From the NCBI GenBank assembly GCA_017537925.1, contig JAFYJW010000035.1:1-37541 (forward strand): a stretch of 37,541 bases of DNA, given 5' to 3'. This document shows positions 1 through 37,541 of this stretch, in pieces (within the stretch, counting starts at the first letter, position 1; every line of letters begins with the position of its first letter). Made by a program: the position numbers and the translations under genes. This DNA is from Synergistes sp. Its GTDB lineage: Bacteria > Synergistota > Synergistia > Synergistales > Synergistaceae. Under the pieces are notes generated by a model. That model did no database searches and was not told the DNA's origin. It worked only from the letters and a program-made list of their open reading frames with translations.

Positions 1-1008
1 CATCCTTATCATATCAGAGAGCAGTGCCTGACCCGTTTCGCGCCGTCCGGCGCCGGGGCCTATAAGTGTGACGTCGCCTAAGTTATCTGTTTTTACGGTG
101 ACGGCGTTCACTGCGCCGCCGACCTGTGCCAGAGGATGCGAAGCCGGTATCTCGCGCGGCGTGACATAAGTATGGATGCCTGCTTCGTCGACATCAAATC
201 CGGCAATAAGCTTTATAACATTTCCCTTCTGAGCTGCGGAACTGACCTGCTCAGGCGTTATCTGCGCAATGCCGGTGCGGTCTACGTCATTTACCGCTAT
301 ATCTTTGCCGAAGAGTATTTTTGTAAGTATGACGATCTTTACGGCCGCGTCCCAGCCCTCTACGTCGCCGGTGGGGTCAGCTTCGGCGTAGCCGAGAGCT
401 TTAGCTTCTGCAAGCGCTTCATCGTAAGAAGCGCCGGAACCCATCTTTGTAAGGATGAAGTTCGTCGTGCCGTTCAGTATGCCCTCGACTCCGCGGACGG
501 AGCAGCCTGCCATCCCGTTTCTTATCATATCTATAAGGGGAGTGCCGCTCATCACGACGCCTTCATAGAGGAATTTCGCTCCGTTTTTTTCGGCTGTTGA
601 ATTAAGCTCATCGAAAGCCGCGGCAAGTGGTCCCTTGTTGGTCGTTGTAACGCTGACACCGGCCGACAGCGCGTCGCGTATATGCGACAGCCCCGGTTCG
701 CCGGTCTTCAGGTTCGTAGGAGTGCATTCCGCAAGGACAGTTGCTCCGCAGCGTTTCATAAGTTCGCCGAGAGAGCCTGACGCCTGCTCAAAAGCCTTCA
801 GTGAATTGTGCCGATGCAGCTCGTTCAGGACTGCTTCCATGTCAAGGCCGTGTCCGTTTGCCACAGTGCCTTTAACGACGTCGCATATCAGCACGACGTC
901 GTATTCGAATGAATATTTCTCTTTAAGTTCGTCTTTTTTCTCGTGAAGTATCTCAAGAAGCGCGGTGCCGACATTTCCGCAGCCGGCCAGGGCTATTTTC
1001 TGCTTCAT
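1..1008 (-). CDS. hom: Homoserine dehydrogenase (3' end cut by window)
   Basis: Catalyses NAD(P)-dependent reduction of aspartate semialdehyde to homoserine in the threonine/methionine branch; cytosolic. The reading frame is open for 336 codons and runs off the left edge, so it is partial. The N-terminus MKQKIALAGCGNVGTAL is a Rossmann fold with GCGNVG at about residues 10-15. The conserved EGILNGTTNFIL and ALAEAKALGYAEADPTGDVEG segments of the catalytic domain follow. The frame leaves the window within GPGAGRRETGQALLSDMIR, near the end of the catalytic domain, so a C-terminal ACT domain cannot be judged. I chose the ATG at 1008 because GGAGG lies 7 nt upstream; the in-frame ATG at 1014 sits too close to it. 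It lies downstream of the V-ATPase operon in the same direction but has its own AT-rich promoter region. Confidence 0.93.
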   Translation of the reverse strand, partial: MKQKIALAGCGNVGTALLEILHEKKDELKEKYSFEYDVVLICDVVKGTVANGHGLDMEAVLNELHRHNSLKAFEQASGSLGELMKRCGATVLAECTPTNLKTGEPGLSHIRDALSAGVSVTTTNKGPLAAAFDELNSTAEKNGAKFLYEGVVMSGTPLIDMIRNGMAGCSVRGVEGILNGTTNFILTKMGSGASYDEALAEAKALGYAEADPTGDVEGWDAAVKIVILTKILFGKDIAVNDVDRTGIAQITPEQVSSAAQKGNVIKLIAGFDVDEAGIHTYVTPREIPASHPLAQVGGAVNAVTVKTDNLGDVTLIGPGAGRRETGQALLSDMIRM

Positions 1009-1037
1009 CTGCATTCCTCCGTTGCCGCATGATTAAA

Positions 1038-1075
1038 ATTATATAGATTATATCGTAAAAATCCCATTTTTAAAG
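1038..1075 (-). promoter_or_regulatory. Probable hom promoter region (two TATAAT hexamers)
   Basis: On the minus strand two TATAAT hexamers occur at 1052-1047 and 1043-1038, about 30-45 nt upstream of the hom start. A poor -35 (CTTTAA) lies 17 nt upstream of the first. The region is AT-rich compared with its surroundings. Assignment as the hom promoter is inferred from position. Confidence 0.35.
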
Positions 1076-1090
1076 TTTTCACGGCAGACA

Positions 1091-1120
1091 ATAAGACCTG
1101 CCGTTTTGAGCAGGTCTTAT
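1091..1120 (-). terminator. Hairpin after ntpB, probable operon end
   Basis: Perfect 11-bp inverted repeat (ATAAGACCTGC / GCAGGTCTTAT) with an 8-nt loop, starting 25 nt after the ntpB stop codon. No clear U-tract follows on the minus strand, so it may be a weak terminator or an mRNA 3'-end stabiliser rather than a canonical intrinsic terminator. Confidence 0.5.
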
Positions 1121-1145
1121 CCTTTATCGCTTGTATGCAGGATTT

Positions 1146-2525
1146 TTATTGTCTGTTTTTCCTGATATGGGCTTCAATGTCAGCCATGCTGACGCGGGTG
1201 AGTTCGCCCGCGGGCAGTTCGCCTAATATCTCCCATGCGCTGTCCAGAGAATATCCTATCTCGCGTCCTTCCTCATAACCCTGTTTGAGGAAATTCTCTT
1301 CGAATAATTTTCCGAAAGAGAGGAACGCCTTGTCGGTTTTGGAAAGTTCATCCTCTCCTACGACTCCCGCTAATGAACGTACGTCCTGGACGCGGCTGTA
1401 TGAAGCGAACAGCTGGCTCGAAACGCTGGGGTGATCTTCGCGCGTGTATCCCTTGCCTATGCCGTCCTTCATCAGACGCGAGAGGCTTGTCAGGACGTCA
1501 ATGGGAGGATAGATATTTTTCGCGTCAAGCTCTCTTGAGAGCACTATCTGCCCCTCTGTTATGAAACCGGTAAGGTCCGGTATCGGGTGGGTGATGTCGT
1601 CGTTGGGCATCGTGAGTATCGGAATCTGCGTGACGCTTCCTTCTTTACCCCGTACGACTCCGGCGCGTTCGTAGAGCGACGCGAGGTCGCTGTAAAGATA
1701 GGCCGGATAGCCTTTGCGGCTCGGCACTTCTCCCGCCGCCACACCGAGCTCGCGCAGCGCTTCACAGTAGCTCGTCATATCTGTCATGATCACGAGGACA
1801 TGCATCCCCAGCTCGTAAGCGAGATATTCCGCAGTTGTAAGGGCCATTTTCGGGGTGGCTATGCGTTCGATGACAGGGTCATCCGCAAGGTTCAGGAAGG
1901 TTACGATGTTGTTTGAATGCCCCTTTGATGAAAGCTCCTGAGTGAAATAGGCGGCGTCGTCATGCTTGACACCGATTCCCGCAAATACGACCGCGAACTC
2001 ATCTGAGCCGATGACCTTTGCCTGCGTTGCTATCTGCACGGCAAGCTTGTTGTGCGGCAGACCGTTGCCCGAGAATATCGGGAGCTTTTGTCCGCGTATC
2101 AGCGTCATCAGCGTGTCTATCGCCGATATGCCTGTGTGGATGAAATCACGCGGGTACTGGCGCGCCATCGGATTAAGCGGCAGCCCGTTTATGTTGACGC
2201 GTTTGCCGCCGTGCAGTTCGCCGCAGCCGTCGCGCGGCTCTCCCAGGCCGTTGAAGGTGCGCCCGAGCATATATTTCGAAAGGTGCACTTCAAGAGGTTT
2301 GCCGAGGAATCTGACCTTTGTGCTTTTCGGCACAAGGTTTTCCGTCCCGTTGAAGACCTGGACCAGCGTGGCTTTCTCACTGACCGATTTGACCTGACCG
2401 TGGCGGCGGACTCCCTTGCTGTCGCGAATGTCCACCAGCTCTCCGTAGCCGACGCCGACAACGTTCTCAACCAGTATAAAGGGCCCTTCTATGTCTTTTA
2501 CACCGATATATTCGGCCTGTGCCAT
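1146..2525 (-). CDS. ntpB: V-type ATP synthase subunit B
   Basis: Non-catalytic nucleotide-binding subunit of the A3B3 head of the V/A-type ATPase; it alternates with subunit A. 459 residues, normal for the family. The degenerate P-loop region reads [11 protein letters not shown], as usual for B subunits. Further family blocks are [36 protein letters not shown] and [26 protein letters not shown] start at 2534 is possible, but its ribosome-binding site would be only 2 nt away. ATG at 2525 is better placed after GGGGCGGTGAG and begins 1 nt after the ntpA stop. It is the last gene of the operon and is followed by a hairpin. Confidence 0.95.
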
Positions 2526-2526
2526 G

Positions 2527-4332
2527 CTACTCACCGCCCCTTATTTTTCTTGTGCGTTCGGTGGCGACGCGGTTCAGATGTGCGTCCAGCCGTTTGCGCA
2601 GGTTGTCGAAGCCCTCCCTGTCATCTGCGGCAAGTTCGCGCAGATGCGTTATGGCTTCTACGGATTCGTCGTCTTTTATCAGCGATATCGGAATATCTTT
2701 GCGTATAAGCTCCATTGCTTTGTGGTAGAACTCGAGTATCACCGACAATATCTCAAAGCCCTTGAGCGGCGGCGAGAAGGAGTCTGAGCCGAAGGAATTC
2801 TGCTGCAGGTATCCGTTCTTTATGAGAAATGCGGTGAATGCTATGAGGCGCTGATCGTCGGGGAGCACATCCTCTCCCACGAGTTTTATGACCTGCTGTA
2901 TCTTGTTGTCTTCGGCGAGGATGTTTCTTGCCTCGTCACGCAGATCTCCCCAGCGCGGATTTATGTTGCTGCAGAACCACCCGTTTACTTCCGACGAGTA
3001 TTCGCTGTATGAATCCGTCCATGAGATGGCGGGGTAGTGGCGCGCGTTCGCAAGGTTTTTGTCAAGCCCCCAGAAACAGCGGATGAATCTTTTTGTATGG
3101 CGCGTAACAGGTTCGGTGAAATCCCCGCCCGGAGGCGAGACCGCGCCGATAACGCTTACGCTGCCGTTTTCACCGTTTAGAGTGATGACTCTGCCGGCGC
3201 GCTCGTAGAATTCGGCCAGCCGGCTCGGCAGGTACGCGGGGAATCCTTCTTCCGCGGGGATCTCTTCAAGACGTCCGGAAAGCTCGCGCAGTGCCTCGGC
3301 CCAGCGCGACGTGGAATCGGCCATTATCGCCACGTCATACCCCATATCCCTGAAGTATTCGGCAAGCGTGATGCCTGTGTATATGGACGCTTCACGTGCA
3401 GCGACGGGCATGTTGGACGTGTTTGCGATGAGTATAGTTCGCTCCATCAGAGGACGCCCTGATCTTGGATCTTCAAGTACAGGGAATTGTTCGAGAACGT
3501 CGGTCATCTCATTGCCGCGCTCTCCGCAGCCTATATAGATGACGACCTGGGCGTCGCCCCATTTGGCGAGCTGATGCTGCGTTACCGTTTTTCCTGTCCC
3601 GAATCCTCCCGGTATGCATGCCGTGCCGCCTTTTGCAAGCGGGAAAAGTCCGTCTATGACGCGCTGCCCGGTTACGAACGGTTCATTGGGAAGGAGGCGT
3701 TCTCTGTAAGGACGCGGGGAACGTACAGGCCAGCGCTGTATTATAGGAATGGAAAATTCTCTTCCGAAAGCGTCCCTGATTTTTGCCACGTCGCCATCAG
3801 CTTTATACCTGCCTCCGGGAATCACCCATGTGACCTCTCCTTCGACCCCCGGCGGCGTCATGATCTTGTGGACGAGAAGCGGCGTTTCCTGTGTTGTGGC
3901 AAGGACGACACCTCCAGAAACAAGGTCTCCGACTTTCACTGCCGGCGTTATATCCCACAGACGCTCTCGGTTTATCATGTTGACGGACGTACCTGGCGAT
4001 ACATACATGCCCTCCGCTTCCATGAGCGAATCGAGCGGGCGCCCGATACCGTCGAAGAAGCTGCCTATAAGTCCCGGGCCAAGCTCCACGGAGAGAGGTT
4101 CGCCGGTGCCGGCTACGTCTTCATGGATACGCAGACCGTCGGTATCCTCATAGACCTGGATCGTGGCCTCGTCTCCTTCCATTTTTATTATTTCTCCCAT
4201 CAGAGCTCTGGGGCCGACCTTAACGACTTCTCTCATCGCGAATTCGCGCATCCCCGACGCTTTTATGACGGGGCCGTTAACGAACTCGACATTGCCGTGA
4301 TGCGGAGTATATGAGCTGTTCTTTGCTTCCAA
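2527..4332 (-). CDS. ntpA: V-type ATP synthase subunit A (catalytic)
   Basis: Catalytic ATP-hydrolysing or synthesising subunit of the cytoplasmic head. 601 residues, typical length. Features in order: N-terminal barrel (GPVIKASGM near 20), the family-specific non-homologous insert near 110-190 ([21 protein letters not shown]), P-loop GGFGTGKT at 242-249, the [17 protein letters not shown] block with the catalytic glutamate, and [36 protein letters not shown] spread over the Walker B and beta-E region. The start is TTG at 4332, supported by AGGAGG 8 nt upstream; no better in-frame start is seen. It begins 20 nt after ntpE and nearly abuts ntpB. Confidence 0.96.
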
Positions 4333-4352
4333 CGGCTATCCCTCCTATGCCC

Positions 4353-4967
4353 CTACAGCAATGGGAGCAGCCTTTCTGCCAGAGAATCGGCCATTTCCTG
4401 CGTGATATTCTGCCAGTCCATGTTTACCTGTCTTTGGCCGTCGGCGGTCGAGACCCAGCAGCCGCCCAATATCGGCGCGGGATCCGTGCTGAATGAGATC
4501 GAAACGTCGGGGTATATTTCATGCAGTTTTTGCTCCACCGGTTCTGCCAGCGGGAGATCCGTGGCCGAGAAGCGGATGCTCAGGCCGTCTTTTGTGCCGA
4601 GGGATTCTATCGCGTCTATGCACATCCCGGTGAGTATCTCTTTATAATCCTCCCGGCCGCGAAGATGCACCAGCTTATCCTGAAGCAGCCCCATAGCGTC
4701 GGAAAGGAGTCTGTTCTGAAGACGCAGAGTCTCGGTCGCCTTCTCACGTTCGGCAGAGAGAATCTGCCTGCGTTTGATATCTTCGGAGCGTTTTTTTGCG
4801 TCCTGAAGAATCATGTCCGTCTCCTGCTGAAGTTTTTCCGTTTCGCCGGCTATCCATTCGTCGGCTTCGCGGCGCCCCTGAGTCAGCGCGGCCTTTTTTT
4901 CGCTGTTTGCAGATTCCAGTATTATGTCTCTGAGACTGTCTATTTTTTCGTTAGATACTTCTTTCAT
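4353..4967 (-). CDS. ntpE: V-type ATP synthase subunit E (peripheral stalk)
   Basis: Peripheral stalk subunit that pairs with the G/H subunit to hold the head against rotation. 204 residues. The N-terminal half (about 10-100) is charged, helical and coiled-coil-like (EKKAALTQGRREADEWI, then many E/K/R). The C-terminal globular half contains CWVSTADGQRQVNMDWQN, resembling the VxxxNTLxxR region of the family. I prefer ATG at 4967, preceded by GAGGTGAG; an upstream GTG at 4979 overlaps that ribosome-binding site. Gene order F-E-A supports the call. Confidence 0.88.
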   Translation of the reverse strand: MKEVSNEKIDSLRDIILESANSEKKAALTQGRREADEWIAGETEKLQQETDMILQDAKKRSEDIKRRQILSAEREKATETLRLQNRLLSDAMGLLQDKLVHLRGREDYKEILTGMCIDAIESLGTKDGLSIRFSATDLPLAEPVEQKLHEIYPDVSISFSTDPAPILGGCWVSTADGQRQVNMDWQNITQEMADSLAERLLPLL

Positions 4968-5036
4968 TATATATCTCACCTCTTGTACGGAATGATATCC
5001 GCAGAGTTGATGAAGACGTGCGGGCGCGGCGCGCCG

Positions 5037-5345
5037 TTACATTTTTACCCCTATTGCTTCCTGAACGTATTTTGTAAGAAAATCCGGCCCTCTTTTTGTC
5101 CCGTGTCTGTCGGGAATCTCGACAACAAGCGGCAGATCTCCGCCTTCGCGCAGCTGCTGGATGATATCCGGGGCAAGCGATGCCGCGCCTTCAGTCACGG
5201 CAAGGATGGCCAGATCTCTCATTTTCACAGCTTTGCTTATAGCGGCGAAAGCATCCTCTGGGGTGTGCACGATAACGCCGTCCATGCCCGCAAGCCGCAT
5301 CCCGACAAGGGAGTCGTGGTTGTCGCTTATAAGATAGGCCTTCAC
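5037..5345 (-). CDS. ntpF: V-type ATP synthase subunit F
   Basis: Small central-stalk subunit that binds subunit D and modulates activity. 102 residues, the usual size. MKAYLISDNHDSLVGMRLAGMDGVI matches the family's N-terminal strand and the following G-x-xLAG loop. The C-terminus (LTKYVQEAIGVKM) is the helix that packs on D. The start is GTG at 5345 with AAGGGT upstream; there is a 12-nt gap after ntpK. Confidence 0.9.
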   Translation of the reverse strand: MKAYLISDNHDSLVGMRLAGMDGVIVHTPEDAFAAISKAVKMRDLAILAVTEGAASLAPDIIQQLREGGDLPLVVEIPDRHGTKRGPDFLTKYVQEAIGVKM

Positions 5346-5357
5346 TCTCGTACCCTT

Positions 5358-5783
5358 CTACAGGCGCTGTATTATCAGCAGCGATATGATGATGCCGTAT
5401 ATCGCGATGCCTTCGGCAAGCCCGAGGTAGATAAGCGTGGTGCCGAGCATTTCCGGTTTTTCGCCTACAAGACCGATAGCCGCGGAACCGACGTTTGCAA
5501 CGGCAAATCCTGCCGCAAGACATGCTATGCCGGTGGCAAGAGAGGCTGCCATGAAGCCTATGCCCGCACCGACAGTGATCTCCTTGGCCGCGGCGGCGCT
5601 TTCAGCCGCAGAGGATGCGCCGGAGGTAAGCGCGATCACCGCACCGGTAAGTACGAGCAGCGACGAGACCGCCGCAACCGAAGCGTAGATCCTGCTGCTC
5701 CCGCGAAAACCTGCGCGCTTCATGGCGTATCCTGCAATGATAAGAGTTGCTACCGTACCGCAGCTTATTATTAACCCAAACAT
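5358..5783 (-). CDS. ntpK: V-type ATP synthase subunit K (membrane rotor ring)
   Basis: Proteolipid subunit of the membrane rotor ring carrying H+ or Na+. 141 residues with four hydrophobic segments (about 5-24, 33-55, 69-102, 114-140), i.e. two fused hairpins. The ion-carrying carboxylate is Glu124 in GLAEGIAIYG of TM4. TM2 (VAAVSSLLVLTGAVIAL) has no matching carboxylate, so the doubled subunit carries one ion. I also see no TQ pair in TM2 like the one that contributes sodium ligands in the Enterococcus ring, so ion specificity cannot be read with confidence. Start ATG at 5783 behind GGGTGA. Confidence 0.94.
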   Translation of the reverse strand: MFGLIISCGTVATLIIAGYAMKRAGFRGSSRIYASVAAVSSLLVLTGAVIALTSGASSAAESAAAAKEITVGAGIGFMAASLATGIACLAAGFAVANVGSAAIGLVGEKPEMLGTTLIYLGLAEGIAIYGIIISLLIIQRL

Positions 5784-5854
5784 CCTGTTATCACCCTTTC
5801 GTTTATTAAAAAAGCATTGTTTCTCCGTTTGATAAACTCTATTTCTCCGCCCGG

Positions 5855-7819
5855 CTACGCGCCTTTTGCGGAGCTGGCTCTGCCGCTTTCTTTTTTCCAG
5901 CCTACCGGCTTGAAATTACTTCCTCCTCCCTTGTAGAACTTTCCGAAGAACTCATAGTATTCCAGGCGAAGGGTCTGTATAAAAACTATCAGCCCTTCGA
6001 GACATACGATAACGATGTTTCCTATAACAAGAATTATGCCCTTCATAACGATGCCGCCGGGAAGACTGTGCACCATTTCGGCAAGCATTATTACCGCCAG
6101 GGAAAGACCGACATGGTTCAGCGCGAATGCAGCAAGACGCACAAAGGAGGCTGTGTTTGAAACAAAAGACATCAGGCTGTGCATTATTTCAAAGAAATTC
6201 AGCACGACCGATTCTCCCTCTCCCTTCTGGCGGAGCAGATAGCGTGCGAGTACGTCGCGCAGTATCATTACAACGATGAGCACGCCTATGCCGAGCCACA
6301 TTAAGTCCGCTGTTCTCTCAGATACAGGCGAGCCTGTTATGTATATCATGCCTAAAGCGCACAGGGTCCAGTAGAGAGCAAGCCCCGCAAATCCCTGCCC
6401 GTCGAAGAGAAGACGCCCGAAGTCCCTTGCCTTGTATTGCTTTATCATATTCAGCACAAGCCCTATGCTTATCGTGAATATGCCTATCCCGATCGAAACG
6501 GCAAGCAGCGTGTTTACGTCGTCCATAGGCTTCAGCCAGAACTCCGGTATTATGCCCTCGATGCCGAATATGCTTCCGTACATAATGCCAAAGAATATTG
6601 ATGAAAGAGAAGCCATTTTCATCACGGTCCCCAGAGAACGGCGCATTATGCCGCGCTTTACCAGCAGCATCGAACCGAGGAATATCATGATTCCGTGTCC
6701 GACGTCGCCGAACATCAGCCCGAAAAAGAGAATAAATGTGATCGCGACGATCGAAGACGGGTCTATCTCCCCGTACGAAGGCAGGCTGTACATTGCGACG
6801 ATATCCTGGAACGGACGGAATATCGGGTTGTTTTTAAGCTTCGTCGGAATCCTTATGCCGGAGCATTCTATATCCTTCGTGTCTTCCGCCATCAGCACGG
6901 TCGTGGGGGCTTCTTCGGAGATAGTCTTGCTTATCTCGGCATAAGTGTCGGCCGGTATCCAGCCCGACAGTACAAACATGCCGCTGACCTCGCCACGCCC
7001 CTTGCATATGTCGTAAACGCGCTGCATCGTATACAGACGGAAGAAAAGAAGCTCGTATTCCGCGCGGTTCTCGCTGAGCATATCCTTTGCGGCTTTTGCC
7101 AGCCCGCGTATCGCACGCTGACGGTTCGTTATGCGTTTTTCGAGGTCTGCCGAAGGATTTTCTCCCGAGAGCTGGTCTGCGATGTCCTGCAGCGGGAACT
7201 CCCTGAAATAGAGCGCCTCCAGCAGTTTTTTAGTCGGCTCTTCGCAGCCTGGGACTGTCAGGACGAGCAGCCACATGTTTCCTTCCGACTCCGTAAGCTC
7301 GTTTATCACGATCGGCGATTCCGCGCCGCTTTCCAGTAGACGCTGATAATTTTCGTTTGAAAGGCATCCGAAGAAAGCCTTGAGGAACAGCTGATCCGCT
7401 AACTCTTTAGGACCGAATCTGGTCTCGGCAAGCGCGTCGACGAAGATTCTGGCGGCCTGCAGGAGCTCTTCCTCCTCCATAAGCGTGTGACGGCGCTGAT
7501 CCCAGACCCTGAGCCGTTTCGATGCCTGCTCGACCAGCATCCTTGCTTTGGAGAGGGTGAAATCTTTTGTAATGGCAGCCGGCTGCGGTTCCGGTATAGG
7601 TTCCGAAGCAGCTTTCCATACAGTCGATATCTTTGAGAGCAGTTCGTCATAAGGGTTTGCCGTCTCTGTAGTCAGTTTTGAACGCAGAGAGCGGTCGTTG
7701 ACGATGATGTCGAGCGGCATAGGCTGAAAGCCTCCCGACAGCACCATCTCGCGTGCTACCGGCTCCATCTCGGACTGCGGCCCTATCATGGTCAGCGCGA
7801 CCATTTTCATTACTGCCAT
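5855..7819 (-). CDS. ntpI: V-type ATP synthase subunit I (a-type stator)
   Basis: Membrane stator subunit with the ion half-channels. 654 residues. The N-terminal half is cytoplasmic and helical and would attach to the two peripheral stalks (MAVMKMVALTMIGPQSEME start, typical of the family). From about residue 365 the protein is a run of hydrophobic segments starting with FGLMFGDVGHGIMIFLG. The conserved arginine facing the rotor glutamate is in SFVRLAAFALNH (Arg561). A second conserved arginine is in FIQTLRLEYYEFFGKFY, close to the C-terminus. ATG at 7819 is preceded by GGAGGTG inside the end of ntpC, a 10-nt overlap that suggests translational coupling. Confidence 0.95.
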   Translation of the reverse strand: MAVMKMVALTMIGPQSEMEPVAREMVLSGGFQPMPLDIIVNDRSLRSKLTTETANPYDELLSKISTVWKAASEPIPEPQPAAITKDFTLSKARMLVEQASKRLRVWDQRRHTLMEEEELLQAARIFVDALAETRFGPKELADQLFLKAFFGCLSNENYQRLLESGAESPIVINELTESEGNMWLLVLTVPGCEEPTKKLLEALYFREFPLQDIADQLSGENPSADLEKRITNRQRAIRGLAKAAKDMLSENRAEYELLFFRLYTMQRVYDICKGRGEVSGMFVLSGWIPADTYAEISKTISEEAPTTVLMAEDTKDIECSGIRIPTKLKNNPIFRPFQDIVAMYSLPSYGEIDPSSIVAITFILFFGLMFGDVGHGIMIFLGSMLLVKRGIMRRSLGTVMKMASLSSIFFGIMYGSIFGIEGIIPEFWLKPMDDVNTLLAVSIGIGIFTISIGLVLNMIKQYKARDFGRLLFDGQGFAGLALYWTLCALGMIYITGSPVSERTADLMWLGIGVLIVVMILRDVLARYLLRQKGEGESVVLNFFEIMHSLMSFVSNTASFVRLAAFALNHVGLSLAVIMLAEMVHSLPGGIVMKGIILVIGNIVIVCLEGLIVFIQTLRLEYYEFFGKFYKGGGSNFKPVGWKKESGRASSAKGA

Positions 7820-8907
7820 GCCGGTTCACCTCCTGCATTTATCGGCCTGATAAGATACTGAGCCGCCGAACGGCGGTCGTAGTCATATCGCACGTTTTCT
7901 ATCATTCTTATAATGTCGGATATCTCGTGATCCTTCAATATGAAATAGGCGATCGCGGTATGGAAGCCCGGAATGCCGTTTTTGAATATCTCAAGCGCCT
8001 TCAGGTAGTTGAACCTCTTTATCGACATCTCAAGCGCCAGTTCCTTGTCCTCACGGGACAGCGCGTTCCGGAATATCCTCCCGTAGACGGGGAAAAGGGT
8101 CTCTAACGTTTCAAGGCGCTCTTCCGCGGAAAGGTCTCCCCCCGCCATTGCGCGTAAATGCTTCGTCTTTACATTATGCCTGACGGGAAGCAGATAGGCT
8201 ATCGTCTCTTCGACCGTCATGCTGTAATACCACATGCACCTGTGCAGATGATAAATGTTGAGCAGATCGATCCTGCTGCCGAAGAGCGGCTCCAGTATCG
8301 CTCTTTCATTTGCGGAGAGGCTCTTTATGTCGTTGTAGAGTATCGTTTCCACCAGATTGTCGACAGCCATCTCAAGCGAAAAAAGAGACTTTTCTCCGTT
8401 TGTGATCCTGCGGACAGGTTCTCTCAGCACGCTGTAGTATTTTGTGCCGCTGAGCACATCCAGCAGTTCATCGTAGTCGCGGCAGTTCAGAAGAGCTTCG
8501 TAAGGCAGCTCCGCACCCGGGACATGTATAAGGCGCGACCGCATCGCATCGTGATCCATGCGCCTCGTGCGCACCCAGCGGAAGATGCTTTTAAGCTGTT
8601 CTGCCTCAAACCAGCTCATCCAGTCGATGAAAAAGCGGCGCCATTCGTCCTGCAGATAGGAAAGGAAGGTCTCGGCCTCGGTCAGCAGAGAGGAACGCAG
8701 CGCATTCTCAAGATCGACCCTGTGTGTCTTTTCGGAGACCATGATCCCGAGGCTGTTCCTGTACCCGTCAGTATTTTTGAGGAAATCGGCTATGGCGGCG
8801 ACGGAATTCAGGTTAAGCAAAGCCCAATATTCGTCAGCCTTTAAGAGCTGGCTGTACAGCACATGCGCCTTGACTCCCAGTGCAGTCGCGGGACCGTTGG
8901 AAGACAC
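7810..8907 (-). CDS. ntpC: V-type ATP synthase subunit C
   Basis: Subunit C/d-type protein that couples the central stalk to the membrane ring. 365 residues, slightly above the usual 320-350. It is mostly helical without membrane segments. AHVLYSQLLKADEYWALLNLNSVAAIADFLKNTDGY matches the family's N-terminal 'LL..ef..ll...s...i...L..t.Y' pattern. NDIKSLSANERAILEPLFGSRIDLLNIYHLHRCMWYY matches the central 'E.DliNi..i.R' block. The start is GTG at 8907 with AGAGG 9 nt upstream. The final codons overlap ntpI. Confidence 0.9.
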   Translation of the reverse strand: MSSNGPATALGVKAHVLYSQLLKADEYWALLNLNSVAAIADFLKNTDGYRNSLGIMVSEKTHRVDLENALRSSLLTEAETFLSYLQDEWRRFFIDWMSWFEAEQLKSIFRWVRTRRMDHDAMRSRLIHVPGAELPYEALLNCRDYDELLDVLSGTKYYSVLREPVRRITNGEKSLFSLEMAVDNLVETILYNDIKSLSANERAILEPLFGSRIDLLNIYHLHRCMWYYSMTVEETIAYLLPVRHNVKTKHLRAMAGGDLSAEERLETLETLFPVYGRIFRNALSREDKELALEMSIKRFNYLKALEIFKNGIPGFHTAIAYFILKDHEISDIIRMIENVRYDYDRRSAAQYLIRPINAGGEPAWQ

Positions 8908-8912
8908 AGACG

Positions 8913-9254
8913 TCAGCCTCTTTTCCTCGAAATGAAAGCTTTTGCGGTCTCAGATACTATGGCGTCGATCACGGGTTCGACATTTTCCTCAAAACGCTTC
9001 TGCATGCGCGCGCGTTCTTCTTTGCCTATCCCCGCTATCTGGGCGGCTTCGGTCTTTGCCGAGTTAAGCGCCGTTTCCATTATATTTTTGGCCTGTTCTC
9101 TCGCAGAAGCCATAGTGCTGCTGCGTTCGGAGCTGAATTTATCCCGTGCGGTCTGCAGCATCGCCTCGGCTTCCGTCTTTGAATCATTGACTATCCTTTT
9201 AGCCTCGGCTTCCGCTCCCAAAAGAACCGCGAGGACTTCATGCAGCGTGCTCAT
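8913..9254 (-). CDS. V-type ATP synthase G/H-like peripheral stalk subunit
   Basis: 113-residue, almost entirely charged and alanine-rich helical protein (AEAEAKRIVNDSKTEAEAML, AREQAKNIMETALNSAKTEAA) with no membrane segment. This is the composition of the long coiled-coil stalk subunit (called G or H) that pairs with subunit E. The position between ntpD and ntpC supports the role; sequence motifs alone would not. I chose ATG at 9254 (MSTLHEVLAVLL) because AGGAGG lies 9 nt upstream; the upstream ATG at 9275 precedes that site. It ends 5 nt before the ntpC start codon. Confidence 0.8.
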   Translation of the reverse strand: MSTLHEVLAVLLGAEAEAKRIVNDSKTEAEAMLQTARDKFSSERSSTMASAREQAKNIMETALNSAKTEAAQIAGIGKEERARMQKRFEENVEPVIDAIVSETAKAFISRKRG

Positions 9255-9318
9255 GACAAAAATTCCTCCTGTCATTATTCTGAAAAAATATATATATAAA
9301 GCGGAAAGAGTGCTTTCA

Positions 9319-9939
9319 TCAGCGGCTGTTTAATTTCTTCTGAGCCATTTTCATTCTTGTAAAGTCTTCGCGCTCGCTTTCTTCAAGCACGTCGCTGATG
9401 AACGCTATATCCGCCCTGTTCTGCGGTATTACGACTTTTTCCAGAGCATTTACCCGCCTGTGCGTCTTTCTTATCTGAACTGCCAGGCGGTATACGCTTG
9501 TCTCGACTTCCGCCAGCCGGGCGACCAGGACCAATACCCTGCGGAACTTGGCGTAAGCCGCGTCCATCGCGCCGGAAGATCCGTGGAACGAGTAGCTCGG
9601 CACAGTTTTTGCCGAAAGCTCGTCGACATCGGGTATCTCAACGCCCATAACGGAATGGAGACGCACGGTGATATCAGACGTTAAAGGCACCGCTTCGGAA
9701 ATATCCTCGACAGTATCGATGCCGAGAGAGATATTGGCCCTCTGCAGCGCTTCGTATGCTTCCCCGAATATCCTGGCGACGTCCTCCTGTATCTTTTTTG
9801 CAGAATCTATATATCTCATAAGCTCCATCATCAGGACCTGGCGTTTCTGATCCAGCAGATCATGTCCCGACTGAGCCATAAGCACATCGCGCGTCAAACG
9901 CACCAAATTTCCTCTTGTAGGAGCTATCTTAGGCGACAC
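9319..9939 (-). CDS. ntpD: V-type ATP synthase subunit D (central stalk)
   Basis: Central rotor shaft subunit. 206 residues, expected length. The N-terminus SPKIAPTRGNLVRL is a near-perfect match to the family signature, and QIRKTHRRVNALEKVVIPQ is the conserved second helix with its RRVNALE core. I set the start at GTG 9939 because GGAGGTG is 5-6 nt upstream and the family starts here; a TTG 24 nt upstream would place the ribosome-binding site inside the gene. It is the first gene of the operon, unusual because ntpD is often last. Confidence 0.93.
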   Translation of the reverse strand: MSPKIAPTRGNLVRLTRDVLMAQSGHDLLDQKRQVLMMELMRYIDSAKKIQEDVARIFGEAYEALQRANISLGIDTVEDISEAVPLTSDITVRLHSVMGVEIPDVDELSAKTVPSYSFHGSSGAMDAAYAKFRRVLVLVARLAEVETSVYRLAVQIRKTHRRVNALEKVVIPQNRADIAFISDVLEESEREDFTRMKMAQKKLNSR

Positions 9940-9992
9940 AGAGCCACCTCCATTCAACAACAATATGGCGGAACAGCTTGCGTATCATATAT

Positions 9993-10021
9993 TGTATAAT
10001 TATCGCGCCGGTTAAAAACAA
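9993..10021 (-). promoter_or_regulatory. Candidate promoter of the V-ATPase operon
   Basis: On the minus strand a TTGTTT hexamer (10021-10016), a 17-bp spacer and TATACA (9998-9993) lie about 55 nt upstream of the ntpD GTG. The spacing is optimal for a sigma70-type promoter, and the surrounding sequence is AT-rich between two coding blocks. Confidence 0.5.
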
Positions 10022-10125
10022 ACGCCGGAACATGATATTACAGAAAAGCTTCATGCTTTCCGCCGAATCAGACATATGAATTTTAACGCTAAGCACTGAC
10101 TTAGTACAGGGGGTAAAAACACAGA

Positions 10126-11118
10126 ATGTTCCAGCTGTTTATAGCAGAAACGGTTATCGCGGGGATCCCGGGGCTTTCCGCGGCAGGGACGGATGTTGAC
10201 GCGCTTCGCTATACGGCGCCCGCCGACGCGGATATGCTTTTTTACGACAGGCCAAAAGTTGCCTCTTCTCTTCCGTTCGATCCGTTCGGGCACCCGTCGC
10301 CGGCCGTCGTTACCCGCGCAGCCATGCTTGAGAGCGGCTTTGCGGCGGGAACCGTGCGTGTGGGAACATCTGTCGCCCCCGCCTCGCCGCACGTTACGAT
10401 AAGCGAAAAGCCCGGGCGTGATATGAGAAAGGAACGGGCTGTGCCGGATTATGCCGCGATAGCTGAAAGAGCGTCGCGGCTTGCATCGGAATTTGATGAA
10501 AACGAAGAATATGCGGTGATAGCAGAATCGGTCCCCGGAGGCACGACCACGGCAATGCTGGTGCTCAGGGCTCTGGGCTACAGCGGCACGGTCTCATCGT
10601 CGGGGCCTGACAATCCTCTGGCGCTGAAAGAAAGCATCTGGCGCGCCGCGTCGGAGCGTCTCGGAATAAAAGAAGGCTCTTTCAAAGGGCTCGGGCTTGA
10701 GGCTGCGGCCGAACTCGGCGATCCGATGCAGGTGGCGGCTGCTGCCTATGCTGCTGCGCTGCCGAAAAAAGTTAAGGTCACTCTCGCGGGCGGGACCCAG
10801 ATGATGGCGGTAGCCGCGATACTCAGAGATATGGGGGTCGAAAGAGACCTTCTTGTCGCCACCACCAAATACGTTCACAGAGATCCCTCAAGCTGTTTTG
10901 AGTCATACGCTAAGCGGATAGGGACGCGCTGGTATGCCGCGCCTCTGGACTTTTCGAATTCACGCTTTGCCGGGCTTGCTGATTACGAAAAAGGTTTTAT
11001 AAAAGAAGGCGTCGGAGCCGGAGGAGCCGTATGGTACGCCGAACAGCTCGGCGTGCCTGTAGATCGTGTGCAGAGACGCACAGAGGATCTGTACGAAAAG
11101 ATGCGGAGCGGCAGCTGA
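10126..11118 (+). CDS. UPF0284 / CobT-like nicotinate-nucleotide phosphoribosyltransferase family protein
   Basis: 330 residues. Resembles the archaeal/cyanobacterial UPF0284 (TIGR00303) proteins, distant relatives of CobT, which activates the lower ligand base in cobamide synthesis. The clearest signature is AESVPGGTTTAMLVLRALG at about 128-146, matching the CobT GGTTTA phosphate loop. TLAGGTQMMAVAAILRDMG near 225-243 is a second glycine-rich block. A specific substrate cannot be read. It is divergent from the V-ATPase operon and convergent with feoB, 15 nt away. No other cobamide gene is nearby. ATG at 10126 has AGGGGGT 11 nt upstream, a rather long spacing. An inverted repeat CTAAG-6-CTTAG lies upstream at 10089-10104. 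Confidence 0.75.
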   Translation: MFQLFIAETVIAGIPGLSAAGTDVDALRYTAPADADMLFYDRPKVASSLPFDPFGHPSPAVVTRAAMLESGFAAGTVRVGTSVAPASPHVTISEKPGRDMRKERAVPDYAAIAERASRLASEFDENEEYAVIAESVPGGTTTAMLVLRALGYSGTVSSSGPDNPLALKESIWRAASERLGIKEGSFKGLGLEAAAELGDPMQVAAAAYAAALPKKVKVTLAGGTQMMAVAAILRDMGVERDLLVATTKYVHRDPSSCFESYAKRIGTRWYAAPLDFSNSRFAGLADYEKGFIKEGVGAGGAVWYAEQLGVPVDRVQRRTEDLYEKMRSGS

Positions 11119-11133
11119 AGGTAGCTTCGGACG

Positions 11134-12909
11134 TCAGAACGCAGAAAGCAGCAGATTTAGCACCGCGCCCGCTGCCACAGCAGAGCAGAGCATGAGCGCG
11201 CTTGCCTCGAGCATGCGTTTCAGACCGAGCTCTTTCCACATTACGACGAAAGTGGCGATGCAGGGGAATGTCATCGACAGAACTATGACGGCGACCAGCA
11301 TCTGGTGTGCGGAAAGCCCCAGCGGTATCAGAAGCCCCATCGCTATATCCTTGCGGAACATGCCCATAACGACAGGAACAGCGGTGGCGGGCGGCAGCCC
11401 GAGGACGGAGGTGAAAAAAGGAGCGAGCACGCGCCCTGCGCCCTCAAGGATACCCGCCATGTCAAGCATGTTCACGAGCAGTATCCCTCCCAGGACCAAA
11501 GGCGTGGCTTCTATGAAAAAGTCCTTTATGCGGAACCACAGCTTTGCCGTCCAGGCCTTAAAGGACGGTATCCTGTAAGGCGGTATCTCCACTATGAGCT
11601 CGGGGCTGAATCCCGGGAGCGCGATATTCATGATGCGTCCGAGCAGCAGCCATACAAAAAGCAGGATGGCATATACCGCGGCAACGTATCTGATCCCGAA
11701 CTGACCTAAAGTAGCCGTGAGCATCGCCTGTATCGATACGCACGGTATCCCGACTGAGATAAGGGTCGCTGCTATGAAGCGCTCCCGCTCAGATTCCAGG
11801 ACCCTTGTCGCAAGTATCCCCGGCACGTTGCAGCCGAAGCCCAGCAGCGTCGGGATTATAGCGTATCCGTGAACGCCGAATCTGTGCAGCAGCGCATCGA
11901 ATACTACCGCAAGACGCGGCAGGTAGCCGAAATCTTCAAGAAAAGACAGAGCCGCGTAAAAGGCGATTATATAAGGGAGCACCATTCCGAATTCCACGTA
12001 AAGACCGGTGGAGAGCACACCCATGCTCTGCTCAAGGTCGATAGCGCCGTCAAAGAGCCTGCCTATCAGCAGAGAGCGCAGGAAACCGTCGCCAAGGAAT
12101 GCGGACAGCCTGTTGAGCAGAGGAAGCCATATGTTTTCAAACAAAGGGTCGAAGACGTAGCTGACGAGTCCTTCTCCGGCTATGCGTATCACAGCGAAGC
12201 TCAGCGCCAGGACCGCGACGCCGGCCAGACCTCCGAAGAGCGGATGTGCGGATACATCCTCGGCGCGGTCGAGCAGCGTGTGATGACGGTGCGTTACCGT
12301 CTGCACGCCGGCCGTAATCTGGCCGATCTTCTGCCAGCACTCTTCTTTCGTCATGGGCGGCAGGCTGCTTGTTCGGGCGTTCCTTAAGCTCCCGACTATA
12401 TCGCTTATGCCGCTGCCGGTCGTGGCGACCGTCCTGCATACGGAGACCCCGAGCTCTTTTTCGAGCCTTTCAACGTCAAGCAGTATGCCCTTGTGCCGGG
12501 CCTCGTCGGTCATGTTGAGCGCCACTACGGTCGGGATATGATACGCGAGCACCTGCAGGGCGAGGACAAGATTTCGTTCAAGCGCGGTTGCGTCGATAAC
12601 GAGTATTATGCGGTCGGCGCCATCTTCTATTATGCGGCGGGCTATTTCTTCAGCTTCGTTGGTCGGGTTGAGGGTGTATGCGCCGGGTACGTCTATAAGG
12701 TCGGCGCATATATCCTTATGCCTGAGGACGCCCTGCGTGAAGCCTACGGTAGTGCCGGGGTAGTTTGAAGAGAGCGCCCTTATGCCGGTAAGCCGTGAAA
12801 AGAATACGCTTTTTCCGACGTTGGGATTGCCCATGAGCAGGATGCGCATGCGGCCCTCTTTTCTGATCATCTCTCCGCCGGAACAGAGAGAGCAGTCTTT
12901 GCAGCTCAT
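11134..12909 (-). CDS. feoB: Ferrous iron transporter FeoB
   Basis: Inner-membrane Fe(II) transporter with an N-terminal GTPase domain. 591 residues, shorter than the roughly 770 of E. coli. It begins with a Cys-rich tail (SCKDCSLC), then G1 GNPNVGKS at 27-34, NYPGTTV (G2), DVPG (G3) and NMTD (G4). A helical S-domain precedes the membrane part, which has two gate-type repeats (PYIIAFYAALSFLEDFGYLPRLA and LLGFGCNVPGILATRVLESERERF). The N-terminus is uncertain: ATG at 12909 has no good ribosome-binding site, and ATG at 12849 (MRILLMGNPNVG) has GAGGG upstream but would remove the Cys motif. Directly downstream of feoA. Confidence 0.93.
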   Translation of the reverse strand: MSCKDCSLCSGGEMIRKEGRMRILLMGNPNVGKSVFFSRLTGIRALSSNYPGTTVGFTQGVLRHKDICADLIDVPGAYTLNPTNEAEEIARRIIEDGADRIILVIDATALERNLVLALQVLAYHIPTVVALNMTDEARHKGILLDVERLEKELGVSVCRTVATTGSGISDIVGSLRNARTSSLPPMTKEECWQKIGQITAGVQTVTHRHHTLLDRAEDVSAHPLFGGLAGVAVLALSFAVIRIAGEGLVSYVFDPLFENIWLPLLNRLSAFLGDGFLRSLLIGRLFDGAIDLEQSMGVLSTGLYVEFGMVLPYIIAFYAALSFLEDFGYLPRLAVVFDALLHRFGVHGYAIIPTLLGFGCNVPGILATRVLESERERFIAATLISVGIPCVSIQAMLTATLGQFGIRYVAAVYAILLFVWLLLGRIMNIALPGFSPELIVEIPPYRIPSFKAWTAKLWFRIKDFFIEATPLVLGGILLVNMLDMAGILEGAGRVLAPFFTSVLGLPPATAVPVVMGMFRKDIAMGLLIPLGLSAHQMLVAVIVLSMTFPCIATFVVMWKELGLKRMLEASALMLCSAVAAGAVLNLLLSAF

Positions 12910-12924
12910 TATCAGGGCCTGCCG

Positions 12925-13155
12925 TCAGCCGATATTCTCTGCTTCGATCTCTATATGCTCCGCTATGCCGTGCGATATAGCAAACTGACGCCCGTCCAGC
13001 AGAACAGTGACGGGGCCGCCGAACGGCATGCATGAAATCTTTTCTATGATCTTGCCGCCGCGGAGCCCGAGCGCTTCCAGACGCTGCGCGGCCTCGCCTT
13101 CGGGAAGGCCCTTTATTGCCGCGCGCGTGCCGTTTTTCATTTCAATTAAATTCAT
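12925..13155 (-). CDS. feoA: FeoA family protein
   Basis: Small cytosolic SH3-like protein that accompanies FeoB and is needed for Fe(II) uptake. About 76 residues. GTRAAIKGLPEGEAAQRLEALGLRGGKIIE matches the FeoA core (G-x-GLPxG-x(4)RLxxLGLxxG), and PFGGPVTVLLDGRQFAISHGIAEHIEIE matches the C-terminal GGPV...A..I...I motif. The start is ATG 13155 or TTG 13161; GGGAG is 12 nt from the ATG and 6 nt from the TTG. First gene of feoAB behind a good promoter. Confidence 0.9.
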   Translation of the reverse strand: MNLIEMKNGTRAAIKGLPEGEAAQRLEALGLRGGKIIEKISCMPFGGPVTVLLDGRQFAISHGIAEHIEIEAENIG

Positions 13156-13180
13156 TCGCAAAATCAGCTCCCGCTGACGA

Positions 13181-13194
13181 TTACCTTAGAGTAA
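13181..13194. promoter_or_regulatory. Candidate operator in the feoAB leader
   Basis: Imperfect palindrome TTACCTTAGAGTAA (outer four bases of each arm complementary), just downstream of the predicted transcription start of feoA. The position suits a repressor such as a DtxR/MntR- or Fur-type metalloregulator, but the sequence matches no consensus closely enough to name one. Confidence 0.25.
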
Positions 13195-13206
13195 CCGCAT
13201 GCCAAT

Positions 13207-13235
13207 ATACTAAGCCGCCGCCGATATGCTGTCAA
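13207..13235 (-). promoter_or_regulatory. feoAB promoter
   Basis: Minus strand: consensus -35 TTGACA at 13235-13230, exactly 17 bp spacer, -10 TAGTAT at 13212-13207. The predicted start is near 13200, about 45 nt upstream of feoA. Confidence 0.6.
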
Positions 13236-13324
13236 GGCTGATATGCCGCTGCAGCGCATATAATGTATAATTGCAGTATGGATGCGCGCCGCAGGCGCGC
13301 CTGTATGCAGAGGAGGGCCGAACC

Positions 13325-14371
13325 GTGAAAAGGACGCTTGCTTTTACCGTTATCGTGCTGTTTTTTCTGTTTTCTGCCGAAGCGCGGCTTTTTGCCGCGC
13401 CGAAAAGAATCTCTCTTGTCATGGACGGATCCGACGAGGCACTGCCAGGATGCTTCAACAACATATGCGCCGAGGGCCTTAAGACGGCGCAGAAGCGTTT
13501 TGGCGCAAGAAAACTCGAGATATCCTTCTATAATGCTCTGAACAGCAGAGAAAAACGCCTTCCGCTGCTTCGCGAGGCGGCAAAGGAATCGGATATCGTT
13601 ATAGTTTCTTCTGCGGCGTACAACGAATATCTGACGACCGTCGTGCGGGAGTTCCCTTCCTGTCTTTTCGTGACTCTGCACGAGAACAGCACGGAAGGCG
13701 CCGTCGAGGTGGCTTTCCGTGAAGAGGAGGGCGGTTTCCTTGCCGGAGTGCTTGCCGCGATGATGACAGAAAGAGATAATCTCCCGGAAATTAACAGCGA
13801 AAAAATCGTAGGCATAATAATGGGAAAGAATGACGCGGTAGCGGAGCGCTTCAGGTCAGGTTTTGCGGCAGGCGCCTGGTATGTCAGCCCGGAAGTCAAA
13901 GTGCTGTCCGCATATACCGGAGACTTTACGGACAGGGAAAAGGCTGCCGGGATAGCGGTTGATATGAAGCGGAAAGGCGCCGATATAATATTCCTGCCGT
14001 GCGGGGAAGCTGCGCTCGGCGCGGTATTTGAAGCCGAACAGACAGGTTTTTTCACGATAGCAGTCGACAGCGAGCTCGAAAAAAAATATCCTAAAGCCGT
14101 GCTTACAAGCGTAGTGAAACGCACCGGGTACGTTATATACAAAATAGCCGAAGAATTTGTCGGCGGCCGCATAAAACCGGATGAAGTGCGCAAGATAGTA
14201 ATGTCTTTAGGCATTGCCGAAGACTGCATAGATATCTCGACATGGACGAGGGAAGCGAAAAACAATATCCCCGGGGATATACGCACAGCCGTTGAAGAAG
14301 TGGACGAAAAAATAGAAAAAGGCCTTATAGTGATAAAAGAAATAGAAAGCGGCAGCATAAAGGATAAATAG
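13325..14371 (+). CDS. BMP-family (Med/PnrA-like) extracytoplasmic binding protein
   Basis: 348 residues. The N-terminus has a signal peptide (VKRTLAF, hydrophobic core to about 20, likely cut after RLFAA). No lipobox cysteine follows, so it would be a soluble periplasmic protein rather than a lipoprotein. The family pattern is clear: GGFLAGVLAAMMT, then RFRSGFAAGAWYVSPEVKVLSAYTGDFTD, then MKRKGADIIFLPCGEAALGAVFEAEQTGFFTIAVDSE. Known members bind purine nucleosides or similar ligands for an ABC importer, but no permease or ATPase gene is nearby. The start is GTG at 13325 (GGAGG 8 nt upstream); longer starts lack a signal. The -10-like TATAAT at 13259 and 13266 may serve this gene. Confidence 0.85.
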   Translation: MKRTLAFTVIVLFFLFSAEARLFAAPKRISLVMDGSDEALPGCFNNICAEGLKTAQKRFGARKLEISFYNALNSREKRLPLLREAAKESDIVIVSSAAYNEYLTTVVREFPSCLFVTLHENSTEGAVEVAFREEEGGFLAGVLAAMMTERDNLPEINSEKIVGIIMGKNDAVAERFRSGFAAGAWYVSPEVKVLSAYTGDFTDREKAAGIAVDMKRKGADIIFLPCGEAALGAVFEAEQTGFFTIAVDSELEKKYPKAVLTSVVKRTGYVIYKIAEEFVGGRIKPDEVRKIVMSLGIAEDCIDISTWTREAKNNIPGDIRTAVEEVDEKIEKGLIVIKEIESGSIKDK

Positions 14372-14430
14372 TGAAAAAGTAAACCGCAGACGCATGTTTC
14401 TGCGCGGATATACAGATCGGAGTGAGAGAG

Positions 14431-15525
14431 ATGTTGCATTGCGGAATAATCGGACTGCCGCTCAGCGGAAAGTCTACCGTCTACAACGTGATAACGAGGG
14501 CAGGGGCTGAAGTCAAACCCTATGCCGGCGGAAAGACTGATCCGAACCGTGCGGTGGTTTCGGTGCCTGACAGGAGATTCGACGAGCTTGTAAAGATACA
14601 CAGCCCGCGTAAGGAAACGCCGGCACAGGTGGAATTTGTCGATCTGGCAGGCCTGTCGCGCGGAGCGGGCAAGGGGGCCGGGCTCGGAAACGCGTTTTTA
14701 TCCTTCGTTGCGGATGCGGACGCTCTTATACAGGTGATACGCTGTTTTTCAAATCCCGCGGTCGAGCACCCTGAAGGCAGCGTGGATCCCCTTCGTGACT
14801 GGGACATTGTTGACAATGAGCTTATATTCCGCGACCTTGCCGTGATAGAAAACCGTCTTTCCAGGCTGAAAGCCAAGAAAAAGCTTTCCGCCGAAGAGGA
14901 CAAAGAGAAGAAGCTGCTTGAAAAATGTTTCGAATTCCTTATGGAAGAAAAGCCGCTTTCCGCGATGGAACTGACGCCGGAAGAAGAGCGCCAGCTGCGC
15001 GGTTTTGCGTTCGTAACGTCAAAACCTCAGATAGTCCTGCTGAACCTGGACGAGAGCCAGAGCGAAGACTCGGCGATTCCCGGACTTGAGGCGCTCAAAA
15101 AACGCGCCGAAGAAAGAGGCGTTAAGCTCTGCCGGCTTTACGGGAACCTTGAGATGGAGATAACAGGCCTCTCTCCCGAAGAAGCAGAGATGTTCACCGA
15201 GGGGCTCGGGATAACCGAACCGGGACGCGAACGTCTGATAGAAGAAGCCTACCGGCTGCTCGGGCTGATAAGCTTCTTCACATGCGGCCCTGATGAAGTC
15301 CGTGCATGGACTCTGCATGACGGGGAAAAGGCGGTGGATGCGGCCGGGACGATTCACAGCGATCTTGCGCGCGGCTTCATACGCGCTCAGGTCGTGGCGT
15401 TCGACGATTATATGAAAAACGGACATTCGTTCGACGAATGCCGCAAGTCCGGCGTACTGCGCCTTGAGGGAAAAGACTACATCGTAAAAGACGGGGATAT
15501 GATAGAAATACGCTTCAACGTATAA
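14431..15525 (+). CDS. ychF: YchF family P-loop ATPase
   Basis: Translation-associated Obg-family protein that binds ATP in preference to GTP. 364 residues, the standard length. P-loop GLPLSGKST at about 8-16, then DLAGLSRGAGKGAGLGNAFLS (G3 region). The G4 motif reads NLDE rather than NKxD, as expected for the ATP-preferring YchF branch. A coiled-coil insertion lies around 130-200. A TGS domain occupies the C-terminus (LGLISFFTCGPDEVRAWTL... GTIHSDLARGFIRAQV... MIEIRFNV). ATG 14431 has GGAGTGAG upstream; a GTG 9 nt earlier overlaps that site. Confidence 0.95.
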   Translation: MLHCGIIGLPLSGKSTVYNVITRAGAEVKPYAGGKTDPNRAVVSVPDRRFDELVKIHSPRKETPAQVEFVDLAGLSRGAGKGAGLGNAFLSFVADADALIQVIRCFSNPAVEHPEGSVDPLRDWDIVDNELIFRDLAVIENRLSRLKAKKKLSAEEDKEKKLLEKCFEFLMEEKPLSAMELTPEEERQLRGFAFVTSKPQIVLLNLDESQSEDSAIPGLEALKKRAEERGVKLCRLYGNLEMEITGLSPEEAEMFTEGLGITEPGRERLIEEAYRLLGLISFFTCGPDEVRAWTLHDGEKAVDAAGTIHSDLARGFIRAQVVAFDDYMKNGHSFDECRKSGVLRLEGKDYIVKDGDMIEIRFNV

Positions 15526-15570
15526 CGGGCTGCATTGCTTTTTAATGCGTTCGGACTGAAGAGAAATATA

Positions 15571-15651
15571 ATGAAAAGATTTTTCTGCGGCGCTGCGGCG
15601 CCTGTGCCTGACGGCGACCTATATCTTAACGGGTGGTGTGCATATAGATGA
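15571..15651 (+). CDS. Possible 26-codon leader ORF before the DppA-like gene
   Basis: ATG AAA AGA TTT... gives MKRFFCGAAAPVPDGDLYLN... and stops at TGA 15649-15651, overlapping the next start codon (ATGA). The ribosome-binding site is weak (GAAGAGAAATATA). It could be a translationally coupled leader or chance; the codon content does not decide. Confidence 0.2.
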   Translation: MKRFFCGAAAPVPDGDLYLNGWCAYR

Positions 15652-16484
15652 AACTGTATATAAGTTCCGGAATCTGCGGCGCTACGGGAGTGGTATCGGC
15701 TGCTCAGTGCTGCCGGTCATATCCGGAATATTCCTTCGGGCGGTCGATGCAGATGCACGATCTGCACGCCGCGCTCAGGGGCGCGTTTGAAGCGGGCGCT
15801 GAGCTCGTTGTCGTAAACGACGCGCACGGAACGATGACAAACATCGATATATCCGGCTTGGGGCGGGGCGTCCGCGTGATCTCGGGCAGCCCTAAACTTC
15901 TCGGTATGGCAGAAGGTTCGGGAGAATGTGACGGAGCTGTTTTTCTCGGCTATCATGCGATGGCTGGCACGGAAAAGGCCGTGCTCGACCATACATACGA
16001 CAGGCAGACGATCCGCGCTCTGACGCTGAACGGGCGCAAAATGGGGGAGACCGGCATAAACGCGCTCTTTGCGGGAGTCCAGGGCGTTCCTGTCATCGCA
16101 GTCAGCGGTGACGACGCGCTGTGCATGGAAGCCGAAAGTCTGCTTGGCGAAAATATCGAGACCATGCCGGTAAAAGAGGGGCTGTCTCATTCCGCCGCCG
16201 TCTGCCTCACACCTGAGGAAACGGCTGAGATGATATCCGCGGGAGTAAGGCGCGCGGCCGAAAAACTTGCCGACGGCGTCTTTTCCCCGTTTGCCCCGGA
16301 GCCTCCTTATGTAATGGAGATAACTCTTGCCGATACGATACAGACAGATTCCGCTTCTCTTGTCCCGGGGGCGGTCAGGACAGCGCCATGCACTCTGCGC
16401 TTTGAAAACGACGAGGCGCTTGAGCTGCGCCGCGTTATTTATTCTGTCATAAAGTGCGCTTCCGCATACTCAGGGCTGCTTTGA
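15648..16484 (+). CDS. M55 (DppA-like) D-aminopeptidase family protein with altered metal site
   Basis: 278 residues, aligned almost without gaps to the B. subtilis DppA pattern. DppA is a self-compartmentalising zinc D-aminopeptidase. MKLYISSGICGATGV replaces the expected MK.Y.S.D.EG..G, so the usual metal ligands Asp8 and Glu10 are Gly8 and Cys10. The remaining expected residues are present: His60 (VNDAHG), His103 (GYHAM), Glu134 (MGETGIN) and the nucleophile His115 (LDHTYD). The usual GR.MT.EVNAA motif is GRSMQMHDLHAA here. The fold is therefore clear but D-aminopeptidase activity is doubtful. It precedes the ROK gene with overlap, suggesting one operon. Start ATG 15648; the ribosome-binding site is poor. 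Confidence 0.85.
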   Translation: MKLYISSGICGATGVVSAAQCCRSYPEYSFGRSMQMHDLHAALRGAFEAGAELVVVNDAHGTMTNIDISGLGRGVRVISGSPKLLGMAEGSGECDGAVFLGYHAMAGTEKAVLDHTYDRQTIRALTLNGRKMGETGINALFAGVQGVPVIAVSGDDALCMEAESLLGENIETMPVKEGLSHSAAVCLTPEETAEMISAGVRRAAEKLADGVFSPFAPEPPYVMEITLADTIQTDSASLVPGAVRTAPCTLRFENDEALELRRVIYSVIKCASAYSGLL

Positions 16485-17398
16485 TAAAAAAAATAGGCAT
16501 CGACATAGGGGGTCATACGATAAGCGCGGCTGAGGTCCTTCCCGACGGGGACGGCTTCAGGCCTGCTGCGCTTACGACAGTCTGCACGCCGCAGGAGAAG
16601 GATATGCCTTCCCTTGCGGCGGCCGTCAGGGATCTTGTGCTGCAGAGGGCTGAGCGCGGCAGCAGATGCTTTGTCGGCATAGGTGTTCCCGGTTTTGTAA
16701 ACAGGGACAGGTCGGTGATTCTCAGGCTGACCAACTTTCACGGCTGCGACGGCGTGCCGGCCGCGCTTTTGATATCGGAAGATCTTGAAGAACATGGCAT
16801 ATCCGCCGAAGTGCGCATAGAAAACGACGCCAACTGCGCAGCTTTGGGAGAACATATATGCGGTGCAGCCCGCGGAATGAAAGATTTTGCCGTGATAACG
16901 CTCGGCACCGGAATTGGCTCGGGGCTTGCCGCAAACGGGCGTCTGATCACCGGATCGCACGGCATGGCGGGTGAATGCGGGCATCTTGCCGTATGCGGCG
17001 AAGATGAGTATTACAGATGCATGTGCGGAGGAGCGGGTCACCTTGAAGAAGCCGCGTCAGCCGGATGGCTGGAAAAGAGGGCTTCGGAAATGGGGCTCCC
17101 TGCTGACTTCCGCGCCATATGGGAGATGCGCGGGCAAAATGATGCGGCACGGGCCCTCACGGAAGCGTCGCTCAATGCCATTGCCCGCGGCATAGCGTCG
17201 ATATGCGTTATGCTGGATCCGGAGGCTGTCATCTTAAGCGGCGGCATGAGCCGCGCCGTGGGTATAACGGAGGAGCTGCGTACCCGCGTTATGAAATATC
17301 TGCCGCTGCCTGTGCGTCCCGTGTTTAAGCTGCTGCTTTCCGAACTCGGAAGCAGCGCGGCGGTGATCGGCGCGGCTTCACTTGACGCAAGTCTTTGA
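16481..17398 (+). CDS. ROK family sugar kinase-like protein
   Basis: About 305 residues. Sugar kinase/transcription factor-like protein of the ROK family (glucokinase, N-acetylmannosamine kinase and relatives) without an N-terminal HTH, so most likely an enzyme. IGIDIGGHTISAAEV is the ATP phosphate-1 motif, IENDANCAALGEH the sugar-binding/catalytic segment with the conserved aspartate, and TLGTGIGSG phosphate-2. The zinc motif reads GHLAVCG...RCMCGGAGHLE: the third zinc cysteine of the usual CxCG..GCxE is a histidine here. The start is uncertain; TTG at 16481 overlaps the previous stop, and a GTG at 16454 is possible. Substrate cannot be inferred. Confidence 0.85.
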   Translation: MIKKIGIDIGGHTISAAEVLPDGDGFRPAALTTVCTPQEKDMPSLAAAVRDLVLQRAERGSRCFVGIGVPGFVNRDRSVILRLTNFHGCDGVPAALLISEDLEEHGISAEVRIENDANCAALGEHICGAARGMKDFAVITLGTGIGSGLAANGRLITGSHGMAGECGHLAVCGEDEYYRCMCGGAGHLEEAASAGWLEKRASEMGLPADFRAIWEMRGQNDAARALTEASLNAIARGIASICVMLDPEAVILSGGMSRAVGITEELRTRVMKYLPLPVRPVFKLLLSELGSSAAVIGAASLDASL

Positions 17399-17429
17399 CG
17401 TATAGCTGAGAAGTCTGGAGGAAGAGCAT

Positions 17430-17702
17430 ATGAGAGTAGTGAAAATAAAAAGCGGCGCTGCCGAAGGCGCGGCAATAGAAACAGAGCGCGGTTTCGTGAT
17501 GATAAAGACGCTTAATGAAGAAAAACGCTCGGAGTGGCCCGAGAATTATGAGGATTACCTCTCCGGGGGCAAAGCCGCGCCGCTCGTCAGATGGTACGAA
17601 GCAGGAGGGGCGGCGCTGCTTGAAAATATAAGCCGGCGTCTTCTGATCGAGCGGGAAAAAGCGGAAATAACGGACGGGCCCTTCGACGTAAGTCTCGGAT
17701 AA
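17430..17702 (+). CDS. Conserved-looking small protein of unknown function
   Basis: 90 residues, starting MRVVKIKSGAAEG. It has a good ribosome-binding site (GGAGGAAG 6 nt upstream) and core-like codon use, which supports a real gene. No signal peptide, membrane segment or Cys motif. The first 30 residues vaguely resemble the small N-terminal beta domain found before fumarylacetoacetate-hydrolase domains, but no catalytic domain follows. It lies 31 nt after the ROK gene, probably in the same operon. Confidence 0.7.
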   Translation: MRVVKIKSGAAEGAAIETERGFVMIKTLNEEKRSEWPENYEDYLSGGKAAPLVRWYEAGGAALLENISRRLLIEREKAEITDGPFDVSLG

Positions 17703-17746
17703 AAACCTTTTGCCGCAGCGTCTGCTGCGCGTGCTATCCGTACCCC

Positions 17747-17775
17747 TTGTGAAATCGTCATTTTTTTTGTAAAAT
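17747..17775 (+). promoter_or_regulatory. rny promoter
   Basis: TTGTGA, a 17-bp spacer containing an eight-T run, then TAAAAT. The predicted transcription start is near 17782, giving a leader of about 95 nt before rny. Confidence 0.5.
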
Positions 17776-17783
17776 ATCTAAGA

Positions 17784-17806
17784 GCCGGCAGGGGTTCATT
17801 GCCGGC
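17784..17806 (+). other. Hairpin at the 5' end of the predicted rny leader
   Basis: GCCGGCA / TGCCGGC (7-bp perfect stem, 9-nt loop) followed by CTTTAAATTT. It starts within a few nt of the predicted rny transcription start, so it would form a 5'-terminal stem in the rny mRNA. Alternatively it is a weak terminator of the upstream operon; the U-tract is poor. Confidence 0.45.
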
Positions 17807-17877
17807 CTTTAAATTTGATTCTACGTCTTACGTTTATGCGTACCATGACAAATGAATAATGAGGTGAAGTGAAAAAC

Positions 17878-19419
17878 ATGGAAGCACTATTAGCGGTATT
17901 ATGTGTGATCTTCGGCCTGGCGGCAGGCTCTTTCGGAGGTTACACATACTACAGGAAAAACGAAGAGAAAAAAATTCGCGGAAGTCTGTCGGAAGCAGAA
18001 CGAATCATAAGGGACGCCGCAAAAAAAGCGGAAGCTTCAAAGCGTGAGATCCTGGCAGAAGGCAAGGAAGAGATCCTGAAACTCAGACAGGAGCTCGACC
18101 GCGACACAAAGGAAAGACGTGCCGAACTGCAGCGGTCGGAACGCAGACTGGAGCAGAAAGAAGAGAATCTCGACAGAAAGATCGAGAATATCAGCCGCAG
18201 GGAAGAAGATCTGAAAAGCCGGAACGAACAGGTCCAGGAAAAGCTTAACAGACTTTCTGCCCAGGAACAGGAACTTATCGAGAAACTTGAACAGATAGCC
18301 CGGCTTACCAGAGACGAGGCACGCGCCCAGCTCCTTGCGGAAGTCGAGACGGAGGCCAATCACCTGATCGGGCTTCGCCTGAAAGAACTTGAAGAAAGGG
18401 CTAAGCGCGACGCGGACCGCAAGGCTCAGGATATCCTGGCCGTTGCGATACAGCGCTGCAGCGTTGATTACGCTTCAGACGCGGTGGTGAGCGTTGTAAG
18501 CCTGCCGTCGGACGAGATGAAAGGACGCATCATCGGCCGCGAAGGGCGCAATATCAGGACTTTTGAAACTCTAACCGGAGTTGACCTAATAGTTGACGAT
18601 ACACCGGAAGCGGTGACTTTGAGCAGCTTTGATCCTGTGCGGCGTGAAGTCGCACGCCTTTCTCTTGAGAGGCTCGTTGTCGACGGCAGGATACATCCGG
18701 CCAGAATAGAAGAAATAATAGAAAAGGCCGAGAAAGATGTTCAGGCTCAGATTATCGAGACAGCCGAAGAAGCGCTTCTGGAAACGGGTATAAAGAATAT
18801 GCATGCGGAACTTGCGAAGATAGTCGGCCAGCTGCGCTACCGTACGAGCTACGGTCAGAACGCGCTCTCTCACAGCCTTGAGGTCGCCCACCTTGCCGGC
18901 GTAATGGCGGCGGAGCTTGGGCTTGATGAGCTTAAGGCAAGAAGGGCCGGTCTGCTGCATGATATAGGCAAGGCCGTCGATCACCAGATAGAAGGTCCTC
19001 ATGCGAAGATAGGAGCCGATATCGCAAAGCGCTACGGCGAAGCGCCGGATATAGTGAACGCGATAGCTTCACACCACGAAGACGAAGAACCGCAGACGAT
19101 ATACGCGCTGCTTGTGGCGGCGGCCGACGCGGTCAGCGCCTCCCGCCCCGGTGCGCGCAGAGAGAGCCTTGACGCCTATGTGAAGCGTCTTGAGAAACTT
19201 GAAGAAGTCGCCAACGCTTTCCACGGCGTAAGCAAGGCTTATGCGATACAGGCAGGGCGCGAGGTCAGGGTCGCTGTGGCTCCCGAAGTCACCGACGAGG
19301 GAGAGATGCAGAAGCTTGCATATGATATTGCCCGCAAGATAGAAGAAGATCTGAGATATCCCGGACAGATAAAAGTCACGCTTATAAAAGAGACACGTGC
19401 TGTCGAATACGCCAAATAG
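17878..19419 (+). CDS. rny: Ribonuclease Y
   Basis: Membrane-anchored endoribonuclease that starts mRNA decay. 513 residues, typical. An N-terminal membrane helix (about 3-22, LLAVLCVIFGLAAGSFGGYTYY) is followed by a long charged coiled coil (about 30-190). Next comes a KH domain with IIGREGRNIRTFETLTGVD, then an HD domain with HSLEVAHLAG and LLHDIGKAVDH. ATG at 17878 is preceded by GAGGTG with 11-nt spacing; the GTG at 17869 is too near that site. The long 5' leader has a terminal hairpin. ymdB follows 18 nt downstream, the same pairing as in Bacillus. Confidence 0.96.
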   Translation: MEALLAVLCVIFGLAAGSFGGYTYYRKNEEKKIRGSLSEAERIIRDAAKKAEASKREILAEGKEEILKLRQELDRDTKERRAELQRSERRLEQKEENLDRKIENISRREEDLKSRNEQVQEKLNRLSAQEQELIEKLEQIARLTRDEARAQLLAEVETEANHLIGLRLKELEERAKRDADRKAQDILAVAIQRCSVDYASDAVVSVVSLPSDEMKGRIIGREGRNIRTFETLTGVDLIVDDTPEAVTLSSFDPVRREVARLSLERLVVDGRIHPARIEEIIEKAEKDVQAQIIETAEEALLETGIKNMHAELAKIVGQLRYRTSYGQNALSHSLEVAHLAGVMAAELGLDELKARRAGLLHDIGKAVDHQIEGPHAKIGADIAKRYGEAPDIVNAIASHHEDEEPQTIYALLVAAADAVSASRPGARRESLDAYVKRLEKLEEVANAFHGVSKAYAIQAGREVRVAVAPEVTDEGEMQKLAYDIARKIEEDLRYPGQIKVTLIKETRAVEYAK

Positions 19420-19437
19420 GCGTCGGGACCGGCAGAT

Positions 19438-20214
19438 ATGCGCATACTTTTTATAGGCGATATAATGGGCCGTCCTGGACGCGACGCCGTCTCATCGGAA
19501 ATACCTAAGCTGCGCGAAGAGTTCGGCGGCTTTGATTTTATCATAGCCAACGGAGAAAACAGCGCCCGGGGTTTCGGTCTTACGGAAAAGGTCATGAATG
19601 AGCTTTTTGATGCCGGCATCGATATCCTGACAAACGGCAATCATGTTTGGGATAAAAAAGAGTTCATTCCTGTGCTTGACGCGGAAAAGCGCGTTCTGCG
19701 GCCTGCCAACCATCCGGCAGGGACCTGCGGGAAGGGCTGCGCCGTTTATGAAAAAAACAAAAAAAAGCTCGCGGTCCTGTGCCTTCAGGGGCGCACTTTC
19801 ATGCCTCCGCTGGATTGTCCTTTCCAGACAGCCGACAGACTGATCTCAGAATGTCCCGTTCCTTCTGTATTTGTGGATATCCATGCTGAGGCGACGTCCG
19901 AAAAAAGGGCGCTGGGGCTCTATCTGGACGGACGCGTATCCGCGGTCGTAGGAACGCACACACACGTTCAGACAGCGGACGAAGGCATACTTCCCGGCGG
20001 TACGGCCTATTTGTCTGATGCCGGAATGACCGGCGGACACGCCGGCATAATAGGCATGACGGCAGAATCTGTACTGCCTAAGTTCCTGCAGGGGACGCCG
20101 TTCAGGTTCGAGATCTGCGAAGAAGATGTGAGGTTTCAGGGCGCGGTCATAGAGATCGATGAAGAGACAGGCCGTTCCCTGAATATTGAAAGAATCAACA
20201 GAAGCATTGTTTAA
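19438..20214 (+). CDS. ymdB: YmdB-type 2',3'-cyclic-nucleotide phosphodiesterase / metallophosphoesterase
   Basis: 258 residues, typical for the TIGR00282 family. Metal-binding signatures in order: GDIMGRPGRDAV, ANGENSARGFG, TNGNHVWDKKE, DIHAEATSEKRALG and GTHTHVQTADE. Cytosolic, without a signal peptide. It follows rny, a partnership seen in many bacteria where YmdB affects RNA turnover. The ribosome-binding site before ATG 19438 is weak, in line with coupling to rny. The unit ends in a strong terminator. Confidence 0.94.
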   Translation: MRILFIGDIMGRPGRDAVSSEIPKLREEFGGFDFIIANGENSARGFGLTEKVMNELFDAGIDILTNGNHVWDKKEFIPVLDAEKRVLRPANHPAGTCGKGCAVYEKNKKKLAVLCLQGRTFMPPLDCPFQTADRLISECPVPSVFVDIHAEATSEKRALGLYLDGRVSAVVGTHTHVQTADEGILPGGTAYLSDAGMTGGHAGIIGMTAESVLPKFLQGTPFRFEICEEDVRFQGAVIEIDEETGRSLNIERINRSIV

Positions 20215-20222
20215 AAGTGCTG

Positions 20223-20259
20223 AAAACCGCGCGCATTGCTCTTATGCGCGCGGTTTTTT
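20223..20259 (+). terminator. Strong intrinsic terminator after ymdB
   Basis: Perfect 14-bp stem AAAACCGCGCGCAT / ATGCGCGCGGTTTT with a 7-nt loop, extending into a T-run. It begins 9 nt after the ymdB stop. Confidence 0.92.
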
Positions 20260-20363
20260 CGTGGCGTGCGGAAAAGATTTCGCATATGGGCCGCCCCGGA
20301 AAGATTCAAAAAAAGCGGCGTATATCATGATAAGAACAGGAGAGAAATACGCCTGTTTTCTTA

Positions 20364-20392
20364 TTGTCCGCAAACGGCTTTTATGTTATAAA
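20364..20392 (+). promoter_or_regulatory. Promoter of the NSS transporter gene
   Basis: TTGTCC, 17-bp spacer, TATAAA; the predicted start lies about 60 nt upstream of the GTG. The -35 overlaps the word TGTCCGCAAA, which recurs near 27.9-28.1 kb. Confidence 0.5.
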
Positions 20393-20458
20393 ATTCAAAG
20401 TTGCAATTATTCAGTTTATAAGTTGGTACTCGTGTGATACCCCGAAGGAGTGGTCTTT

Positions 20459-21802
20459 GTGTCGGATAATAACGGAAAGAGAGAAGAGTGGGGCAGCAAG
20501 TTCGGTTTTATAATGGCGGCTGCAGGTTCGGCCGTCGGTCTCGGGAACGTGTGGCGCTTCCCGTATATTACGGGTAAGTACGGCGGGGGAGCTTTTGTCC
20601 TTGTTTATCTGATCATTGTGACTGTAATAGGTTCTTCTCTTATGCTGGCTGAATTTGCGCTGGGGCGCAGGGCGAGACTCGATTCGGTAGGAACATTCAG
20701 GAAATTAGGCGGAGGCGCATGGCCTGTTGTTGGCTGGATGGGCTTTTTCTGCGGCTTTGTCATTCTTTCATACTACGCTGTGATAGCCGGATGGACTCTT
20801 GCGTATATGTTCAAGTCCTTGGGCGGGCTTATGGAGGCGGTCTCTGGCGGCAGGGCCGCGGAAGTATTCGGCGCCTTTGTTTCCGACCCCGTGCAGGCGA
20901 TAGCTTACCACCTGGCCGTGATGGCTATTGTTGTCGCTGTCGTGTGCCGGGGGATAGGCGCAGGTATCGAAAAGAGCTGCAAAGTCCTTATGCCGGTGCT
21001 TTTTCTGATACTGATCCTGCTTATCGCGCGTGCCGTTACCCTTCCCGGCGCCGCGGAAGGGCTGAAATTTTATCTGCTGCCTGATTTCTCAAAGCTTTCC
21101 GGAGAAGCCGTGCTCTCGGCTGTGGGGCAGGGCTTCTACTCCCTTTCACTTGCAATGGGGATAATAATCACCTACGGAAGTTATCTCGGCAAAGACGAGT
21201 ACATGCCGAAGGTCACTTCAACCATAGTGCTGCTTGACACAGCTGTTGCCGTAATGGCCGGGCTGATAATCTTCCCGGCGGTCTTTGCCTTCGGCGTCGA
21301 CGCGGGCGCGGGCCCCGGCCTTACCTTTGTGACGCTGCCGATAGTATTCGCAAAAATGCCGATGGGGGCGCTCTTTTCGTTTGCCTTCTTTGCGCTGCTC
21401 TTCATAGCTGCACTTACGTCGGCTTTTTCTCTCTTTGAAGTTGTGGTCGCGTTCGCCGTAGACGAGATAGGCTGGACGAGGATGAGATCGTCGCTGATAA
21501 TGGGCATAGCCGTAGCGCTTCTCGGGATACCGTCGGCCCTTTCCGTTGGCGGGCATTTCCCGAAGATATATGGCAAGGATTTTCTTGACGCGATGGATTT
21601 CATCACGAATAACGCCGTTATGCCTATATGCGGCATTCTTACTTCATTCTTTGTCGGCTGGCTCTGGACGAAGGGCGCGAAGGAGGAGGTCACGAACGGC
21701 GGGACGCATGACTTCCCGATGTATACCGCGTGGCTCTGGGTTTGCCGTATAGTTGTTCCCATCAGCGTAGCGCTGATATTTATAAAAGGTCTGAAGTGGT
21801 AA
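20459..21802 (+). CDS. Sodium-dependent transporter, NSS (SNF) family
   Basis: Inner-membrane sodium symporter of the neurotransmitter:sodium symporter family; bacterial members import amino acids such as Leu, Trp or Tyr. 447 residues with about 11-12 hydrophobic segments. TM1 carries the signature AAAGSAVGLGNVWRFPYI with the unwound sodium/substrate site, followed by GGGAFVLVYL. Other family blocks are ILSYYAVIAGWTLAY and LYSLSLAMG-like QGFYSLSLAMGIIITYGSY. GTG at 20459 has AAGGAG 8 nt upstream, preferred over the GTG at 20450. About 22 of its roughly 36 Ile codons are ATA, the core pattern. Substrate unassigned; no small partner subunit seen next to it. Confidence 0.93.
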   Translation: MSDNNGKREEWGSKFGFIMAAAGSAVGLGNVWRFPYITGKYGGGAFVLVYLIIVTVIGSSLMLAEFALGRRARLDSVGTFRKLGGGAWPVVGWMGFFCGFVILSYYAVIAGWTLAYMFKSLGGLMEAVSGGRAAEVFGAFVSDPVQAIAYHLAVMAIVVAVVCRGIGAGIEKSCKVLMPVLFLILILLIARAVTLPGAAEGLKFYLLPDFSKLSGEAVLSAVGQGFYSLSLAMGIIITYGSYLGKDEYMPKVTSTIVLLDTAVAVMAGLIIFPAVFAFGVDAGAGPGLTFVTLPIVFAKMPMGALFSFAFFALLFIAALTSAFSLFEVVVAFAVDEIGWTRMRSSLIMGIAVALLGIPSALSVGGHFPKIYGKDFLDAMDFITNNAVMPICGILTSFFVGWLWTKGAKEEVTNGGTHDFPMYTAWLWVCRIVVPISVALIFIKGLKW

Positions 21803-22134
21803 GGGAATCAATATCTGTAAACAATTTCTGATAAATAACGGGTTTTCAGGCATAACATACAAAAGGGGATGAATAGTGATGATGTCGCAGAAAGAACGGC
21901 GATATCGGAGGGGGTCGTCCCCTTGTCTTATTTATGTTTTTGCAGAAACGACGATGAATTGCAAACGGATGGGGATATGCTGTTGAGAATACTGTACCTT
22001 ATTCCCCGCCCTGACTGTCCTTAGTCAACAGACGCCTTTGGGTTTGGATTTTCTCGGAATTGTGCATCCGAAGCGGTCAAGGCATATTATGTATAACAGA
22101 GTTGTCTCTCTCGGATTTGTTACAATAAAACGGC
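21803..22134. other. Intergenic stretch at the left edge of the accessory block
   Basis: About 330 nt without a convincing gene. A 51-codon frame (21869-22024, MNSDDVAERTAISEGVVPLSY...) follows AAGGGG with no spacer, and a second overlapping short frame starts at 21877; neither shows homology I recognise or a membrane segment. The codon mix and two-frame ambiguity suggest a decayed fragment or non-coding DNA. Confidence 0.4.
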
Positions 22135-22191
22135 GAACCCCTTTGAAGCCTCCCCAAACATACGATTGTGTGGGTGGATTCAAAGGGGTTC
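22135..22191 (-). terminator. Long hairpin after the histidine kinase gene
   Basis: 13-bp perfect arms GAACCCCTTTGAA / TTCAAAGGGGTTC flank a 31-nt interior that can pair further imperfectly. It begins 16 nt beyond the kinase stop codon on the minus strand and is followed there by GCCGTTTTATT. Most likely a terminator; the length also fits a small palindromic repeat element. Confidence 0.55.
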
Positions 22192-22206
22192 ACTTTAACG
22201 ATATGT

Positions 22207-23493
22207 TTACTCTGCGGCGCGGTCCGGGATCATCACCGTCACCACGGCACCTCCGCCTTCCCTGGGAGTGATTGTCAGGCTCCCACCGCACATCATTTCC
22301 AGTCTCTGCCGGATGTTGTTCAGCGCGGCACGGGGCTTGCTCTCGTCGGAGGGATTGAAGCCCGGGCCGATATCCTCCACGATGATTTCGGTGGCGGAAC
22401 GTCCGCTTCCGCCGGCATCCGTGTGTCGTGTCCGGATGGAGATGCGCAGCGGGCCGGAGTAGGGGTTAATGCCATGCTTGACGGCATTCTCCACGATGGG
22501 CTGAAGGGTCAGCGGAGGCAGACGGAAATGTATAAACGGCGTATCGTATTCCACAATAAGCAGTTCATCATACCGTGCCTCTTCCACGGCCAAATAGGCG
22601 CGGGTGTGTTCCAGCTCCGCGGCAAAGGTAATGAGGTCTCCGCTGGCGACGGCATTGAAGTTCTTTTGCAGGTAAGTAGTGAAATCCATGGTGACCTGCC
22701 GGGCCTTCTTAGGGTCCTGATTGCAAAGGCTGTAGATGCTCATCAGGGTGTTGTAGATGAAGTGGGGCCGCATCTGCAGCATCATGACATTGGCGCGCTG
22801 ACGGGCGATTTCCTGCTGCTGTCGCATATCCTGCTCGATCTGATCTGACAGGATGAGAATATACATCGAAAAAACGCAGAAGGCGATTCCTAAAACAAAG
22901 AGCGCGAAGGCGGAGACGAAAAAATGGAGGAACATGGTAGCCGTCATTGGGACCAGGCTGACGAGGAAGGCGTAATAGTATTTTTTTGCCATCCGTTTCC
23001 GTCGGCGGATCACTCCGGCCAGGGCAATGAGCGCCATCACAAACAGGAAGCCCAGCAGCAGGGGGTAGAGGGGGCCGCGGCAGAGCCGGTTCTCCGGCAG
23101 GATATAGTAGCCCCAGCTTGTGAACGGGGTCATATTCAACAGGATGAAGGATCCGGCCCACAGGGCTGCCACAAGTCGAAAAAGCATGCTGCTCCGCGGG
23201 CTTTCCCCGCAGCAGTGGAGCAGATAAACCGTCAGCATGGGAACCAGGAGCGAAGGGAACAGTGTGTTGATATAGTACAGGATTCCCAGCGCGAACCTGA
23301 CGCCCGGACGGCCCTCCAAGAATACCTCAAGCAGGGCTGCGCTCCCGTACACTAAGAGAAAGGTGAAAAAAGCGATGAAGAAGCGCTTGCTCCACCGGTC
23401 AATGCCGGGTAAGACGGCGGCGATGACAAGGCTCATCAGAAGCATTATCATCGCGGTGGCCATCAGCAGAAGCTGAATTGTCAACCCGTTCAC
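22207..23493 (-). CDS. LytS-type sensor histidine kinase
   Basis: 428 residues. About six hydrophobic segments fill residues 5-213, with no obvious extracellular sensor domain, so the membrane region itself probably senses. A short coiled coil (217-240) leads to the His_kinase block with the phospho-acceptor His244 in MRPHFIYNTL. Next come the N box PIVENAVKHG (332-341) and the G box VEDIGPGFN in a HATPase domain. This is the HPK7/LytS-AgrC-like class that pairs with receiver regulators. GTG 23493 has GGGAGGTG upstream, lying inside the end of the regulator gene 6 nt away, so the two are translationally coupled. Ile codons are mostly ATC/ATT, unlike flanking core genes. Confidence 0.92.
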   Translation of the reverse strand: MNGLTIQLLLMATAMIMLLMSLVIAAVLPGIDRWSKRFFIAFFTFLLVYGSAALLEVFLEGRPGVRFALGILYYINTLFPSLLVPMLTVYLLHCCGESPRSSMLFRLVAALWAGSFILLNMTPFTSWGYYILPENRLCRGPLYPLLLGFLFVMALIALAGVIRRRKRMAKKYYYAFLVSLVPMTATMFLHFFVSAFALFVLGIAFCVFSMYILILSDQIEQDMRQQQEIARQRANVMMLQMRPHFIYNTLMSIYSLCNQDPKKARQVTMDFTTYLQKNFNAVASGDLITFAAELEHTRAYLAVEEARYDELLIVEYDTPFIHFRLPPLTLQPIVENAVKHGINPYSGPLRISIRTRHTDAGGSGRSATEIIVEDIGPGFNPSDESKPRAALNNIRQRLEMMCGGSLTITPREGGGAVVTVMIPDRAAE

Positions 23494-23499
23494 AGGGAA

Positions 23500-24099
23500 T
23501 CACCTCCCAAGGTCCCCGAATAAAATGGGATACCGCAGCTTTTCAAGCTGCATGCGTACCTTCTCGGGAGTCAGCGGCTTGACCATGAAACCACAGGCTT
23601 TGGATTCCCATGCCGGCAAAGAGTAGTCTGGGAAGGCAGTCAGATAGACCACATTGGTGCGGGGATTGATGTCAAGCAGCGTTTGGCACAGCTCAAGGCC
23701 GCTGGCTGTCCCCAGTTCAATATCCAGAACCGCCAAAGCGACCTGGTTCATTCTGGCATATTCTATTGCCTCCTGAGGCCAGATAAATCCCCTGATCGTG
23801 GCGGCCGGCATGACCTCATCCAGAACTGCCAGGCTGTCGTTGAGGATGACCTTTTCGTCGTCCACTATGATGATATGGGGCGATCCCTCACTCCTTGCCG
23901 CCGCCAGAAGCAGTGTGCTGACATCTACATCAAGAACCCCGGAAATGTTGGTGATCATCTCGGCGTCCGGCAGCCGGATGCCGTTTTCCCAACGGGCGAT
24001 GGTGGACTGGTTGACAAAGAGCTGCTTTCCCAGCTCAGCCTGTGAAAGGCCACTTTCTGTTCGGAGTTTTTTCAGCGTTTCCGAGAATAAATTGTTCAT
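23500..24099 (-). CDS. Response regulator with N-terminal XRE helix-turn-helix and C-terminal receiver
   Basis: 199 residues. The order is reversed compared with ordinary response regulators. HTH_3/XRE domain at about 5-62 (LRTESGLSQAELGKQLFVNQ, then STIARWENGIRLP), then a receiver domain at about 75-190. Receiver residues are complete: Asp80-Asp81 (IVDDE), phospho-acceptor Asp126 (VLDIEL), Thr154 (YLTAF) and Lys174 (VKPL). It should bind DNA through the XRE domain, with phosphorylation by the adjacent kinase controlling this. ATG 24099 has AGAGGAG 10 nt upstream; longer starts add nothing recognisable. Divergent from the amidohydrolase gene; a 17-bp palindrome lies between. Confidence 0.92.
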   Translation of the reverse strand: MNNLFSETLKKLRTESGLSQAELGKQLFVNQSTIARWENGIRLPDAEMITNISGVLDVDVSTLLLAAARSEGSPHIIIVDDEKVILNDSLAVLDEVMPAATIRGFIWPQEAIEYARMNQVALAVLDIELGTASGLELCQTLLDINPRTNVVYLTAFPDYSLPAWESKACGFMVKPLTPEKVRMQLEKLRYPILFGDLGR

Positions 24100-24172
24100 G
24101 TGAAAGCTTCTCCTCTTTACATTCAAAATAAACCGACCAGGCGAAAAAAGCAAGTGCCGTGAAAAATCGGAT

Positions 24173-24189
24173 TATTCCATTCTGGAATA
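24173..24189. promoter_or_regulatory. Candidate operator between regulator and amidohydrolase
   Basis: Perfect inverted repeat TATTCCATTCTGGAATA (7-bp arms, 3-bp spacer) in the 158-nt divergent intergenic region, 74 nt upstream of the regulator start and 69 nt upstream of the amidohydrolase start. It is the only clear palindrome there, and XRE dimers bind such sites. That this regulator binds it is an inference. Confidence 0.45.
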
Positions 24190-24257
24190 TCCTCTTGAAT
24201 TAAGGTAATAAATGATTGGAAAATATTGCCATACCATATGGAAGGAGAACTCATTGC

Positions 24258-25895
24258 ATGAGACAGACGCTTATTCTCGGCAACATCATCACCGTGGACC
24301 CAAAGCGTCCGACGGCGAAAGCGGCGGTGGTCAAGAACGGCGTGTTCGCCTATATCGGCGACGAGGAGACAGCGAAGCAGCTCGCCGGGCCGGACGCGAA
24401 GGTGCTGGATTACGGCGAGAACTACATCTATCCCGGCTTTCTGGAATCCCACTGCCACGGCTATCTGGCCGGCGACCGTGCCATCGGGCAGGCGAACCTC
24501 GCGCAGATCACCGAAGCCGACTACGCGAAATACCGCGAGATCATCAAGGACTTCATCGAAAAGAACCCGCAGCGTGATTACTACCTGGCCGCGGGATGGG
24601 TCGAAAACGACGTATATGTTGACAGGGGAGATTTGGACGAGATCTGCGCCGATAAACCGTTGCTGGTTCAGACGGGTGGCGGACACTCCATGCTGCTCAA
24701 TACCATAGCGCTGAAACTGGCCGGCATCGACGCGGCCTACGCAAAGGAAAAGGGCTACGATCTGGTGCATGTGGACAAAAACGGCGAACCGGACGGCTAC
24801 ATCTGTGAAGCGCCTGTGTTTGAACTGTATCCCAATCTTCCAACCACCCTTGAGAACGCCAAGGAATACCTGCTCGCATGGCAGGACATCGCCCTCGCAA
24901 ATGGCTACACCGCAGTTGGAGACGCGGGCGTAGAGGTCACCAATGCGATTGCTGTCAGGGCTTTCTACGAGCTGGAACAGGAGGGCAAACTGAAGCTGCG
25001 CACCTATGCCTACCTGCTGTGCCCGGACAATCCCGAAGACCCGAAGGCGGAGGTGGCCCGCATCGCCGCGGACCGCGCAAAGTACAGCGGCGAATACTTC
25101 CATGTCGTGGGCGTCAAGACGTACCTGGACGGTGTGACCGAGGCGCATACGGGCTGGCAGAACCAGGATTACCTGGACCAGCCGGGCTATCACGGCAACG
25201 AGCGCTTCAACGACCATGACAAGATGGTGGAGCTGATCACGGCGGCGGACGCGGAGGGCCTCTCTGTCCACGTCCACTCCGAAGGCGGCGGCGCGACGCA
25301 CTTCATGCTGGGCTGCATCGAGGACGCGGAAAAGATCACAGGCGACCTGGATCAGCGCAACGTGCTGGCGCATCTGCACTTCGTCACTGACGAGGATATC
25401 CGCCGCATGGCGGAAACCGGCTCCGTTCCGGCGGTCGCGCCGCTTTGGACGCCTAAGGAAGCAAATATTTATGAACAGGAAGTCAGGTATGTCGGTCAGG
25501 AGATTGCGGATCAGGCTTATCCTATCAAGTCTTTCTGTGATGCCGGCGCGAACGTGGTCTTCCATTCGGACTATCCGGTTTCTCCGATGATGAATGTCAA
25601 ATACAGCATTTACATGGCGGAAACCCGGGCGTTTCCAAAGCAGCTCGGTTACGGCGGAATGGAAACCCAGCGCAATGTCAAGGAAGCCGTCACCCGCGAG
25701 CAGTCCTTGCGCGCCATGACCATCAACGTCGCCCGGCAGTTCCGTCAGGAGGATCGCATGGGTTCCATCGAGTTCGGCAAGCTCGCCAACATGACGGTGT
25801 ACGACTGCGACTTCCTGCACGACGACATCGAGAAGGTCGCGGAGGCAAACCTCGTCGCCACCATCGTGGACGGTGAAGAAGTATATAAGGCGTAA
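24258..25895 (+). CDS. YtcJ-like amidohydrolase (amidohydrolase family 3)
   Basis: 545 residues, typical for the family. Cytosolic metal-dependent hydrolase with a TIM barrel flanked by a small beta domain. Motifs in order: N-terminal beta domain (LILGNIITVDPKRPTAKAAVV), HxH at His65/His67 (FLESHCHGYL), a candidate carboxylated lysine in VGVKTYLDG, metal-site histidines in VHVHSEGGG and LAHLHFV, and the catalytic aspartate in FHSDYPVSP. The C-terminal beta strands end GSIEFGKLANMTVYD. Members hydrolyse N-acyl amino acids, exoenzyme substrates or unknown amides; the substrate cannot be read. ATG 24258 has AAGGAG 10 nt upstream. Only about 1 of 27 Ile codons is ATA, evidence of foreign origin. 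The DUF3089 gene follows 16 nt later. Confidence 0.92.
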   Translation: MRQTLILGNIITVDPKRPTAKAAVVKNGVFAYIGDEETAKQLAGPDAKVLDYGENYIYPGFLESHCHGYLAGDRAIGQANLAQITEADYAKYREIIKDFIEKNPQRDYYLAAGWVENDVYVDRGDLDEICADKPLLVQTGGGHSMLLNTIALKLAGIDAAYAKEKGYDLVHVDKNGEPDGYICEAPVFELYPNLPTTLENAKEYLLAWQDIALANGYTAVGDAGVEVTNAIAVRAFYELEQEGKLKLRTYAYLLCPDNPEDPKAEVARIAADRAKYSGEYFHVVGVKTYLDGVTEAHTGWQNQDYLDQPGYHGNERFNDHDKMVELITAADAEGLSVHVHSEGGGATHFMLGCIEDAEKITGDLDQRNVLAHLHFVTDEDIRRMAETGSVPAVAPLWTPKEANIYEQEVRYVGQEIADQAYPIKSFCDAGANVVFHSDYPVSPMMNVKYSIYMAETRAFPKQLGYGGMETQRNVKEAVTREQSLRAMTINVARQFRQEDRMGSIEFGKLANMTVYDCDFLHDDIEKVAEANLVATIVDGEEVYKA

Positions 25896-25911
25896 AAGGA
25901 GAAAAAGGAAA

Positions 25912-26949
25912 ATGGAATTGAAGCCAAAAACCGTAACACCAGGGATGATTAAAACCTTGTTTCATGCTTTGGCCAACGGTCAGATGGCAGAGGAGCTTAC
26001 ATCCGCATACGCAGCAGACGCGCCCGACTATTCCCTTGAGGACTGCTGGTTGCAGGTTCCTCAGATCAAGAAGGACATCGACACCTTCTACATCTACTCC
26101 ACGGTCTACATTGAGTCCAGCTTTGAGGAAGGAGCCCCTGATTACGCTACGCTCGACAACCCCGAGATGCTGCTGGGCGCACTGGAAGAATACGCTACAA
26201 ACGCAACCGTGTATGAGGAGGCCACGAATGTGTTCGTGCCTTATTACCGTCAATCCGGCATGCGGTACGCGGTGGAAGCTTCGAAGAAGACAGGGGGCAT
26301 TGACACGGCGCTTTCCGGCATCTCCTACGACGACATCAGCGCCGCGCTCGACTATTATTTCGAGCATTGCAACGGTGGTCGCCCGTTCATCATCGCAGGG
26401 CACAGCCAAGGTTCCGCGATGGTCAAGTATGTATTGAAAAATTACTTCAAAAAGCACCCTGAATACTACGAGCGCATGGTAGCGGCTTATGTTATTGGCT
26501 ACTCTGTCACGAAGGAAGACCTTGCGGCCAACCCGCATCTGAAGTTTGCGTCCGGTGAAAGCGACACGGGTGTGATCATCAGCTACAACACCGAAGGGCC
26601 AAAGAACGTGGAGGAAAACGCCAATAATGTCGTGGTACTTCCCAACGCAATCAGCATCAACCCGCTGAACTGGAAGCTCGATGCCACCTACGCACCGGCG
26701 AGCGAGAACCTGGGATCCTATCTGCCGAATGCTGAAACCGAGATGTATGAGATAACCAATGTCGGCGCGGACGCACAGGTGGTTCTTGACCGTGGCGTGA
26801 TTGTGACGAAAACCACATATGACCAATACGCCGCCGCAGAAGACTTCGGACCACAGAGCTTCCACGAGGTCGACTACACGCTCTATTACAACAACATCAA
26901 GGACAACGTGGCGAAGAGAATCGCAGCCTATCAAGCGGGCAAACAGTGA
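25912..26949 (+). CDS. DUF3089-type alpha/beta hydrolase
   Basis: 345 residues, no signal peptide or membrane segment, so probably cytosolic. The nucleophile elbow GHSQGS places Ser165, preceded by NGGRPFIIA. ATVYEEATNVFVPYYRQSG at about 98-116 is the family's 'N.f....V.aPrYRQ' block. The catalytic His is probably His318 in FHEVDYTLYYNN near the C-terminus, where DUF3089 proteins carry an HxxDY motif. The family is uncharacterised; esterase or lipase activity is likely from the fold. It follows the amidohydrolase by 16 nt with its own AAGGAG site, so they are co-transcribed. Ile codons again are almost all ATC/ATT. Confidence 0.85.
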   Translation: MELKPKTVTPGMIKTLFHALANGQMAEELTSAYAADAPDYSLEDCWLQVPQIKKDIDTFYIYSTVYIESSFEEGAPDYATLDNPEMLLGALEEYATNATVYEEATNVFVPYYRQSGMRYAVEASKKTGGIDTALSGISYDDISAALDYYFEHCNGGRPFIIAGHSQGSAMVKYVLKNYFKKHPEYYERMVAAYVIGYSVTKEDLAANPHLKFASGESDTGVIISYNTEGPKNVEENANNVVVLPNAISINPLNWKLDATYAPASENLGSYLPNAETEMYEITNVGADAQVVLDRGVIVTKTTYDQYAAAEDFGPQSFHEVDYTLYYNNIKDNVAKRIAAYQAGKQ

Positions 26950-27071
26950 CAGAAAGGAATGCTTGAAATCACCTGCTCCATTGAAGTTGGGAAATCCGCG
27001 TAGCTCGTCGTTTTGGACAGCGACATCGAAACGGTTCCAGTGTAGCAGATTCGGTATATTCAAGCGCTCGA

Positions 27072-27102
27072 AACGGCATTCAAGGGGAGAACGGCATTCA
27101 AG
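27072..27102 (+). repeat. Short direct repeat, 13 bp twice at 18-bp period
   Basis: AACGGCATTCAAG occurs at 27072-27084 and 27090-27102 in the non-coding gap between the DUF3089 gene and the membrane-protein gene. No function evident. Confidence 0.6.
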
Positions 27103-27120
27103 AAAGATTAAAGAGCTCCA

Positions 27121-27152
27121 TGGGCAGCCCACCGCGTGGTTTGGGCTGCCCA
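27121..27152. terminator. Hairpin between DUF3089 gene and membrane-protein gene
   Basis: Perfect 11-bp stem TGGGCAGCCCA / TGGGCTGCCCA with a 10-nt loop. On the plus strand it is followed by AAAACT, not a T-run, so termination is uncertain. It separates the two-hydrolase operon from the next gene, whose start is 34 nt downstream. Confidence 0.45.
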
Positions 27153-27185
27153 AAACTATGAAGGGAGTAGGTGAGGAGAAGCGAC

Positions 27186-27875
27186 ATGGCCAGACGTAAT
27201 ATTGTCAGATTATTTGAATTAAGAAAGGGAAATCTGGATTCTCGAGTAAACCGGGATTATGTAAACAACGGAATTGCGACCATTCCCTGCCGCATTTCCG
27301 ACTATAGCGATGTAATCAGCACATATAGCGTTAAGGGTTTTGAGATACCGAATACAGAATTTATTGATTATCTCAAGGAGACCGCGGAGGTGACACCGTC
27401 AGAGTGTCCGCTGGTTTTGGACATCGTTGGGGATTGTCTGTCTCAGGAAGATAAAAAGACCATTGAGGAAACGCTTCTTGACAATCTTGCTTATCAGCTT
27501 GGCATGGTGGAAAAGGACGAGAAGCGGCATACGCACACCTTTGTCCTTATGATGATCGGTCTGATTGTTTCGGGATTATTGCTGTGGTTTACGAGAGATC
27601 TGGCGGAAGAAGCGCGCGAGCTTTTTTTTATTCTGTTTTGGTTTATGGGTGATACACTATGTGACTACATCTTTCTGACTGGGTATGATCTCCGTCGGGA
27701 AAGAAGGCTGGCCGGACGACTTGCGAGTATCAAGGTCATTTTTTCAGAAAGTTATGAAGCTCCAAATTACACGGAAAGCGACGTTGACCAGTTGTATACC
27801 GAGATTGAAAAGAAAGTCAATAAAACGATTCGGGAAGAGGAGAATGATGTACTGTATGTTCATGTCCGCAAATAG
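27186..27875 (+). CDS. Two-TM membrane protein of unknown function
   Basis: 229 residues, not recognised. The N-terminal about 110 residues are soluble and mixed. Two hydrophobic helices follow at about 116-134 (FVLMMIGLIVSGLLLWF) and 142-163 (LFFILFWFMGDTLCDYIFL), then a basic stretch (YDLRRERRLAGRL) and a charged C-terminal helix (TEIEKKVNKTIREEEN). The basic residues after TM2 put both termini in the cytoplasm by the positive-inside rule. ATG 27186 has GAGGAG 8 nt upstream. It lies beyond a hairpin from the hydrolase genes and may be a separate unit. Confidence 0.75.
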   Translation: MARRNIVRLFELRKGNLDSRVNRDYVNNGIATIPCRISDYSDVISTYSVKGFEIPNTEFIDYLKETAEVTPSECPLVLDIVGDCLSQEDKKTIEETLLDNLAYQLGMVEKDEKRHTHTFVLMMIGLIVSGLLLWFTRDLAEEARELFFILFWFMGDTLCDYIFLTGYDLRRERRLAGRLASIKVIFSESYEAPNYTESDVDQLYTEIEKKVNKTIREEENDVLYVHVRK

Positions 27876-27977
27876 GGCCTCTCAGAAGCCTGTTTTTCGC
27901 CGCTTTACGGGATGGAATACCTGAGGGTAAAGAAATCGTAAGGGACGCCTCAAAACCGTGTTCAATTTGCGGACATG
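27861..27977. repeat. 13-bp inverted repeat at the right edge of the accessory block
   Basis: CATGTCCGCAAAT (27861-27873, ending in the stop codon of the membrane-protein gene) and its exact complement ATTTGCGGACATG (27965-27977). The core TGTCCGCAAA recurs at 28056-28065 and at 20365-20374. Could be remnants of element ends or a binding-site family. Confidence 0.5.
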
Positions 27978-28085
27978 GAAACGATCCGAGGAACGCATCG
28001 GCTGAAAGCGATGATACGGAAAAGCGAGTGTGTACATGGCATGAACCACCATAGTTGTCCGCAAAATGGTGCATAACCGAATCGA

Positions 28086-28118
28086 GGAATCCAAGCGGCA
28101 TTTTGCCGTTTGGATTCC
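28086..28118. terminator. Hairpin ending the accessory block
   Basis: GGAATCCAA / TTGGATTCC with additional inner pairing (GCGGCA / TGCCGT) around TTT. It lies between the convergent membrane-protein gene and the minus-strand gene ending at 28134, so it can serve both. No strong T-run. Confidence 0.5.
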
Positions 28119-28133
28119 TTGTAAGTAGTTGCG

Positions 28134-28712
28134 TTATGCGGGTTCGTTGCTTTGACCGAGCAGGAAACCGATCAGCCCTGATGCGTCCGCAGAAGCCCCG
28201 CTGAAGCCGTCGATCAGCTGATTGCCGCGAAGGATATAAACGTGCCAGACGAATCTCTCCTCGGCGGGTCTTGCGATCACCTTTGCCGATGTTATGCCGC
28301 GCCGCCATCCTCTTGCGCAGTCCGGGACTGCCGCTTCATCCGCAAGCGCCGCCGCCGTTGTTCTGCTCAGCTTTGCGTCAAGCCTGCGGCAGGCGCATGG
28401 AAGGGAAAGATCGTCTGCCACTTCCGCTGTGCCTTCGATGAGCCACGTCCTGCCACTTGCCGCATCTACCGCTGCGGTTACCGGGATGAGCTTTACGCCG
28501 AAAAATATCCCCCTCAGCATGACATTTGCGCCAAAGAGGTAGACGGGCGACAGTATCGCTGTGTCGCTTTCCGAAACAGGTATCTTGACTGGCAGGAAAC
28601 TTTTCGGTTCTTCTTGCATGCCTTCACCGTTTATATATCTGCAGGATATGTACCCTTTGCTGCGATAAATGCTCAGGCGTATCCACGGGTGTTCCGGAGT
28701 GCCGGGCGTCAT
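28134..28712 (-). CDS. Unknown protein downstream of the SRP RNA
   Basis: Up to 192 residues; not recognised. Contains VYLFGANVMLRGIFFGVKLIPV (partly hydrophobic), a repeated alanine-rich stretch and FVWHVYILRGNQLIDGFSG near the C-terminus. No signal peptide. The open frame extends further upstream through the SRP RNA gene but that part cannot be coding. ATG 28712 lies in the SRP RNA terminator without a ribosome-binding site; ATG 28619 (MQEEPKSFLPVKIP) with weak GAAGG is an alternative giving 161 residues. Codon use fits the core genome. Confidence 0.55.
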   Translation of the reverse strand: MTPGTPEHPWIRLSIYRSKGYISCRYINGEGMQEEPKSFLPVKIPVSESDTAILSPVYLFGANVMLRGIFFGVKLIPVTAAVDAASGRTWLIEGTAEVADDLSLPCACRRLDAKLSRTTAAALADEAAVPDCARGWRRGITSAKVIARPAEERFVWHVYILRGNQLIDGFSGASADASGLIGFLLGQSNEPA

Positions 28713-28720
28713 AAAAAAAT

Positions 28721-28843
28721 GCCCTTTACGGGCGGCCCAGCTGCCCCATGGCACCCGCAAGATTCCGCTTATCGCTGCTTCCTTCCGGACCTGACGAGGT
28801 TCACGGGCTTGCGCCGCATGGGACTGGGCAGCCCGTAAAGGGC
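28721..28843 (-). ncRNA. ffs: Small (bacterial) signal recognition particle RNA
   Basis: The minus strand contains the conserved SRP apical domain GTCAGGTCCGGAAGGAAGCA at about 28794-28775. Long flanking arms pair: GCCCTTTACGGGC / GCCCGTAAAGGGC at the ends, then GCCCAG / CTGGGC. A T-rich run (28720-28713) directly follows the closing stem, so the terminal stem doubles as an intrinsic terminator. The mature ends are estimated; the RNA is about 100-120 nt. It binds Ffh and targets membrane proteins. It lies 24 nt after tRNA-Ser and probably shares its transcript. Confidence 0.93.
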
Positions 28844-28867
28844 ATGCCGGCGTCTTTTGACAAAAAA

Positions 28868-28959
28868 TGGCGGAGAGGATGGGATTTGAACCCATGGAAG
28901 AGTTTGACCCCTTCACTCACTTTCCAGGCGAGCTCCTTCGACCGCTCAGACACCTCTCC
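28868..28959 (-). tRNA. tRNA-Ser (GGA)
   Basis: 92-nt class II tRNA on the minus strand. Acceptor stem GGAGAGG pairs with CCTCTCC, followed by G and encoded CCA. The D arm contains GAGCGGTCGAAGGAGC. The anticodon loop CTGGAAA gives anticodon GGA (Ser UCC/UCU). A long variable arm follows, then the T arm GGGTTCAAATCCC. Confidence 0.96.
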
Positions 28960-28993
28960 GCGCAAATCGCCTGTCGTGTTGCCGACGGAGCAG

Positions 28994-29022
28994 ATTATAT
29001 CTTATTACGGCTGTCGTGTCAA
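28994..29022 (-). promoter_or_regulatory. Consensus promoter of the tRNA-Ser/SRP RNA unit
   Basis: Minus strand: perfect TTGACA at 29022-29017, 17-bp spacer, perfect TATAAT at 28999-28994. About 35 nt upstream of the tRNA 5' end; no other promoter of this quality occurs in the window. Confidence 0.9.
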
Positions 29023-29075
29023 AACGTGAGATCGGCACGCTGCGCCGCACATGAGCCGCAGATACATGATAAAGC

Positions 29076-29645
29076 TCAGAATGTTTCGTTCTCAGTACGG
29101 AACGATATCTCTCCGTTTATGTCTCTTGTGCAGCTTATTATCTTTGTTATCGAGGAAATGGTGCCATGCTCTGTCCCGGCAGCTGATGTTTTCTGCATGA
29201 AATATCTTGTTGTCCCGCCCTCTTCCGGTATGCGCGGAGGTATAAGAGGCATGCCGAGCCTTGCCGCTTCGGAGCTGAACGAGGGAGCATAGTGCAGATC
29301 TGCCGTTACGCAGGAAAACGCATGATCAGGGTATATGTTTTCGAGTTCCGAGAAAAATGATTCGGGGATAGTTATCAAAGGATCAGTTTCGGGATCTGCG
29401 TCGGGGGAAAAATAACCGCTGCCGGCGGCACGTATCTGATGTCTCAGCCAGACGTCCGCTATGGCCGAAGCCTGCTTTGCCGCATTTTCGGTCCGAAGAC
29501 GCCGGGCCGTTTCCGATTTCTCATCGGATATGTTCATTGCCTCGCGGAGCGCAAACCCCGCCGCAAAGAACAGTACTGCCGTCAAAAGCAATACTGTTAT
29601 CAGGACAAAGCCCTCTTCCCGCCGGTTCCTATCCGGCGTCTCCTT
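29076..29645 (-). CDS. Type IV pilin-like (PilX/minor pseudopilin-type) protein
   Basis: 189 residues. The N-terminus KETPDRNRREEG/FVLITVLLLTAVLFF is a prepilin leader: short and charged, with a predicted cut after the glycine, then a hydrophobic helix of about 20 residues. Mature position 5 is Thr instead of the usual Glu; loss of Glu5 is typical of tip or minor pilins such as GspK/PilX. Helical continuation (SDEKSETARRLRTENAAKQASAIADVWLRHQI) then a globular C-terminal part. ATG 29645 overlaps the end of rnc by 17 nt, so it is likely translated from the rnc message. No other pilus gene is in the window. Confidence 0.72.
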   Translation of the reverse strand, partial: KETPDRNRREEGFVLITVLLLTAVLFFAAGFALREAMNISDEKSETARRLRTENAAKQASAIADVWLRHQIRAAGSGYFSPDADPETDPLITIPESFFSELENIYPDHAFSCVTADLHYAPSFSSEAARLGMPLIPPRIPEEGGTTRYFMQKTSAAGTEHGTISSITKIISCTRDINGEISFRTENETF

Positions 29646-30348
29646 CATCTGATTTCTCTTGCCGCAGTTTTTTGAGAGCTTTTTCCGCCGCGGAAAATTC
29701 AGCTTCTTTCCTGGAACGTCCCCATTCCTCAGAGAAGATACGTTCCCCCAAAGTGAGGCGTACCTTGAAGCTAAGCGCATGGTCCGGGCCTGAATGAGCG
29801 ACTATTTCATAAACGGGCAGCCCCAGTGAATGTGCCTGTGTATATTCCTGCAGCTCCGATTTTGGATCTTTCTTTACGGCAGGGTCTCTGACCTCATCTT
29901 TGCCCGCAAGAAAGACGGCTATCACGGACGCCGCGGCAGAGTAGCCGCCTTCGGCAAACACGGCTCCGAAAAGCGCTTCCGTGCAGTCGGCTGCCATAGA
30001 GTCGTTTGCGCCGCATTTTCTGAAGTTGTTGCCTAAGCGGATTAGCTTTTTGAGGCCGATCCCGCCGGCCCAATCGCTAAGGCTTTCTTTGCATACTATG
30101 CGCGCGCGGAGCGATGTGAGACGCCCTTCGTCGCAGCTTGGATACGCTGCAAAAAGCTTTTCAGACACAACAAGCTCAAGCACCGCGTCTCCAAGGAATT
30201 CGAGGCGCTCATTGCAGGCGACGGCGTTCTCATTTGCATACGAGGAATGTGTCAGAGCCTCTTCAAGAAGCTCCCGTGCATGGAACTGATATCCGATTTT
30301 TTTTTGAAGCAGCACGAGCAGCTTTTCGCGCTCACTGTTTTTCTGCAT
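29629..30348 (-). CDS. rnc: Ribonuclease III
   Basis: Double-strand-specific endoribonuclease for rRNA and mRNA processing. 239 residues. The catalytic signature NERLEFLGDAVLEL at 46-59 holds the acidic metal ligands, and the second acidic cluster DCTEALFGAVFAEGG lies at about 118-132. A double-stranded RNA-binding domain follows (DPKSELQEYTQAHSLGLPVYEI... EEWGRSRKEAEFSAAEKALKKL). It directly follows fabF (6 nt), the common placement downstream of the fab cluster. Confidence 0.96.
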   Translation of the reverse strand: MQKNSEREKLLVLLQKKIGYQFHARELLEEALTHSSYANENAVACNERLEFLGDAVLELVVSEKLFAAYPSCDEGRLTSLRARIVCKESLSDWAGGIGLKKLIRLGNNFRKCGANDSMAADCTEALFGAVFAEGGYSAAASVIAVFLAGKDEVRDPAVKKDPKSELQEYTQAHSLGLPVYEIVAHSGPDHALSFKVRLTLGERIFSEEWGRSRKEAEFSAAEKALKKLRQEKSDEGDAG

Positions 30349-30354
30349 ATCGGA

Positions 30355-31602
30355 TCAGTCGCGGCAGGCCTCTATAGCAAGTACGCCGTTGTGGCCGCCG
30401 AAGCCGAAGTTATTGATCAGTGCGCGGCGCACATCTTTTTTTACAGCGTTGCCGGCCACTATATTAAGCCTGCACTCAGGGTCGGGCTTGCTGTAGTTTA
30501 TCGTGGGGTGGACTATGCCGCGCTCTATGGCGAGGATGGTCGCGGCTGTCTCGATAGCGCCTGCCGCGCCGAGAGTATGCCCGATCATTGATTTTGTCGA
30601 GTGGACAAGCGTTTTTTCCGACAGATCCTCTCCTAAGAGGTGTCTTATCGCCGCTGTCTCCATCTTGTCGTTGAGCGGAGTAGATGTGCCGTGCGCGTTT
30701 ATCAGGTCGATATCTTCCTTCTTCCAGCCTGCTTTTCTTACCGCCATGGCCATAGCCCGGTATGCTCCGTCGCCGTCTGCATCGGGGGCTGTGATATGGT
30801 GCGCGTCGCAGGAGAGCCCGTAGCCGGTCACTTCCGCATATATATGAGCGCCTCTTGCCCTGGCGTGCTGATACTCTTCGAATACGAAGATAGCGGCTCC
30901 CTCTCCCATCACGAAGCCGTCGCGTTCCGCGTCGAATGGACGGGAAGCGTGTTCGGGGTCGTCGTACCTCGTCGACAGCGCCTTAAGCGCGGAAAAGCCG
31001 GCGGCGGCAAGAGGAGATACTGCCGCTTCCGATCCTCCGGCAAGTATGATGTCGGCGTCTCCGCGGGATATGCAGCAGGCGGCCTCGCCCATGCTGTTTA
31101 TCGAGCTGGCGCAGGCTGTGACGACCGCCATATTTGCGCCCTTGGCGCCGATGCGTATCGCTACGTAAGCGGCGGGCATATTGACGATCATCATCGGTAC
31201 AAGAAAAGGACTGACGCGCGAAGGCCCCTTTTCATTGAGGATATGCAGATTATCCTCTAATGTGTGTATACCGCCCTCACCTGTGCCTATATAGACTCCG
31301 AGCATATTCTTGTCGACACTGTCCATATCGAGCCCTGAGTCTTTTATAGCCATATCGGTGCATGCGGCGGCAAACTGTATTACACGGTCGGTGCGGCGGG
31401 CCTCTTTCCTGTCGAACCAGTCTTCGGCGTTGAAGTCCTTTACTTCGGCTGCGATCTTCACCGGATGATTTGACGTGTCAAAAGATGCGATCGGACCGAC
31501 TCCGTTTTTACCGTGTGCCAGCGCGTCCCAGAACGCTTCTTTTCCTATTCCGACAGGCGTGACTGCTCCGCAGCCTGTGATAACTACTCTCCTTGCGTTC
31601 AA
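30355..31602 (-). CDS. fabF: 3-oxoacyl-ACP synthase II
   Basis: Elongating condensing enzyme of type II fatty acid synthesis. 415 residues. Catalytic triad: Cys164 (VTACASSINS), His in INAHGTSTPLND and His in MIGHTLGAAG. Start TTG at 31602 (MNARRVVITGCGAVTPVG) has AAGGAGG 10 nt upstream; no ATG start is available. It is separated from acpP by 199 nt with two hairpins, one of them terminator-like, so expression can differ from the upstream genes. Confidence 0.97.
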   Translation of the reverse strand: MNARRVVITGCGAVTPVGIGKEAFWDALAHGKNGVGPIASFDTSNHPVKIAAEVKDFNAEDWFDRKEARRTDRVIQFAAACTDMAIKDSGLDMDSVDKNMLGVYIGTGEGGIHTLEDNLHILNEKGPSRVSPFLVPMMIVNMPAAYVAIRIGAKGANMAVVTACASSINSMGEAACCISRGDADIILAGGSEAAVSPLAAAGFSALKALSTRYDDPEHASRPFDAERDGFVMGEGAAIFVFEEYQHARARGAHIYAEVTGYGLSCDAHHITAPDADGDGAYRAMAMAVRKAGWKKEDIDLINAHGTSTPLNDKMETAAIRHLLGEDLSEKTLVHSTKSMIGHTLGAAGAIETAATILAIERGIVHPTINYSKPDPECRLNIVAGNAVKKDVRRALINNFGFGGHNGVLAIEACRD

Positions 31603-31685
31603 CGGTGCCGTGCCTCCTTGTCTGATATCACGCGGTATATAGCTGTCCGGGGTTTCGTCTTTGTAACATTGACCGTCTGAACTGC

Positions 31686-31713
31686 AAAAACACCCGCCGC
31701 CGGGACGGCGGCG
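31686..31713 (-). terminator. Intercistronic terminator/attenuator between acpP and fabF
   Basis: Minus strand: 8-bp GC-only stem (CGCCGCCG / CGGCGGCG, 3-nt loop) followed by GGTGTTTTTGC. This is a plausible intrinsic terminator that would lower fabF relative to acpP. Confidence 0.6.
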
Positions 31714-31752
31714 TCCCTGCGGGAGATATTATTGCAGGCAGATTTATGCCGC

Positions 31753-31791
31753 CCCGTGCGGCGAAAGGCATAAAACCCTGCGCCGCACGGG
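31753..31791 (-). other. Stable hairpin just after the acpP stop
   Basis: 11-bp perfect stem (CCCGTGCGGCG / CGCCGCACGGG) with a 17-nt loop starting 10 nt after the acpP stop codon and without a U-tract. The position suits a 3'-end stabiliser of a highly expressed acpP message. Confidence 0.5.
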
Positions 31792-31801
31792 CTGAACGCT
31801 G

Positions 31802-32053
31802 TTATTCTTCGATTCCGAGCTTTGTCTTTACGTACTGCAGGGCCTCTCCGACAGTGGTGAGCTTCTCTGCGTCTTCGTCCGGTATCTCGATATCGAACTC
31901 CTCTTCGATGCCCATGATGAGCTCAACTATATCGAGGGAGTCAGCACCGAGGTCTTCCACGAATGACGCTTCGGGCTTGATCTGATCCTCTTCGGCGTTA
32001 AGACGGTCTACAAGGATCTCCTTAAGTTTCTTCTGAACTTCTTCCATTTTCAT
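31802..32053 (-). CDS. acpP: Acyl carrier protein
   Basis: 83 residues, strongly acidic. The 4'-phosphopantetheine attachment Ser39 sits in [14 protein letters not shown]. Start ATG 32053 with GGAG 8 nt upstream. Carrier for all acyl intermediates made by the surrounding Fab enzymes. Confidence 0.98.
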
Positions 32054-32135
32054 AGCTGTTTCTCTCCTTTATGAGTTTGCTCTGTTGTTTTTTTATTTCT
32101 AAAGCCCCTGGACTTTACTGCCTTTCATACTTTTA

Positions 32136-32873
32136 CTACATAGTTATTCCGCCGTCAACAGCAATGACCTGCCCCTGTATGTACGACGCCTCTTCCGACG
32201 CCAGAAACGCCGCTGCATGCGCCACATCCTGAGGCGTGCCGGCGCGCGCGGCCGGTATCGCTTCGACGAAAGCGCGGCGAATATCCTCCGAAAGCACGGC
32301 GGTCATATCCGTTTCGATAAATCCCGGCGCTATCGCGTTTACTGTGACGCCCCTGGCTGCCACCTCGCGCGCAAGGCTTTTTACAAAACCGAGCATGCCT
32401 GCCTTGGCCGCCGCATAGTTGCACTGTCCCTGGCTTCCGCGCAGCGCGTTTACGGAAGATATCGCGATTATGCGCCCCCAGCGTGCCTTGAGCATGGGAC
32501 GGATCGCTTCCCTTGCGCATATGAACAGGGATTTGAGGTTGGTGGAAAGCACGCTGTCCCAGTCTTCATCTTTCATGCGCATCAGGAGTCCGTCCTTCGT
32601 TATGCCTGCGTTGCAGACCAGTATGTTTACGGCTCCCATGGAAGCCGTGACAGCGGAAAACATCTCCTTTACTTCCGCGGCGTCGGATACGTCGGCTTTA
32701 AACGCGGCTGCGCGTCCTCCGCTGTTAATTATCTCCTTCACTGTCTCTGCCGCAGCGTTTTCGGAATGGGCGTAATTAACGGCCACGGCACAGCCCCTCG
32801 ACGCGAGTTCCAGCGCTATCGCGCGCCCGATGCCGCGCCCCGCCCCGGTCACAAGTGCGATCTTATTCTCCAT
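32136..32873 (-). CDS. fabG: 3-oxoacyl-ACP reductase
   Basis: NADPH-dependent short-chain dehydrogenase; first reduction step of elongation. 245 residues. Cofactor motif TGAGRGIG (9-16), CNAGIT (88-93), catalytic Ser140, Tyr153 and Lys157 (ISSVNALRGSQGQCNYAAAK). ATG 32873 (MENKIALVTG) has GGAG 7 nt upstream, inside the end of fabD (11-nt overlap). Confidence 0.97.
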   Translation of the reverse strand: MENKIALVTGAGRGIGRAIALELASRGCAVAVNYAHSENAAAETVKEIINSGGRAAAFKADVSDAAEVKEMFSAVTASMGAVNILVCNAGITKDGLLMRMKDEDWDSVLSTNLKSLFICAREAIRPMLKARWGRIIAISSVNALRGSQGQCNYAAAKAGMLGFVKSLAREVAARGVTVNAIAPGFIETDMTAVLSEDIRRAFVEAIPAARAGTPQDVAHAAAFLASEEASYIQGQVIAVDGGITM

Positions 32874-33819
32874 CTTCCGCTCCTTTGATGAATTCCACAG
32901 CTGCCGCAAGCTCCTCAGCGTTCGATACCGGGAGCGAGCGCCTTCCTCTGCATATCTTTCTTACGAGACCCGACAGAACGCTGCCGGGGCCAAGCTCGAT
33001 GTAGCTTTCCGCGCCCGATCGCTCCATCTCCTGCACGGACTGCGACCACATTACCGGTGAATAGGTCTGACTGAACAATGCGCTGCGTATCTCAGGCACA
33101 GTGCTGACGGCCCTGGCGCTGAAATTCGCTGTTATCGGGAACCTCGGCACATGCCATTCGATCTTGTCAAACTCTTTCTTAAGTTCATCCGCCACGCCGC
33201 GCATCAGTTCGCAGTGGAAGGGGGCGCTTACCATAAGCGGAACTACCCTTGCCGTATATTTTTGCCCGATTATCGCTTCCGCGCGCGAAACGGCTCCTGC
33301 GTGTCCGGAAATGACTATCTGCTTGGGGGAGTTGATGTTGGCTGCCTGACAGACCTCGCCCTGTGAAGCCTCGGCGCATACCGCTTCGATCTCCGGAAGG
33401 CCGAGCCCTATTACCGCGGCCATCGAGCCCACTCCCACCGGGACCGCGTTCTGCATCAGACGTCCGCGCTTATTGACCAGCCTCACTCCGTCGGCAAGCG
33501 ATAAGGCCCCCGCAGCGACGAGAGCGGTATACTCACCGAGACTGTGCCCTGCCATGCAGAGCGGAGAAGCGGGGCGGCCGAGCTCCAGCTCGAGGACGCG
33601 GAAAGCCGCGATGCTCACAGTAAGGATAGCGGGCTGAGTTATTTCGGTGCGCGAAAGCTCTTCCGGCGTTCCATCGAAGATGATTTCGCTCAAAGAAAAA
33701 CCGAGCGCTTCATCGGCTTCTTCAAACACGCTTTTCGCGGCGTCCCATCTGTCGTAAAATTCTCTTCCCATCCCGGGCTGCTGTGCTCCCTGCCCCGGGA
33801 ATATGAAAGCGTATCTCAT
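32863..33819 (-). CDS. fabD: Malonyl-CoA:ACP transacylase
   Basis: Transfers malonyl from CoA to ACP. 318 residues. GQGAQ near 9-13, nucleophile Ser93 in GHSLGEY, and catalytic His in SAPFHCELM. ATG 33819 follows AGGAGGTG and overlaps the fabK stop by 4 nt (ATGA); a GTG at 33828 overlaps that site and is rejected. Confidence 0.97.
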   Translation of the reverse strand: MRYAFIFPGQGAQQPGMGREFYDRWDAAKSVFEEADEALGFSLSEIIFDGTPEELSRTEITQPAILTVSIAAFRVLELELGRPASPLCMAGHSLGEYTALVAAGALSLADGVRLVNKRGRLMQNAVPVGVGSMAAVIGLGLPEIEAVCAEASQGEVCQAANINSPKQIVISGHAGAVSRAEAIIGQKYTARVVPLMVSAPFHCELMRGVADELKKEFDKIEWHVPRFPITANFSARAVSTVPEIRSALFSQTYSPVMWSQSVQEMERSGAESYIELGPGSVLSGLVRKICRGRRSLPVSNAEELAAAVEFIKGAEDGE

Positions 33820-34763
33820 TGCGTACACCTCCTGCCGCCGGCGATTATATCCGAAGCCTGCGATATTATGCCGTCGATTATCCGGGCCGCGGGTTCTATA
33901 TCCCGCACGAGCCCGGCTGACTGTCCGGCCATGAGAGAGCCGTTCTCGGTATCGCCGTCAACGACCGCAAGACGCAGCTTGCCGGAACCGAAAGCCGATA
34001 TCTCTTCTGCTGAAACGCGGCTTTTCTCAAGCTCTTCGAACTGCTTTATGAATTTGTTTTTCAGCGCTCTCACAGGATGTCCGAGCGAGTATCCCGTTAC
34101 GGCCGTCGCTCGGTCGTTTGCCGCTATTATCTTCTTTTTATAGTTTTCGTGTACCCGGCACTCCGAAGCGCATACAAAGCGCGTACCTATCTGGACGCCG
34201 CTCGCTCCGAGCGCGAAAGCCGCAGCCATGCCGCGTCCGTCTGCTATACCGCCTGCCGCTATCACGGGTATCTTTACAGCGTCAGCGACCTGGGGCACAA
34301 GGTTGAACGTCGTTATTTCCCCTATATGTCCTCCGGATTCCATTCCTTCGGCTATGACCGCGTCCGCTCCCTGTGATTCGACGCGGCGCGCGAGCGCCAC
34401 GGAAGCTATGACGGGGATAACCACAGTGCCGAGAGGCTTGAGCTTTTCTATGACCTTGCCGGGCTGTCCCGCTCCTGTCGTTACGACCGGGATGCGGTAT
34501 GCCGCTGCGATCTCCGCGGCGTCTTCCGCAGTGGCGGACATAAGCATTATATTCATTCCGAAAGGTTTGTCGGTAAGGGTCTTTGCCTTGATGATCTGCT
34601 GTTCAAGAAGCTCGGGGGGCATATTGGCCGCCGCTATTATGCCGAGCCCGCCTCCGTTGCTTACCGCTGCGGCAAGTTCCGCATCCGCTACCCACGCCAT
34701 GCCGCCCTGTATTATCGGGTATTTTGTCCCGGTAAGCTTTGTTACCTTGTTATTCTCAAACAT
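33816..34763 (-). CDS. fabK: FMN-dependent enoyl-ACP reductase II
   Basis: Flavoprotein of the nitronate monooxygenase fold catalysing the last reduction of the elongation cycle. 315 residues. PIIQGGMAWVADAELAAAVSNGGGLG is the N-terminal FMN loop, AEGMESGGHIGE the active-site loop and IPVIAAGGIADGRG / GASGVQIGTRF the phosphate-binding segments. Placement between fabH and fabD separates it from general nitronate monooxygenases. No FabI or FabL in the cluster, so FabK is the likely sole reductase here. It starts 17 nt after the fabH stop. Confidence 0.94.
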   Translation of the reverse strand: MFENNKVTKLTGTKYPIIQGGMAWVADAELAAAVSNGGGLGIIAAANMPPELLEQQIIKAKTLTDKPFGMNIMLMSATAEDAAEIAAAYRIPVVTTGAGQPGKVIEKLKPLGTVVIPVIASVALARRVESQGADAVIAEGMESGGHIGEITTFNLVPQVADAVKIPVIAAGGIADGRGMAAAFALGASGVQIGTRFVCASECRVHENYKKKIIAANDRATAVTGYSLGHPVRALKNKFIKQFEELEKSRVSAEEISAFGSGKLRLAVVDGDTENGSLMAGQSAGLVRDIEPAARIIDGIISQASDIIAGGRRCTQ

Positions 34764-34780
34764 TATACTTTTACCTCTCC

Positions 34781-35743
34781 TTATGCAGCGTAGAGCAGCG
34801 CTCCTAAAGTCATCCCGGCGCCGAAAGCCACGAAAGCCGTCTTTTCTCCCGGTCTTACCCGTCCCGCAGTCATTGCTTCTTCCAGATTTATCAGTAAGGA
34901 AGCGGAAGAAGTGTTGCCGTACCTGTCAAGGTTGGGAAGAGTACGGTCAAGCGGGATATCAAGACGTTTAAAAAGTGATTCGGTTATGCGCATGTTCGCC
35001 TGGTGTATGACCCAAAAATCTATATCGCGCGGCGCCGTGCCGGAGTCTCTGCAGAAATCTTCTACAAAAGGCGGAAGCTTTGAATTGACGAACCTGAAAA
35101 CGTCCTGCCCCTTCATATCCAGTTTATCTTCTTTTCCGCCGAGCCCTGCCGTTATCAGGCCATGTTTTTCCCCGTCTGCCTCTATCCGGCCTGAAACGAA
35201 CCTTCCCTTTCCCTCTTCCGAACGGGATATCACACAGGCGCCTGCGCCGTCGCCGAACAGGACGGAAGTGCTGCGGTCATCCCAGTCGATTATGTCATGG
35301 AATTTCTCAGCCCCGATCACAAGCGCATTTTTCCACAGGCCGCACGAAACTCCTGATATTGCCGCAAGCATCGCCGTCAGGCTTCCCGTGCATCCGGATA
35401 TGACGTCGAAAGCGCCTGCGCCTGAAGCTCCTATCATTCCCTGCACCTTTGCGGCGGAGCAGGGGATTATCGAGTCGGGCGAATTTGTCGATAAGATAAC
35501 GGCGTCTGTATCATCAGGGGAGAGGCCTGCGTCGGCAAGAGCCGCAAGCCCGGCTTTTGCCGCCATATCACAGCAGTTTTCATCCGCTGCCGCGAAGTGC
35601 CTTTCCTTTATGCCGGTACGCTCTGTTATCCATGCGTCGGTGGTATCCGTTATTTTCTCGAAATCAGCGTTTGTCATGATTCTTTCCGGGATATATTTGC
35701 CGGTCCCGGTTATCCCGGCCTGTATTCCTTTAATTATTGCCAT
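34781..35743 (-). CDS. fabH: 3-oxoacyl-ACP synthase III
   Basis: Primes fatty acid synthesis by condensing acyl-CoA with malonyl-ACP. 320 residues. Catalytic Cys118 (ISGCTGSL), His in VIHQANMRI and Asn in RYGNTSSAS. ATG 35743 overlaps the plsX 3' end by 14 nt. Confidence 0.97.
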   Translation of the reverse strand: MAIIKGIQAGITGTGKYIPERIMTNADFEKITDTTDAWITERTGIKERHFAAADENCCDMAAKAGLAALADAGLSPDDTDAVILSTNSPDSIIPCSAAKVQGMIGASGAGAFDVISGCTGSLTAMLAAISGVSCGLWKNALVIGAEKFHDIIDWDDRSTSVLFGDGAGACVISRSEEGKGRFVSGRIEADGEKHGLITAGLGGKEDKLDMKGQDVFRFVNSKLPPFVEDFCRDSGTAPRDIDFWVIHQANMRITESLFKRLDIPLDRTLPNLDRYGNTSSASLLINLEEAMTAGRVRPGEKTAFVAFGAGMTLGALLYAA

Positions 35744-36743
35744 TGTATGTTCCTGAAGCTATTTCCTCTCTTATCCGGCCTACGCCGTTCTGTTCTATAA
35801 AATTCGCCGCTCCGGTTAACGCGTAGGATATCGCGTTTGCCTTCGAACGGCCGTGCACCTTGACCACGCTGCCGTTTACTCCCAGCACAGGGGAGCCGCC
35901 CTTCTTTTCCCAGTCGAAGCGTCCCATTACGCGCTTCATTGCCGGCCACATAAAGAAGAGCCCTATCTTCGGCAGAGTGTGGTTCGTATATTCCTCTCTG
36001 AACTGGCTGTTCAGCAGTTCCCCGATTCCTTCGCCGAATTTTATCAGGATGTTGCCTGTGAAGCCGTCGCATATCACGACGTCGGAGATCCCGGCGGGTA
36101 TATCCTTGCCCTCTGCGTATCCCTGATAGTTCATCTGGCTTTTTTCTATAAGCTCGCGCGCAGCCGCTGTCGTCTCATCTCCCTTTATCGTTTCCTCTCC
36201 GTTGCAGAGCAGGCGTACGGAAGGGTTTTCAACGCTGCAGAATATCTTCATGTAAACAGTGCCCATCTGCGCGAACTGCAGAAGATTTATCGGCTTGCAG
36301 TGGACTGTGCCGCCCACGTCCATAAGCAGCGTCGAACGGTTAAGAACGGGCAGCAAAGCTCCCAGACCAGGCCTGTCTATGCCCGGGATGCGCCCCAGCA
36401 GCAGAACGGCGCCGGCCGCTATCGCGCCCGTGTTGCCGGCCGACACTATGCCGTCCGCTTCCTTTGAGCGTACCATCTCAAAAGCGGTGACAAGGCTCGA
36501 CTTCTTTTTTCTTCTTATCGAGATCGACGGAGAGTCGCTTCCGGTTATGACTTCGTCGGTATGAACGATATGCAGCCTCGAGCGGACGCCGGCTTCCGCC
36601 TTTTCGACAATGGGTTTTATCTTTTCGCTGTCGCCGATAAGAGCTATCGAAAGATCCGGCTTTTTTCGGCAGGCAAGAATCGCGCCCTTGCACGGTTCTT
36701 CGGGGGCGTAGTCTCCGCCCATTGCGTCAAGTGCTATCAGCAT
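35730..36743 (-). CDS. plsX: Phosphate acyltransferase PlsX
   Basis: Makes acyl-phosphate from acyl-ACP for PlsY, linking fatty acid to phospholipid synthesis. 337 residues. N-terminal ALDAMGGDYAPEEPCKGAI, middle SAGNTGAIAAGAVLLLGRIPGIDRP (split over the active site), C-terminal DGFTGNILIKFGEG. ATG 36743 has GGGGGA 6 nt upstream, 2 nt after the fapR stop. Confidence 0.97.
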   Translation of the reverse strand: MLIALDAMGGDYAPEEPCKGAILACRKKPDLSIALIGDSEKIKPIVEKAEAGVRSRLHIVHTDEVITGSDSPSISIRRKKKSSLVTAFEMVRSKEADGIVSAGNTGAIAAGAVLLLGRIPGIDRPGLGALLPVLNRSTLLMDVGGTVHCKPINLLQFAQMGTVYMKIFCSVENPSVRLLCNGEETIKGDETTAAARELIEKSQMNYQGYAEGKDIPAGISDVVICDGFTGNILIKFGEGIGELLNSQFREEYTNHTLPKIGLFFMWPAMKRVMGRFDWEKKGGSPVLGVNGSVVKVHGRSKANAISYALTGAANFIEQNGVGRIREEIASGTYNGNN

Positions 36744-36745
36744 AT

Positions 36746-37327
36746 TCAGTCCCCCAGTTTCTCGCCGCCGTGGTCTTCGGCGGCAGCTACGACGAAACGC
36801 GCCACGAATATTTCTTTTTCCCCTGCGCGCGAATGGACGCTTACGACATATTTATTGTCTTTGTGAGTGCCGACTTTCGAACGCGCGACGATCTTTTCTC
36901 CCAGTCTGGACGGACTGCAGTATTTCAGCCGCGCGGCTTCTATCATAACCATCTCGGCGTTGATGGTGGCTATGGCAAGCGACGCCGCCTGCGCGTATAT
37001 ATAATAATCGCCTACGAGATCGGTGGTGCGGAACGCCATGTCGCGTGTAGGAGTGAGAACGGAAAGGGCCCAGTTGTCAGGTTCGAGGCCCATGAGCTCT
37101 CCGAATACCTCTTCGGTGCGGAGGGATCTCAGGCGGCTTGTGGCATGTTCCGCCATAAGCCGTGTGCGCTCGCGCAGCTCGGGAATCGCAAGCAGGCCTC
37201 TGTCAAGGCGGACGGTGCTCAGGCTTACTCCGAGCGCGGAGGATATTTCCTCGTCGGTCATCATCGGGTTTGTCTCGATAAGCTTCAGTAACTGCCTGTG
37301 TCGTTTCTTTCTGCTTTCTGAACGCAT
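36746..37327 (-). CDS. fapR: Fatty-acid biosynthesis repressor FapR
   Basis: Repressor of fatty acid and phospholipid genes released by malonyl-CoA. 193 residues. N-terminal DeoR-like HTH (RQLLKLIETNPMMTDEEISSALGVSLSTVRLDR), then a hotdog-fold domain (MVMIEAARLKYCSPSRLGEKIVARSKVGTHKDNKYVVSV) that binds malonyl-CoA in characterised members. The first gene of the cluster, so it is probably autoregulated. FapR is best known from Gram-positive bacteria. Confidence 0.92.
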   Translation of the reverse strand: MRSESRKKRHRQLLKLIETNPMMTDEEISSALGVSLSTVRLDRGLLAIPELRERTRLMAEHATSRLRSLRTEEVFGELMGLEPDNWALSVLTPTRDMAFRTTDLVGDYYIYAQAASLAIATINAEMVMIEAARLKYCSPSRLGEKIVARSKVGTHKDNKYVVSVHSRAGEKEIFVARFVVAAAEDHGGEKLGD

Positions 37328-37348
37328 AGCGCGACCCTCACGGTTTTA

Positions 37349-37371
37349 TTGATAGCTGGTCGTAACATCAA
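37349..37371. promoter_or_regulatory. Candidate FapR operator
   Basis: TTGAT and ATCAA separated by 13 nt, placed from the predicted transcription start to about +22. The location fits a FapR site but only the outer 5 bp of each arm are complementary; the match to the Bacillus site is weak. Confidence 0.25.
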
Positions 37372-37376
37372 GAAAT

Positions 37377-37405
37377 AAGATATTATATAAAGCCTTACTT
37401 GTCAA
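37377..37405 (-). promoter_or_regulatory. Promoter of the fapR-plsX-fab operon
   Basis: Minus strand: consensus TTGACA at 37405-37400, 17-bp spacer, TATCTT at 37382-37377. The predicted start near 37370 lies about 43 nt upstream of fapR. Confidence 0.6.
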
Positions 37406-37496
37406 TACCGAAAGAGAAATATCACGGAATAATGCATGTATGTCTGATAGCTTGATTTTCTGTTTTTAAACTCAATATGAAAAAATGCGGCATAAC

Positions 37497-37522
37497 AAAA
37501 GGGGCGGCATTGAAGCCGCCCC
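37497..37522 (-). terminator. Terminator of a minus-strand gene beyond the right edge
   Basis: GGGGCGGC / GCCGCCCC perfect 8-bp stem with a 6-nt loop; on the minus strand it is followed by TTTTGTT. It ends a gene lying outside the window and insulates the fapR promoter. In many genomes rpmF precedes this cluster, but that gene is not visible here. Confidence 0.75.
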
Positions 37523-37541
37523 CGTATCGTTCATTTTTCTC

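Follow-up and report, generated by a model that had tools for sequence, protein, structure and literature searches.

DUF3089 proteins make up lipolytic family XV (Est10, Est5S, EstGK1, EstZ3), which was first found in cow and sheep rumen and whose members are measured esterases (PMC4431682). The bovine-rumen enzyme Est10 has a preference for C4 esters, and its substrates include phenyl acetate and methyl phenylacetate (PMC4431682). These enzymes were described as single esterases from clone libraries, and amidohydrolase is absent from the text of that study (PMC4431682). LytS/LytTR two-component systems, such as LytSR, BtsSR and YpdAB, combine a multi-TM kinase (PF06580 and HATPase domains) with a receiver-containing partner, in which the output domain is a C-terminal LytTR (PMC5552118, PMC4830213). 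The YtcJ-type metal-dependent hydrolases (Amidohydro_3, PF07969) are represented by the solved structures 3ICJ and 3IGH.

Relatives of all three lie together in the DNA analyzed here (the window), a stretch of 37,541 nucleotides from Synergistes sp. (GCA_017537925.1, contig JAFYJW010000035.1). The best explanation of this module, which we regard as fairly probable, is a hydrolase cassette that was acquired horizontally and is regulated locally, a trimmed form of the larger multi-hydrolase locus that mostly rumen bacteria carry. Its features are as follows.

21803 to 28152 (limits approximate), no strand: accessory island with five genes, defined by an empty site in another genome (G049)
22207 to 23493, minus strand: KIN, LytS-type sensor histidine kinase (about seven TM segments; PF06580, 3.6e-17; HATPase_c, 3.3e-7)
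23500 to 24099, minus strand, the open reading frame reaching 24153: REG, response regulator with an N-terminal XRE helix-turn-helix (HTH_3, 5.7e-13) followed by a C-terminal receiver (Response_reg, 4.4e-12)
24173 to 24189, no strand: candidate operator, inverted repeat TATTCCA-TTC-TGGAATA, with the core TTCCAGAATGGAA on the minus strand at 24175-24187
24258 to 25895, plus strand: AMH, Amidohydro_3 (YtcJ-type) metal-dependent hydrolase (PF07969, 4.5e-59)
25912 (ATG) to 26949, plus strand: DUF3089 serine hydrolase of lipolytic family XV (PF11288, 3.3e-44)
26950 to 27105 (approximate), plus strand: remnant (C-terminal end) of a second amidohydrolase gene, with three in-frame stops (tblastn E 2.8e-16)
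27186 to 27875, plus strand: TM2, two-TM protein of an uncharacterized family, with two hydrophobic segments, a companion of these loci

A previous sequence-only reading had placed and named these five genes, and profile matches confirm its coordinates and families, with TM2 showing the two hydrophobic segments and no family (no match in Pfam, NCBIfam or PDB). Its description of the hydrolase genes as 16 nt apart, and of REG and KIN as coupled (6 nt apart), is likewise borne out by the sequence. The label ‘unknown purpose’ was too weak for the DUF3089 protein, because members of family XV are measured esterases (PMC4431682). This protein scores 151.3 bits against PF11288 (cut-off 23.4) and shares with family XV the DUF3089 domain, the GHSQG nucleophile motif and the rumen origin of its relatives (PMC4431682). 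In its GHSQGS motif and beyond, Ser165, Gly167 and His318 are invariant in 31 sequences and His164 and Gln166 nearly so, and its AF2 model (pLDDT 90) matches alpha/beta-hydrolase folds. Est10 is reported with a signal peptide, whereas no hydrophobic segment is seen at the N-terminus of the window protein; neither it nor AMH shows a TM segment. AMH is a full-length PF07969 match (201.6 bits; nearest solved structure 3ICJ) that keeps the metal-ligand columns: among 51 aligned relatives, H79 and H81 are present in 50 (one gap), and K301, H352, H354, H386 and D452 in all 51. No characterized close relative of AMH was found, and its plasmid-borne relatives are about 30% identical. We conclude that AMH and the DUF3089 protein probably constitute an inducible intracellular ester/amide hydrolase cassette. 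Overlooked by the earlier reading was the amidohydrolase remnant, with its three stops, that separates this pair from TM2; it is 60% identical to the amidohydrolase preceding DUF3089 in locus L051 and is also detected by PF07969. The two-TM gene of L154 and L173 directly follows an amidohydrolase frame that is still open.

The five genes are regarded as one accessory island because a genome of the same genus (G049, contig C204, locus L185) has both flanks nearly joined without them. The window flanks 17447-21802 and 28153-28619 (86.7% and 85.9% identical to G049, respectively) lie only 186 bp apart there, with none of the five genes in between, so that the block is missing as one unit. Another genome of the genus, G048, is uninformative on the empty site, as its right flank differs. 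Gain in the window genome, while not formally settled, is favored over loss in G049 by the DUF3089 tree, because the closest sequence (79% over 310 columns) is from the Lachnospiraceae member Oribacterium sp. C9 and sequences from several phyla are interspersed, a mixing to which paralogy and binning errors can contribute. No integrase gene is found among the open reading frames of the window, nor are clear terminal or flanking repeats found at the island ends, and homologous recombination may have brought the island in, or its mobility genes may since have been lost. Base composition gives no island signature (GC 0.46-0.59 within, similar outside). Phage carriage was rejected, the viral contigs holding no relative of the DUF3089 protein, as was plasmid carriage, given the low identity of the plasmid-borne amidohydrolases to AMH. 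Beyond the right end, a tRNA-Ser (GGA) lies at 28868-28959 on the minus strand; the open reading frame 28134-28916 begins inside it, and its true start is therefore further downstream. The gene of this reading frame is kept in G049, adjoining the empty site.

When 84,980 species genomes were scanned with the DUF3089 protein, 80 loci were obtained; the scan starts from conserved peptides and so samples only close relatives. Judged by title, most of these loci by far come from the rumen or from elsewhere in the ruminant gut. They belong to Bacillota, Bacteroidota, Synergistota, Planctomycetota, Lentisphaerota, Chloroflexota and other phyla. After de-duplication, a partner hydrolase lies no more than five genes away in 36 of 74 such rumen-type loci, partners being amidohydrolases, carboxylesterases, amidases, Ntn hydrolases and additional alpha/beta hydrolases. 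Among 528 neighbors, there are 49 amidohydrolase and 33 carboxylesterase genes. About half of the 74 show no partner, and some of the contigs are short. In a small control, none of eight distant DUF3089 loci from the window's own taxonomic family (61 neighbors) has one. A literature search found no description of such a gene cluster as a system. Rumen bacteria of several phyla appear to share an inducible ester- and amide-cleaving enzyme set. The identity of its inducer and substrate would tell what ruminant microbes jointly break down or neutralize, and would place the esterases of family XV, which have been known as isolated clones from metagenomes, in a context.

The sequence-only reading had further suggested that one signal compound is sensed and then hydrolyzed in two steps, AMH opening an amide and DUF3089 then an ester of the same molecule. 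The 16-nt spacing within one unit agrees with such a dedicated pathway, as do amidohydrolase-DUF3089 fusions, one of them in the window genome and others in L052 and L080. In other loci (L051, L058, L169), many paralogs and further hydrolase classes are present, and both the order and the number of the genes vary; they include several amidohydrolases, tandem DUF3089 domains, several carboxylesterases, amidases and Ntn hydrolases. DUF3089 is also found on its own and as double or triple self-fusions, and its fusions with carboxylesterase exist in either order (L060, L069); amidohydrolase-carboxylesterase fusions occur as well. Because the paralog sets vary in this way, the enzymes look more like parallel hydrolases than ordered steps, and we consider the two-step pathway unlikely. 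The compound that is sensed may also be the substrate. In the preferred explanation, AMH and the DUF3089 protein would act inside the cell on amide or ester bonds in small molecules, probably from plants or feed, working in parallel rather than strictly in sequence.

A second, larger hydrolase locus is present in the window genome, on contig C25 (1-16862; L097, L111). It contains, in order, genes for a kinase, a catalytically dead membrane esterase, TM2 and a regulator (these four consecutive), followed by an amidohydrolase, a MATE pump, an 866-aa amidohydrolase-DUF3089 fusion, a CitMHS carrier, a carboxylesterase, an amidohydrolase and a carboxylesterase. Its kinase/regulator pair differs from that of the window, with a LytS-type kinase and a receiver regulator carrying another output domain. 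This difference counts against the preferred explanation, as does the lack of a partner hydrolase at about half of the DUF3089 loci. All carboxylesterase (PF00135) matches in the genome are on C25 or on contig C51. An end of C51 matches the broken gene in which C25 terminates, and the two contigs presumably join. Loci of this kind raise the possibility of inducible detoxification, in which the hydrolases, together with the MATE pumps of the larger loci, would inactivate and export toxic compounds of plant, fungal or microbial origin instead of feeding the cell. This is a sharper form of the preferred explanation and compatible with it, and fits the MATE genes within such loci (L097, L047, L170, L172), the joint occurrence of amidase, Ntn (choloylglycine/penicillin-acylase-like) and carboxylesterase families, and the spread over phyla with one common habitat. 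The CitMHS-type anion carrier of C25, however, fits uptake or product exchange equally well, the window island contains no transporter, and no toxin was identified. We treat detoxification as possible though rather doubtful.

Control of the cassette is attributed to KIN and REG. KIN has seven hydrophobic segments, and its phospho-acceptor motif QMRPHFIYNT and N box QPIVEN are invariant among aligned relatives. It resembles the kinases of the LytS/LytTR systems in its PF06580 and HATPase domains, and REG resembles their partners in its receiver; unlike these, REG has an N-terminal XRE helix-turn-helix (HTH_3) as its output domain, and KIN gave no LytS sensor-domain match in Pfam at E<=0.01. The more likely start of REG is the ATG at 24099 rather than the limit of the open reading frame at 24153, since homologs open at the same MNxLFxETL. 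Relatives of REG occur in 18 of 183 same-class genomes including the window genome, mostly in two genera of another family, and neither of the two further genomes of the genus has relatives of KIN and REG. The conserved neighborhood for which the earlier reading had proposed to search does exist, with this kinase/regulator type adjacent to amidohydrolase, DUF3089 or carboxylesterase-type genes in several other genomes (L023, L038 (twice), L057, L061, L096, L136/L137, L142, L149, L169, L172). In several related genomes of family f6, the neighbors are large secreted proteins, not hydrolases; the pair is therefore seen as a local switch for adjacent cargo that is not exclusive to hydrolases.

The regions upstream of REG genes share a consensus element, TTCCAGAnTGTCAA, found with <=3 mismatches in 14 of 21 such regions (shuffles: mean 0.38, maximum 3). 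In the window, the element takes the symmetric form TTCCAGAATGGAA; it lies in the divergent promoter between REG and the hydrolases, with 70 nt separating it from the start of the amidohydrolase gene, and no other exact copy of it exists in the genome. Against a profile from which it was left out, the window site has a score of 10.8 (shuffles: mean 2.7, with 2 of 100 reaching this score), below the best sites because its right half is TGGAA instead of TGTCAA. In 1.4 Mb of loci, there are 23 sites with <=1 mismatch, compared to none for the reversed motif. The consensus was drawn partly from the same loci, so the sites at REG genes are not independent, while those at hydrolase genes are; in L058, L136 and L142, sites remote from REG precede Ntn-hydrolase genes by 83-99 nt. 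Co-regulation, the part of the proposed joint function that stands where the ordered steps do not, gains sequence support from the location of this element. The predicted mechanism is that KIN senses a membrane signal and phosphorylates REG, which would bind at TTCCAGAATGGAA and control both its own operon and the unit of AMH, DUF3089, the decayed amidohydrolase and TM2. Activation is the preferred sign, and the position of the candidate operator seems to resemble that of an activator site; this element makes the control testable by reporter. Chance side-by-side placement of unrelated genes would accommodate the occurrence of the kinase/regulator type with other cargo, but is very improbable in view of the recurring neighborhood, the fusions, the absence of the island as a unit and the shared operator. 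A generic sigma-70 promoter scan was also tried and performed no better than shuffles.

TM2 is found in two of 183 same-class genomes, the window genome (two copies) and G105, with all three copies beside hydrolase genes, and in 11 of 50 genomes picked for holding rumen-type DUF3089. Among 14 TM2 loci viewed, 11 have an amidohydrolase, carboxylesterase or DUF3089 nearby, and the others have only MATE, only a kinase/regulator pair, or none of these (one each). No function was read from the TM2 fold, as the model is moderate (pLDDT 75) and PDB gave no fold match. Genes for membrane-anchored type-B carboxylesterases (PF00135-type) often adjoin the TM2 gene or kinase genes. Ten such proteins were found in larger loci (L111:2338-4314, minus strand; L051, L052, L026, L061, L136, L137, L169, L172, L173) and none in the window. 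They have Glu, Asp or Gly at the position of the catalytic Ser, and none of the ten keeps the catalytic Ser or His. Both residues are present in the soluble carboxylesterases from these loci, among which L072_3 was counted. In L172, the regulator, kinase, TM2 and dead esterase genes occur in overlapping order. Neuroligins are catalytically dead, carboxylesterase-like receptors that are membrane-anchored and without a catalytic Ser. By analogy, the bacterial proteins share a membrane-anchored type-B carboxylesterase domain without the catalytic Ser, and differ in having about four N-terminal TM segments and a probably cytoplasmic esterase domain. A tentative and on balance improbable reading is that TM2 and the dead membrane esterase together provide LytS-type kinases with an intracellular ligand receptor, and that these kinases would switch on the matching hydrolases, the window being a reduced form without the dead esterase. 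If true, this would be a new kind of signaling assembly in these loci, and the TM2 family and dead esterase are concrete uncharacterized proteins with a possible signaling role.

Several further associations were observed in the related loci. In L030, L034, L037, L041, L044, L069, L070, L072 and other Bacteroidota loci, a multi-TM protein with a C-terminal AraC helix-turn-helix precedes DUF3089 or amidohydrolase genes and apparently stands in for the two-component pair; a common origin with the KIN sensor domain was considered and dismissed, as profile comparison showed no homology. In L149 (2968-7402, minus strand), a nonribosomal peptide synthetase (condensation-adenylation, then carrier-reductase) lies directly before DUF3089 and amidohydrolase genes, behind a kinase/regulator pair. 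Mechanosensitive-channel-like proteins of about 966 aa adjoin DUF3089 or kinase/TM2 genes in L057, L063, L078 and L091. L168 and L172 contain unscanned proteins of similar size, and in L168 a site of the operator motif separates the TM2 gene from one of these (965 aa).
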